Origin: a virus | Virus record (IMG/VR): IMGVR_UViG_3300028299_000015 | Location: 1 to 33,003 of that record | Length of the DNA: 33,003 nucleotides | Reading direction: 5' to 3' (one strand) | Shown here: positions 1 through 33,003 of the stretch, in pieces | Layout of the letters: each line of letters opens with the position of its first letter | Numbering within the stretch: the first letter of the stretch is position 1 | Program-made: the position numbers and the translations under genes | Notes under the pieces: generated by a model | Databases searched by the model: none | Seen by the model: only the letters and a program-made list of their open reading frames with translations | What the model was told of the DNA's origin: nothing

Positions 1-134
1 TATTGCATCACATAAAAAGCGGTCTTGCCGTTTAAGACTGAGCCAGCGCGATCAAAATAGTAAGCGTTGTTGGAATTTTTGGAAATCCGAACATAACCCT
101 GACTACTAATACTATTTTGTGATTGACTTCTCAT
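1..134 (-). CDS. Partial structural (tail/fibre-like) protein, 3' end outside window
   Basis: A reading frame opens with ATG at 134 and runs off the left edge. The visible 44 residues begin MRSQSQNSISSQGYVRISK and are rich in Ser, Asn and Gln. The gene starts 10 bases after the stop of the upstream structural gene, as the last visible member of the tail-side gene run. The short polar, beta-prone sequence fits a fibre or virion surface protein, but no family is recognised. Only the N-terminus is seen, so function is inferred from position alone. Confidence 0.5.
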   Translation of the reverse strand, partial: MRSQSQNSISSQGYVRISKNSNNAYYFDRAGSVLNGKTAFYVMQ

Positions 135-143
135 TGGGATTTA

Positions 144-710
144 TTATTTAACATCTAACATTTCACTGCCGATATATTTACCGATAGCGGCAGAATATTC
201 AAAAGTTATCACATCAATAGCGTTGTTGGTTGTGGTTAAAGTTATAAATACTCCATCTGGCCAATAAGGCACTGGGTCAAAAGTAACAGTTCCAGCCTCA
301 CCTGCCGCTGGTTGTTTTAGATTTAGAATATAACGACCGCCACTTAAAGGATTTGTTAAAGTTATCGTATTCGCCCCAGCGTCTAAAACCATATAATGGA
401 CATTTCCATCGTTCCAATTCACAGTTACCGCACCTGTATCTACCGTGTCAGTTACTTCAGTGGAAGCGTATTGAGTGGTTGTGCTTCTACCTCTACCAGT
501 TACCAAATCAAAAGTGTCTGCTTCGGCGGTTAAATAAGTAGAAGTATCCAAACCAAGTAAACCAGCGGTAACTTTCATTAACCCAGTTCCATCTCCCAAA
601 TCAGTAAATGTTTGAGGTGTGCTTTGGTCAAGTTTAACATAACCAGATAAATCTGGCGACGGATTAACCCAATCCGGCCTTCCTGTAAATGGATTATATT
701 TAAGGCCCAT
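144..710 (-). CDS. Probable tail fibre or virion surface protein
   Basis: A 188-residue protein rich in Thr, Gly, Asp and Val. The segment GYVKLDQSTPQTFTDLGDGT near residues 23-42 resembles the short strands and linkers often found in phage tail-fibre proteins, and the C-terminal half (about 90-188) looks like an all-beta domain. No catalytic motif is visible. It starts one base downstream of the preceding 85-aa gene, so the two are probably translated from one message. The start has no Shine-Dalgarno sequence, only an A/T-rich leader. Assignment as a fibre or decoration protein is by composition and place among other structural genes. Confidence 0.55.
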   Translation of the reverse strand: MGLKYNPFTGRPDWVNPSPDLSGYVKLDQSTPQTFTDLGDGTGLMKVTAGLLGLDTSTYLTAEADTFDLVTGRGRSTTTQYASTEVTDTVDTGAVTVNWNDGNVHYMVLDAGANTITLTNPLSGGRYILNLKQPAAGEAGTVTFDPVPYWPDGVFITLTTTNNAIDVITFEYSAAIGKYIGSEMLDVK

Positions 711-711
711 A

Positions 712-969
712 TTATGATTTGGTTACAGTTAATAGTTTGTCTTTAGTTGAATCGGTGTAAACAATAGTAAGAGTCGCTACCGTTGATCCGCCCGCGCCAC
801 CAGTCTTAAAAGTATAAACCTCTGTATCCCCGCTAGGATAAGCTACTGAGATATAATCATGAATCGGAATCGATAGCCCCGGTATTTTATTGAGCGTATC
901 TTCCTTTCCCGGAGTCATCAATGTGCCATCGCTTTCCTCGATTTGTATTCTTGTTGATCGATCGCTCAT
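712..969 (-). CDS. Small structural protein, unknown
   Basis: An 85-residue protein. Its N-terminal 30 residues are charged and polar; the rest alternates in a beta-strand pattern (SGDTEVYTFKTGGAGGSTVATLTIVYTD). This layout is common for small phage proteins that accompany fibre genes, but I recognise no named family. It lies between a coiled-coil gene and a fibre-like gene on the same strand with short spacing. The leader is AAATAATTT directly before ATG, close to the 13-mer found at four other starts in this window. Confidence 0.6.
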   Translation of the reverse strand: MSDRSTRIQIEESDGTLMTPGKEDTLNKIPGLSIPIHDYISVAYPSGDTEVYTFKTGGAGGSTVATLTIVYTDSTKDKLLTVTKS

Positions 970-987
970 AAATTATTTTATTAAAAA

Positions 988-1827
988 TTAAATATCACAT
1001 TCTAGCCCCGCGCGCTCGTAGTATTTTTTTATTTTTTCTGTCTTCGTGTCCAAGTCATTCTCTCTTTTAATCAGACCAAGAATAACATTTTTCTTCTCTT
1101 TTATCTCCGCATCCGCTTCTTTAATCGCCAACTTTCTAAGGGCCATTTGATTGTCTATTTCTTTTAATTCAAATTGTGCGTTAGAAATCTGTATCCTTTG
1201 TCCTTCTATATCTCCGCGATTATTTATGATAATTGTTTTTTGTTGGCCGATTGTCAATCCTATATTTTTCAAATCGTCCTCTAGCTTTATTAACTTCCCC
1301 GTTTCCTGTTTTATCCCATCTGTCAGAATTTGCTCAGTTTTCTCCAATTTGGCTAATTGCCTTGTTTTTTCCTTCAAGTCGTCCTCTAGATGCCTCAAAT
1401 TCGTTGCTACGTTCGCGCTGGTGGCCTCTTGCTTCTGATTGTCGAGTAATGACTCAGCTCTAAGATTATCGAACGTAATGCGCGCAGTTTTTATCAATTC
1501 GCGCAGAGCATTTAGTCTTTCTTGCTCCGTCAATAAAATTTCTGCGTTTTGTTTTGAAGTCTCCGCAAACACATCAAGGGCCTTATTTAGGGCCCCATTT
1601 TTTTCTTCTTTTTGTTTCTCCAGAGATAAAATATCTTTTTTTAATTTGTCAACTTCTCCAACCAATTCGCCTATTTGAGATATCAGTTCCTTCGACTCTT
1701 TGCTTTTATTTTTTATTGTTTGTTGTATTTTTTCCAATTCCCCTTTTGCCGAATTCAAAGCATTCATGACCATTGCTAATTTTTCCTCTTCCGGAGTCTG
1801 CTTCGTCGGATAAAAAATCTTTGTCAT
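988..1827 (-). CDS. Long coiled-coil protein
   Basis: A 279-residue protein that is almost wholly alpha-helical coiled coil from about residue 12 to 265: dense Lys, Glu, Leu, Ile and Gln, and no proline over most of the length. It has no signal peptide or membrane segment. Placed among capsid and tail-side genes, it may be a rod, fibre shaft, chaperone or scaffold. Opposite-strand ORFs over this gene are shadows of its repetitive codons. The gene ends shortly before the 85-aa structural gene and follows a beta-rich 130-aa protein. Exact role unknown. Confidence 0.75.
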   Translation of the reverse strand: MTKIFYPTKQTPEEEKLAMVMNALNSAKGELEKIQQTIKNKSKESKELISQIGELVGEVDKLKKDILSLEKQKEEKNGALNKALDVFAETSKQNAEILLTEQERLNALRELIKTARITFDNLRAESLLDNQKQEATSANVATNLRHLEDDLKEKTRQLAKLEKTEQILTDGIKQETGKLIKLEDDLKNIGLTIGQQKTIIINNRGDIEGQRIQISNAQFELKEIDNQMALRKLAIKEADAEIKEKKNVILGLIKRENDLDTKTEKIKKYYERAGLECDI

Positions 1828-1836
1828 AAAAATTTG

Positions 1837-2229
1837 TTAGTTGTTTAATCCTTTTACCTTCAGCGTCAAGTATCCGGCCGACCATGAGCTAATAATCGCG
1901 CAGATCCATTTCATGCCGCTGACGTTTGCCTCATACTGCCGATTGGCATCTGCCGCGCTGAACGCTACTCCGGTATTGCCGGTGACAGCCGAACCACTCT
2001 GGAGATCTATCACTGCGATATAGTTCCAGTGATTTGTCGGCGATTGCGCCGCACTAAAGTCCGGGCAAGTGTCAGACAAAGAACCTTGAAATTTTACCGT
2101 CATATTTGCGCTCCCGGTTGTTCCCAACTGAAGCATGACCGTTTCAAAGTCTTCACACAGAAACGACAGTCCCGCCCCATCAGCATTTTTCGCGTTGAAT
2201 ATTGTAATGAGATCGCTAGTGTTTCGCAT
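1837..2229 (-). CDS. Beta-rich virion protein, possible decoration or tail component
   Basis: A 130-residue protein with alternating hydrophobic residues and many Gly, Ser and Thr. Segments such as ETVMLQLGTTGSANMTVKFQG and YLTLKVKGL read as beta strands of a sandwich or jelly roll. It has no signal peptide or membrane helix. Such small beta proteins near the capsid and tail genes are often head decoration or tail-tube-associated proteins. I do not recognise a specific family. The leader is A/T-rich with no Shine-Dalgarno site. Confidence 0.55.
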   Translation of the reverse strand: MRNTSDLITIFNAKNADGAGLSFLCEDFETVMLQLGTTGSANMTVKFQGSLSDTCPDFSAAQSPTNHWNYIAVIDLQSGSAVTGNTGVAFSAADANRQYEANVSGMKWICAIISSWSAGYLTLKVKGLNN

Positions 2230-2260
2230 AATGTTATTTGTTAAAAATTAAGACCCATCC

Positions 2261-2521
2261 TTATTTTACTCTAATAAATTTTCTACTCAAAAACTTAATA
2301 AACCAGATATTCACAGCTAGAACGAATGTATAGCCGTATATCCCCTTCGCATTTCTCGGCCGGCCATCTCCCAGTCCACTATTCATTATCATTGAATTAT
2401 CTCCATAGATAGAGTCAATGCTAGAATAGTCCCGGCACCAAAAGACATCCCACCCTATTTTCGCGCCCTGCAGTTCCGACACATCCCTCGCGGTGTGCGG
2501 CAATCTTCTAATGAATTTCAT
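2261..2521 (-). CDS. Small protein with a C-terminal hydrophobic segment, unknown
   Basis: An 86-residue protein. Residues about 60-77 (GYTFVLAVNIWFIKFLSRKF) form a hydrophobic stretch followed by basic residues, so a single membrane or virion-core anchor is possible. The N-terminal 55 residues are polar and aromatic. It follows a 30-residue charged peptide gene and precedes a beta-rich structural gene. No family recognised; existence is supported by gene packing and strand. Confidence 0.5.
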   Translation of the reverse strand: MKFIRRLPHTARDVSELQGAKIGWDVFWCRDYSSIDSIYGDNSMIMNSGLGDGRPRNAKGIYGYTFVLAVNIWFIKFLSRKFIRVK

Positions 2522-2534
2522 AATTTTTTTTTAT

Positions 2535-2627
2535 TTATTTTTTTTCAGAAGATTCAAGGTCCTCAAAGTATTTTTCATCTTTGACAACCTCAACCTCTGT
2601 TGATTTTTTCTTTTTCTCTTTAGCCAT
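2535..2627 (-). CDS. Very small, highly charged peptide
   Basis: A 30-codon frame beginning MAKEKKKKSTEVEVV and ending ESSEKK then TAA. It fills the gap between the beta-helix gene and the 86-aa gene on the same strand. Lys and Glu make up most of the peptide. Many phage structural operons carry such short charged peptides, whose role is usually unknown. Support is limited to a good position and a clean frame with A/T-rich leader, so it could be untranslated. Confidence 0.4.
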   Translation of the reverse strand: MAKEKKKKSTEVEVVKDEKYFEDLESSEKK

Positions 2628-2701
2628 ATAGATTTGATGTTAAGTTGCTTAGACCGGGCCTTATTAAGGGAAGACCCGGGGAAACCCGACTTTTATTGTC
2701 T

Positions 2702-3808
2702 TTATGCTTCAGCACCGGCTGCGGCTTCTGAGATAAATGAGTTGCTAGCGACAGTCGCCGATCCAGCGAATCCATACGTATTTCCAGACACCCAGTCACC
2801 AGTCGATAAAATCATTGGATTGTCACATGCAAAGTAATTACCAACTACACCGACCACTCCTCCACCAGTAGCATTCGAATTCTTAATACCAGCCGTTGCC
2901 ACCTTTCCATATCCATCCCTGAATGAATTACTTCTTATCAGAGTCGTTAAGCAAGAATTAGCATCACCATAAATCCAAATACCGTACGCAGCATCGCCCA
3001 TCGCGAAATCATTATCCTTAATGATAGTATTCTCGTTCGAAGCGTTGCCTGGCCACATGGCTATACCGGCGTAAGTTTGGTTATAGAATATATTGTCCGA
3101 TATTCTAGTGCCCATTTTAGCTCCATCTAGAACAATGCCGTAGTTACCCGATCTGAAGTGGTTGTGATGGATATAGCATCCATGAGCGGTTTCTGTGGTG
3201 TATCCACAGCTCGTACTGTATAAACCGCCACCGATGTACATTCCAGCATGACCGCCATCAGCATCAAGCAAGAAACCAGCGATTTCAACACCCTTTGAGA
3301 GGTTGGTGAAAGTAGCGCCAGTCGCTCCGCCTAGACCTAACGCGCCAATAGGATAGAGAGTCGTGGCATCAGACGATCTCATCTGAGCCATGTAGTTTCC
3401 TAACCCATCCCGGCCACTAGGTCCGAATATCTTCAGACCAATATGACCATAAATGAGCACATTCTCTTTCCACTTACCGGGCCCGACGAGAATTACATCT
3501 CCTCTAGCGCCATTATATAAATCAGCGCCAGTGTCTAGGTTCTTGATATATGTTTGAGTAGCGTCCACAGCGGCCTGAATGGTAGAATGAAATCGAACGA
3601 CTCCGTCTTTGTCGACAGGAAATTCGTTCTTAACGTCAGAGTACCAATTAGCCGGATTTCTCACGCTTTGAGTTGTCGTGTCTTGCCACGATCTGACGTG
3701 TTCCGCGAGAGGATTGACCGCGAAGAAAACTCTTCCGCAAACACCTAAGTTGTCGAAAGATATTGCCTTCGAGACCGCTCCGTATCTGCTAAATTGTGAT
3801 TCGTTCAT
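2702..3808 (-). CDS. Right-handed beta-helix virion protein
   Basis: A 368-residue protein. From about residue 90 to 340 it shows the parallel beta-helix (pectate-lyase-like) rung pattern: repeated short strands with Asn, Asp and Gly turns, such as GCYIHHNHFRSGNYGIVLDG and TIIKDNDFAMGDAAYGIWIYG. This fold is used in phage tailspikes, capsid-bound fibres and carbohydrate-binding proteins. It has no signal peptide. It lies directly downstream of the capsid gene, so a head fibre or decoration role is as plausible as a tailspike. The N-terminal 80 residues would be the attachment region. No catalytic residues can be assigned safely. Confidence 0.8.
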   Translation of the reverse strand: MNESQFSRYGAVSKAISFDNLGVCGRVFFAVNPLAEHVRSWQDTTTQSVRNPANWYSDVKNEFPVDKDGVVRFHSTIQAAVDATQTYIKNLDTGADLYNGARGDVILVGPGKWKENVLIYGHIGLKIFGPSGRDGLGNYMAQMRSSDATTLYPIGALGLGGATGATFTNLSKGVEIAGFLLDADGGHAGMYIGGGLYSTSCGYTTETAHGCYIHHNHFRSGNYGIVLDGAKMGTRISDNIFYNQTYAGIAMWPGNASNENTIIKDNDFAMGDAAYGIWIYGDANSCLTTLIRSNSFRDGYGKVATAGIKNSNATGGGVVGVVGNYFACDNPMILSTGDWVSGNTYGFAGSATVASNSFISEAAAGAEA

Positions 3809-3909
3809 AAATTAAATTTTATGCTTCTATTTAGCTCCACCCGCCGACCTCAAATATAACGACTTTTGATTTTTTAAATTATATTCTCGCAAGCTAAATA
3901 GTTATATTA

Positions 3910-3937
3910 GCCAACCTTCTTTATCAAGATTGGTTTA
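3910..3937 (-). terminator. Imperfect hairpin just after the capsid gene
   Basis: Immediately after the capsid stop codon the minus strand reads AGCC, AACC, a two-base bulge, TCTT, a short loop, AAGA, GGTT, GGCT. This forms an imperfect stem of about 12 pairs. There is no strong T-run after it, so it may be an mRNA 3' stabiliser or weak terminator rather than a classical intrinsic terminator. It separates the capsid gene from the beta-helix gene across about 125 non-coding bases (3809-3934). Confidence 0.35.
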
Positions 3938-4939
3938 GGCTACACTGTCCCCACTGGAGAACTTCGTCCAGGCAGCACCGACGCAGGTGATACCATAACC
4001 AGCTCGGTTACGGAAATCCCAGTCATCGGTTTGAACGTCTTCAGCGTTGCCATTCGCCACAGGAGGAATCATATGGGGAGATTCCCATTCACCGAAGAAG
4101 AGCGAACTCATCGCGGTGGATGCGATTCCCCAATATTTACTCTTGGTCGAATCAGGAGCGCCAGCGGCAGTCAACGCCACTCTCGGAAGAATGACGTGCC
4201 TGTATTTACCAACGTAGTTGTTAAATACACCTGCATGCGCGGCATCCGGAGAAGCAGTTGATTTCAAATATTCTCGGACAGTGTTGACCGTGTTGGGGTC
4301 ATCAGTGGTCCATAGAACATCGAATACTGCTCCTGGTTTAGCTTCGCCGAGTTGGTTATAAGTATCAGTTATAATCAACTTCTCCATTAACTCCAAAGCT
4401 CCTTTTGAAAGCTGTGGGTTATTGGCCAGACGATTTCTGTAGGTTGTGCCCGATCCCTTCAATGTGTGCAAGGTATAGAACAGTGCGAATGTGTCACCAG
4501 TACTAACATCGATGGTTCTACCATCTCTGTCGGTATATGACTGCGCTGTTCCGAAAGTGAACCGGTGGCTCAGATCCAAGTCAATGCTATTCGGACCCTT
4601 CTGACCAGCAGCGAGTAATGTGCTGATTATTTCAGGATACTTGTTCTCATCTCTCATCTCAAAAGTAATCCCTACGTTTTCAGCTACTCTATACTTAGTC
4701 ATGGTCTTGGTATAGCCCTGTTGAATCTTACCGCGAGCCGCTTGATCGCCTTCGCCTTTGTAGCTCAAGTATTCGTTAGTATCGATTTCACTAAACTCTC
4801 GTGTGTTACCAGTATTCTTGGTAACGGGAACTCTCTTTACTAATCCAGAATTGAGCATCGCAGGCACGATCGAGGTATAACCCTTGATCCAGATAACTGT
4901 TGCCAATTTTACGAAGTCACCAAAACTTATTGTATTCAA
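3935..4939 (-). CDS. Probable major capsid protein (no ATG start)
   Basis: A 334-residue protein with the size, composition and place of a phage major capsid protein: after terminase, portal, scaffold-like and decoration-like genes. It has no signal peptide or membrane segment. The region TREFSEIDTNEYLSYKGEGD leads into a long alpha/beta body. The start is unusual: the frame has no ATG. The nearest initiator is TTG at 4939, and the frame stays open 18 codons further upstream to the TAA of an HNH gene in the same frame. The first in-frame Met (about residue 28) would remove part of the N-terminal helix. The true N-terminus may be TTG-initiated or may have been disturbed by the HNH insertion. 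The capsid call rests on context and overall look, not on a search. Confidence 0.75.
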   Translation of the reverse strand: MNTISFGDFVKLATVIWIKGYTSIVPAMLNSGLVKRVPVTKNTGNTREFSEIDTNEYLSYKGEGDQAARGKIQQGYTKTMTKYRVAENVGITFEMRDENKYPEIISTLLAAGQKGPNSIDLDLSHRFTFGTAQSYTDRDGRTIDVSTGDTFALFYTLHTLKGSGTTYRNRLANNPQLSKGALELMEKLIITDTYNQLGEAKPGAVFDVLWTTDDPNTVNTVREYLKSTASPDAAHAGVFNNYVGKYRHVILPRVALTAAGAPDSTKSKYWGIASTAMSSLFFGEWESPHMIPPVANGNAEDVQTDDWDFRNRAGYGITCVGAAWTKFSSGDSVA

Positions 4940-4952
4940 TTCGATATTGATT

Positions 4953-4987
4953 CTAATTAACTTCGCGTAATTAACTGCATTTTGTTG
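4953..4987 (+). repeat. Inverted repeat, left arm, flanking an HNH gene
   Basis: The plus strand here contains CTAATTAAC followed by TAATTAACTGCATTTTGTTG. The same two blocks occur on the minus strand at 5531-5499. The shared 20-mer is identical and the arms differ only in the short link between the blocks. In the transcript the two arms could pair as a long stem with the HNH frame in its loop. This arm overlaps the region just before the capsid start. Confidence 0.85.
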
Positions 4988-4993
4988 AATATT

Positions 4994-5428
4994 TTATTTT
5001 AAGAATTCCTCTAATTGTTCCCGCGTATTATTTTTCTTGCCATATTTCTTATGAAATTCTCTATGAGCCTTTTCTGACAGAGTAATTCCATTATCGAGAG
5101 CAAGTCGTAATTCGGGATATTGAGAAAAGTTTTTGATATGATGTGGATGTAGATATTCTCCTTTTATACCATACTTTTGACATGTCCAATTGTCTCTGGC
5201 AAAAATTGCTTCACGCCATAGTCTATATTCTATTTTTGCCTTAAATATTTTTGACTCAGAGCTACTTCCGTTTTTCCAATTCCAGTGATTTTTCCCTCTA
5301 ATGTTGTCTCTTATCTTACCCCTGAAAATAGATGGTTTACCTTTCTGGAATCCATGAGTGTTCCCTATGGCAGACTTACTCATATGTTTTTTATGTATAT
5401 CGGTTTGTTTATATCCCTTTTTTGGCAT
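4994..5428 (-). CDS. HNH homing endonuclease in front of the capsid gene
   Basis: A 144-residue free-standing HNH endonuclease. The N-terminus (about 1-55) has basic NUMOD-like DNA-binding character. The core holds HHIKNFSQYPELRLALDNGI (catalytic His-His, then Asn) followed by HREFHKKYG. Its C-terminus EQLEEFLK is shared with the HNH at 16863-17438, so the two are paralogues. An AGAGG site lies 8 bases before the ATG. It stops 54 bases before the capsid TTG, in the same frame, and lies between two inverted repeat arms. These enzymes nick or cut DNA and spread their own gene; no structural role is expected. Confidence 0.93.
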   Translation of the reverse strand: MPKKGYKQTDIHKKHMSKSAIGNTHGFQKGKPSIFRGKIRDNIRGKNHWNWKNGSSSESKIFKAKIEYRLWREAIFARDNWTCQKYGIKGEYLHPHHIKNFSQYPELRLALDNGITLSEKAHREFHKKYGKKNNTREQLEEFLK

Positions 5429-5429
5429 A

Positions 5430-5495
5430 TTAAACCTCTAATTGGATTAAATTACCAATTCTTTTCTTAGTTGTTTCCATGTCAAATGATTTCAT
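5430..5495 (-). other. 21-codon leader frame before the HNH gene
   Basis: An ATG frame, MKSFDMETTKKRIGNLIQLEV then TAA, lies between the right inverted-repeat arm and the HNH start, ending one base before it. Its last codons contain the AGAGG that serves the HNH. It could be a coupling leader peptide, chance, or the displaced 5' end of the capsid gene. Nothing in the peptide itself decides this. Confidence 0.25.
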
Positions 5496-5498
5496 AGT

Positions 5499-5531
5499 CA
5501 ACAAAATGCAGTTAATTACTTCGTTAATTAG
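5499..5531 (-). repeat. Inverted repeat, right arm, flanking an HNH gene
   Basis: Read on the minus strand this is CTAATTAAC, a 4-base link, then TAATTAACTGCATTTTGTTG, matching the arm at 4953-4987 in opposite orientation. The distance between arms is 511 bases and is filled by the HNH gene. Each arm also has an internal TAATTA/TAATTA self-pairing. This is either a terminal-inverted-repeat-like boundary of the inserted unit or a duplicated leader hairpin. Confidence 0.85.
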
Positions 5532-5627
5532 CCAATTACATATGTGTAATATCTTGGTCTGCGGATAGCGGAGTGATTGTTTACCCGCTAACTTTTCGAC
5601 ACAGACATTAGCATATGATCATGCGCT
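5532..5627 (-). promoter_or_regulatory. Structured leader between decoration-like gene and HNH/capsid
   Basis: This stretch between the 141-aa gene and the right inverted repeat has no gene. On the minus strand it contains three small hairpins: a near-palindrome GCATGATCATATGC, AGCGG with CCGCT around a 13-base loop, and ATTACA-CATA-TGTAAT. It is probably the native leader of the capsid message, now separated from the capsid gene by the HNH insertion. I see no convincing -35/-10 pair. Confidence 0.35.
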
Positions 5628-6053
5628 CTAGGTGGTGCCTTTTCCGCCCGGACCGATGTTGAGAATAACCTCAGCTTTGGTCGTGGATAGATATTTCGTT
5701 ATCTGAACAATGTCGTACGTTGAACTGGCGCGACTAACATGAAGTGAATCAGTTAAATCGCAGTACAGACCTACATCCGCCACTACTAGAGTAGCGGTAA
5801 CGTCCGCAGTCCAAGTGACATAATTCTCTAACGGAACTTCCACCGGCAATAATCTCGCAACAGCGTAATCATCGTCGGTCGCAGCGACTGCTTTGCGCAG
5901 TACTCCGGCCGTTGCCTCATTCGCAGTCGTAGAAGTTGCCGCGATTAACGTACCGCTGTCCCAGCAGACCAATGAATGATCTGATAGAGCACCGGCTGAC
6001 GCAGCCACAGGGAGATACATGATTTTCGTTCGTCCTTGTTTTCGTATAAACAT
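5628..6053 (-). CDS. Probable head decoration or capsid-accessory protein
   Basis: A 141-residue protein placed immediately before the capsid gene, a usual place for head decoration proteins. It is rich in Ala, Thr and Val (SAGALSDHSLVCWDSGTLIA, VARLLPVEVPLENYVTW) and reads as a small beta barrel. It has no signal peptide or membrane segment. The start at 6053 (MFIRKQGRTK) is chosen as the longest; a second Met lies 11 codons in. Family not recognised with certainty. Confidence 0.6.
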   Translation of the reverse strand: MFIRKQGRTKIMYLPVAASAGALSDHSLVCWDSGTLIAATSTTANEATAGVLRKAVAATDDDYAVARLLPVEVPLENYVTWTADVTATLVVADVGLYCDLTDSLHVSRASSTYDIVQITKYLSTTKAEVILNIGPGGKGTT

Positions 6054-6129
6054 ATGCGTTTTTTTGTTACACTAACCCAATCTACTTCGACTTTAAAATT
6101 AGTTAGATTGTACCCTTATTTTTTTTCCA

Positions 6130-6166
6130 CGAGATTAAGCGTCTTCTCTGACGTTGTGGTATCTCG
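6130..6166 (-). other. Stem with internal loop downstream of the tRNA
   Basis: CGAGAT pairs with ATCTCG, then across a small internal loop AGCGTC pairs with GACGTT (one G-U), closed by a six-base loop. It lies 23 bases beyond the tRNA 3' end in the gene-free stretch before the decoration-like gene. It may help tRNA 3' processing or stabilise the message. No T-run follows on the minus strand, so it is not a classical terminator. Confidence 0.4.
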
Positions 6167-6188
6167 CCTTAACGCCGGCGATGAGCGA

Positions 6189-6263
6189 TGGTTGCGGGAG
6201 AAGGATTTGCACCTCCGGTCTCGGCGTTATGAGCGCCGCGAACTGCTACTGTTCCATCCCGCT
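6189..6263 (-). tRNA. Initiator-type tRNA-Met (CAT) with encoded CCA
   Basis: A 75-base cloverleaf. Acceptor positions 2-7 are GCGGGA with TCCCGC; position 1:72 is an A-A mismatch; the D stem is GAAC/GTTC; the anticodon stem is CGGCG/CGCCG with loop CTCATAA (anticodon CAT); the T stem is GGAGG/CCTTC; the end is ACCA. The unpaired 1:72 position and the A11-U24 pair are bacterial initiator features, and the general layout follows tRNA-fMet. Deviations: the three anticodon-stem GC pairs are not in GGG/CCC orientation, the D loop (AGTAGCA) lacks the GG pair, and the T loop is TGCAAAT instead of TTC-. It lies between head genes and is flanked by two hairpins. Confidence 0.88.
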
Positions 6264-6268
6264 TTATT

Positions 6269-6297
6269 GGGCAAGTTAATTTTAGTTTAACCTGCCC
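6269..6297 (-). other. Strong hairpin immediately 5' of the tRNA
   Basis: GGGCAGGTTAA pairs with TTAACTTGCCC over 11 pairs (one G-U) with a 7-base loop. It starts 7 bases after the stop of the 146-aa gene and ends 5 bases before the tRNA. There is no T-run after it on the minus strand, so a processing or mRNA 3'-protection element is more likely than an intrinsic terminator. Confidence 0.6.
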
Positions 6298-6303
6298 GCT
6301 ATG

Positions 6304-6744
6304 CTATTCCCCGAGTTGTTCAAGAATTCCCACTAGCGTTCTCAATTGCCACTCCGGTATTGGTTGCCTCTCTGCGACATTCTGCCCTGGAACACTCTTT
6401 GCTGTTATGCTTAGCAAGAAACCCTTCAAGAACACTGTTTGATCTAACGTCAATTCAATCTGTTTCTTATCGTTCATCCATCCTTCCGTGAATTTATCTT
6501 TCAACTTAAGAAATAACTTATAGTCCTTCAGATCGTATAACCGAGTGTCAAACTTCATGAATAGTCCGTTCAATAATCCCATGTAGTCATCTCGCTTGTA
6601 CACCTTCTCTCCGTTCAAATCTTTTACCTGCTTCCCCTTTTTATCTATTCCTTCTTCTTGGACCATATCGATGACTATCGGTTTGATCTTGTTCTCCGGC
6701 GCCACAGATGACGCGCCAGTATCTTTCATTTGTTCTTTGCTCAT
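6304..6744 (-). CDS. Head-module protein of unknown function
   Basis: A 146-residue soluble protein, Lys- and Asp-rich in the first 50 residues (MVQEEGIDKKGKQVKDLNGE) and helical afterwards (FLKGFLLSITAKSVPG, QLRTLVGILEQL). It lies four bases after the 145-aa gene and just before the tRNA, within the head gene block. It could be a head-completion or tail-assembly factor, but nothing in the sequence names it. The pair with the upstream 145-aa gene is probably a co-translated unit. Confidence 0.6.
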   Translation of the reverse strand: MSKEQMKDTGASSVAPENKIKPIVIDMVQEEGIDKKGKQVKDLNGEKVYKRDDYMGLLNGLFMKFDTRLYDLKDYKLFLKLKDKFTEGWMNDKKQIELTLDQTVFLKGFLLSITAKSVPGQNVAERQPIPEWQLRTLVGILEQLGE

Positions 6745-6748
6745 AAGT

Positions 6749-7186
6749 TTATTTTTTTATGCTTTTTAATATTTGCTGAACATCGACCATTGTCCTCTCG
6801 TAAAGTTTCTTACCCCATAACTGTTCTGACGCGCCATCCAGACTCATGTTGATTGATGTTGCGGTCAGAGTTAGAAAATGGTCAATGTCTTCTACTTTAA
6901 CCTCTGCCTCTAAGAAAACTTCCAATATTTTATTCACCACTATCCGGCCCATTGCCTCTCTGAGTTTAGTCATGTCGCCCTGATCCACTGTGATGATCTG
7001 CGACACTATCTCTAGTGGCCTTTCCTCTATTGAATCGTCTTCGTAGGTGATTTTGACCACATCTTTCTTGCCGATGAAAGTCTTTCTGTCAATCGGCTCC
7101 ATGAGTTTGACCTTCTTCGGGCCGATGAAGTTCGAATATGAGACATTCGGAGTTGATACTCCGCTTGTAGTTGATTCTTCTACCAT
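6749..7186 (-). CDS. Head-module protein of unknown function
   Basis: A 145-residue protein. The first 30 residues are Ser- and Thr-rich, followed by a beta-like part (KKDVVKITYEDDSIEERPLEIV) and a helical C-terminal half (VNKILEVFLEAEVKVEDIDHFL, ERTMVDVQQILKSI). It has no catalytic motif or membrane segment. It is followed directly by the 146-aa gene. An HNH gene has been inserted between it and the upstream 170-aa gene. Structural or assembly role is inferred from position only. Confidence 0.6.
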   Translation of the reverse strand: MVEESTTSGVSTPNVSYSNFIGPKKVKLMEPIDRKTFIGKKDVVKITYEDDSIEERPLEIVSQIITVDQGDMTKLREAMGRIVVNKILEVFLEAEVKVEDIDHFLTLTATSINMSLDGASEQLWGKKLYERTMVDVQQILKSIKK

Positions 7187-7203
7187 ATCTTTTTTTTATT
7201 AAG

Positions 7204-7737
7204 CTAGTTAACGAATCTTTGTTTAAAGAATTCAATCCAATATTCTCTGCGAAAATTGACCTTTGAATTACATCTTCTACAAAGTGTAATCAAATTTTCG
7301 GGATTACAATTCTTTTTATCATAGTCAATGTGATGAACCGTGTCGCCGTATTGACTACAATTCTGACAAATATAATTATCTCTTTCTCTAATTGCTCTTT
7401 TAAGAGTTTGCGTCCATTCTACAGGATAAGATTCAAAAGATACTCCACCCTTCCAATTCGAAGACTTCTCTCTCAATGCCTTGCCTTTTCTATTTATGGA
7501 CATTTTTTCTATCGATTCCTCTGAATGATGTTTACCCAACATTCCTTTTCCGTTGTTTTCGCTAATCTTATTTCTAGTTTCTTTTGAATGGTGTTTGCCC
7601 CTCATTCCATAATTAGGATTTATCTTAGCGTTTCTTACCCTTGCTTCTCTAAATAATGGTGTAATTTTTCTAGTCTTAGCTCCCTCGCTCATTCTTTTTA
7701 AAGCATATTCCGAACGTTTATAAACTCCCATTGGCAT
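7204..7737 (-). CDS. NUMOD3-HNH homing endonuclease
   Basis: A 177-residue endonuclease. Two NUMOD3-type DNA-binding repeats are visible (GKHHSKETRNKI and GKHHSEESIEKMS, about residues 48-80), then WKGGVSFESYPVEWTQTLK and the HNH core with CQNC, HHIDYDKKNCNPENLITLC and CNSK, ending NFRREYWIEFF. It is intact in all key residues. It sits between two head genes with short A/T-rich junctions. The same architecture occurs at 9201-9650 and as a fragment at 8284-8458. Confidence 0.96.
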   Translation of the reverse strand: MPMGVYKRSEYALKRMSEGAKTRKITPLFREARVRNAKINPNYGMRGKHHSKETRNKISENNGKGMLGKHHSEESIEKMSINRKGKALREKSSNWKGGVSFESYPVEWTQTLKRAIRERDNYICQNCSQYGDTVHHIDYDKKNCNPENLITLCRRCNSKVNFRREYWIEFFKQRFVN

Positions 7738-7763
7738 AATAAATAATTATATTTTTATGTTCA

Positions 7764-8276
7764 TCAATTTACAAACCGCACATCAATATTATACTCCTTG
7801 CCGCTCTCCAGTGATATGACTTTTAATGCCACATCGCCGGTCGCCTCATCTACCATTTTCTGCGCGATCTTTGCTTTCTCTTGAGTATAAAGTCGATTAA
7901 AATCTCTTAGATTATATTTACCAGTGGTCCCGTCATCGAATATCACTTCCAATTCTTGCGCCTCTACCCATCTCTGCGTGACCGGATCCTGATAAACTTC
8001 GTCTCTGGTAGTTCTCCATCCAAGAATAATCTTGCCAGCTATTTTTCTGAGTCTGACTTCTTTGGGGATTGCCGTTTGATGTCGAGAATACCACAACGCC
8101 ATCTGTTTCTTGTCTGCCACCGAGATCAGCATATCTCTTTCGCCTCTCATCGCATCCATGTCCTTCTTCATACTCTCAACCAATTTGAGAACATCTGCGA
8201 GTTGTGGCTTTGACGCGGCACCGGCACCCAGTTCTTTTTCTACCGTTGGCTTTTTCGCTTGTTTTGATTCTGTCAT
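7764..8276 (-). CDS. Head-module protein of unknown function
   Basis: A 170-residue protein. The N-terminal 25 residues are Lys/Ala-rich, residues about 27-60 look like a short coiled coil (VLKLVESMKKDMDAMRGERDML), and the rest has alternating strands (RLRKIAGKIILGWRTTRDEV, ELEVIFDDGTTGKYNLRDFN). No known motif is seen. It lies between the scaffold-like gene and other head genes, with an HNH fragment in front of it and an intact HNH gene behind it. Confidence 0.6.
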   Translation of the reverse strand: MTESKQAKKPTVEKELGAGAASKPQLADVLKLVESMKKDMDAMRGERDMLISVADKKQMALWYSRHQTAIPKEVRLRKIAGKIILGWRTTRDEVYQDPVTQRWVEAQELEVIFDDGTTGKYNLRDFNRLYTQEKAKIAQKMVDEATGDVALKVISLESGKEYNIDVRFVN

Positions 8277-8283
8277 ATAGATG

Positions 8284-8458
8284 TTAAATTAAATTTATTA
8301 AATTATTTTTCCAATACTCCCTGTTAAATTGTGTCCTTCCGTGACATTCATCACATAATGTTATTAGATTTCCAGGATTACAATTCCTCCATTTTATTTT
8401 TAGTTGCACGAGAATGTTTCCTCTCTATGAACCCTGAATGTCCTTTAACAAATGACAT
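8284..8458 (-). pseudogene. HNH endonuclease remnant
   Basis: The minus strand starts ATG with a NUMOD3-like MSFVKGHSGFIERKHSRATK, which soon stops. In another frame the end of an HNH domain is plain: NCNPGNLITLCDECHGR followed by TQFNREYWKNNLI and a stop. This matches the C-terminus of the intact HNH at 7204-7737. The catalytic His-His segment is missing. It is therefore an internally deleted, frameshifted homing endonuclease between the scaffold-like gene and the 170-aa gene. Confidence 0.88.
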
Positions 8459-8460
8459 AA

Positions 8461-9099
8461 TTAAATAAGGTTGTATTTCTTAAGTTCTTGGTCATCGATG
8501 CCAAGATTGTGCGCTACATTCTCTGCGCCAGGAGAAAGCTTACCCTCTGTCGGCATCTTTGTTTGAGGGATTCCACCTTGCGCCGAGATCACACTAGCGC
8601 TGAAAGGATTCACTGGCCGGCCACCGGTTGCCAAGATATACGCCTGATCGATTCTCTGCTTTCTCTCATCCTCTGTCGCAACATCTCCCTTAAACGAATT
8701 ATAGAAAAATAATACCTTGTCTTTCAATTCCTTCTCATCTCCTACCAGATTGCCGATCATGTCCTCAACGACTTTCTTTTTAGCTGACGCGCCAATCTCC
8801 TCAATCTTTTTGCTGGTGTCTGCTTTTACTTCTTCTATGCTCTTTTTCAATCCCGCTATCTCGTCTTCTCTATCCTTGATCACCGTGCGTTGGCCGGCGA
8901 GATTCTTATCCTTAGCTTTCTCTGTCGCTAGTGCCGATTCCTTTTCAGCGAGTTGAGTATTTAGATCATCGATCTCTGCCTGACGATCAGCGTTGGCTTC
9001 ATCGATTGCTTCGGCCCGGACATCAGCTAGCTTTGACTCTACTTCTGCCGGCGTTAATGCTTCGACGGTATTACCGTCCTTGTTTGTGTACTGTCCCAT
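8461..9099 (-). CDS. Probable capsid scaffolding protein
   Basis: A 212-residue protein. Residues about 18-120 form a charged coiled coil (Ala, Glu, Lys, Asp-rich, almost no Pro), followed by a helical patch and a flexible Gly/Pro-rich tail. This layout, and the position between portal and capsid genes, is what phage scaffolding proteins show. No protease motif is present, so it does not look like a protease-scaffold fusion. Start at 9099 (MGQYTNKDG) follows an A/T-rich leader without Shine-Dalgarno. Confidence 0.65.
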   Translation of the reverse strand: MGQYTNKDGNTVEALTPAEVESKLADVRAEAIDEANADRQAEIDDLNTQLAEKESALATEKAKDKNLAGQRTVIKDREDEIAGLKKSIEEVKADTSKKIEEIGASAKKKVVEDMIGNLVGDEKELKDKVLFFYNSFKGDVATEDERKQRIDQAYILATGGRPVNPFSASVISAQGGIPQTKMPTEGKLSPGAENVAHNLGIDDQELKKYNLI

Positions 9100-9200
9100 A
9101 ATAAATTTAATTAAATTGTCTTAATTAAGGTTTCGACTTTTACTGCGCCTTTGTTAACAACAGAGCGCGAAACTGCGAGAGTCGACCATTAAACATTGGC

Positions 9201-9650
9201 CTAGCTAAAATAAACTATCCAATATCCCCTATTAAAATTTGTTTTTTGGTGGCAACTGTCACAAAGAGAAATAAGATTTTTGGGGTCAAGGTTGTCTTTA
9301 TTATAATCTATATGATGAACAGACAATTTTTTGTGCCACCCCACTAATTCATTTTGATGTATTCCACAACCAGACATCTGACAAGTATGTTTGTCTCTTT
9401 TTCTAATACTTTCTTTTAAATCATCGGTCCAATCGCTTGGATACGGTTCTTCCCATATTCCACCCCGCCAATTTGGATTTTTATCTCCCCTTTGAGCTTT
9501 TCTAAGTTTATTTAAAATTTCTTCTGAAGGATGTCTTCCTATAATTCCATTAGGACCAAAACCGTTTTTATTTCCTTTCATCTTCTCCTTTATTTTTCTC
9601 TTAGTTTCTTCTGTGTGATGTTGGCCACTCATTCCTTTGCTTTTAGACAT
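9201..9650 (-). CDS. NUMOD3-HNH homing endonuclease
   Basis: A 149-residue endonuclease with two NUMOD3-like repeats (GQHHTEETKRKI, GRHPSEEILNKL, residues about 9-50), the linker WRGGIWEEPYPSDWTDDLK, and an HNH core: CQMSGC, HHIDYNKDNLDPKNLISLC, CHQK, NFNRGYW. It lies between the 119-aa gene and the scaffold-like gene. The 100 bases downstream (9100-9200) hold no gene but show a TCGACT/AGTCGA stem. Same architecture as 7204-7737. Confidence 0.95.
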   Translation of the reverse strand: MSKSKGMSGQHHTEETKRKIKEKMKGNKNGFGPNGIIGRHPSEEILNKLRKAQRGDKNPNWRGGIWEEPYPSDWTDDLKESIRKRDKHTCQMSGCGIHQNELVGWHKKLSVHHIDYNKDNLDPKNLISLCDSCHQKTNFNRGYWIVYFS

Positions 9651-9668
9651 ATTATTAAATTTTATTTT

Positions 9669-10028
9669 TTATATCTCTCCTTTCTCCGGCGGTTCCTCTG
9701 CTGGCCTGAACTTAGAATGCGAGATATTTATTTGATCACTAAACCAATTCTGTATCAGAATCAATCCGTTGATTATTCCCCGATTGAACATCAGCTGATC
9801 TTGATTCTGCGCCTTCGTTCCTATCTCTATGAGTTGCGCCCAGATAAAAAGCTTTAATACTTTTTCAAAATGCGACCGATAGAATGACTCCGATGATCCC
9901 GCTCTCTCGAAGAGTTCCGCCTCATCTAACTTCTCCTTTTCTAATTCATAGATATCGTCCATATCGATTGACGCGAGCTCATGCCGCAATAGCGTGATTA
10001 TCTTTTCACTGTCCAATTGTTCGCTCAT
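9669..10028 (-). CDS. Small acidic helical protein after the portal
   Basis: A 119-residue acidic protein, mainly helical (EKIITLLRHELASIDMDDIYEL, VLKLFIWAQLIEIG, INGLILIQNWF). It has no motif I recognise. It lies 24 bases downstream of the portal gene, in the slot where head-assembly chaperones or connector proteins are often found. An intact HNH gene follows it. Function is not assigned. Confidence 0.6.
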   Translation of the reverse strand: MSEQLDSEKIITLLRHELASIDMDDIYELEKEKLDEAELFERAGSSESFYRSHFEKVLKLFIWAQLIEIGTKAQNQDQLMFNRGIINGLILIQNWFSDQINISHSKFRPAEEPPEKGEI

Positions 10029-10052
10029 ATAAAAATTATTTTAATATTAAAA

Positions 10053-12119
10053 TTATTGTTGGCCATTGGCGCCTGGCTGTTGAATGCTTACTCTTGGCCT
10101 TTTTATCATTGGCGCTGATCCACCTCCATTTTGCTGTTCTGGCGCTACTGGCGCGCCTCCTGGCGCCACTACTTGCCCTCCTGGCTCCATACCTGGTATC
10201 ACTGGCGCTATCGTTTGCTTCTCGAACAGCTTGGTTGGGTCCTCTTCCCACACCTCGGCAAATCTCTCTTCGATGTGCGAAGGATTGAATACTAGTCCAA
10301 GATTCTTGCCTTGAGTTATCATTGTCTCAAACATCAGTTTTGACATCTCGCTTGATTTCTTCTCTCTGGCCACGACGTTGACTGTCCAAGTTAACTTCGC
10401 CTCTTCTAATTCCCTTGGGTTCAATGCGATGATTCTAAATGGCACGCCATATTGCTCTTGCATCTGATCTTCCCTGTTCATCAATTCTTCCGATGTCATC
10501 TTCTCTTCGGTTGGCATAACCATCCGAATGCCTGGCCCTTCGCCATCAATATTCCTTTGCCTGCTTACTATTCGATATCTATTTCTTAACGCCTGCCTTG
10601 CCTTGTCTAGAACATTATCGATTGGATTGAACCAGTTCTTGAGCAGAGTCATCAATCTTAAAATTGCTAATTTCTTTTCCAATAAACTGGCCGTAAATAT
10701 TGTTAACCCTAACATCATCTTAGCCTGTCGTTGAATCTCTACGATCTGAGTCGCAGTGACTTGGCCTGATTCTGGAGATCCGGTGAACGTCTGCGAAGTC
10801 GTGTCGCGGTCAATGCCATTGGTCATCAGTTTAATCATACTAAATTCTCCATTGGTCACGCCCTGCACTTCGTATGGAGATATCGGCACCAACGTTCCCG
10901 GCTGAATGCCCATCGTGATTGTGTTCGGCCGTAATACGTTTGGCGATATAACCCTGCCACTAGTATTAACATATGGCGGCAAATAAGATTTTTTATCTTT
11001 AAGCAATGCCAGTTTTGTCATCTCGTCCAGCATCTGCACTGGATTTTTATTTTCAAATAAAAATGATTTGCCATACGAAAAGTCTGCTCTGATTGGTTTA
11101 TAGTTTTGTTGCGCGATATTATATTCTCTGTGGCCCCATGGAAAAGGAAATCCAAGAGGCAACATCGGAACGCTGTTGATAATTATTTGATACTCGCTGT
11201 CCGGCTTGCTCTGATATTTTATAACTTCTAAATCTTTATTCTCGCTCATCGCCTCTAGCAATCTCCAATCTCCTCTGACCATTGTTCCCATCGCTTGTCC
11301 GCCGGTGAATGAAACTGTCGCGTTGGGATTAACATGCTTGAACATTTCAAATCCTCCGTAGATTGCCTTTGCCTTCTGAAATGAAAGATATTGCACTGTG
11401 AAAATGTATGGCTGTTCGCTGATTAAATATTTCGTCAGATCTCCCAGATAAACAGAAAGACCACTCAGAATATTTCTGGTTGGTCTGCCTTGTTGCCTTA
11501 CTATTTTATTTTTTATTTTTACTCCGCGAAATTGTCCGTGATAATTTCCCACGACTTCTCTCTCTATCACTAATCTATCATCCCATAATTCTTCCACGAA
11601 CACGAAGCCCTGTTTTAACATTTCATATTGCCTTAGCATTTTCTTTTCTTCGTCTTCGTCCAGCTCTTCTGTTTTGTCAATCACATCTTCCATCGCGTTT
11701 CCTAATTTCGTAATTGCTATTTCGTCTTCATTGTATGCGACGATGTCAGCTGACAAATTTAATCCTAGCAATGAAGATAGAAATCCGAATAATTTTGTTC
11801 GAAGCGTTCCCGATTTATATTGAATATCATTTTTATCTTTCTTCGGTTTCAATTCAACGTTCGCCATCGCCTCATTCGATTGATGATATTCGGTAAACGT
11901 CATGTAGTCAAACTCTTTGTGATTTTGCTCTCTGATCGTCGCAGAATTTTCTAATTTCTTTTGAAGTTTGTTCAGATATTTTTGCTCTTCCTCTGAATAA
12001 GTTGGCGGCACAATAACAAGATTCTCTTGATCTTCGACGAGAACACTATTTGTTGGCGCTGTTAATGTTACTCCATTCATCTCCGGCGCTGTTAATGTTA
12101 CTCCCCCTTGATTTGCCAT
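10053..12119 (-). CDS. Portal protein
   Basis: A 688-residue protein directly after the large terminase. The length, the mixed alpha/beta body with long helices (about residues 520-620), the central tunnel-like region and the disordered Pro/Gly/Gln-rich C-terminus (residues about 640-688) fit a phage portal, the dodecameric ring at the capsid vertex that passes DNA. I choose ATG at 12119 (MANQGGVTL): the longer upstream extension in the same frame is the remains of an HNH gene read in the wrong frame. Two copies of GVTLTAP near the N-terminus come from a 20-bp direct repeat. Confidence 0.85.
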   Translation of the reverse strand: MANQGGVTLTAPEMNGVTLTAPTNSVLVEDQENLVIVPPTYSEEEQKYLNKLQKKLENSATIREQNHKEFDYMTFTEYHQSNEAMANVELKPKKDKNDIQYKSGTLRTKLFGFLSSLLGLNLSADIVAYNEDEIAITKLGNAMEDVIDKTEELDEDEEKKMLRQYEMLKQGFVFVEELWDDRLVIEREVVGNYHGQFRGVKIKNKIVRQQGRPTRNILSGLSVYLGDLTKYLISEQPYIFTVQYLSFQKAKAIYGGFEMFKHVNPNATVSFTGGQAMGTMVRGDWRLLEAMSENKDLEVIKYQSKPDSEYQIIINSVPMLPLGFPFPWGHREYNIAQQNYKPIRADFSYGKSFLFENKNPVQMLDEMTKLALLKDKKSYLPPYVNTSGRVISPNVLRPNTITMGIQPGTLVPISPYEVQGVTNGEFSMIKLMTNGIDRDTTSQTFTGSPESGQVTATQIVEIQRQAKMMLGLTIFTASLLEKKLAILRLMTLLKNWFNPIDNVLDKARQALRNRYRIVSRQRNIDGEGPGIRMVMPTEEKMTSEELMNREDQMQEQYGVPFRIIALNPRELEEAKLTWTVNVVAREKKSSEMSKLMFETMITQGKNLGLVFNPSHIEERFAEVWEEDPTKLFEKQTIAPVIPGMEPGGQVVAPGGAPVAPEQQNGGGSAPMIKRPRVSIQQPGANGQQ
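12055..12104 (-). repeat. Two 20-bp direct repeats at the start of the portal gene
   Basis: GGCGCTGTTAATGTTACTCC occurs twice on the plus strand, at 12055-12074 and 12085-12104, 30 bases apart. Read as protein this doubles GVTLTAP at portal residues about 6-25. It lies next to the HNH remnant, so it may be a small duplication made during repair of an insertion or deletion there. Confidence 0.9.
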
Positions 12120-12311
12120 ATAATTTATAATGTAACATATAATGACATTCTCGGCATAGAGTAATGCCATTATCTAAATTAAATCTTAGTTTAGAATATT
12201 TTGTCCAAGACTTTATATGATGTGCTTGTAAATAAATCGGCTCTCCCTTTTTATCTTTCTTAATGAAACCAGATTATTACCCTTTTGAAATCCTTTTAAT
12301 CCTTTTGGCAT
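12120..12311 (-). pseudogene. HNH endonuclease remnant upstream of the portal
   Basis: ATG at 12311 gives MPKGLKGFQKGNN, like the N-terminus of the HNH at 4994-5428. After a deletion and frame change the end of an HNH core follows: LQAHHIKSWTKYSKLRFNLD, NGITLCRECHYMLHYKLYGK. The central DNA-contacting part is missing. The remnant runs up to the portal ATG and explains why the portal frame appears to extend upstream. Confidence 0.88.
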
Positions 12312-12478
12312 ATATTTTATAAATAAATAAAAGGGCCGTCTTTATTTTTCATAAAAATTTCCCTTTTCTATTTAATTTAATTGTAGTCTTATTTTTTAAT
12401 ATCGCAAGCGTCCTCTCATAAAGTTATCCCCTGTTTACCAACAACCATTTTGTCGATGCGGTGAATATGGTTTCGCCT
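12312..12478 (-). terminator. Gene-free stretch after terminase with a terminator-like stem
   Basis: About 165 bases between the large terminase stop and the HNH remnant. On the minus strand AAAAGGG pairs with CCCTTTT followed by ATTTATTT, and AACCAT pairs with ATGGTT nearer the terminase stop. The first is a weak terminator candidate because of the A/T-rich tail. Only tiny frames of 7-13 codons occur, and I do not call them genes. Confidence 0.3.
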
Positions 12479-13897
12479 CTATTCCGGGAACGGATTGTGC
12501 GGGTCAAAACTCTTGTCCTCTCTCATCCTTTCCATCTCTTCTTCTTCTGGGTCCATCGGCACCATGTCAATCGTAGCGAACGTATTGGCCAGCGCATCAG
12601 CCACGTCCGGCGATTGTATTCCATCCTTCAGCATATCCTCTTTACTCATTATCTGCATCTTGCCTCGCTTGCCCTCTAATTGCACCCGATACCTTATTTT
12701 AGATAATTCATACCAGTCGTCATCTCTCTCTAGCTTTCCCCCGGCCAAGACCCATTCTCTCAATCTCCAATAATTCTCCGCTCTCTTATTTACGAACCTA
12801 CTCTCATCGATTGCCTTCTCTGCGTTGTTGACTCCTATCACCCATCCAGGTTTCATTCTGTTTAGCAAATCATAATGGCCCTTGCCTACTCCTATTTTAT
12901 CAATGGCCGCCTCCTGCGGATTATCACTTTCTTTTATGTTCAGCACCACCTCGACCAAGTTCATTGTGTCCGGATCCCCGCTCTTGTGCAACTTGCGCGC
13001 GAAGTTTGAATATCTTTGAATCACTACGCTGAAGTTCTTGCCACCGCCGGCCACATCCACTCCTAATTTATTTACTCCGAACCCTCTGGCCGTATCAATC
13101 ATCGCCCGCTCGACTTCATCTCTTGTCAATAATTGTATCCATCCTTTGTTCTCCATAATTCCTTGCTTTGGAAATTTGCACTCATAGAGCACATCGAAGA
13201 ATGGCTGTTTGCGCATCTCGTCTACATACGCCGGCAAGAGTCTTCCTTCTTTTATTGCCTGATGATAGTCGATTATTACTTTATGATAATTATCGTCATC
13301 GTGAGATTTTCTAAAGTGATCGCTCTCCCAGGGATTGCCAACCTTAACCAAAAAATTCTCTGGTTGATCGCCCAACATTCTCATCACCAGCGCGTGATCA
13401 TTCTCGTTGATCAGAGCGCTCTCGTCCTCTACTACATTCGGCGCGCCCAATCCCATTGCTCCGGCGGCCGTAGTAATAAACAATTCACCCAACAGTCCGT
13501 ACCCTAAATTAAAATTTATTTTATCCTTATTTCTAAATCTCTTAATTCTCTCTTCATCTTCTCCTTTGGCGAAGATAAATTTTGCTCGCATATACTCACT
13601 GTCAAAAATATGTTTAATACAATCGCCAATGATGATTCCCGCCTTTTCTTTTTCTCCGGCCGCTATCGCCCACTTCTCTGCATAGGTTGAAATGCGCGTC
13701 AGCACCGCCATTGAAATCGTTTCTGATTTTCCGTAGCGGGTCGGCGTTTCAATATGAACGCGCGGATGCTTTTTCTTGGCGATTGCGTCGAATATCTCTA
13801 CTTGGCCATCTGTCAAAATAAATGGCTGACCCTTGTCATTTTTGAAGAATCTCTTGACCCACTCCCGACTATTTGTTTTATCATCAAAGTCTACCAT
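12479..13897 (-). CDS. terL: Terminase large subunit
   Basis: A 472-residue packaging motor. The ATPase half shows Walker A TPTRYGKS (about residues 51-58) and Walker B VVEDES (about 155-160, Glu catalytic). The C-terminal RNase-H-like nuclease begins with GVDVAGGGKN (first Asp about 281) and ends with SPDVADAL (last Asp). It cuts concatemeric DNA and pumps it through the portal. ATG at 13897 is preferred over a TTG three codons upstream because GAGGG precedes it. It follows the small subunit by about 100 bases and precedes the portal, the normal phage order. Confidence 0.96.
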   Translation of the reverse strand: MVDFDDKTNSREWVKRFFKNDKGQPFILTDGQVEIFDAIAKKKHPRVHIETPTRYGKSETISMAVLTRISTYAEKWAIAAGEKEKAGIIIGDCIKHIFDSEYMRAKFIFAKGEDEERIKRFRNKDKINFNLGYGLLGELFITTAAGAMGLGAPNVVEDESALINENDHALVMRMLGDQPENFLVKVGNPWESDHFRKSHDDDNYHKVIIDYHQAIKEGRLLPAYVDEMRKQPFFDVLYECKFPKQGIMENKGWIQLLTRDEVERAMIDTARGFGVNKLGVDVAGGGKNFSVVIQRYSNFARKLHKSGDPDTMNLVEVVLNIKESDNPQEAAIDKIGVGKGHYDLLNRMKPGWVIGVNNAEKAIDESRFVNKRAENYWRLREWVLAGGKLERDDDWYELSKIRYRVQLEGKRGKMQIMSKEDMLKDGIQSPDVADALANTFATIDMVPMDPEEEEMERMREDKSFDPHNPFPE

Positions 13898-14002
13898 AAC
13901 CCTCAAAAGGCCTATCTTGGCCCATTATTGCCTATTAACGTCGCGTCACGATCGCGCTACGCTTGTTTATTTCTTATAGTCGCCCTATCACCCGACTATC
14001 TT
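13898..14002 (-). other. Hairpin-rich junction between terminase genes
   Basis: The gap between small and large terminase genes holds, on the minus strand, ATAGTCG/CGACTAT with a 10-base loop (13976-13999), then a CGCG/CGCG stem, then GGCC/GGCC around six bases just before the GAGGG ribosome site. No T-run follows the first stem. It may tune the ratio of the two subunits or stabilise the mRNA; the sequence does not show which. Confidence 0.35.
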
Positions 14003-14485
14003 CTAGCTTTCAAGCCACGTCTTCACTGAGTTCGTTAAATCCTCTAACGCCTGCGAATGAACATTCATCTGTTGACTCTCCTGCCACTGCTCGACGAACT
14101 GCAACCAAAGCTTTACCTCCGCCGCATTTCCTTGTTTCATTATCTGCCGGTAAATTGAGATCATCACGTTCGGCGTTAGCTTCTTAAGCCAGAACCCGAT
14201 GCTATCTTTTATTAAATTATCCTCTTCTATTTTTTTATTCCAGTCGCTTAATGTTTCTTGAGCCACTTTATATTTCGTCGCAAATTCGGTCTGATTTTTG
14301 AGTGTCAATAATTCCACCGTGATTGGGTCGTCGATTCCCAGCGCATTCATTTCGCTTATTGACTTTCCTTTTAGAATTCCAGGCAAGGATCGCCACATCA
14401 CATAAGTTTGGAAATCTTGCATCTTACGGACAGGACGCTTTTTTATTGGTTTAGTTTGGTGCTTAGTTTTTTCTACTCTTGGCAT
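14003..14485 (-). CDS. terS: Terminase small subunit
   Basis: A 160-residue protein directly before the large terminase. A basic N-terminal 25 residues are followed by a helix-turn-helix-like part (TEFATKYKVAQETLSDWNKKI, about residues 78-98) that would bind the packaging site, and a helical oligomerisation region (residues about 105-145). This length and layout are standard for small terminase subunits. AAGAGA lies six bases before ATG. The start overlaps the end of the 130-aa gene upstream by about 20 bases. Confidence 0.88.
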   Translation of the reverse strand: MPRVEKTKHQTKPIKKRPVRKMQDFQTYVMWRSLPGILKGKSISEMNALGIDDPITVELLTLKNQTEFATKYKVAQETLSDWNKKIEEDNLIKDSIGFWLKKLTPNVMISIYRQIMKQGNAAEVKLWLQFVEQWQESQQMNVHSQALEDLTNSVKTWLES

Positions 14486-14855
14486 ATTTTTCTCTTAATT
14501 TTTTAATTAAATCTTTTAATAAACGAGAATAGAATTCTGCTTGAGCCATTTTATACCCAAGCATAAATTGTTCCGACGATGCTACCGCCATCGTATCATT
14601 TATATATTCTATTTGTTTTTTCACCTCATCCAAAGTCTCTTTGGCTGTCGCTATCTTTGACCTCTTCATTATCTGACGACTTTCCTCTCTGACCCTACCA
14701 CCAAAAAAATTAAGTTGACAAAGAAGATAATCAAAATCACTCTTACTAACCTCAGCACCTTTCCTCATAAACCAACCAATAATATCGTTTGCTATTTTTT
14801 TATCCCACCTCTCGTCTGCCTTGTGTTCTCTATTAAAAATCTTCTTTATCGTCAT
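14463..14855 (-). CDS. Helical protein of unknown function upstream of terS
   Basis: A 130-residue, mainly helical, strongly basic protein (ETLDEVKKQIEYINDTMAVA, YSRLLKDLIKKLREKYAKSRKN). I use ATG at 14855 because the upstream TTG is weak. It overlaps the terminase small subunit by about 20 bases and is itself overlapped by the 44-codon gene upstream, so the three are probably translationally coupled. A packaging-accessory role is possible, but no family is recognised. Confidence 0.6.
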   Translation of the reverse strand: MTIKKIFNREHKADERWDKKIANDIIGWFMRKGAEVSKSDFDYLLCQLNFFGGRVREESRQIMKRSKIATAKETLDEVKKQIEYINDTMAVASSEQFMLGYKMAQAEFYSRLLKDLIKKLREKYAKSRKN

Positions 14856-14967
14856 ATGGTTCAAATTTAAAATAAATTATTCTAGATATTAACTTTATTA
14901 TCCAACACATCCATCTTGGATGATACTCCCCATAAACTTCATCAAATTGTTGCTCTGTTAATTTCAT
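14833..14967 (-). CDS. Small 44-codon protein
   Basis: The frame begins MKLTEQQFDEVYGEYHP and continues WMCWIIKLISRIIYFKF before an acidic end, DDKEDF. The middle is hydrophobic enough for a short membrane helix. It starts two bases from the stop of the DPPW methyltransferase gene and overlaps the next gene by 23 bases, which supports translation. Function unknown. Confidence 0.55.
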   Translation of the reverse strand: MKLTEQQFDEVYGEYHPRWMCWIIKLISRIIYFKFEPYDDKEDF

Positions 14968-14968
14968 A

Positions 14969-15460
14969 CTATTTTATCTCTTTTATCTTCTTAAACATCC
15001 ACACTGCCGAGACGTTGGCCCAGTTGTTATCTGTCCTCAAGAACACTCTCTCTAGCATAACATATTTTGAGGTTGGGCGCCACGTGCAGTTATAGATTAT
15101 CCTGCCGCCAGTCTTGCAGACCCTCATCGCCTCGAAGAATGGCGCCTGTCGCTTGAAAAAACTTAACTTCCAGGGCGGGTCGCTGATCACCGTGTCAAAT
15201 GTTTCGTTCGTGAATGGCAAGTGATTCATATCTGCTTTGACTACTTCCTCGCTCTGTGGCTCTAAATCTATTTTAACGTCTCCTAATTCTGACAATCCGT
15301 TGCAGATATTTATTGAGTAGCCGGCCACGTATGGCCTGATCAGATCCACTACTTGAATTGGCCACACCCAGCTCTCTTCCAATTGGCAATTCCTGTTTAT
15401 CTTACCGCCGGCCAGTTGACCGCCCTTCTTAACCTTTTTTCTCCTTAGGCTTTTGATCAT
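14969..15460 (-). CDS. SAM-dependent methyltransferase, probable DNA adenine type
   Basis: A 163-residue protein. DPPW at about residues 94-97 is motif IV of N6-adenine/N4-cytosine methyltransferases; ADMNHLPFTNETFDTVIS precedes it as in class I methyltransferases, and CKTGGRIIYNC resembles motif VI. The SAM-binding motif I is weak (INICNGLSELGDVKIDL instead of a clear Gly-rich loop). It is short for a stand-alone DNA methyltransferase. It overlaps the 54-aa gene upstream by 32 bases. With the C5-like gene nearby it may modify phage DNA against restriction; a role on other substrates is not excluded. Confidence 0.75.
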   Translation of the reverse strand: MIKSLRRKKVKKGGQLAGGKINRNCQLEESWVWPIQVVDLIRPYVAGYSINICNGLSELGDVKIDLEPQSEEVVKADMNHLPFTNETFDTVISDPPWKLSFFKRQAPFFEAMRVCKTGGRIIYNCTWRPTSKYVMLERVFLRTDNNWANVSAVWMFKKIKEIK

Positions 15461-15593
15461 AAAATAAATTATCTATTACTTTTAATTCCAATACTTTAGC
15501 AATTAGTTCTTTTAATCTTTGCTTTGCTTGCCACTCGAACCACTCGACAAAACCATCAACATATGTTTTATTGGTTTTGTTCATATGGTCCAT
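15429..15593 (-). CDS. Small protein between the two methyltransferases
   Basis: A 54-codon frame from ATG at 15593 (MDHMNKTNKTYVDGFVEWFE), helical in the middle (AKQRLKELIAKVLELKVID) with a Lys-rich end. A longer form would overlap the upstream methyltransferase stop. It overlaps the next gene by 32 bases. Coupling to both neighbours suggests a real gene, but no function can be read from it. Confidence 0.55.
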   Translation of the reverse strand: MDHMNKTNKTYVDGFVEWFEWQAKQRLKELIAKVLELKVIDNLFYDQKPKEKKG

Positions 15594-15603
15594 TATAGCA
15601 AAT

Positions 15604-16218
15604 TTATCTATTACTGTCAAAAAACGCTTTAGCAAATCCGGCCGGCGTGATTGCCCTTATGTCTGATCTATTTAACTTCATTTCTTTCGCCCATTTAGGT
15701 TTTACCGGCGAATACCAATCCTTGTGCGATGTCCTTGTGGAGGGCAAATCTTCCGGACGTCTGTTAATGCTTTTCTTAGGTTGATTAAAATAACCCCATA
15801 TCGCATATCTTTTTGTTCTTCCTATGCCAATTTCTCCCATCTCCCAACCCTGAAAATAGAAAGCAGGTTTTCCTAAGAAATTATATAAATAACCAAGTGG
15901 ATTTTCTAATGCCCAGAATTTCAATGGCGCACCATTTTTCTGAATATTCCAAATTATTTCTAAACAAGATTTTACCACTTCAAATCCCTCAGTAAAATTC
16001 CTTTTCTCCTTTGGGTGTCGCCAATCTGCTCGACTGAATATCGTGCAAGGCGGCGCGGCAAGAATTCCATAAACGTTCTTAGGTAGAAAACGTAGATCTA
16101 AATATCTAACGTCATACTCCGGCCACGTAATCAATCTCACGTCATATCCCGCATCTTTGTATGGCTTGGACCAGGCGCCGGTGCCACCGCACAGATCTAG
16201 TATAATTTTTTTGTTCAT
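15604..16218 (-). CDS. DNA cytosine-C5 methyltransferase-like protein
   Basis: A 204-residue protein with motif I LDLCGGTGAWS (residues 7-17), motif IV APPCTIFSRA (catalytic Cys about residue 58) and motif VI-like WALENP (about 102-107). RTKRYAIWGYF resembles a later conserved motif. It transfers a methyl group from SAM, presumably to cytosine in DNA. At 204 residues it is much shorter than typical C5 enzymes (over 300), so the target-recognition region is small or missing; it may be a phage-specific short form. It starts 6 bases after a zinc-ribbon gene. Confidence 0.8.
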   Translation of the reverse strand: MNKKIILDLCGGTGAWSKPYKDAGYDVRLITWPEYDVRYLDLRFLPKNVYGILAAPPCTIFSRADWRHPKEKRNFTEGFEVVKSCLEIIWNIQKNGAPLKFWALENPLGYLYNFLGKPAFYFQGWEMGEIGIGRTKRYAIWGYFNQPKKSINRRPEDLPSTRTSHKDWYSPVKPKWAKEMKLNRSDIRAITPAGFAKAFFDSNR

Positions 16219-16224
16219 AAATTT

Positions 16225-16413
16225 TTATTTATCACCGATCTTGCCGACATTCTTTTGACAATTATGAAGGACATAGCCCTTAATCCACTCACCGCATTTT
16301 GGACAATAATCAATTTCGATTGTTTTCAACTTAAATATTCTACGTCCAACATTCTCCGCGCGATGACTTGCCATTAAATCTGCGCCTCCTTTACCAATTG
16401 AGTGATTATACAT
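16225..16413 (-). CDS. Small zinc-ribbon protein
   Basis: A 62-residue protein with CPKCGEWIKGYVLHNC (residues about 37-52), a compact Cys4/Cys3His zinc-binding pattern. The N-terminal part is basic. The start at 16413 is preceded by the 13-mer AAATAATTTTATG, which also precedes three other starts. It lies between an HNH fragment and the C5-like methyltransferase. Probably a small regulator or nucleic-acid-binding protein; not assigned further. Confidence 0.6.
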   Translation of the reverse strand: MYNHSIGKGGADLMASHRAENVGRRIFKLKTIEIDYCPKCGEWIKGYVLHNCQKNVGKIGDK

Positions 16414-16417
16414 AAAA

Positions 16418-16687
16418 TTATTTATTTGCTGGCGTGAATAGTGGCGTTAAATTATTCAATGCCCAACACTCCTTAAATTCTTTATCTTTTGGAGTAATAT
16501 AGTGAAACAAATTTTTCGGTCTAATATGGTCTATATGCCAATAACTTCCGTAATTTTTCCAAGTCATCTTATCGTCAAATCGTTCTTCTAAGTGAATCAT
16601 CAAATCTTCAATTCCGTATCCAACCAATTCCCTCCAACTTCTCCTAGATTTACCCTCTTTTAAAGAAAACCCTATCAAACGAGACAC
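16418..16687 (-). pseudogene. HNH endonuclease, N-terminally disrupted
   Basis: The frame encodes the C-terminal part of a phage HNH endonuclease: RSWRELVGYGIEDLMIHLEE, then MTWKNYGSYWHIDHIRPKNL and CWALNNLTPLFTPANK (IDH and NNL are the catalytic HNH segments). The same frame continues upstream without an ATG (GGKEYNKNHRNHINEYNRKR) to about 16808 and then meets a stop. The usual N-terminal zinc finger of this family is missing. The upstream end joins a ParB-like fragment in another frame, so this is probably a broken insertion; expression from a non-ATG start cannot be excluded. Confidence 0.75.
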
Positions 16688-16848
16688 ATTGCTGTCAATT
16701 CTAAACTTTGGATTTTCTTTTTTTCTTTTCCGATTATATTCATTGATATGATTTCTATGATTTTTATTGTATTCTTTTCCACCCGATGATTCTTTGGATT
16801 GCGCGGATTAGGCTTAATCTCTTCAATTTTTAATGTTTTTGTTATCAT
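16675..16848 (-). pseudogene. 5' fragment of a ParB-domain gene
   Basis: From ATG at 16848 the first 20 residues, MITKTLKIEEIKPNPRNPKN, are a clear match to the start of the ParB N-terminal domain (pattern: I-I-K-P-N-P-x-N-P-R). Such domains in phages are commonly joined to DNA methyltransferases. After about 24 codons the DNA switches to HNH-derived sequence in another frame and the frame soon ends. It is read as the remaining 5' end of a gene destroyed by the HNH insertion or a deletion, next to two surviving methyltransferase-like genes. Confidence 0.65.
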
Positions 16849-16862
16849 TTTATTGTTTTTTA

Positions 16863-17438
16863 TTATTTTAAAAATTCTTCCAATTGTTCTTTATTGTTAT
16901 TCTTTTGTCCATATATTTTATGAAATTCTTGATGTATTGCTCTCATCAATGTTATCCCGTTATTTATATTCCAAAGTTCCTCACATACCAACGCCTGTTC
17001 CAATGTCTTAATTTGATATTCTTCAATTATTTTACTCAATGATTTAATATGATGAGACTCAATTTCACCAATTTTTTGACCAGACTTTTGACAAGTATAA
17101 TTATATTTTTCAAATACATCAGACCGCCACTGACGATATTTAAAACAATCCCTTATTCTATTAACTAATAATTTAAGTCCCCCTTTACCGTCAGAATTTT
17201 TTAATATCCGAAGAGATTCACTTATCTTCTTTCTAGTTTCCATTGGAAGATGTTTTCCCCTCATTGATTCAGATATTTTTCTTCTAGTAGTTTCTGAAAA
17301 ATGTTTACCGAACATTGGATTTTTATCACCAATCATTAAACCAGTAAGAGATTCACTCAAATGTTTTTTATGTTCTTCTGACAATTTTCTACCCGCTTTG
17401 CGTAGATAAACGCCACTTCTTCCCTTTTTTCCTGCCAT
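16863..17438 (-). CDS. NUMOD3-HNH homing endonuclease
   Basis: A 191-residue enzyme with a basic N-terminus and three NUMOD3-like repeats (LSEEHKKHLSESLTG, GKHFSETTRRKISESMRG, GKHLPMETRKKISESLR, residues about 18-75), then CFKYRQWRSDVFEKYNYTCQ and an HNH core with ESHHIKSLSKII and WNINNGITLMRAIHQEFHKI. The C-terminus EQLEEFLK equals that of the HNH in front of the capsid gene. It lies between a duplicated structured element (17451-17667) and the ParB fragment. Confidence 0.95.
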   Translation of the reverse strand: MAGKKGRSGVYLRKAGRKLSEEHKKHLSESLTGLMIGDKNPMFGKHFSETTRRKISESMRGKHLPMETRKKISESLRILKNSDGKGGLKLLVNRIRDCFKYRQWRSDVFEKYNYTCQKSGQKIGEIESHHIKSLSKIIEEYQIKTLEQALVCEELWNINNGITLMRAIHQEFHKIYGQKNNNKEQLEEFLK

Positions 17439-17450
17439 AATATTATAAAT

Positions 17451-17667
17451 TATTTAGATTGGAGTGTCTGACGACGTTATGATGAGCGGGATTTTCAGCG
17501 CCCACTCCGGCCATCGCCAGACGCCCGTCCAATCAGCGGGTGGAAAATGCCGGAGTTATTTAGAACTACTTGCTGGATAGATGAGGGCGTTATGAAAAAC
17601 CCTTGTCCAAGGCCACCCCGGACACCCCCATCACCGTCCAGCTCGGTGTAATCGTTTCCCGGAGTGT
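17451..17667 (-). ncRNA. Tandem pair of GC-rich, structured elements
   Basis: A gene-free, GC-rich stretch in an AT-rich genome. It consists of two diverged copies of about 106-110 bases: 17451-17556 and 17557-17667. On the plus strand both begin TATTTAGA, share CGTTATGA, a CCnCnCCGG block, CCGTCCA and a GGTG segment, and end in CCGGAGT. On the minus strand each copy forms a closing stem (CACTCCGG/CCGGGGTG in the first, ACTCCGGC/GCCGGAGT in the second) around a smaller hairpin (CACCG/CGGTG, CCCG/CGGG). Conserved pairing across divergent copies suggests an RNA or DNA structure under selection. It lies between VRR-NUC and an HNH gene. No known RNA family is recognised. Confidence 0.55.
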
Positions 17668-17676
17668 TACTAAAAC

Positions 17677-18042
17677 TTATTTTAAATATAAATCAATACA
17701 TTTTTTTGCCGACTCAAATCCACGACAACAAACTGAATAATATCCTCTCTTATCTAATTCAACGAGCCAATCGTCTTGTTCGTACGAAAGCACTCCATTC
17801 TTATCTACTTTTAGCTCAATAAATAATCCGTGATATTTTCCTCTTGGCTCGAAAATAGCCAAATCAGGAAACCCCTTTTTGTGACCAGACGCCTTCATTC
17901 TTTTCCCGCGCATTATCGCCTGTATCCCTTCGCCATACCTTTGACCACCACAATCGGCATTAAACAAAACATCAGGGTATTGATAAGATAAATAATTAAC
18001 CACCGCTACTTGAATTTGGTATTCTTCATTTTTCATAGACAT
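17677..18042 (-). CDS. VRR-NUC domain nuclease
   Basis: A 121-residue stand-alone VRR-NUC protein (PD-(D/E)XK superfamily). The motifs are in order: an N-terminal helix with EYQIQVAVVNYL, CGGQRYGEG, GHKKGFPDLAIF (catalytic Asp), LFIELKVDKNG (Glu-x-Lys), and SYEQDDWLVELDKRGYYSVCC. Its length equals that of the phage single-domain family. Such enzymes act on branched DNA or recombination intermediates. It is 13 bases after the 140-aa gene. All expected catalytic residues are present. Confidence 0.95.
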   Translation of the reverse strand: MSMKNEEYQIQVAVVNYLSYQYPDVLFNADCGGQRYGEGIQAIMRGKRMKASGHKKGFPDLAIFEPRGKYHGLFIELKVDKNGVLSYEQDDWLVELDKRGYYSVCCRGFESAKKCIDLYLK

Positions 18043-18055
18043 TTTCTAATTATAA

Positions 18056-18478
18056 TTATTTTTTAAATATTTTTTCCTCAATTAGTTTGATTTCGTTAGC
18101 ATCAAATTTCTCCCGATTTTCTTCTAGCATTTTCTTGTCCTTAGTTATTATAATCTTCTTCATCACCTCATTCTTCTCCTGTTTCCTGTCATCCGAGTCT
18201 ATCTCTTCCACAGTCATCCCAGTCGCCTCGCAGATGAATTCTTTTAATGGCCGTTGCACAAATATTTCAACCGCCCAGAATTGACTTGCCTTGCCACTAT
18301 ACTCCGGCTTCTCTTTGTTAATGACTCCCATTGCTATCTTCATCGCCTCTTCAAAATCATAGGCCAATCCCTGCCACAACAGTGCGCCCGCCTCGGTCTT
18401 ACTTTTTAGACTCAATGCGAAGATTTTAGGATATACTTCCTTCTTTTTTAGTTTGTTAAATATTTTAAATATTTCCAT
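18056..18478 (-). CDS. Protein of unknown function upstream of VRR-NUC
   Basis: A 140-residue protein. The first 80 residues are mixed (PKIFALSLKSKTEAGALLWQGL, FWAVEIFVQRPLKEFICEAT); residues 85-140 are a charged helix (EVMKKIIITKDKKMLEENREK). No known motif. It lies between a degenerate HNH gene and the nuclease gene and is probably cotranscribed with the latter. Confidence 0.55.
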   Translation of the reverse strand: MEIFKIFNKLKKKEVYPKIFALSLKSKTEAGALLWQGLAYDFEEAMKIAMGVINKEKPEYSGKASQFWAVEIFVQRPLKEFICEATGMTVEEIDSDDRKQEKNEVMKKIIITKDKKMLEENREKFDANEIKLIEEKIFKK

Positions 18479-18485
18479 ATTTATT

Positions 18486-18872
18486 TTAGTTAAGAACCAA
18501 AGGTGGAGTACCCAGAGTGTTCTTCATATGCGAAACACTGTATTTAGAACTTGGCTTCCTGCCTCCGCACGTAACCGTTCTCTTTCTTGACCTTGTTTGT
18601 TTTACTGCATTAGAAACTCCGAATAAATTTTCTTTTCTGCAATCTAACGTATTTTTATTTTTGAAAGTGACGCAATCAACCGCCTCCAGGCTTATCAAAA
18701 ATTGATGCATATATATTTGAGTGCCACGTTTAGTCATCCTATTCATTGCCTTGATAACCGCGAACCAATCACTATATTTTCTTATAGCGTGCCATCTGAA
18801 TTTTGAAAGATATTTATAATCTTCATCATCTAGAATGGCGTATTTATTGTTATTCAATTTTATCTTTTTCAT
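18486..18872 (-). CDS. Degenerate HNH endonuclease
   Basis: A 128-residue protein. The start KIKLNNNKYAILDDEDYKYL, then FRWHA and YMHQFLI, are the pattern of phage HNH endonucleases that usually continue with a His-containing VDH..N and an AP2 domain. Here the catalytic segment reads VDCVTFKNKNTLDCRKENLFG: the expected His is replaced and the AP2 domain is absent. It is therefore probably inactive or in decay. It sits between the winged-helix gene and the 140-aa gene. Confidence 0.78.
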   Translation of the reverse strand: MKKIKLNNNKYAILDDEDYKYLSKFRWHAIRKYSDWFAVIKAMNRMTKRGTQIYMHQFLISLEAVDCVTFKNKNTLDCRKENLFGVSNAVKQTRSRKRTVTCGGRKPSSKYSVSHMKNTLGTPPLVLN

Positions 18873-18875
18873 AAT

Positions 18876-19409
18876 CTATTCTCTTTGCCTTTTAACCCAG
18901 TGCTTATCGCCGAACATTGCCGTCTGATCCAGTCGCGCGTCTTCCCGTTCCGGCCCCATCGGCTCTGTTTCGAAAGTCTGCTCGAACTTCTCCGGAGGGA
19001 TAGAACTCTTCGGCGCATCCACTTTGTTGCCAGCCACCTCTCTTATTATATCACGTATACTGACCATTTCAACCGAGCTGTCAATCACCTGCCCATGGTA
19101 CGTCTTCATCTTGCGTGGCACGCGCGCCCGGCCCATGAAGAATTCCTTGCCCAGATCTGTTATCATCCAATATCCGGCATCCTGCGATCCATGGCCCATC
19201 TTCTTAACTATACTAAAATATTGAAGTTTTTGAAAATTATTATATTCGTTGATGTTTAGACCGAGATCATATGCCGGATGGACTTGATTCTTTTTAGTCT
19301 CTCTTATTTTTTGAGCGAACTTCTGGAATGCCTCGACTAGGCCCGGCGTTAAATTGTGCCAGTATGCCCGAATAGAACTACCACAAACCTCACAATGAGA
19401 ACTTTTCAT
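18876..19409 (-). CDS. Winged-helix DNA-binding protein with N-terminal zinc motif
   Basis: A 177-residue protein. CEVCGSS at residues 6-12 is half of a zinc ribbon; GLNINEYNNFQKLQYFSIVKK and YWMITDLGKEFFMGR (about 50-95) look like the helix and wing of a winged-helix domain; the last 60 residues are acidic and flexible. Proteins of this layout are frequent in phage early regions, where a transcription role is suspected but I know no proof. Its start overlaps the end of a truncated HNH gene. Confidence 0.6.
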   Translation of the reverse strand: MKSSHCEVCGSSIRAYWHNLTPGLVEAFQKFAQKIRETKKNQVHPAYDLGLNINEYNNFQKLQYFSIVKKMGHGSQDAGYWMITDLGKEFFMGRARVPRKMKTYHGQVIDSSVEMVSIRDIIREVAGNKVDAPKSSIPPEKFEQTFETEPMGPEREDARLDQTAMFGDKHWVKRQRE

Positions 19410-19701
19410 AAAATATTTTACTACTTATTAGCACTCTCGCTTGACGATACTTGAAACAATTTCTTACTTGAAAATATAATAAAGTAATTCCTCCTTGCCA
19501 ATTCCAGTGCTTTTCTCCTTTGTGAGAATATCTCATTTTTTCTTTAGTTAAATCAGAACATTTTAATCCCTTATGACCTTCTGATAAATTCTCCTTCCAT
19601 TTCTTTGACCTTGGTGGTCTTTCCTTACCAATCAATTTTTCTCTTATCTGCTGTTTAGTTTTTTCAGAACGTGGTCTATGTTGATAAATTCCTATTGGCA
19701 T
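19390..19701 (-). pseudogene. Truncated NUMOD3 homing endonuclease
   Basis: A 103-codon frame with a NUMOD3 N-terminus (SEKTKQQIREKLIGKERPPR, LTKEKMRYSHKGEKHWNWQG) and the linker FQVRNCFKYRQ that in the intact paralogue at 16863-17438 leads into the HNH core. After that the sequence loses homology (ARVLISSKIFYEKFSL) and stops inside the next gene. The HNH catalytic domain is gone. Only the DNA-binding half could be made. Confidence 0.85.
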
Positions 19702-19703
19702 AA

Positions 19704-19880
19704 TTATTTTTTAACTAACACTGCCTCTAATTTTTTAATAGAAAGAGAGAATCGACCATTCTCATAACTTATCAATTCAAATTTTAATCGCAGATCAGTC
19801 GAACAATGCTCGCACTTCATCTCTTTGCATGTTTGCGCGCCCACCGTCTTGTCGCAGACTGGGCAGACTAAGTTTCCCAT
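19704..19880 (-). CDS. Small zinc-ribbon protein
   Basis: A 58-codon gene starting MGNLVCPVCDKTVGAQTCKE and continuing MKCEHCSTDLRLKFELI. Two CxxC pairs (positions about 6/9 and 23/26) form a zinc ribbon, followed by a short beta/helix tail. Its ATG lies just past the stop of the SWIM-domain gene. Small zinc-ribbon proteins are common in phage early regions as adaptors or transcription modulators. No closer assignment. Confidence 0.65.
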   Translation of the reverse strand: MGNLVCPVCDKTVGAQTCKEMKCEHCSTDLRLKFELISYENGRFSLSIKKLEAVLVKK

Positions 19881-19882
19881 AG

Positions 19883-20257
19883 TTATTTGCTCTTTAATTT
19901 AAAAGTAGCTTCAACCTGGCACCCCTGCCAACTCACCAGTCTTGTCACCGCCTCACTTTGTGGTATTCCCTCTTTACCGTCACCGCCGATCTCCATCTCA
20001 AGTGAATAATGTTTATCTGACTTGAAATATTTTAGAATTGGCCCATCGACGTTAATCACAATCTCCTGATCTGCTTGGCCGGTGACCATTAGGATTGCCT
20101 TGCGAATATGCTTACAAAAGTCTACTGTGGCCGGACAAGTGCAAGACCATTGCCATTCGCCAACATCATCGCTATCTACGTCATCGTAACTAGCTGTCAC
20201 TATCCATTCCACGCCCGGCTGACTCTCGCTTTTGATTTTAAATGTTTTTTGCATCAT
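19883..20257 (-). CDS. SWIM-type zinc-finger protein
   Basis: A 124-residue protein. Residues about 36-52, WSCTCPATVDFCKH, match the SWIM zinc finger (CxC...CxH), a motif that binds DNA or protein. It is preceded by two strands (WIVTASYDD) and followed by a beta-rich C-terminal half (EIVINVDGPILKYF, QVEATFKLKSK). AAAGAGG lies 8 bases before the ATG at 20257, so the first of two Mets is the likely start. It is directly followed by a zinc-ribbon gene. Confidence 0.8.
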   Translation of the reverse strand: MMQKTFKIKSESQPGVEWIVTASYDDVDSDDVGEWQWSCTCPATVDFCKHIRKAILMVTGQADQEIVINVDGPILKYFKSDKHYSLEMEIGGDGKEGIPQSEAVTRLVSWQGCQVEATFKLKSK

Positions 20258-20258
20258 A

Positions 20259-20792
20259 TTATACCTCTTTAAAAATTTTATAATTATTATCTTTAACTAT
20301 TTTGATTGCTTGTTCGAGAGTCAAGTCTTCGATAGGTTCAAGTTTTCGAGAACTCAAGAACTTCCGGGCCACGGACAGACCGACGAAGTCGTGGCGATCG
20401 TCATCCCAGTAGTTGTAGACGTAGAGACCATGCGCATCGAAGGAGCCGAGACAAACGCGACTGCCGTCCGAGGCGCGGAGATTTGTTCTAACCCACCAGT
20501 CTTCTAACAATCTTTCACCTGTTTTTTTATAGTGTTCTAAAATAAACTCAACTATAACCGCAGGATGTGCCACATCAAATCCTTTCCCAATCTTTTTAAC
20601 CTGTTCATCGTAAGTCAAATCAACAAGTTTCTTGTCTAAAACAATTTCATATTCTCCTGGCTCTGCTTTTTCTTTAACAAAGGGTTTGTTTAACCACCAA
20701 TCATTATTATAAAATCCAGATGAGCCAGTGCCATATTGCTCTCTTAGTTCGAGCAAAGATTTGCCTGAATAAGAATGAATCAGTTTAGTCAT
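20259..20792 (-). CDS. Conserved phage protein of unknown function
   Basis: A 177-residue protein from ATG at 20792 (MTKLIHSYSGKSLLELREQY). Aromatic-rich stretches (GFYNNDWWLNKPFV, RLLEDWWVRTNLRASDGSRV, GLYVYNYWDDDRHDFVGLSV) look like a globular domain; I remember similar phage proteins but no function. The 13-mer AAATAATTTTATG precedes it. The longer upstream frame only overlaps the HNH gene and is not used. Oddly, bases 20332-20490 (about residues 100-153) are clearly richer in G and C than the rest of the gene. Confidence 0.65.
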   Translation of the reverse strand: MTKLIHSYSGKSLLELREQYGTGSSGFYNNDWWLNKPFVKEKAEPGEYEIVLDKKLVDLTYDEQVKKIGKGFDVAHPAVIVEFILEHYKKTGERLLEDWWVRTNLRASDGSRVCLGSFDAHGLYVYNYWDDDRHDFVGLSVARKFLSSRKLEPIEDLTLEQAIKIVKDNNYKIFKEV

Positions 20793-20796
20793 AAAA

Positions 20797-21282
20797 TTAT
20801 TTAATAAGTAAGTTAGGATTCTCATAGATATTGAAAGTCTTCCATTTGCGACTATTACAATTTCTACAAAGTGGTTGTATATTTTTGATAAAATCTGTTC
20901 CACCCAAAGAAAGAGGCTTAATATGGTCTTTAGTTAGTTTCTTATTCTCACCACATTTAGCACATTTATAATTAAATTTTTTACATAACTTCTGCCAATC
21001 TTCAAGAGTATGAGAGCCTTTAGCATATTTTTCTCTGGCATATCTTCTCGCTTTAAGGTGGGCAATTCTTTCTGGGTGTAATTTGGCATATCTTTTATAA
21101 TAAACTTGCTTATTTTCTCCTATTTTTCTTATGCCCCTATAGGCAAATTGCTCTTGAAATGGAAGTTTTGTTTTTCGAAATTCTGAATAACATTTTTGAT
21201 TACAAAAAACTCTCTTATATCGTTTAATAATTGATGGCTTTTTAATAACTTTCTTATTACAATTTGAACATTTTGTTAGCAT
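20797..21282 (-). CDS. HNH endonuclease with N-terminal zinc finger
   Basis: A 161-residue protein. The N-terminal CSNCNKK...CNQKCYSEF is a treble-clef-like zinc site. The C-terminal HNH core is CAKCGENKKLTKDHIKPLSL, GGTDFIKNIQPLCRNCNSRK (Cys2 pair, DH, N, Cys2 pair), complete in all catalytic and zinc residues. It is of the McrA/HNH type rather than NUMOD3. It lies between YopX and the unknown 177-aa gene. A homing role is likely from its company. Confidence 0.95.
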   Translation of the reverse strand: MLTKCSNCNKKVIKKPSIIKRYKRVFCNQKCYSEFRKTKLPFQEQFAYRGIRKIGENKQVYYKRYAKLHPERIAHLKARRYAREKYAKGSHTLEDWQKLCKKFNYKCAKCGENKKLTKDHIKPLSLGGTDFIKNIQPLCRNCNSRKWKTFNIYENPNLLIK

Positions 21283-21299
21283 ATAGTTATGATAGCACC

Positions 21300-21692
21300 T
21301 TATTGATTTTTAAGCAAGTGGCTATCTTGGTAGATATTGCCGATGACTTCACTGATTCTACGTAAACTTGAATCTTTATCATAAACCCAATTCTTAGTTC
21401 CTACTCTTTTTATGCCAAAACCAACCATTTCAAATCTTCCGTTCAAATACCATTCAATTATTCCTACACCAGCAAGTCCTTTTAACCTTACAATATCCCC
21501 TTCGTAAACATCCTTACCATTTTTATCGGTTAAGCCAGTGAATTGCATCATGACGTAATTTGTTTTATCTTCTACTACCTTTTTTAATTCCCTAAAAATC
21601 ATCTCTACATTCTCTCTCTTGCTATAAAAATCTAACTTAAGCATTTTTTCTATTTTTTTATCCCATGCCCTAAAACTTATTTCTCTTGTCAT
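21300..21692 (-). CDS. YopX family protein
   Basis: A 130-residue protein with all landmarks of the YopX family: REISFRAWDKKIEKML at the start, MMQFTGLTDKNGKDVYEGDI in the middle (residues about 48-67) and EVIGNIYQDSHLL at the end. The family is widespread in phages of Firmicutes and others; the fold is beta-rich and the function is not established. AAGAGA lies 7 bases before the ATG. The gene directly follows the tRNA-like structure. Confidence 0.95.
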   Translation of the reverse strand: MTREISFRAWDKKIEKMLKLDFYSKRENVEMIFRELKKVVEDKTNYVMMQFTGLTDKNGKDVYEGDIVRLKGLAGVGIIEWYLNGRFEMVGFGIKRVGTKNWVYDKDSSLRRISEVIGNIYQDSHLLKNQ

Positions 21693-21708
21693 AAATTCTC
21701 TTATTAGC

Positions 21709-21783
21709 GGGGTGAGGGGTGGGACTCGAACCCACTTCTTCGCCTGTCGGCGACGTCTGAACCCCTCGACTTTCCCTCACCCC
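21709..21783 (-). ncRNA. tRNA-like structure lacking an anticodon arm
   Basis: On the minus strand GTGGG-TTCGAGT-CCCAC is a perfect T arm, stacked directly on an acceptor-like helix: GTGAGGG with CCCTCAC, extendable to GGGGTGAGGG/CCCTCACCCC (10 pairs). Between them lie two further hairpins: GTC/GAC around a 10-base D-like loop and TCGCC-GACA-GGCGA, which resembles a class II variable arm. No 5-pair stem with a 7-base loop and no anticodon can be formed, and no CCA follows. It is therefore tRNA-like, not a working tRNA. Confidence 0.6.
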
Positions 21784-21803
21784 CGATTTGTTAAGTTTCC
21801 CAT

Positions 21804-21874
21804 CAATGTGCCCGAGTTTACGCGCGGACATATGTGGCGCTTTCGCGACCACAACTCTATTCTCAGGCACATTG
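21804..21874 (-). ncRNA. Long stem with GAAA-tetraloop hairpin, upstream of the tRNA-like fold
   Basis: CAATGTGCCTGAG pairs with CTCGGGCACATTG (13 pairs, one G-U) around 45 bases. Inside, TGTGG plus CGC pairs with GCG plus CCACA, closed by a GAAA tetraloop with one bulged U. GNRA loops on GC stems are typical of functional RNA. The region has no gene and lies 20 bases 5' of the tRNA-like structure, so both are probably parts of one RNA of about 170 bases. Confidence 0.6.
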
Positions 21875-21894
21875 TCGAAAGCTTACTTATTCCC

Positions 21895-22335
21895 TTAGTA
21901 CGGAATATCTTCAGGATTGATCTTGCTCTGACCCTCTTCATCCGGAGGCGGAGGAACATCTTCACTGCTCGCAGGTGTCTTTAATTTTCCCTCCACATCA
22001 TCAATCAACACAGTGAAGTCTTTGAATTGTTTTCCTTTTCTTTTCGGACTATCCTTCATTCCCTCGAAGATAATTTTGATCTTCGAATTAGTCTCGATCG
22101 CAGACATCTTGGGAGTCAGAACAGTCGAACCCCAGACACCAACATTCTCTTCTCCGGTATCAAGAGTATAAAGATTACTGCTATTCTCGCCGACGTTAAT
22201 CTTCACACCTACCAGAACTCCGGATATCTCCTTGGTATAGATATGCTTAAGACCTTTAGGGTCTTTTTCCTTGTGGTTGCCAATGGGATCCCATGTTTTA
22301 TCATTTTGAGGTGATACTTCTTTCCATGCACACAT
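21895..22335 (-). CDS. Single-stranded DNA-binding-like protein
   Basis: A 146-residue protein. Residues about 30-115 have the strand pattern of an OB fold (HIYTKEISGVLVGVKINVGE, LTPKMSAIETNSKIKIIFEG). The last 30 residues are acidic and Pro-rich and end NPEDIPY, very like the C-terminal tip of bacterial SSB (DIPF), which recruits partner proteins. It lies after the RecB/Cas4-like nuclease and an unknown protein. The 13-mer AAATAATTTTATG precedes the ATG. A replication or recombination SSB is my best reading; a plain OB-fold protein is possible. Confidence 0.5.
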   Translation of the reverse strand: MCAWKEVSPQNDKTWDPIGNHKEKDPKGLKHIYTKEISGVLVGVKINVGENSSNLYTLDTGEENVGVWGSTVLTPKMSAIETNSKIKIIFEGMKDSPKRKGKQFKDFTVLIDDVEGKLKTPASSEDVPPPPDEEGQSKINPEDIPY

Positions 22336-22365
22336 AAAATTATTTCTTACCTTTCTTAACCTTGA

Positions 22366-22671
22366 TTACTTTGATAGTTTTTTCGCTGGTTTCACAGCGT
22401 CGACTTTTAGATTTTTTCTTAACCATGCTAAGTTCTGGTCTGCTAATTGAAATTGTAACTTGAACTGCTCTGGGAATGGCGCATTGACTATTTTGCTCGC
22501 CATCACCTCTGCCGCGTCATTCAGCGCCACACAGGCCAAGATTGAATTCGACTTCTCATCATGCATCACTTTGATCCGGTTAATTTCTTCCGCATCCCAG
22601 ATCAACTTCTTCCCCAATAGTTTTTTCTCATTGTTTTTGAGATTTACTTTTGGCATTTTAATCGTCTTCAT
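22366..22671 (-). CDS. Protein of unknown function between nuclease and SSB-like genes
   Basis: A 101-residue protein from ATG at 22671 (MKTIKMPKVNLKNNEKKLLG). The longer frame upstream overlaps the nuclease gene out of frame and is rejected. The middle is helical and hydrophobic (ACVALNDAAEVMASKIV, FKLQFQLADQNLAWLRKNLK), the end basic. Position suggests a partner of the nuclease or SSB-like protein, but there is no motif. Confidence 0.6.
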   Translation of the reverse strand: MKTIKMPKVNLKNNEKKLLGKKLIWDAEEINRIKVMHDEKSNSILACVALNDAAEVMASKIVNAPFPEQFKLQFQLADQNLAWLRKNLKVDAVKPAKKLSK

Positions 22672-22690
22672 AAAATTTTTCTTTATTAGA

Positions 22691-23446
22691 TTAGAACTCT
22701 TTGTGACAAATATCCCAGTACCCACATCCTGTTTCCGTACACATAAAATTGTGCGGATTTGGGTAGAAATTCTCATCTGATATGGCCTTAGCCACCGATG
22801 AGACTGTCCGGAGAAACCTGTCAATCTCTTTCTTCGTGACCTTTTTGTCAATCGCCATTATCTTCGGTTCCTTGGTCTTGATCAGATAATGTATCCTTGA
22901 TTTCGCCTCCTGCTCTTTATTCTCTGCCCGATAGAGCATCGAGTAGCCAATCAGTTGCAGGTTGTGGTCGGCCGAGATGTCTGAAGGTGTCCGGGCGGTT
23001 GTCTTGTGGTCCGTGATCACGAACTTCGTGTCTACCAGATCCAGGAAACCCATGAACGTTTTCCCAAGGCCCTCTAACTGAATCTCATATTTCTGCTCGA
23101 CCATGAGCGGTTGGATTGTCGGCGCGACTTCGATCTGATACTTCTCTAGCAATCTTAGGCCCTGATCCTTGAATACTTCCTTTTTCTCTTTTTCCTCCTT
23201 CCACTCCACGTCCAATCCTCTCTTATTGAATTCTTCATCATAGCATTCCATCACATCTGCCGGCTTCAAGTCTTTGCCTGATTTGATTTTCTGCTTGTAG
23301 TTATATTCCAGCGCCTTGTGGACCGAACTGCCAAGCATCATTGCCGCCTTTGGTGGATTCTTTATCTCCCGAATATAGCTGAAGTAATACTGCAGAGGAC
23401 ACCGGAGATAAGTGTTGATTTGACTCACTGATAAATGTTTGCTCAT
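22691..23446 (-). CDS. PD-(D/E)XK nuclease, RecB/Cas4-like
   Basis: A 251-residue nuclease. The order is: SVSQINTYLRCPLQYYFSYI (first Cys), GSSVHKALEYNYK (motif His), GFLDLVD (Asp), DHKTT (Asp-x-Lys), QLIGYSMLY (Gln, Tyr), and near the C-terminus CTETGCGYWDIC. The Cys near the N-terminus plus three at the end fit the iron-sulphur cluster of AddB/Cas4-type exonucleases. It is expected to degrade DNA ends in recombination or replication. Start ATG 23446 overlaps the upstream stop (ATGA), suggesting coupling; an ATG two codons earlier also exists. Confidence 0.93.
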   Translation of the reverse strand: MSKHLSVSQINTYLRCPLQYYFSYIREIKNPPKAAMMLGSSVHKALEYNYKQKIKSGKDLKPADVMECYDEEFNKRGLDVEWKEEKEKKEVFKDQGLRLLEKYQIEVAPTIQPLMVEQKYEIQLEGLGKTFMGFLDLVDTKFVITDHKTTARTPSDISADHNLQLIGYSMLYRAENKEQEAKSRIHYLIKTKEPKIMAIDKKVTKKEIDRFLRTVSSVAKAISDENFYPNPHNFMCTETGCGYWDICHKEF

Positions 23447-23595
23447 AGACATTGTGCTTTATATGCATCATTTTCTGCTTGCGTGGCGAATGCCTCATCC
23501 TCTTCTATCTCTCTCTGCGTCCGGCCCAAGAACTTCTGCTGATTCTTCCGGCTTAGTTCATGAGCAATCTCTTGAATTGTTTGTTCTTGTTTCAT
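23443..23595 (-). CDS. Small 50-codon protein coupled to the nuclease
   Basis: The frame begins MKQEQTIQEIAHELSRKNQQ and ends in KAQCL with TGA overlapping the nuclease ATG (ATGA). It is mostly a charged helix. The four-base overlap and the filled gap between initiator and nuclease genes support it as a real gene. No function can be read. Confidence 0.6.
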   Translation of the reverse strand: MKQEQTIQEIAHELSRKNQQKFLGRTQREIEEDEAFATQAENDAYKAQCL

Positions 23596-23629
23596 AAATG
23601 ATTTTCTATTGTTGATTAAATCGACCTTT

Positions 23630-24235
23630 CTATAAATACTTTTTTAATTTATTTTTTATAGTTAATTCGCTCAACTCTCCCGCAAAATCGTTCCAATCGT
23701 TTCGGCCAGGACCAATAGAAACTCGCAATTTACCCTGGCTAAAGACTACGCGCTGGCCCAGATAAAAGGCCTGGACTCTCCCTTCTTTTAAATCTCCTAA
23801 TGTCCGATTCTGTTGTTTTAAATTACCACCCACTGTGTTGTCCTTGATACTGTCACTGTACTGTCTTATATTAGAATTTCCCTTTAGGGCAAATCTCCCA
23901 TCCTTATGGGCAAATCTCCCATCCTTATGGGCAAATCTCTTTTTTGCCTTATTGAGCCTTATAATCAATCCGTATGGCGTTCTTGTGAGCATTAAATATC
24001 CTTTGTTTTTTAATTTATTGAGATTTTTAGATATTTTAGGCTCCGTAATGCCTATTTCGTTCGCTATCTCTTTAAGATTTACCGGTTTACCTCCTAGAAT
24101 ATAGCCAATTCCTTCATCATCAACTTTAGTAATTTTATCTAAGCACCACATAAATTCCCACACAGCAGTTCCCATCGCCTTTCTATGCTTTGGGTCTAAG
24201 AGATTGTTTGTTACTTCTATGTAAAATCCCTTCAT
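23630..24235 (-). CDS. Winged-helix replication initiator candidate
   Basis: A 201-residue protein. The start (MKGFYIEVTNNLLDPKHRKA, then MGTAVWEFMWCLDKITKVDD) and the helix-turn-helix part KEIANEIGITEPKISKNLNK (about 53-73) with a wing GYLMLTRTPYGLIIRLN match a common phage family of initiator or DnaD-like proteins. Residues about 98-115 repeat RFAHKDG. The underlying 21-bp DNA repeats look like iterons. Its place ahead of nuclease and SSB-like genes fits replication. A transcription regulator is the alternative. Confidence 0.65.
   Translation of the reverse strand: MKGFYIEVTNNLLDPKHRKAMGTAVWEFMWCLDKITKVDDEGIGYILGGKPVNLKEIANEIGITEPKISKNLNKLKNKGYLMLTRTPYGLIIRLNKAKKRFAHKDGRFAHKDGRFALKGNSNIRQYSDSIKDNTVGGNLKQQNRTLGDLKEGRVQAFYLGQRVVFSQGKLRVSIGPGRNDWNDFAGELSELTIKNKLKKYL
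23890..23940 (-). repeat. Two and a half 21-bp direct repeats in the initiator gene
   Basis: On the plus strand CAAATCTCCCATCCTTATGG plus G occurs at 23890-23910 and 23911-23931, followed by a partial copy to 23940. The unit is a multiple of three and encodes RFAHKDG. Phage replication origins are often formed by such repeats inside the initiator gene (as in lambda O), so these may be initiator-binding iterons. Confidence 0.9.
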
Positions 24236-24298
24236 AGATTATTCGTTATAAATCCAGATACTTTTAATAAGCGAGTGATCTAAATAAATTCCCTTAAT

Positions 24299-24463
24299 TC
24301 AACTTGGCTTATCGTAATCTTGTGCTATAACGAGGCAGATATAATCCTCTCCACTTTCTTTAATCTCTCCGACATAACTTTCTCTTTTTCCTTTAGATAT
24401 AAAATTATCTACCAGTACAGATATTTTGTGTCCAATTAACTTGTCAAAAATTTCTTTGTTCAT
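24299..24463 (-). CDS. Small 54-codon protein downstream of the structured leader
   Basis: The frame starts MNKEIFDKLIGHKISVLVDN and reads on as a small beta-like protein (SYVGEIKESGEDYICLVIA) to TGA. It is the first gene after the promoter at 24582-24609 and its folded leader. It precedes the initiator candidate by about 60 bases. A plain A/T-rich leader precedes the ATG. Function unknown; its position makes it the gene the leader would control first. Confidence 0.6.
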   Translation of the reverse strand: MNKEIFDKLIGHKISVLVDNFISKGKRESYVGEIKESGEDYICLVIAQDYDKPS

Positions 24464-24472
24464 AGTTTATTT

Positions 24473-24583
24473 CTTAATAAGCAAAATGCTGGCGATAGGA
24501 TCAAATCTTTTTCCCTTGCGAGAAATCGGTTTGATTGCGCTCACCAGCATTTTGCTTCCTATCAATTTAGAGCGCTTATTAAG
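24473..24583 (-). promoter_or_regulatory. Multiply self-complementary leader or origin element
   Basis: Five complementary pairs lie in 111 bases: TTATTAAG/CTTAATAA (24576-24583 with 24473-24480), GAGCGC/GCGCTC (24570-24575 with 24537-24542), TCCTATC/GATAGGA (24557-24563 with 24494-24500), CCAGCATTTTGC/GCAAAATGCTGG (24544-24555 with 24481-24492), TTTGAT/ATCAAA (24530-24535 with 24500-24505). The 12-pair stem excludes or pseudoknots with two of the others, so alternative folds are possible. It follows a promoter and ends about 10 bases before a start codon. It could be a switch-like leader or a replication-origin structure. Confidence 0.7.
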
Positions 24584-24609
24584 TATAAACCATTTTCACT
24601 GTTTGTCAA
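24582..24609 (-). promoter_or_regulatory. Sigma70-type promoter
   Basis: On the minus strand TTGACA (24609-24604), a 16-base spacer and TATACT (24587-24582). Both hexamers are at or one base from consensus. The start site would fall near 24575, at the first base of the GCGCTC segment of the folded leader. It would drive the 54-aa gene, the initiator candidate and the nuclease/SSB block. Confidence 0.7.
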
Positions 24610-24654
24610 AGAAGTTTTCCCCCTTTGTCTATTGTTGTCCCCACCTTTATGCCC

Positions 24655-25146
24655 TTATCTTAGAATTTCTACGAGTTTATTCTGCCGGCCCCACTGCATT
24701 GCCTCTTCGTAGTTGAATCCCAATATGTCAAAGTAATTGCCATTTCTATATCTTAGCCCCATCCTATCCTCGCATGTCATCACGATCCCATCTATTCTGA
24801 CTTTCTGCCCGAATGCCAGGTACCCTGGGCATGCCACCGTGCCGAGATAGACTTCCTTGCCGCTGGCCATAATATTTGGCGTATCATCACACTGGCCCGC
24901 TACCGGATTATACATTGTCACCTCTGCCTCGATTATCTGCGGTATTTCCGGCTGCACATAAAAATAACTTTGTGGTGCACTGACTGGTGTGGCGTTAGAT
25001 AAATGAGGTAGTCTTTTTAAAACCATCCCTTTACACACCAGCCAGATGCAGACCACTAATAGGATTATTATCAGCAACCAACTGAAGACGTTTGGCATTC
25101 TCCTTGGCTGATATTTTTGGATGCTGTCGACAAATATTTTTTTCAT
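24655..25146 (-). CDS. Membrane-anchored 3D-domain muralytic protein
   Basis: A 163-residue protein. Residues about 20-40 (VFSWLLIIILLVVCIWLVCK) form one membrane helix after a basic N-terminus. Residues about 72-163 are a 3D domain (double-psi barrel, as in MltA and firmicute resuscitation-type proteins): EAEVTMYNPVAGQCDDTPN, IMASGKEVYLGTVACPGYLA, CEDRMGLRYRNGNYFDI, with the conserved Asp residues. It probably cleaves peptidoglycan at the cell surface during lysis or entry. It is separated from the main lysis pair by the HTH/HNH genes. Confidence 0.88.
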   Translation of the reverse strand: MKKIFVDSIQKYQPRRMPNVFSWLLIIILLVVCIWLVCKGMVLKRLPHLSNATPVSAPQSYFYVQPEIPQIIEAEVTMYNPVAGQCDDTPNIMASGKEVYLGTVACPGYLAFGQKVRIDGIVMTCEDRMGLRYRNGNYFDILGFNYEEAMQWGRQNKLVEILR

Positions 25147-25153
25147 AGATTAT

Positions 25154-25318
25154 TTAATCACAAGTATGATCTCTACGTAAAAATCTCTCGCTAGTTTTTC
25201 TAAGCTCTTCTCTAAGCGTCTTTTTGTCTAACCAGCTTTCTAATTCGGACCAACTAGGTATTTTCTTTAATTGTGTTTTTCTGTCTTGTTCCCAATAGGG
25301 GACAATCTCGCGCCTCAT
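25154..25318 (-). CDS. Small 54-codon protein
   Basis: The frame starts MRREIVPYWEQDRKTQLKKI and ends RRDHTCD then TAA. It is strongly charged and helical (ELESWLDKKTLREELRKTSE). The exact 13-mer AAATAATTTTATG precedes its ATG. It fills the gap between the HNH gene and the 3D-domain gene. No function is recognised. Confidence 0.55.
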   Translation of the reverse strand: MRREIVPYWEQDRKTQLKKIPSWSELESWLDKKTLREELRKTSERFLRRDHTCD

Positions 25319-25322
25319 AAAA

Positions 25323-25748
25323 TTATTTTAATCTGCTGTGAATTATCTGGCACACCCTGCCATCCGAAATATTAAAAAGACGGGCGACTTCTTTCATCGT
25401 AAATCCCCGCTTGTGTGCACTAATTATTCTCTCATTGCGATTTTTTATTATTTTGATTCTCCTTTGATTCTTCCCATTCTCTCCGTTGACATTTCGTTTA
25501 ATAAACTGACAGTTCATACAAAGAGTCTGATGACCTTTTGGATAATTATTTTTTTTAAGCCACGGATAAGTTGATTTCGTTCTATTCTCTCTCCTAAACT
25601 TAGCCCCATCACCGTTGATGTGATCTATACTCAATGCCCTTATATCATTAAAACCACATTGAACACATTTTAGTACGCCATTCCCATAATGTGTCAACAC
25701 TTCTTTTTTTAAGAGTAAAGATTTATTTTTTCTATATTCTTGGTTCAT
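25323..25748 (-). CDS. HNH endonuclease with C-terminal helix-turn-helix
   Basis: A 141-residue protein. CVQCGFNDIRALSIDHINGD and TLCMNCQFIKR form a complete HNH/zinc core (residues about 28-92). The C-terminus (ISAHKRGFTMKEVARLFNIS then DGRVCQII) is a helix-turn-helix of resolvase type that would give target recognition. The ATG overlaps the stop of a 50-aa helix-turn-helix gene (ATGA), so the two are coupled. It is more likely a mobile endonuclease than a packaging HNH, since it lies far from the terminase. Confidence 0.93.
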   Translation of the reverse strand: MNQEYRKNKSLLLKKEVLTHYGNGVLKCVQCGFNDIRALSIDHINGDGAKFRRENRTKSTYPWLKKNNYPKGHQTLCMNCQFIKRNVNGENGKNQRRIKIIKNRNERIISAHKRGFTMKEVARLFNISDGRVCQIIHSRLK

Positions 25749-25897
25749 ATTTTTTTCCTAACTATTGTCCGCACACTTTCGTGCGAGATATTAAAAAGGG
25801 CAGCGATTGCGCGCAACGCCAACCCCTGCTTGTAAAGGATTTTAATTTTTTTATTTCGGCCTTCTAAACTTTTTATTTTGTATTTTGAATATGTCAT
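25745..25897 (-). CDS. Small helix-turn-helix protein
   Basis: A 50-residue protein starting MTYSKYKIKSLEGRNKKIKI. Residues about 20-48 (LYKQGLALRAIAALFNISHE then SVRTIVRKK) are a resolvase-type helix-turn-helix, very like the C-terminal domain of the HNH encoded next (AHKRGFTMKEVARLFNIS). Its stop overlaps the HNH start. With a promoter ending almost at its ATG it may be a repressor of its own promoter, or a detached domain of a former HNH gene. Confidence 0.7.
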   Translation of the reverse strand: MTYSKYKIKSLEGRNKKIKILYKQGLALRAIAALFNISHESVRTIVRKKI

Positions 25898-25904
25898 AAA
25901 GTTT

Positions 25905-25943
25905 CTTATATTTTTATTCTACTACTATGTCAAACTTTGTCAA
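25905..25943 (-). promoter_or_regulatory. Overlapping sigma70-type promoters
   Basis: On the minus strand TTGACA (25943-25938), 16 bases, TAGAAT (25921-25916); and ten bases on, a second TTGACA (25933-25928), 17 bases, TATAAG (25910-25905). For the second pair the start site would fall at about 25898, one base from the ATG at 25897, giving an almost leaderless message. Confidence 0.75.
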
Positions 25944-26071
25944 GTGATTTTAATAAGTTATCCCCCGATATAACCCTTGTGATTATTATCTTATAGCCCG
26001 ATAGCAAAAAAACTGATAATTTTTCATTATTTTTCGTTTTTACGAATTAACTTAATTATCACTTATAATAA
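25944..26071. other. A/T-rich region without a gene between lysis and early genes
   Basis: About 130 bases with no frame of note, between the terminator-like structure and the promoter pair. It contains T-rich and A-rich runs and a CGTTTTTACG short palindrome near 26034. Operators for the small helix-turn-helix protein could lie here, but I see no clear repeated half-site. Confidence 0.4.
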
Positions 26072-26148
26072 AAAAGTGGCCGCTGTCTTACGACAGAAGA
26101 GGCAGGAAATAAAGATTAAAAAACCTGCTCTATTTAACGACCACTTTT
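26072..26148 (-). terminator. Branched terminator-like structure after the lysis genes
   Basis: AAAAGTGG pairs with CCACTTTT and encloses two hairpins: AGAGCAGG with CCTG(C)CTCT (8 pairs, one bulge) and CTGTC-GTAA-GACAG with a GNRA loop. On the minus strand the closing strand runs into TTTTTTATT. It starts 8 bases after the holin stop. It probably ends transcription of the lysis genes; the three-way-junction shape is more elaborate than an ordinary terminator. On the plus strand T-rich sequence also follows, so it could work both ways. Confidence 0.65.
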
Positions 26149-26155
26149 CTTCTTC

Positions 26156-26344
26156 CTATTGTTGCTGTCCTTTTCCGTAGCCCTGAGACGGATTCAATTT
26201 GAAGTAAGAAATCAATACCACAAGTACTCCATCAATAATCAAGGCCCATGGCGCCGGCACCAATTGCTTAATGGCGTTGAATCCATTAAAAAGAAATGCT
26301 ACGACCGCCATCCAGAAGGTCCGGGATTTTAAAAGCTTTAGCAT
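26156..26344 (-). CDS. Holin candidate
   Basis: A 62-residue protein with two hydrophobic segments: about residues 9-27 (RTFWMAVVAFLFNGFNAI) and 31-50 (VPAPWALIIDGVLVVLISYF), a short turn between them and a polar Gly/Gln-rich tail. Size and two-helix layout match small class II-type holins. It follows the peptidase gene by 18 bases and is followed by a terminator-like structure, forming a lysis cassette. The call is by context; holins lack diagnostic motifs. Confidence 0.7.
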   Translation of the reverse strand: MLKLLKSRTFWMAVVAFLFNGFNAIKQLVPAPWALIIDGVLVVLISYFKLNPSQGYGKGQQQ

Positions 26345-26362
26345 AAGGATTAAATTAACTAG

Positions 26363-27256
26363 TTAATAAACACTGATCGGCTTTATGATTTTATATTTTT
26401 TCAACTCTTCTTCCGTGATCATCGAGTACGCCCACCCATCCGTTTGCTTTCTGTTTGACAGCTCCCAATAAGTTCCTGAGTTCTTAATCGGCGCCAACAC
26501 CGGCAGATCTCCGTCAACCTTCAGATAGATCGTCGAACTGGTCTTTGTCTTTACAAAGTTCGCGATTATCCGGGCCAAGCTGAATTTCATCGCATAGCTG
26601 ATCCCGGACCAATCATAGTCGTAGACATTGGTGCCAAAATTCTGGTAGTGATCAAACATCTTGGCCTTGCCAGTGTCCTTGTTCTCGCCAAAACATGTGA
26701 TCGCGTGACTACTATTATAGGCGATGACCTGGATCGGGCTATATCTTAAATTCGCAATCAGATTGTCCTTGGTCACCGGCCAGATAAATTCGCCATTTGG
26801 AATATACAATTCAAGGAATTTCTTGCTCTTATCTATCACCGCCTGCGGCACATCTGCATAGTATTGCTTTTTTGTGGTCATGTTCGGTTCTAATGGCCAT
26901 TCTCTTTCGGCCGTCAATCCATATTTTCTAATAGTGTTCAGAACATTCATCGGCCAGTTTCCATTATTCTTATCAGTGTTTGATAATTTAGCTATAGATC
27001 GATCGCTGAAGTTAACCTCTACTCCAAATAATCTTTTGAATAATATCTCGAAGCAATTCAATTGAGAGAAAGTGACACAACCCAATGTATCAATTGACTG
27101 CTCTATTAACTGGCTCTCATACACTGGCAGAAAATTATCCCACTGCCCGTCCTCTTGTAAAGCGACCTGCGGGACCGGTGACGCTCCGGCCATAAAGTCC
27201 CTAGCCACTTCTGCCGCTGATCGCGGGTCCTTGATTACTCCATGATTCTTGTACAT
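26363..27256 (-). CDS. Papain-like cysteine peptidase, probable endolysin
   Basis: A 297-residue protein of C1 (papain) type. Catalytic Cys about 60 is in DTLGCVTFSQLNCFEILF, His about 184 in SSHAITCFGENKDTG, with Asp/Asn at about 202-206 (FDHYQNFGTN). These are in the right order and distance. The C-terminal 60 residues (LKVDGDLPVLAPIKNSGTYW) look like a small wall- or substrate-binding part. Next to a holin, it is most likely a peptidoglycan-cleaving endolysin; a virion maturation protease is the alternative. AAGAGG lies 5 bases before ATG. Confidence 0.78.
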   Translation of the reverse strand: MYKNHGVIKDPRSAAEVARDFMAGASPVPQVALQEDGQWDNFLPVYESQLIEQSIDTLGCVTFSQLNCFEILFKRLFGVEVNFSDRSIAKLSNTDKNNGNWPMNVLNTIRKYGLTAEREWPLEPNMTTKKQYYADVPQAVIDKSKKFLELYIPNGEFIWPVTKDNLIANLRYSPIQVIAYNSSHAITCFGENKDTGKAKMFDHYQNFGTNVYDYDWSGISYAMKFSLARIIANFVKTKTSSTIYLKVDGDLPVLAPIKNSGTYWELSNRKQTDGWAYSMITEEELKKYKIIKPISVY

Positions 27257-27270
27257 AATGCCTCTTATTT

Positions 27271-27297
27271 GGCGCTAGGATGCCCTCCCTGAGCGCC
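27271..27297 (-). other. Hairpin in the leader of the peptidase gene
   Basis: GGCGCT pairs with AGCGCC around 15 bases that hold an extra AGG/CCT pairing. It lies 15 bases before the peptidase start, in the gap of 113 bases after the polyvalent protein gene. AAGAGGCAT occurs both here (27258-27266) and near 27325. It may slow or separate translation of the peptidase from the large upstream gene. Confidence 0.4.
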
Positions 27298-27369
27298 TTA
27301 ACGTATTAGTTGAGTCTTTATGCCTCTTAAATGGCAGGCGGGCGATTGCCAAAATTTTATTCTTAAAAT

Positions 27370-30300
27370 TTATTGTCCATACTTTACCTTGTTGCCATAT
27401 TTGACTTTACCTTCGCCATATGTGACCCCACCGCCATATTTCACCTTGCCCCCCGTAGACACTCCGCCGTATTTCTTTGTAGTTTCTGCGCCTTTGCCAA
27501 ACCACCAATAATAAAACTTACCAATTAAGGGAATATCCTGAACTGTCTTTAGTTGATTTATGTCTGCCGATTTATCAAAATCTTTATATAGACTCATCAA
27601 ATCTTTTGAGATATTGTCTACAAAATTTGTTGGAGGAGTTGCCTGTTCCAGTAATGCAGATCCCGCACCAACCTCGCTTATTCTCCTTACTGCATATCTG
27701 CTGGTAAATCCGGCCAACGTTGCGAGCTGATCAATCACCCTATCAGAGAGTTTTGTTTTTCTGTTGGTCAAAATGTCTTTAATCTCATCTGCGGTCCCAT
27801 TTGTTAGCACCAGAAGGAATGCCAGGTATAATAAATTCTTTATTCCCTTCCACCAATTTCCTCTCTTCATTTCTCTGAATGCTTCTCGCCTAAAGATGTC
27901 AAATTGCTTTATAGTATAAGATTTAAGCATATAGAATATTCTTCCATTGCCCGCCTTAAGATATGTTTCCGGCATTTCAGATAAAGCAACAGGATGAAAA
28001 TCAAGCAATTCGTTAAACGCGAGGAACTTGACGTTCTCCTTTATCTCTCCACTCTTCAAATCAATCAGAACCTGATCCGCCTCTTTGCCAAATATATCGT
28101 CTATTTTTTTAAGAAAATCTATATTCGAACTCTTTGCAAGTTTCTGATATTTTTCAACCGCTGAATTTATCAATGCCTCTTTCCCCAATCTATCTATTTT
28201 ATTCAGTCCGGTTAAAGTGAATACCTTGTCTACCGTTTTTGCTGTCTTGCCAGAATCAGAAAACTCTGAAGCTATTCTGCTTGCCTCAATTCCAAGCGAT
28301 TCTTTAGTTATTTTGGATTTACCTAAAATCCCTCGAACATCAGCTTTAATCGTTCTCATCCATCCTCCCCTGTAAATTGACCAGGCCTGATCGCCCAGCT
28401 GTGTGACTGCATTAAGAAAACTACCCATAACATCGATATACGCCAGATTCTTATAAGTCCCCACGATCCCGTGCGTTCCTTTCGGATTAAATCTGGCGTT
28501 GAGGATACTTCTCAATTCTAACTCTTGCCGGGGAGTAATTTTTCCCTTAGCCAATAAATCGACCGTATATGCGCCGATACTGTCTTCTATGTTATTAAAT
28601 CCTTCCGCTTTGTTTCCTTTACCGAAGAATTTTCTAGCGGCGATCTTGTCGTCTACGCTGTCGACATACCGGACCAATGACGCGGGAGAACTATAATAAA
28701 ACCTATTTAATGCCGGCGTTACTAAATCTATCACCCTTTCCTTCATCGCGCCCGTTCCTGATAAAGTTATCTGGCCGCCCTGATATCCCCGGATCATCGT
28801 ATTGATCAAGTTGGCCTTTTCTTCATTGATAAGGTATCTGCCCAACATTGTTTCCTTTCTCTTGATCGCCTCATCGAGAATGCTCCAGTATTCCTGTTTT
28901 CCAAAATATTCCAAGAACCCCTCAGTATCTTTTATCATCCTCGGCCAATAATCTTTTTGGTATCCGATATCAAATCCAACCTCGTTGGCCCTTCTATAAA
29001 TATCATCGAGCATTTTTCTAATATTCTCAAACTCTTTCTCTATCCCGTATTTTTTATTTATTTCGTTTATCTTTGCCGAATCGCCATTCTTCAGCGCTAG
29101 ATCTAAATCAGCGAAGTCATCCTTTGTCATTTTATTAAATGGCCCTGGCTTAATTTTTTTGAGATACGGACTGATTGCTGTTTTATCTTTTTGAATAGAA
29201 CTCATCGCGTTATATTCAAATCTTCTCATAGCGTATTTTAATGACGGGTCTATGTTTTCAAGGCGAGTCGATATAGGCGTCAGTATCTTCTCTGCGCCTC
29301 TGCCGGTCCCCTTAATAACACTAACCACGTCACGCTTAATGCTTGGCCTTGTCCCTTTATAAATTTGTCGATTCTTTTCGTAATCAACTTCGTTCAGCTC
29401 CGGCTTGGGCGATTTTTTGATATTCAATTTTTCTTTTGTTTCAACCGATGGCTGATAACCTCTTTTGAACTTAAACCTCAATCTCTCTTTTAATTTATTT
29501 ACAAAATCTCCCAATTCTTCAAGGTTCATTTTTGAGATTGGCTTTTTGATTCCGAGTTCATTCTTAATCTCGTTCATCACCGTTTGATTGAATTCTCCAA
29601 GTTTTTTAACAAAGGCAATAACGCTTCTCTGTGATCCTTTCGGCTTATTAAGTCCGGCTGTTATATCTCTCTTCAATTTTTCAAGAAAGGCCTGCTCTGC
29701 CCTGTATTGTTTTACTGCTATCTTTGCGCCTTTGTTCTGCGCCAATATTCTCTCTTTTATAACTCTTTGCTCTGTGGTGACGATCTCTTCTCCCGGCACA
29801 TTGCCAACTGCCCTCTTGATTGATGTCTTTACTGAAACATTTTTGGGGATGACTTCTGCTCCCGATATCAGCAGATCCTTCTCTATTTTCTGACGAGCCC
29901 TTTCTTCTGCTTCTGGAGTTAACTTGACTTCTTCCTGCGGTCGTGCTAACTTCCCTTTATATGCATATTGATCTAATTTGGTTATTGGTGCTTGGGGTTC
30001 TATGGTGCCTGGGGAAGGTTGCCCTTCATATTTGGCCGGACCTATAGTTTTATCTCCATATCCTTCTTTTAGCCATTGCTTCGCGGCTTCGGGAGAATTT
30101 CCGACGTTTGCTATTTCTTTTCCCGTAGATTTTTGTTCTAAAATAGTCTTCCATCCCCCTTCATACTTAACTGTTTTCTTAATTAAATCTTCTGGCGGGA
30201 TATATGAAGTTTCTGGTCTTACTTTAAACACCTGAGTCGCCAATCCACCTTCTGGCGCTCTGGCCGGCATCCCTGCCGGTCTTTTTATTTTCACGATGTC

Positions 30301-33003
30301 ATTATATAAAGCCCTGACTTTATCTTGTTTATTCACCAATGCTTTTATTTTTTCCCATAAATTTTTGAAGAAATCTTTTATACTCTGCCCCCATCCTTTT
30401 TGTTTCATGTCTTCTCCCCGGACGTAATCCTGAAAGCCATCTGACAATTTCTCGCGGGCCTGATCCATTGTCTTTAATTCAAATTTTTCCATCACTTCCT
30501 TCAGCACTTCCGTCTTCTGTTTCTCCGGCGTGAACAAATCTAAATATGCCTCAACCACTTCGTGGCCGACAGTGACCTTATCTGGTGTTTTCAAGAATGA
30601 TATCATCTGATCAAAATATTTGCCTAATGCCTGTTCTCCCGATGGCGTTTGAATTTGCTTTACGAATTCTACTCCCACCTCGTCCCGAGTGAAATATTTC
30701 CTAACCATCTTGCTGGCCTGTTGCGTGGAGATTGTTTCTGTTGGTTTCTGCGCGGTTCTGAATGCTTGTTCCGTTGTCAATAATTCTTTGTCGTAGACCT
30801 CAATAACCTGGCCCGTTCCAGCATTGATAACAGCGAGATCTTCTCCCCTTACCGCATCGTGATAAACAATAATACTTGTATCTTTAAGTTTCGGATATTT
30901 TTTAACGAATTCATCATTGTATTCTCTACCCCATTGCTCAATTTTTTCAAGACCAAATGCGCCCTGTTTAACGCCTTCGTCGTATGCTTCCTGTCCGTTT
31001 CTTTTAATAAACAATTCTTTTGCTCTAACATCTAACTCTTTTTTGGTTATCTTCTGTATCGTTTTAATCACTCCATTTTTTGCACCAATTGCTTTATTCG
31101 CCATGTCCTTGTTCATTATAACAATTTCTTCCATCCCCTTCTCTTTGTTTATTATTTGTACGCCATCATATCCCTTGTCTGTTACCATTCTAGAGATTAG
31201 GGTGGGGTCACCATAATTTGTCTTGCTTGAATATAACTCATCTAATGCATTATTGGCATCTATTTTCCAGAGATTAGCGCCGGACAAATTGATATTCATT
31301 GGCGTGCCATAAAGTTTGGCTCGCCCTAAGTCATTGGTTATGTATAACCCCTCGCCGAAGACTCCTTTATATCCGCTATTTGATCCTGCCTTACCGACAT
31401 CGAAACCTTTGGCGATGAGTTCTTCTGGATTAGCGCTTCCGTGATAATATTTTCCGGTTGGCTCTGTCCTAAACACCGGCGCAGCTGGAGTAATTGGCGG
31501 TGCTGGAGGTGGGACTTCTCGCTTCGCGGTAATATAAGCACCTAAAGAAGGAATATTAGCAAATGTTCCAAACAAACCTATCGTTCCCAAAGTTATCAGA
31601 AAGTTTTTAGTTCCTTCGGGCGTGAAAAAAGGCGGATAATATTTTCTTTCTTCTATTCCAGCGATAAGGGGCTCTACCCACATCTCCTCAAATAATTCGC
31701 CTAAAATTCCATTCCAACCTCCTATGTTTTTAAGATGTTTAGTGGCCTCGGCTGTTGTCTTGAATATACCTCTTGCCACTCCGCCCTTGAACCATTTTGT
31801 TAATATATTATTCCCCAACCATTTAGTAAATTTAGTGGCAGGAATCTCAACTAATTCACCAGACATTTCTGAGAGAAATTCCAAATAATTTACTCCAAAT
31901 GATTTGGTAATTGCCTTTCCTAACGGATCTCCAGCTTTATCTATTTGAATTTTTAAAGCTTCCCCTTCTGGCGTTTGAGCAAAAGACATATCGGGAGTAG
32001 AATATTTAACCGTTCCCGCCACTAATCCTGGAACATTAAGAGACGCCATTGCGGCAGCCTGAATTGTTCTTGAGGCAACGGCAGGAGCAACTTTTCGCGC
32101 CAATAAAGACGGCGTTAATTTTGATACCGCCGCCTTCGTGGCCCTTGCCACGCTTGTCTCCACCCCGCCCGTTAACTTCTTTAATGTGGCATATTCTACT
32201 ATCCACGCGGGCATTTGTGTTATACCCTTACCAATAAGATAGCCAGGAGTAGATATTTTTTCTTCTAATTCTCGTTTTTTTAGAATTGCGTTTATCTTTT
32301 GATGTTCTTCAAAAGACAATTCTTGTCCATTTTCTAATTTCTTGCCGATTTTCAATAAATCAATGTCTTCTTTAATCGCTATATTCCTGACAAATGGCAT
32401 TATTTCAGCATATTCTATAACAGTTTTTCCTAATTCTATTGGTGATTCAATAATTGCTTTTGCGAAACCGAATGGAGAAAGTTCATACTTTTTTTCTTCC
32501 AACGAAGTCGTTAATATATGTGTTATTAACCCTTTGCCTAAATCTTTAAAGAATTTTCCTTCGGTCTCTGGAGTTTTTATAATTTTTTCCCAATTCTTTT
32601 GTAAATCTTTATATGCTTTTGCCTTTTCTGGTTCTGCTCTCGCCATATCTTCTAAAAGTGTATATTGAGTTTGAGCAAAGGATTTTATCTGTTTGACTTC
32701 TTTTGATACTTCTGGAGTTGGGGGTGGAGCGACTTTGGGCAAATCTGGCGGAATAAGTCCAGGCAAAACTGGAGTAATTAAAAATTTGCCAACTTCTTTA
32801 ACTTTTTCCCAAATAGATTTTGTCGGAGCAATTTCTGGTGCTGTTATCTTAGGAAGTGATGGCTCTGGAAGAACTATTTTATCTACTGTGTTTTTTATTT
32901 GAAATCCAGATATTCCGGTTGGCGTAAAAAATGGCGTAGTCAAAAGATTTACGGCCGTCGCTAACAAATTTGGCTGTTTTTTCTGCTCTTCCTGCGTGTA
33001 CAT
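27370..33003 (-). CDS. Giant polyvalent virion protein with ADP-ribosyltransferase-like domain
   Basis: At least 1877 residues; ATG is exactly at the window edge, so the N-terminus may extend further. Residues about 1-500 are helical with hydrophobic patches (FLITLGTIGLFGTFANIPSL). Residues about 518-645 fit an ADP-ribosyltransferase of polyvalent proteins: YYHGS (His), GVFGEGLYITND (Tyr), GMEEIVIMN (Glu), an H-Y-E set. Near 815, VGHEVVEAYLDLF resembles a degenerate zincin helix. Residues 1200-1840 carry polyvalent-type helical domains, a hydrophobic stretch near 1731 and IPLIGKFYYWWFGKG near 1828. The tail repeats KVKYG. Such proteins are packed in phage heads and injected; ART would modify host targets. 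Confidence 0.8.
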   Translation of the reverse strand: MYTQEEQKKQPNLLATAVNLLTTPFFTPTGISGFQIKNTVDKIVLPEPSLPKITAPEIAPTKSIWEKVKEVGKFLITPVLPGLIPPDLPKVAPPPTPEVSKEVKQIKSFAQTQYTLLEDMARAEPEKAKAYKDLQKNWEKIIKTPETEGKFFKDLGKGLITHILTTSLEEKKYELSPFGFAKAIIESPIELGKTVIEYAEIMPFVRNIAIKEDIDLLKIGKKLENGQELSFEEHQKINAILKKRELEEKISTPGYLIGKGITQMPAWIVEYATLKKLTGGVETSVARATKAAVSKLTPSLLARKVAPAVASRTIQAAAMASLNVPGLVAGTVKYSTPDMSFAQTPEGEALKIQIDKAGDPLGKAITKSFGVNYLEFLSEMSGELVEIPATKFTKWLGNNILTKWFKGGVARGIFKTTAEATKHLKNIGGWNGILGELFEEMWVEPLIAGIEERKYYPPFFTPEGTKNFLITLGTIGLFGTFANIPSLGAYITAKREVPPPAPPITPAAPVFRTEPTGKYYHGSANPEELIAKGFDVGKAGSNSGYKGVFGEGLYITNDLGRAKLYGTPMNINLSGANLWKIDANNALDELYSSKTNYGDPTLISRMVTDKGYDGVQIINKEKGMEEIVIMNKDMANKAIGAKNGVIKTIQKITKKELDVRAKELFIKRNGQEAYDEGVKQGAFGLEKIEQWGREYNDEFVKKYPKLKDTSIIVYHDAVRGEDLAVINAGTGQVIEVYDKELLTTEQAFRTAQKPTETISTQQASKMVRKYFTRDEVGVEFVKQIQTPSGEQALGKYFDQMISFLKTPDKVTVGHEVVEAYLDLFTPEKQKTEVLKEVMEKFELKTMDQAREKLSDGFQDYVRGEDMKQKGWGQSIKDFFKNLWEKIKALVNKQDKVRALYNDIVKIKRPAGMPARAPEGGLATQVFKVRPETSYIPPEDLIKKTVKYEGGWKTILEQKSTGKEIANVGNSPEAAKQWLKEGYGDKTIGPAKYEGQPSPGTIEPQAPITKLDQYAYKGKLARPQEEVKLTPEAEERARQKIEKDLLISGAEVIPKNVSVKTSIKRAVGNVPGEEIVTTEQRVIKERILAQNKGAKIAVKQYRAEQAFLEKLKRDITAGLNKPKGSQRSVIAFVKKLGEFNQTVMNEIKNELGIKKPISKMNLEELGDFVNKLKERLRFKFKRGYQPSVETKEKLNIKKSPKPELNEVDYEKNRQIYKGTRPSIKRDVVSVIKGTGRGAEKILTPISTRLENIDPSLKYAMRRFEYNAMSSIQKDKTAISPYLKKIKPGPFNKMTKDDFADLDLALKNGDSAKINEINKKYGIEKEFENIRKMLDDIYRRANEVGFDIGYQKDYWPRMIKDTEGFLEYFGKQEYWSILDEAIKRKETMLGRYLINEEKANLINTMIRGYQGGQITLSGTGAMKERVIDLVTPALNRFYYSSPASLVRYVDSVDDKIAARKFFGKGNKAEGFNNIEDSIGAYTVDLLAKGKITPRQELELRSILNARFNPKGTHGIVGTYKNLAYIDVMGSFLNAVTQLGDQAWSIYRGGWMRTIKADVRGILGKSKITKESLGIEASRIASEFSDSGKTAKTVDKVFTLTGLNKIDRLGKEALINSAVEKYQKLAKSSNIDFLKKIDDIFGKEADQVLIDLKSGEIKENVKFLAFNELLDFHPVALSEMPETYLKAGNGRIFYMLKSYTIKQFDIFRREAFREMKRGNWWKGIKNLLYLAFLLVLTNGTADEIKDILTNRKTKLSDRVIDQLATLAGFTSRYAVRRISEVGAGSALLEQATPPTNFVDNISKDLMSLYKDFDKSADINQLKTVQDIPLIGKFYYWWFGKGAETTKKYGGVSTGGKVKYGGGVTYGEGKVKYGNKVKYGQ

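Follow-up and report, generated by a model that had tools for sequence, protein, structure and literature searches.

An HNH Gene within a Predicted RNA Hairpin at the Start Codon Position of a Putative Phage Major Capsid Gene

Introduction

Homing endonucleases are expected to sit where they do little harm, that is, in introns, in inteins, or between genes. In gene 60 of phage T4, an HNH insertion (mobA) is linked to a hairpin-forming insert of 50 nt that is bypassed by ribosomes, and the take-off codon is followed by a stop codon and a hairpin (PMC3014915, PMC5009743). In T4 genes 25 and 38, an intramolecular hairpin between the Shine-Dalgarno sequence and the AUG shortens the effective leader and promotes initiation (PMC3014915). 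Besides, free-standing HNH and other homing endonuclease genes (mobE, segB, and seg43) have regulatory hairpins that act on the ribosome-binding site of the endonuclease itself (PMC2988022), and an HNH-coding insertion that is neither a detectable intron nor an intein has been described in a methylase gene of phage ShiLan (PMC11855218).

We analyzed a stretch of 33,003 nucleotides of a viral genome (IMG/VR record IMGVR_UViG_3300028299_000015, positions 1 to 33,003), hereafter called the window. A sequence-only reading had noticed that inverted repeats bound an HNH gene directly in front of a capsid gene that has no ATG. It inferred that the HNH insertion had split or displaced the capsid 5' end and that the arms would form a long RNA stem with the HNH frame in the loop, and it listed TTG initiation, RNA-level removal, ribosome bypass, and fusion by readthrough as possible outcomes. 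Here we compare this locus with its relatives and with the systems above.

Results

Inverted repeat and the HNH gene. The inverted repeat noticed in the sequence-only reading is real and brackets only the HNH gene. The genes concerned are on the minus strand. The arms of the inner helix (5' strand, 5494 to 5519; 3' strand, 4967 to 4992) are 26 nt long and form 25 Watson-Crick pairs with 1 mismatch (96%). The exact 22-mer occurs only at these two places in the window, where 0.01 matches are expected by chance. A 9-bp outer helix, CUAAUUAAC (5531 to 5523) with GUUAAUUAG (4961 to 4953), also pairs. The helix score is 52 against a maximum of 26.5 in 200 dinucleotide shuffles, none of which reached it, and the fold of the whole region gave a z score of -6.4. 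The only gene between the arms (4994 to 5428, minus strand; 144 amino acids) was identified as an HNH endonuclease gene by PHROG models (phrog_119, E = 2e-15; also phrog_144 and phrog_1271), although Pfam HNH models remained below their cut-offs.

The major capsid gene runs from codon 2 (GAA) to its stop at positions 4942 to 3935 (minus strand). Its assignment rests on the sequence-only reading and on gene order, since it follows a probable decoration protein gene (5628 to 6053, minus strand; inferred from position and conservation before the capsid gene in relatives), and it had no PHROG or Pfam match. The frame is open back to the TAA of the HNH gene, and TTG at 4939 to 4937 is its first ATG, GTG, or TTG codon.

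Start codon in HNH-free relatives. The first relatives retrieved from IMG/VR (63 to 76% identity) start the capsid gene with ATG, followed directly in most by GAA-YTN-AAY (MELNT). Two wider scans (relatives of 41 to 77% identity overall) raised the number to more than 60 loci, with ATG in nearly all and GTG once; two IMG/VR contigs with ambiguous capsid N termini (L180 and L182) were checked and have ATG. The window reads ATC-GAA-TTG-AAT. Thus, the codon in the position of the ancestral ATG is ATC (4945 to 4943), and the TTG is codon 3, the ordinary Leu codon of MELNT. HNH-free relatives that start at the TTG equivalent and carry a single hairpin, which would have contradicted the sequence-only reading, were not found; relatives start at ATG two codons upstream.

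Recurrence in related phages. Four other phages of this capsid family also lack ATG or GTG at this position, namely, those designated L068, L069 (the same contig as L105), and L174, with ATC, and L179, with ATA. All five occupied sequences are metagenomic, and L069 ends 201 codons into the capsid gene. In the window, L069, L174, L179, and L068, the capsid genes are preceded by ...AATCAATATC, ...CAAATATATC, ...CAATACATATATC, ...CAACCATATA, and ...CTAATTATATC, respectively, each directly followed by GAA. A scan for long helices upstream of 61 capsid genes placed the first four of these loci at scores of 49 to 55 and all others at 30 or less; L068, which was not in that scan, scores 41.5. All five loci with a long hairpin directly at the capsid start, and only these, have AUC or AUA there (4 against 57; Fisher p = 2e-6). 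The hairpins beat all shuffles.

The 3' end of the inner helix lies 24, 21, 22, 26, and 26 nt before codon 2 in the window, L069, L174, L179, and L068, respectively. The loops hold an HNH gene in the window, an HNH gene of another clade in L179 (28% identity, E = 0.004), an HNH C-terminal stub in L069, a possible zinc-finger relic in L068, and nothing recognizable in L174. On capsid trees the trait needs one gain per occurrence, i.e., four for four on the careful tree and five for five on a quick tree that includes L068. A related but different arrangement was seen in L176 (1889 to 2286), where a degenerate HNH gene is enclosed in a 28-bp inverted repeat upstream of a capsid gene that keeps its ATG about 210 nt further on, followed by a second truncated NUMOD3-like frame. 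In L049 (3590 to 4167), a 30-bp inverted repeat joins the 5' coding region of an HNH gene to the sequence just after its stop codon, downstream of the capsid gene, and L157 (1673 to 1802) has a strong 30-bp hairpin with a 69-nt loop upstream of the decoration-like gene.

The arm is not a widespread repeated sequence: the 21-mer arm had no hit in IMG/VR, and shorter arm patterns gave L069/L105 as the only true case. Furthermore, HNH relatives elsewhere, including those sampled from cultured phages, lack such flanking repeats, so that the repeats belong to the insertion and not to the HNH family. No capsid relative was found among 84,980 prokaryote species or among cultured phages, a search with the portal found none, and the terminase was only distantly similar to those of many phages.

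Predicted RNA structure. The window and L069 arms are homologous. In the 18-pair inner helix, four pairs differ, two by compensatory double change and two by change to G-U, and none is broken. L069 has 5 G-U pairs and no mismatch in 29 pairs, L174 has 4 G-U pairs and one mismatch in 28, L179 has 2 G-U pairs and three mismatches in 31, and L068 has 1 G-U pair and three mismatches in 28. Because G-U pairs would be mismatches in a DNA repeat, the RNA form appears to be what is kept, although two homologous sequences are a small sample. Predicted folds have an outer helix of 6 to 10 bp, an internal loop rich in A, and the long inner helix. The predicted stem base lies 7, 7, 6, and 7 nt before AUH in the window (spacer AAUCAAU, 4952 to 4946), L069, L174, and L179, respectively, but 16 nt before it in L068.

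Other hairpins were seen in the capsid leaders. The window has one at 5564 to 5593 (minus strand) with the loop GGUAAACAAUCACU upstream of the capsid start; the same loop occurs in L055 and L071 and a variant (CUAAACAAUCAGUG) in L059 and L068, whereas other hairpins abut the capsid AUG in L060, L065, L041, and L066. These are possibly translational operators. Besides, a phage-encoded tRNA-Met(CAU) that looks like an initiator tRNA (unpaired A1/A72; anticodon loop CUCAUAA) lies at 6189 to 6263 (minus strand), just upstream of the decoration-like gene, and a tRNA-Met lies at the same place in L007, L011, L045, and L069 (C1/A72 in L069).

Empty site and insertion point. L011 and L069 are one phage type and form an empty/occupied pair: they are 99.4% identical over 3.36 kb, with 0 mismatches in the 700 nt before the insertion. 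L011 reads CTCTAA-ACATG-GAACTAAAT, and L069 reads CTCTAA-[118 nt ending CAAATATATC]-GAACTAAAT. No target-site duplication was found in L069 against L011, and the arms differ between elements and contain G-U pairs, unlike the family-wide terminal repeats of a terminal-inverted-repeat transposon. Capsid divergence next to the insert is 14/604 against 14/3357 upstream (p = 1.6e-5), as expected if homing carried flanking sequence by co-conversion, though ordinary mosaicism could do the same. L068 and the ATG-bearing L059 are a second close pair by capsid protein.

In the window, CAT-ATG (ATG at 5543 to 5541, just outside the stem) is followed at once by TAATTGG, so that the probable ancestral start codon is now a start-stop pair, with exactly 598 nt (the whole insert, 5540 to 4943, minus strand) between it and codon 2. 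The position of this ATG relative to the leader hairpin is as in HNH-free relatives. In L068, ATT-ATG is followed by TAATAATA, and GAA follows the other end. L174 has AAATAAC-ATT where its relative L175 has AAATAAC-ATG. Thus, the insertion point is between codon 1 and codon 2; the ancestral ATG remains in the window and L068 only, looks mutated in one phage, and is absent in two, so that its precise retention is not a general rule. The 5' ends of the elements read UAAU in four of five (not L174), and the 3' ends read AUAU[C/A]|GAA in all.

Other insertions. Capsid genes of relatives are interrupted by inserts elsewhere (L045, 3406 to 3598; L070, 2951 to 3143; L013, 4598 to 5243 and 5574 to 6493; L068, about 1777 to 2500). 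Those of L045 and L070 match the group I intron model, and the L013 inserts carry a LAGLIDADG-like and a broken HNH frame. The window itself is rich in HNH insertions, with genes at 7204, 9201, 16863, 19390, 20797, and 25323 and a decayed remnant (12103 to 12249, minus strand) just upstream of the portal gene. The second HNH gene (16863 to 17438; 38% identical to the first) has a 17-nt inverted repeat around it (16775 to 17547, minus strand), which is probably due to chance, and an unexplained GC-rich stretch lies at 17450 to 17690; the downstream frame looks like a ParB-like start fused to an HNH-like remnant.

Discussion

We consider it most likely (probability of about 0.5) that the element is a homing cassette, i.e., an HNH endonuclease gene carried in the loop of a long RNA hairpin and inserted exactly between codon 1 (AUG) and codon 2 (GAA) of the major capsid gene. 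The position, the ends, the hairpin-forming sequence, the recurrence, and the loss of AUG are seen directly in the sequences, whereas what follows is our inference. The last codon of the element, AUC or AUA, would now serve as the start codon and, read by initiator tRNA, would yield the unchanged fMet-Glu-Leu-Asn protein. The hairpin would fold the HNH gene away so that the ribosome meets a normal local leader, and it may help to set the weak start codon in the P site. The third base would never be G because AUAUG|GAA would restore the uninserted target (empty site, ATATGGAATTG; occupied site, ATATCGAATTG), which the HNH enzyme presumably cuts. The old upstream AUG-UAA would be a decoy that decays. 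In this view, the phage would begin its most abundant protein in an unusual way.

The HNH-family protein and the presence and absence of the element at one conserved site in nearly identical genomes are as in an HNH homing endonuclease cassette. The element has five separate gains on the capsid tree, while the window and L069 elements are homologous, so that it moves. No in-frame ATG, GTG, or TTG lies between codon 2 and the preceding in-frame stop in any of the five phages, and in the window, L069, L174, and L179 the first internal one is codon 3, 30, 23, and 14, respectively, so that conserved residues would be lost. AUC or AUA in the exact AUG position is therefore the only shared candidate start. 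The difficulty is efficiency. With the initiator anticodon CAU, third-base mismatches are rejected by IF3 in an E. coli system, in which weak pairs gave at most 0.05 uM product against 3 to 11 uM for strong pairs, i.e., about 1 to 2% or less (PMC10158994). A capsid gene should not tolerate this unless something compensates, most likely the hairpin (compare T4 genes 25 and 38; PMC3014915), or coupled reinitiation after the upstream gene, or an unusual host. In addition, the loci without a working HNH gene (L069, L068, and L174) still have AUC, although one base change would restore AUG, and the wider stem-to-codon spacing of L068 does not fit.

The interpretation given in the sequence-only reading is partly supported. 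Displacement of the capsid 5' end by the HNH insertion and a predicted stem with the HNH frame in the loop are both now seen in relatives. TTG initiation is not supported, because the corresponding codon is CTA, CTT, CTC, and CTT in the other occupied phages and a start there would drop the almost invariant Glu. Fusion by readthrough is not conserved: in-frame stops differ, L069 has an in-frame TAG five codons before codon 2, and the HNH gene is absent in three phages, including L174 and L068. Splicing and bypass are not excluded but are weakened, since either should keep the upstream AUG, which is missing in three of five.

Among the alternatives, ribosome bypass or shunting is unlikely but survives as well as any. 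Here the ribosome would initiate at AUG 5543 to 5541, meet UAA, and be carried over the hairpin to resume at GAA, landing on AUC, as in T4 gene 60. The AUG-UAA at the stem base in the window and L068 and the exact position of the insert fit this reading. However, there is no upstream AUG in L069, L174, or L179, AUG and AUC do not match as take-off and landing codons, and no nascent-peptide signal can exist at codon 1. Bypass from an AUC-stop in the L174 loop was not repeated in the others, and for a frameshift from the ATG in the 3' arm, the frames differ and stops intervene.

It is equally unlikely, though possible, that the insertions damage capsid expression, that the sequences are defective or short-lived variants, and that the hairpin is a by-product of how the cassette moves. 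L069 is a very recent insertion, and the HNH genes are broken or gone in three cases. On the other hand, the capsid frames are intact in all five phages, which represent five separate lineages, helix pairs are kept by compensatory change between the window and L069, and these two elements have diverged, so that the lineage is not new.

Splicing of an undescribed intron, whose ends would be brought together by the stem so that AUG is joined to GAA, is still more doubtful. The common ends UAAU...AUAU[C/A], the exact position between codons 1 and 2 in the window and L068, where joined exons would restore the gene, and the group I introns elsewhere in the same capsid gene speak for it. Nevertheless, no group I or other Rfam intron was detected in the elements by covariance models, the L069 insert is only 118 nt, and splicing could not give an AUG in L069, L174, or L179. 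Besides, no conserved core was seen that would suggest NUH cleavage as in hammerhead ribozymes. A moved capsid start, at an internal codon such as the TTG, the first standard start codon in the window frame, or upstream in frame, is improbable for the reasons given above, namely, the loss of conserved residues and the lack of upstream standard starts.

A broader reading, which we hold only tentatively, is that a mobile RNA hairpin acts as a translation device. It would replace the AUG of the most highly expressed gene of a phage and either drive efficient initiation at AUC or AUA or carry the ribosome past an HNH gene, making the selfish gene harmless and hard to lose. The elements studied here sit at the start codon of a capsid gene in five capsid lineages, always with a long hairpin and always without AUG. 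Either bacterial ribosomes can initiate well at AUC or AUA when a hairpin stands just upstream, or an undescribed way of skipping RNA exists.

We found no report of this arrangement in the open-access literature searched, and each of the closest systems differs from it. The ShiLan insertion lies in frame inside its host gene, and no start-codon loss is described in its abstract. The nearest analogue is T4 gene 60, which shares a homing endonuclease insertion accompanied by a hairpin-forming sequence that leaves the host gene usable, in the present case by inference, by unusual ribosome behavior. A UAA directly follows AUG at the stem base in the window and L068 only. T4 gene 60 differs in that the present element is at the start codon and not inside the gene, that the hairpin contains the HNH gene, that take-off and landing codons do not match, and that the arrangement recurs in five lineages with mostly unrelated arm sequences. 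T4 genes 25 and 38 share a hairpin in the initiation region, but they have an AUG start, a small hairpin, and no mobile gene, and no clear Shine-Dalgarno sequence is present here. In mobE, segB, and seg43, an endonuclease gene likewise lies next to a functionally critical phage gene with an RNA hairpin nearby, but those hairpins act on the endonuclease ribosome-binding site, whereas here the two arms flank the whole gene and the neighbor loses its AUG.

Follow-up and report, generated by a model that had tools for sequence, protein, structure and literature searches.

The window analysed here, a stretch of 33,003 bases from an IMG/VR virus record with nearly all of its genes on the minus strand, carries an initiator-class tRNA in the leader of its probable decoration and capsid genes. 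We put the chances at about even that this element works as an initiator tRNA and, in addition, directs RNase P processing of the capsid mRNA. What is unexpected is its position in the capsid leader, together with the mini-tRNA counterparts that occupy the same slot in related phages. The features on which the argument turns are listed by position.

3935..4939, minus strand: candidate major capsid protein gene, assigned by its place in the head module; no family match.
5628..6053, minus strand: probable decoration gene, called dec here from its place beside the capsid gene; the tRNA lies in its leader.
6079..6109, minus strand: leader hairpin H4, with AGUCGA in its loop, from folding.
6127..6159, minus strand: leader hairpin H3, made up of a stem, a UAAUCNC internal loop, a second stem and an AGAGAA loop.
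6163..6185, minus strand: leader hairpin H2, 3′ of the tRNA, from folding and counterparts in relatives.
6189..6263, minus strand: initiator-class tRNA-CAU, 75 nt, with an encoded CCA at 6191-6189, from ARAGORN and Rfam RF00005.
6205..6211, minus strand: T loop UGCAAAU, with G55; U54, C56 and A58 are retained.
6222..6238, minus strand: anticodon arm CGGCG CUCAUAA CGCCG, with the anticodon at 6231-6229 and without the GGG/CCC of cellular initiators.
6244..6250, minus strand: D loop AGUAGCA, in which A18 G19 replaces G18 G19, from sequence and co-variation with position 55.
6269..6297, minus strand: hairpin GGGCAGGTTAA..TTAACTTGCCC, immediately 5′ of the tRNA; the tRNA of relative L416 also has a hairpin on its 5′ side.
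6304..6744, minus strand: upstream gene of the same cluster, whose stop lies 41 nt before the first acceptor-stem pair of the tRNA.

Two callers agree on a tRNA-Met(CAT) at 6263..6189 of the minus strand (ARAGORN, and the Rfam tRNA model at 53.1 bits, E 7e-9). It reads AGCGGGA UG GAAC AGUAGCA GUUC G CGGCG CUCAUAA CGCCG AGACC GGAGG UGCAAAU CCUUC UCCCGCA ACCA, and its unmodified MFE fold is not the full cloverleaf. Every feature named in the original prediction is present in the sequence: the A1-A72 mismatch, the A11-U24 pair, the CAT anticodon and the encoded CCA, as well as a D loop without GG (AGUAGCA) and the T loop UGCAAAU. As a benchmark for class we used a published table of 9,917 bacterial CAU tRNAs, in which A11:U24 occurs in 4,430 of 4,438 annotated initiators and in no elongator or Ile-k2C tRNA, and A1.A72 in 39 of the 4,438 initiators as opposed to no Met and two Ile-k2C tRNAs (PMC5143459). 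Set against these counts, the combination of A11:U24 and A1.A72 places the window tRNA in the initiator class, a sequence-based assignment that is well supported and that agrees with the earlier reading. Elongator tRNA-Met and tRNA-Ile(k2C) were rejected as candidates because C11:G24 and a paired 1:72 are absent, with A11:U24 and A1.A72 in their place. The determinants of formylation and P-site use at 2:71, 3:70 and 1.72 are present, from which the activity itself is predicted; G2:C71, C3:G70, G4:C69 and A73 match those of E. coli tRNA-fMet.

In common with bacterial initiator tRNA-fMet, the window tRNA has CAU, A73, a 1.72 mismatch, A11:U24, G2:C71, C3:G70 and an encoded CCA. It differs in having A1.A72 rather than C1.A72, GCG/CGC rather than GGG/CCC and A18.G55 rather than G18.U55, and in being phage-borne, within a capsid operon. 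The GCG/CGC stem at 29-31/39-41 had been overlooked earlier. Initiator stem types reported at these positions are GGG/CCC, AGG/CCU, AGG/UCU and GGG/UCC, the first of them in 3,849 of 4,438 cellular initiators (PMC5143459). With GCG/CGC in place of GGG/CCC, the window tRNA is therefore initiator-like and not a canonical tRNA-fMet, and this missing stem, rather than the elbow, is its less expected departure. Among the IMG/VR matches listed, GGG/CCC occurs in 8 of 36 initiator-like phage tRNAs with U55 and in 1 of 55 with G55 and R11. Phage initiators that do without GGG/CCC let one ask which textbook initiator features an infected cell needs.

Initiator-like tRNAs had been called rare among phage tRNAs, which overstates the case: R11:Y24 is found in 40 of 98 distinct IMG/VR CAT tRNAs among the matches listed, a count that, like the others from these matches, is to be taken as an estimate since some contigs could hold prophage flanks. 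In the same matches, 3 of 40 R11-class tRNAs have a strong 1:72 pair, compared with 42 of 58 Y11-class tRNAs (p = 5e-11). Cultured phages also carry G55 CAT tRNAs similar to that of the window (Erwinia phage Cronus, Stenotrophomonas phage QDWS359, Synechococcus phage S-PM2 and Roseobacter phage DSS3P8), annotated as tRNA-Met or, as in QDWS359, tRNA-fMet. Unlike the window tRNA, these mostly adjoin other tRNA genes outside the capsid leader, often with a second tRNA-Met alongside.

The claim that both partners of the tRNA elbow are changed holds for one of its two pairs. Positions 18 and 55 differ on both sides; C56, however, is intact, and the AG of the D loop supplies G19. In place of the canonical G18-psi55 plus G19-C56, the window tRNA thus has A.G at 18.55 and a G19-C56 that is able to form. 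For a sample blind to the elbow, IMG/VR was scanned for CAT tRNAs with the loop CTCATAA fixed and any base allowed at 55. Among the matches listed, 98 distinct CAT tRNAs paired U55 with GG in 94 cases and G55 with AG in 4, with no exceptions (p = 2.8e-7), and in ARAGORN predictions across all loci examined the 18/55 link extended to other anticodons with few exceptions. A scan of 84,980 genomes, one per species, returned 118 stretches with the G55 CAT tRNA pattern, some of them chromosomal initiators from Kerfeldbacteria, Adlerbacteria, Kaiserbacteria, Saccharibacteria and other Patescibacteria. By strict patterns, the AG-type initiator D arm was present in 13 and the GG type in 16 of 192 patescibacterial genomes. 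Some of these chromosomal initiators (Kerfeldbacteria, Adlerbacteria, Kaiserbacteria and others) share the D loop AGUAGNA and the T loop UGCAAAU with the window tRNA, and several have A1.A72, with at most 59 of 72 positions identical to it; unlike it, they usually have AGG/CCU, TGG/CCA or GGG/UCC in the anticodon stem and are not phage-borne.

Since 18 and 55 change together, 19/56 is retained and chromosomal tRNAs share the swap, we regard A18/G55 as an alternative coordinated pair that involves no loss of structure. A broken elbow was rejected on the joint change at 18/55 and the kept 19/56, and the fold of the window tRNA is probably maintained despite its altered elbow bases. No description of an A18/G55 elbow turned up in the literature searched, although that does not establish novelty; an A18/G55 pair is also present in human mitochondrial tRNA-Leu(CUN). 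Several tRNAs with different anticodons have the A18/G55 elbow in two Verrucomicrobia stretches (L278 and L291). The rule that A18 goes with G55 offers a simple aid for tRNAs that programs or readers call odd.

The head module of the window runs in the order terminase, portal, scaffold-like gene, several small genes, probable decoration protein and capsid. The dec product gave no Pfam or PHROG matches, and its gene is conserved beside the capsid gene in relatives. The capsid candidate is 63-76% identical in 14 contigs; searches found no close cultured relatives for it and distant matches for the terminase only. As expected of a punctuation element, the window tRNA lies between co-directional genes, and consensus scans found no promoter or terminator near it.

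Between the tRNA and dec lies a conserved multi-hairpin leader RNA (6079-6185 of the minus strand in the window, and in L408-L469), which stands before the dec and capsid genes and has CGUNAAAA-type ends and AGUCGA loops. The H3 motif recurs in L416, L009, L013, L014 and L005. When searched for as C.CAGAGAAG.GUAAUC.CG, it was found in 5 of 2.9 million contigs, all of them in tRNA or mini-tRNA leaders of this phage family, and AGUCGA or GGUCGA loops are present in the leaders of most close relatives. MAFFT alignments of the whole leaders and of H3 ignored structure and were left out of the counting. The leader matches no Rfam family, the window region giving the tRNA only. GOLLD, tmRNA and other Rfam RNAs with a tRNA part likewise had no match there, and the relatives' leaders gave tRNA only, apart from a sub-threshold 17-nt tmRNA match on the T arm of the L014/L421 mini-tRNA. 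L416 has a group I intron at 3903-4095 (Rfam, 82 bits), at the end of the capsid gene region; in L015/L436, too, the capsid match is fragmented.

Relatives sharing the capsid and decoration genes were gathered in three scans, giving 34 distinct leaders. A full initiator-class tRNA stands directly before dec in four of them (the window, L416, L009 and L013). The L416 tRNA has the G55 elbow, and those of L009 and L013 have the standard elbow and the loop UUCAUGA. These four orthologous tRNAs, which amount to at most two or three independent groups as L009 and L013 are close, keep 20/20 stem pairs, with double changes at 11 of them spread over all four helices (0/500 shuffles), and A11:U24 is invariant. 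In five further leaders (L005, L008, L014, L420 and L439) the slot holds a mini-tRNA of acceptor stem and T arm, with the T loop UNCRANU and a 9-15 nt linker, no D or anticodon arm, and no encoded ACCA end, a feature of which some RNase P enzymes make use. The L005 mini-tRNA also has an A.A outside its acceptor helix and G55.

By pattern search, a tRNA or mini-tRNA was present in 9 of the 27 leaders collected first, where shuffles predict 0.005, and in none of seven later leaders, or 9/34 overall, and the pattern had no matches in 3.45 Mb of Markov background DNA. In each of these nine leaders, the stop codon of the upstream gene is -9 to +42 nt from the element. A plain hairpin fills the slot in the remaining 25. 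A promoter-like site was found in 11 of these 25 (1.2 in shuffles) compared with 1 of 9 tRNA or mini-tRNA leaders, a difference that is suggestive only (p = 0.08); the L439 leader has both a promoter and a mini-tRNA. In L009 (=L414, 3191-3262) and L013 (=L419, 5357-5428) the upstream gene ends within the 5′ portion of the tRNA, and processing of that tRNA would strip the stop codon from the upstream message. Across all loci examined, a mini-tRNA scan returned mostly fragments of ordinary tRNAs outside this phage family. Possible acceptor and T-arm mini-tRNAs were seen in two other phage contigs, L260 (3184-3223, minus strand) and L061 (3655-3701, minus strand), the latter with a G55 initiator-like tRNA about 1 kb away.

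The window tRNA lies within the late gene cluster, in the structured leader upstream of the decoration and capsid genes, with which it is probably co-transcribed. We hypothesize that it is probably cut out by RNase P and then trimmed at its 3′ side. Excision would provide additional Met/fMet initiator late in infection, and the same event would sever the polycistronic RNA immediately upstream of the capsid-gene leader. In related phages the slot retains only the acceptor stem and T arm, the part that RNase P recognises, or contains a plain hairpin, often with its own promoter. Because a mini-tRNA without an anticodon is unable to decode, the element in those relatives has either another job or none. 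Intact stems in five unrelated mini-tRNA sequences disfavour the latter, and we propose that processing at the slot determines where the capsid mRNA begins. The RNA released in the window phage would be usable as an initiator too, because the D arm, anticodon arm and CCA are kept.

Model substrates consisting of an acceptor stem, T-stem and T-loop are cleaved by RNase P (PMC11143913), and the five mini-tRNAs have the same architecture. They differ from those substrates in being natural, in having the 9-15 nt linker and in lying in a phage mRNA leader, where their cleavage is predicted. The arrangement also resembles mitochondrial tRNA punctuation, with a tRNA between same-strand genes near the upstream stop, whose processing would free the downstream mRNA; the phage case differs in having a single site, mini-tRNA versions in relatives and processing that is presumed. 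In the window, the encoded CCA and the preserved anticodon arm both point to an element used as a tRNA, and punctuation could thus be incidental. Extended to the whole phage group, the proposal that initiator tRNAs and the acceptor and T-arm mimics derived from them are RNase P punctuation marks defining the capsid mRNA 5′ end is more tentative, and we place it somewhat below even. If the processing role is true, one phage tRNA would have two jobs, supplying an initiator and cutting the capsid message, and the mini-tRNAs would be real-life versions of long-used RNase P model substrates.

The element might instead do nothing beyond supplying an initiator late in infection, with its place in the capsid leader incidental and the mini-tRNAs decayed copies. 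All four full tRNAs keep initiator identity and the cloverleaf, that of the window also has CCA, and the initiator class is common among phage CAT tRNAs (40/98 among the matches listed). We nevertheless think simple supply rather unlikely, as the five unrelated mini-tRNAs have lost the D and anticodon arms yet retain intact acceptor and T stems, which random decay would not achieve, and conservation extends to the slot and to the leader motif downstream. It is less probable still that the tRNA is a structural domain of the leader RNA, acting for example in anti-termination, packaging or translation control, with the T-loop fold as the needed shape. The leaders are structured, their hairpins are common to relatives, a plain hairpin fills the slot in most, and some (L436, L408) have terminator-like hairpins; such a role would, however, require neither complete initiator identity nor the compensatory changes seen in the D and anticodon arms, and the leader has no Rfam match.

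The original prediction offered two further roles. One was evasion of tRNA-cleaving defences, in which the altered elbow and anticodon stem would keep host nucleases, or toxins such as VapC and AtaT, from attacking the phage initiator. VapC is reported to cut initiator tRNA in work cited in PMC10264068, and GGG/CCC is found in 1 of 55 G55-class phage initiators among the matches listed, though most cellular ones have it (PMC5143459). The idea gained no support from the elbow: chromosomal initiators use the same variant, the standard elbow is seen at this site in relatives, and the phage has no known host or toxin. We regard evasion as highly improbable. The other role, favouring non-AUG or leaderless starts of phage messages, we consider close to negligible. 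A Shine-Dalgarno sequence precedes 5 of 41 phage genes against 18% at control ATGs, which is no signal, yet 36 of the 41 genes start with ATG, the CAU anticodon is unchanged, and patescibacterial loci show little Shine-Dalgarno signal too.

A patescibacterial or similar host is plausible from the sequences. The cellular tRNAs closest to the window tRNA are patescibacterial initiators, in a comparison set that is rich in Patescibacteria and hence biased. No Shine-Dalgarno signal was found in the window phage genes or in those of relatives; upstream regions of all genes in the window are A/T-rich. Despite the likeness of the tRNA and the weak Shine-Dalgarno signal, this host is unproven, since the capsid was not found in 379 patescibacterial genomes (a search without a positive control) and the TTCATGA loop of the L009 tRNA occurred in 0 of 192.

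The window holds a second tRNA-like element at 21709-21783 of the minus strand, 17 nt before a YopX-like gene, with an acceptor helix of about 10 pairs, the T arm GTGGG-TTCGAGT-CCCAC and a 4-nt loop at the place of the anticodon loop. It scores 35 bits with the Rfam tRNA model, lies in a region that folds at z = -5.5, and perhaps represents a tRNA-Ser type from which the anticodon arm has been lost. Interspersed between structural and other genes are several free-standing genes for HNH or NUMOD3 endonucleases (7204-7737, 9201-9650, 16863-17438 and 20797-21282, minus strand).

Follow-up and report, generated by a model that had tools for sequence, protein, structure and literature searches.

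A tRNA-derived element without an anticodon in a phage genome, and a similar architecture that recurs among phages

Among the tRNA mimics of viruses are the viral tRNAs (vtRNAs) of MHV68, which also adjoin hairpins, and the tRNA-like structures of plant viruses. Acceptor, T arm and elbow are the parts of a tRNA read by RNase P, the CCA-adding enzyme and EF-Tu, and recognition by RNase P depends on the acceptor and T arms and does not involve the anticodon. The usual explanations for the tRNA genes of phages are codon supply or the replacement of tRNAs that have been cut by defences. Phage tRNAs with altered anticodon loops have been proposed to counter tRNA-attacking defences (van den Berg et al. 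2023, PMC10264068), and phage tRNAs rescue phages from the retron and PrrC defences (Nat Commun 2024, PMC11555353). For Cas12a3, stepwise removal of tRNA loops leaves cleavage of the acceptor stem or tail unimpaired (PMC12851939). Our literature search, outside which most subscription journals fell, found no description of anticodon-less phage tRNAs.

Structure and setting of the element in the window

The window, the whole stretch of virus DNA that was analysed, comprises 33,003 nt (IMG/VR record IMGVR_UViG_3300028299_000015, positions 1 to 33,003). All genes around positions 21709-21874 run on the minus strand, and in that direction the end of a gene for a 146-aa protein (21895) is followed by a long stem (21874-21804), 20 bases, a tRNA-like element (21780-21711) and the start of a YopX gene (21692). 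The features of the locus are:

21895 to 22335, minus strand: upstream gene, 146 aa, of no known family, in the same direction as the tRNA-like element
21804 to 21874, minus strand: structured element, a 13-pair stem closing a three-way junction (inverted repeat I1; z = -4.95)
21711 to 21780, minus strand: tRNA-derived element without an anticodon, a 70-nt cloverleaf with its 5' end at 21780 (RF00005, 35.0 bits; model R1, 31.0 bits)
21774 to 21783, minus strand: acceptor helix, 5' strand GGGGUGAGGG (inverted repeat I2, 100%; fold)
21755 to 21770, minus strand: D-like arm GUC-GAGGGGUUCA-GAC, 3 pairs, with A14 G15 and G18 G19 kept
21740 to 21753, minus strand: shortened anticodon arm, a 5-pair stem UCGCC/GGCGA in which the 4-base loop GACA (21748-21745) replaces the 7-base anticodon loop
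21719 to 21735, minus strand: T arm GUGGG-UUCGAGU-CCCAC, perfect over 5 pairs
21709 to 21718, minus strand: acceptor helix, 3' strand CCCUCACCCC, with C at position 73 and without an encoded CCA
21300 to 21692, minus strand: downstream gene, YopX family (PF09643; Pfam 4.5e-19), with its ATG 18 bases past the 3' end of the tRNA-like element

In a lax Rfam search of a 351-base stretch, the element exceeded the gathering score of the tRNA family (RF00005), with 35.0 bits against 29 and an E-value of 7.5e-6 for the stretch and 1.7e-7 for the genome, while it escaped both ARAGORN and an Rfam scan of the whole window run with default filters. The minimum-energy fold of 21780-21711 is exactly the cloverleaf, with pair probabilities of 0.86-1.0, and none of 200 shuffled sequences folds as well (z = -3.24). 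All 20 cloverleaf pairs are intact. The acceptor helix (21783-21774/21718-21709) is perfect over 10 pairs, the outer three of which lie beyond the normal 7-pair acceptor, and the 3' end reads CCCG. The G+C content is 63% in the element and 40% in the genome. These results bear out an earlier note on this DNA, made from the sequence alone, which had described a perfect T arm, a 7-10 pair acceptor-like helix and a D-like hairpin at 21709-21783 without an encoded CCA, and had taken them for a tRNA-like RNA lacking an anticodon. The D-like loop GAGGGGU (21761-21767, minus strand) can also pair over 7 bases with 21714-21720, an alternative to the cloverleaf.

The remaining hairpin, UCGCC-GACA-GGCGA, begins one base after the D stem and is separated from the T arm by a 4-base variable region (AGAA). 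Because the spacing and the lengths on both sides fit, the hairpin (21753-21740) is taken to correspond to the anticodon arm. Only 4 bases, not seven, form its loop, and the element is therefore without an anticodon and without U33. The earlier note had called it a variable-arm-like hairpin and held that no anticodon arm fits, a description that we revise. The D arm of the element, GUCGAGGGGUUCAGAC, which is equal in length and layout to GCCGAGUGGUUAAGGC, lies nearer the Ser/Leu kind, and this suggests an alternative in which a Ser/Leu-type tRNA would have lost its anticodon arm and kept its variable arm. Reading the hairpin as a shortened anticodon arm fits better, because four unpaired bases precede the T arm. 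Under either reading, the element is unable to decode.

The core of the element, according to the alignments to RF00005 and R1, has A8 instead of U8 and A48 instead of C48, with loss of the 15-48 Levitt pair, and there is an A10-G25 mismatch. These changes could mean that the element is decaying or that its core is of another kind. A histidine identity (G-1:C73) was considered, as position 73 is C; this is only a hint, since all four bases occur at position 73 among the phage elements described below.

Upstream, the 13-pair stem (21874-21862/21816-21804) consists of 12 Watson-Crick pairs and one G-U pair and encloses, as the earlier note had it, an 8-pair GAAA-capped hairpin (21853-21833, with one bulge), to which a 5-pair hairpin (21832-21819) is to be added; none of 200 shuffles folds as well. 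The stem lacks a T tract and is not terminator-like in an intrinsic-terminator test, and the lax search of the 351-base stretch placed no Rfam family above threshold on it. A pattern search yielded no homologue: six of its eight matches were one unrelated palindrome and the other two were unrelated sequences. The proposal that the stem and the tRNA-like part form one joined RNA of about 170 bases is not supported by these searches; the stem could belong to the tRNA-like RNA as its leader, or stand in the operon as an element of its own. Just before the stem, GCUUUCG (21876-21882, minus strand) is complementary to CGAAAGC (21839-21845) at the GAAA hairpin, so that a pseudoknot or an alternative fold is possible.

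The earlier note saw no gene in the stretch 21709-21874; three small ORFs cross it, and Pfam matches none of them. No sigma-70-like promoter or terminator was found near the tRNA-like element, which stands alone, with no other tRNA within 6 kb. The phage has a tRNA-Met gene of its own (CAT; 6189-6263, minus strand), which is initiator-like, with A1 opposite A72, a CTCATAA loop and an encoded CCA. Several HNH endonuclease genes are present in this phage, one of them at 20797-21282, just after the YopX gene, and two pairs of paralogous proteins are encoded on the minus strand (7204-7737 and 9201-9650, 42% identical; 4994-5428 and 16863-17438, 38% identical).

Anticodon-less tRNA-like elements in other phages

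Relatives of this locus were sought in several ways. A DNA-similarity search of 50,697 phage records returned none, an exact 24-mer of the locus found no close relative in viral contigs, and the neighbouring 146-aa protein as query led to no relative of the locus. One contig (L003) is 99.8% identical and covers positions 5950-15543 only, not the tRNA-like locus; in the more distant relatives identified by exonuclease or terminase (L002, L004-L006) the tRNA model detects nothing of this kind, the record of L006 having one tRNA match of 65.5 bits. That no homologue of the window element was found counts against the functional reading given below.

A first pattern, built on a Ser/Leu-type D arm, had 11 viral and 33 genomic matches, and these were not used as evidence for a class because several were permuted tmRNAs, lacked tRNA pairing or fell on an assembly gap (L040). 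Two permuted tmRNAs (RF04321) matched by it, L011:1503-1850 (minus strand, 82.9 bits) and L018:7336-7587 (minus strand, 78.1 bits), lie beside tRNA genes on phage contigs of 56 and 53 kb.

A class pattern was then built from a D arm of the standard class I type and a T arm, with a middle shorter than normal between them and no requirement for acceptor pairing. It matched in 101 viral contigs, giving 78 distinct elements with 69 different acceptor strands. The acceptor is paired at 7 of 7 positions in 45 elements and at 6 of 7 in 21, and the T arm at 5 of 5 in 76. The length of the middle is bimodal, with 11 bases in 22 contigs and 23 bases in 24 contigs, corresponding to two shapes. In one, the anticodon arm is entirely absent and only a linker remains, most often of eight bases (length 11), for example CTTGGGTC. 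In the other, which is the shape found in the window, a short stem carries a loop most often of about 4 bases, among which the GNRA-type loops GCAA, GGAA, GAGA and GAAA recur; the window loop, GACA, is not GNRA. Positions 8, 15 and 48 are not imposed by the pattern, and U8 is present in 76 of the 78 elements, with a 15-48 pair that is G-C in 64 and A-T in 10; for the short-stem shape alone, U8 is found in 35 of 37 and a G-C or A-T pair at 15-48 in 34 of 37. No other tRNA lies within 6 kb of 53 of 79 elements, that of the window included. A conserved gene neighbour of the class was not detected, and terminase, repressor and endolysin genes occur near the elements, as expected for phage contigs. 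A run of at least five T within 60 bases upstream was seen for 17 of 41 no-arm elements, as if they lay right after a terminator (e.g. L156:2960-3000).

Alignments with hand-specified structures were made for both shapes. The short-stem alignment (A1) has 92.9% of its cells paired and a covariation of 0.775, against 0.194 when shuffled and at most 0.202 when slid, and the no-arm alignment (A2) has 98.3% paired and a covariation of 0.774 against 0.165. Compensatory change, to which the earlier note had looked for support, is thus found for the wider phage class; because the elements may descend from different tRNAs, from which pairing may partly be inherited, this covariation alone is no proof of selection after the loss. 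Elements that share a linker (with at most 1 base difference) differ from one another at up to 9 of the 12 acceptor and T-stem pairs, largely by two-sided changes, and mostly remain paired. Double changes with no broken pair are seen in L061/L113 (3), L104/L121 (6) and L060/L142 (6), and broken cells in a few comparisons, for example L070/L140 (4). We regard the same-linker comparison as better evidence than the alignment-wide covariation, and convergent deletion to the same linker would be the remaining alternative.

One such element is encoded by a cultured phage, Polaribacter phage Danklef_1 (MT732458), where it is annotated as "tRNA-OTHER, Undet" (NNN). It is 86.7% identical over 60 bases to the element of a viral contig (L103), the flanks being without match, and one G-C pair of the T stem has become U-A between the two. 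Some members have probably arisen by recent deletion. The short-stem element L138 matches phage sequences, its close relatives, that have three more bases, as a normal 7-base loop would require, and it probably derives from an ordinary tRNA that lost them not long ago. The same is probable for some other short-stem elements, among which there may be pseudogenes.

As a control, the class pattern was run against 793 genomes from two bacterial phyla (395 and 398), in which it had a single match, containing NN; a strict-form pattern for normal tRNAs matches in 9 of 41 such bacterial genomes. Bacterial tRNA sets, then, do not in general include the anticodon-less form. The occurrence of anticodon-less tRNAs in dozens of unrelated phages, and their absence from the 793 bacterial genomes, suggests that they are kept for a job outside translation. 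The earlier note's reading of its candidate as a tRNA-like phage RNA is thus supported in kind. Ser-like tRNA genes that lack a full anticodon arm, while their acceptor and T arms are perfect, were noticed in three bacterial contigs (L026, L047 and L049); the one in L047 has a normal tRNA-Ser as its neighbour. Deletions, assembly errors or the phenomenon seen in the phages could account for them.

The short-stem model R1 ranked the window element first (31.0 bits, E 3.8e-9) without a loop insertion, while the true tRNA-Met of the same phage reached 28.9 bits and needed a three-base loop insertion. The normal tRNA model ranked the two in reverse, with 35.0 bits for the window element and 53.1 for tRNA-Met. 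The middle of the window element, TCGCC-GACA-GGCGA-AGAA, is of the short-stem type, for which a short stem with a 4-base loop is expected one base after the D arm and 4-5 bases before the T arm. Its D arm, GUCGAGGGGUUCAGAC, is not the class I arm GCTCA-GGT-AGAGC, a class feature imposed by the pattern, and with A8 and A48 it lacks the U8 and the 15-48 pair of the class. The 10 pairs of its acceptor helix are a further difference from the class. From its sequence, the window element would best be described as a divergent instance of the short-stem kind, not a proven member.

Possible roles and rival explanations

We lean slightly towards the view that the window element is a functional, non-decoding RNA derived from a tRNA. 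It appears to have lost its anticodon, with the arm cut to a 5-pair stem and a 4-base loop, and to have kept the acceptor, the T arm and the elbow bases of the D and T loops, so that it may be one case of a recurrent phage RNA in which the upper half of a tRNA is retained and decoding is given up. It would most likely be co-transcribed with its gene neighbours, and the transcript would most likely be recognised as a pre-tRNA and trimmed by host RNase P. The trimmed RNA could then mimic the top half of a tRNA and occupy a reader of the acceptor, the T arm or the elbow, not of the anticodon; candidate targets would be a tRNA-directed defence nuclease or toxin, RNase P, the CCA-adding enzyme or EF-Tu. 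An RNA of this form seems suited to the role of decoy or competitor, and yet that the window element acts by a specific decoy mechanism is, in our judgement, fairly unlikely.

The same features can be read as those of a tRNA pseudogene: the anticodon arm of a phage tRNA would have undergone a short deletion, and the gene, now functionless, would be decaying. Since U8 and the 15-48 pair are lost and no homologue was found, the window element could indeed be a decaying tRNA, and the mismatch at 10-25 and the missing CCA, which the true tRNA-Met of this phage encodes, point the same way. Such deletions seem to occur in phage tRNAs, as the L138 element suggests, and Ser-like tRNAs without an anticodon arm are sporadic in bacterial contigs (L026, L047, L049), one beside a normal tRNA-Ser. 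Against decay, none of the 20 cloverleaf pairs is broken, nor is any of the three pairs added to the acceptor, the G+C content has been held at 63% in a 40% genome, the element lies alone, outside any tRNA array, and the architecture recurs in many phages. We consider a pseudogene somewhat unlikely.

Two further explanations concern the position of the element. It might act in cis as a processing signal, at which RNase P would cut a polycistronic transcript between the 146-aa and YopX genes and leave YopX with a short leader. Genes on the same strand flank the element on both sides, the YopX start follows 18 bases past it just as the next gene in Danklef_1 begins 13 bases past its element, and RNase P recognition does not depend on the anticodon; in the class, however, only 34 of 70 elements have both neighbouring genes in their own direction, and we find this role improbable. 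An attP integration site with a host tRNA gene copied into it would fit the habit of many temperate phages of integrating at tRNA genes and carrying the 3' part of the tRNA. Such copies are usually a 3' portion, not a self-paired cloverleaf like that of the window, and no integrase was found among the window proteins scanned with PHROGs and Pfam, in a contig that may be incomplete, or among the commonest families beside the class elements, so that this explanation, already disfavoured, is very improbable.

As a wider and tentative hypothesis, plausible to us and held with reserve, phages of many lineages may carry a conserved class of RNA in which a short stem, often with a tetraloop cap, stands in for the anticodon arm or the arm is missing altogether, and which would serve as a non-translational mimic of the upper half of tRNA that blocks host enzymes or defences, the window element being a divergent member. 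A non-decoding upper-half RNA would separate codon supply and tRNA replacement from a third role, acceptor and elbow mimicry, and would point to host enzymes or defences that read only that part; Cas12a3, for one, goes on cleaving tRNAs after loops are taken away (PMC12851939). Standard tRNA finders miss such genes or label them undetermined, so the class could sit unannotated in phage genomes.

Comparison with known systems

The tRNA-Sec model (RF01852) gives the window element 30.2 bits, below its threshold of 47, and Tymo_tRNA-like gives the 351-base stretch 17.3 bits against a threshold of 40. The MHV68 vtRNAs and the plant-virus tRNA-like structures are tRNA mimics like the window element, but of eukaryotic viruses. 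Permuted tmRNA (RF04321) and tmRNA have a T arm and an acceptor without an anticodon, as does the window element, but they carry an mRNA-like domain that it lacks, and neither had an Rfam match in the 351-base stretch at E-values up to 5. The phage tRNAs considered as counters to defences (PMC10264068, PMC11555353) are replacement tRNAs with an anticodon, whereas the window element cannot decode.

With tRNA itself (RF00005), the window element shares the cloverleaf, a 7-pair acceptor, a D-like arm, G18 G19 and a 5-pair T arm with UUCGAGU; it differs in its 4-base loop without U33 or anticodon, in A8 and A48, in the extension of the acceptor to 10 pairs and in having no CCA. The Danklef_1 element and the other collected phage elements are like the window element in having a tRNA fold without an anticodon, situated between phage genes. 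The Danklef_1 element has no anticodon arm and has kept U8 and C48, whereas in the window element a short stem is present and both bases are lost.

Follow-up and report, generated by a model that had tools for sequence, protein, structure and literature searches.

In phage P4, the CI RNA is processed from an untranslated primary transcript and pairs with two segments, seqA upstream and seqC downstream, and this pairing ends transcription prematurely, ahead of the replication genes (PMC4825925). Attenuators of the pT181/pIP501 type place a terminator hairpin directly before the initiator gene and use an upstream segment to delay or prevent it, and pT181 needs an antisense RNA (PMC4878617). For replication control in the uncultured phages considered here, we found nothing in the literature searched. 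We analyzed a locus in a DNA stretch of 33,003 nucleotides (the window: IMG/VR record IMGVR_UViG_3300028299_000015, positions 1 to 33,003), for which an initial annotation had proposed a promoter followed by a leader of alternative pairings, either a regulatory RNA or an origin element, ahead of a candidate replication initiator.

Results

Every long gene in this 33-kb virus record is encoded on the minus strand, and the element is the 5' leader of the early replication operon, between a lysis-side gene and the early module (Table 1). The TTGACA-16-TATACT promoter of the initial annotation was confirmed on the minus strand (24609-24604 and 24587-24582). This strong early promoter matches the consensus at 11 of 12 positions, outscores 97.7% of comparable window stretches and is the best promoter-like site in 24464-24620; in many relatives, an extended -10 element resembling TGGTATAAT lies upstream of the hairpin. 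Transcription is expected to start at about 24574-24576, that is, at segment E. Stem A shares positions with both the -10 box and the expected +1 and lies mostly upstream of +1, so its 5' arm is mostly absent from the RNA and full A pairing is impossible there. A start codon does follow the leader, at 24463, just downstream; it opens a 54-aa ORF for which our searches found no relatives, and the initiator candidate is the second gene of the operon. The early module also holds a PD-(D/E)XK exonuclease. Elsewhere, at least seven minus-strand ORFs scattered through the genome resemble, by eye, HNH/NUMOD-type homing endonucleases, and the phage carries one tRNA-Met gene.

Table 1. Features of the leader, its operon and the rest of the window.
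Feature	Position	Strand	Remarks
Intergenic stretch	24464-24620	minus	between lysis-side gene and early module
Lysis-side gene	24655-25146		upstream of leader
-35 box	24604-24609	minus	TTGACA; early promoter
-10 box	24582-24587	minus	TATACT (TGGTTTATACT); spacer to -35 of 16
A stem	24473-24482/24574-24583	minus	10 bp
E, 5' strand	24570-24575	minus	GCGCTC; transcript 5' end; 6 bp with E'; crosses C
B, 5' strand	24557-24563	minus	GATAGGA; between E and C; 7 bp with B'; crosses C
C, 5' arm of main stem	24541-24557	minus	AAGCAAAATGCTGGTGA; pairs with C'
E'	24537-24542	minus	GAGCGC; loop segment immediately after C 5' arm; pairs with E
D, imperfect inner loop hairpin	24500-24535	minus	24522-24535 with 24500-24513
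F	24521-24526	minus	ATTTCT; in loop; could pair with F'; weak, p 0.11
B'	24494-24500	minus	TCCTATC; loop end just before C'
C', 3' arm of main stem	24479-24495	minus	TCGCCAGCATTTTGCTT; pairs with C
F'	24469-24474	minus	AGAAAT; purine-rich; upstream of 54-aa ORF near its start codon
Possible 27-codon leader ORF	24467-24550	minus	MLVSAIKPISRKGKRFDPIASILLIKK, then stop; AGGA upstream; stop 3 nt before next ATG
54-aa ORF	24299-24463	minus	operon gene 1
DnaD-like helicase loader (replication initiator candidate)	23630-24235	minus	operon gene 2; phrog_7498, E 2.6e-24
HNH/NUMOD-like ORFs	4994-5428, 7204-7737, 9201-9650, 16863-17438, 19390-19701, 20797-21282, 25323-25748	minus	by eye
tRNA-Met (CAT) gene	6189-6263	minus	phage-borne

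All five complementary segment pairs that had been described, A to E, could be located by coordinates, and the long stem crossed by stems of six and seven pairs is C, crossed by E and B. C and C' span 17 nt with one G-T pair and a perfect core of 14 bp, which is the sole perfect inverted repeat of at least 12 bp within 140 nt in the whole window; when the segment was dinucleotide-shuffled 2000 times, such a repeat arose twice, and the leader RNA has a minimum free energy of -38.8 kcal/mol (z = -5.0 versus shuffles). That the C stem is real is certain. When C was held fixed and the remainder shuffled, 3.3% of the shuffles contained helices of 7 bp or more and 6 bp or more that crossed it, and for the window alone the p-values are 0.05 for E/E', 0.03 for the crossing by B and E together and 0.11 for F; the crossing of C by B and E, taken alone in this window, is suggestive. 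Given the short linkers, the geometry indicates that E/E' and C/C' should be mutually exclusive. We also observed that inverted similarity extends beyond the element (24447-24470 with 24585-24618), with the promoter region mirrored at the beginning of the 54-aa gene.

BLAST searches of phages and plasmids, and a search with a 26-mer, found no homologue of the window leader, and neither the 54-aa ORF nor the upstream 163-aa protein led to closer leader homologues. The window leader has no close homologue because, of the two closest loader genes (75-78% identical), one starts its contig and the other has an HNH gene directly upstream. The initial annotation had likened the leader to riboswitches and copy-control RNAs. 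Membership in such a family was rejected, as there was no Rfam match at the gathering threshold for this leader or those of 15 relatives (at E up to 5, matches were at chance level only), and leaders are not enriched in antisense promoters.

We gathered relatives with the loader protein and its alignments, which gave about 35 distinct relatives from viral contigs, plus one from a Patescibacteria metagenome-assembled genome (MAG). This MAG was the only host genome in which a loader gene was found, so the host is assigned via a distant relative only. Nucleotide similarity among relatives begins at the loader ATG or slightly upstream, and their leaders are either identical (L023/L024, L045/L058) or unalignable. 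In many relatives, a long hairpin nevertheless stops 3-33 nt short of the first gene, and in every case with a recognised promoter it lies downstream of that promoter and upstream of the start codon. In a set of 37 relatives, the 110-nt stretch preceding the first early gene ranks within the top 1% of structure of their locus in 7 cases (0.4 expected) and within the top 5% in 11 (1.9 expected). About half of the relatives lack structure directly at the loader gene, in most cases those in which another gene on the same strand precedes it; L033 resembles the window in having the element one small ORF upstream of the loader. Strong hairpins that lack an E/E' pairing occur in L013 and L018, and the hairpins of L016 and L020 were dropped as too weak or coding.

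The same layout of a promoter, a hairpin abutting the first gene and a loop complementary to its flank recurs in about a dozen distant relatives whose leader sequences look unrelated. Pairings between the loop and the segment upstream of C are CTCTTGGG/CCCAAGAG in L029, AATCTTGGG/CCCAAGATT in L033, AGCTTTCA/TGAAAGCT in L056, CATTGGG/CCCAATG in L017, CTACGA/TCGTAG in L023 and ACTTAAT/ATTAAGT in L006, and in L006, L021 and L025 the loop has a further pairing, with the segment that follows C' around the start codon (6, 8 and 12 bp, respectively). A single inverted duplication cannot be the source of the E-C-E'-C' order, which is not that of a simple palindrome. Because unrelated-looking leaders of one layout precede the replication gene in distant relatives, the leader is probably an RNA switch that sets the amount of replication protein.

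In L031, L041, L045 (identical to L058), L047 and L048, a second leader type lies roughly 100-180 nt ahead of the loader gene; it consists of a promoter-like site, a long-range stem of 11-22 bp enclosing 62-86 nt and then an intrinsic terminator beside the start codon. The loops of this type have only short words in common, such as GAGGGT, and a shared aptamer was rejected for these five loci, no convincing common fold being found. Further long hairpins (score 40) lie away from the loader gene in L019 (3493-3569) and L026 (5057-5160).

We compared each loop with its own flanks in 12 leaders, against swapped loops and also against shuffled loops. The leader group had been picked by eye from scans ahead of the formal tests, with hand-set arm boundaries and without E/E' as a selection criterion. 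Loops scored 191 against their own upstream flank and 135 +/- 9 when swapped (0 of 20,000 permutations), and against their own 3' flank the p-value was 0.015. Self-complementarity of loop and flank is thus phage-specific at the level of the group, and fast sequence divergence with self-complementarity kept is what one expects if specificity for self matters.

Prefix folding of the window leader gave E/E' as the minimum-energy state once E' has just been transcribed (-10.5 kcal/mol), as it did in L017, L021, L023, L029, L033 and L056, and in longer transcripts C/C' beats E/E' by about 10-20 kcal/mol. We infer the mechanism, direction and trigger of the leader as follows. As RNA polymerase clears the promoter, the transcript 5' end (E) is predicted by folding to pair with E', enclosing the C 5' arm in a loop. 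Synthesis of C' would then allow the more stable C/C' hairpin to form just before the first start codon and to displace E/E'. This hairpin would terminate transcription or restrict ribosome access, so that the replication genes would be expressed from a fraction of transcripts. Formation of C/C' would also expose E and the loop segments E', B' and F, and, by analogy with P4 CI, accumulated leader RNA might pair in trans with new transcripts, with expression falling as copy number rises. That the leader is a self-complementary RNA switch of the early replication operon, in which C/C' replaces E/E', is the reading we favor, with moderate confidence.

A terminator-like stem with a U-tract precedes the first gene in L013, L017, L023, L029, L031, L041, L045, L048, L054 and L056, and U-tracts are poor in the window, L006, L021 and L025. 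The window's U-tract score of 2.56 is below those of the terminator-bearing relatives, and a pattern tool reports no terminator. Leaders with a terminator would act through termination and those with poor U-tracts through ribosome access, a split made post hoc. Upstream genes are divergent in several relatives, with the promoter between, and for these the hairpin is therefore not the terminator of the upstream operon. Integrase and resolvase families were absent from 16 of 16 records searched and HTH_3 repressors from 15 of 16 (records may be fragments), which makes copy control or timing likelier than lysogenic immunity.

These data also bear on a purely cis-acting attenuator or kinetic timer, in which the hairpin stops a fixed share of transcripts and no trans-acting RNA is involved. 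The terminators that stand directly before the first gene of about ten relatives would suit it, E/E' would be its transient nascent hairpin, and the failure to find an antisense promoter agrees with it. The window, however, has no good U-tract, and the specificity of loops for their own flanks, together with the total divergence of the leaders, is left unexplained unless pairing serves cis folding only; we regard this explanation as possible, if on the unlikely side.

An improbable alternative is leader-peptide attenuation, in which a ribosome on a short leader ORF selects E/E' or C/C' and is coupled to the next gene. The window's 27-codon ORF, which may be a chance occurrence, stops 3 nt before the next ATG, and similar ORFs are present in L023, L025, L033 and L056. 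In L029 (185-204), L033 (3630-3652) and L056 (2895-2915), the ATG of a leader ORF of about 30 codons lies exactly 6 nt past the -10 box, as in leaderless mRNAs. However, coupled ORFs occur in 6 of 16 cases against 2.5 expected, a weak excess, homology among the peptides is unclear and several leaders have none.

To compare strands, stems in the leaders of all 37 loci were identified under scoring in which G-T and A-C count the same. A G-T on the sense strand corresponds to G-U in the leader RNA and an A-C to G-U in an antisense RNA, and an excess of G-T over A-C mismatches is not expected of a DNA palindrome. The G-T:A-C ratio was 29:6 in leader stems versus 92:104 in control hairpins, and 38:6 versus 252:313 under a softer penalty; the hardest penalty left only 8:3 versus 39:24 (p 0.11). 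The window stem itself contributes one G-T, the strand signature being a property of the group. Since G-T exceeds A-C in leader stems, this group evidence indicates that pairing is selected in the sense-strand RNA and not as a DNA palindrome or an antisense RNA.

This asymmetry weighs heavily on a DNA-level element, in which inverted repeats would serve as a replication origin, a cruciform or an operator for a protein and RNA folding would be a by-product. Its location before replication genes and the partial inverted similarity that reaches promoter and gene start (24447-24470 with 24585-24618) are as such an element would have them, but the crossing order of segments is not palindromic and hairpins keep to the interval from promoter to start codon in all cases with a recognised promoter, and we consider it quite improbable. 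Copy control by an antisense RNA transcribed from the opposite strand, as in pT181 or R1, is very improbable despite the pT181-like layout of a terminator beside the initiator gene and a pre-empting upstream segment, as antisense promoter scores in the leaders are at background (mean rank 0.52, no enrichment) and wobble pairs favor the sense strand. Of the two roles initially offered, the origin element is thus not supported, given the G-T excess, and a regulatory RNA with alternative pairings before replication genes is supported by a layout that recurs before homologous DnaD-like genes, by phage-specific loop pairing and by the sense-strand G-U signature.

Discussion

Our findings suggest an RNA switch conserved by architecture and not by sequence, and hence invisible to covariance-model libraries; such a switch would suggest that P4-like self-targeting leaders have arisen or spread far beyond enterobacterial satellites. 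More tentatively, and at a probability that we judge low, these leaders may form a widespread, fast-diversifying class, each attenuated leader doubling as the regulator that acts in trans on the replication operon and senses copy number. If true, these uncultured phages, at least one relative of which lies in a Patescibacteria genome, would have an incompatibility system based on sense-strand RNA, with neither a protein repressor nor an antisense promoter. A construct of about 150 bp would make the idea directly testable.

Among the known systems, HK022 put acts on RNA polymerase and suppresses pausing and termination, and complementary loops are not known to be part of that system. What put has in common with the leader proposed here is that a structured nascent RNA would act on early transcription of the phage (PMC9378689). 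In phages P1 and P7, C4 is an antisense RNA that is processed from a larger transcript and acts near the ribosome sites of phage mRNAs (PMC5320573), as our leader RNA may do; unlike C4, our leaders match no Rfam family at the gathering threshold and have no C4-type three-stem structure. The pT181/pIP501-type attenuators resemble our leaders in the order of upstream segment, terminator hairpin and initiator gene, with the terminator clear in about ten relatives and not in the window (tail score 2.56, no pattern-tool match). Here, however, the upstream segment pairs with the hairpin loop and not with its 5' arm, and no antisense promoter of the kind pT181 would require was found.

The best reading, by analogy, is that the leader works like P4 CI RNA, its closest working analogue. 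When our leader scanner was run on P4 (NC_001609), the top match was a hairpin at 8501-8426 with a 10-bp match between loop and 3' flank over the ribosome site, which we take to be CI RNA with seqB/seqC. In both systems, and in the window itself, the RNA is the untranslated leader of a replication operon downstream of its promoter, and a long hairpin carries a loop complementary to the segment upstream of it, downstream of it or both, the 3' one over a ribosome site; this complementarity is found for our group and is modest for the window alone (p 0.05, 0.11). We do not claim membership of the P4 CI family, because there is no sequence or model match and a trans-acting processed RNA is an analogy only. 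In contrast to P4, the phage leaders here have no sequence similarity to CI, their hairpin abuts the first gene, their complementary segments are 6-12 bp and near the stem, and many relatives have an intrinsic terminator, with no integrase seen.
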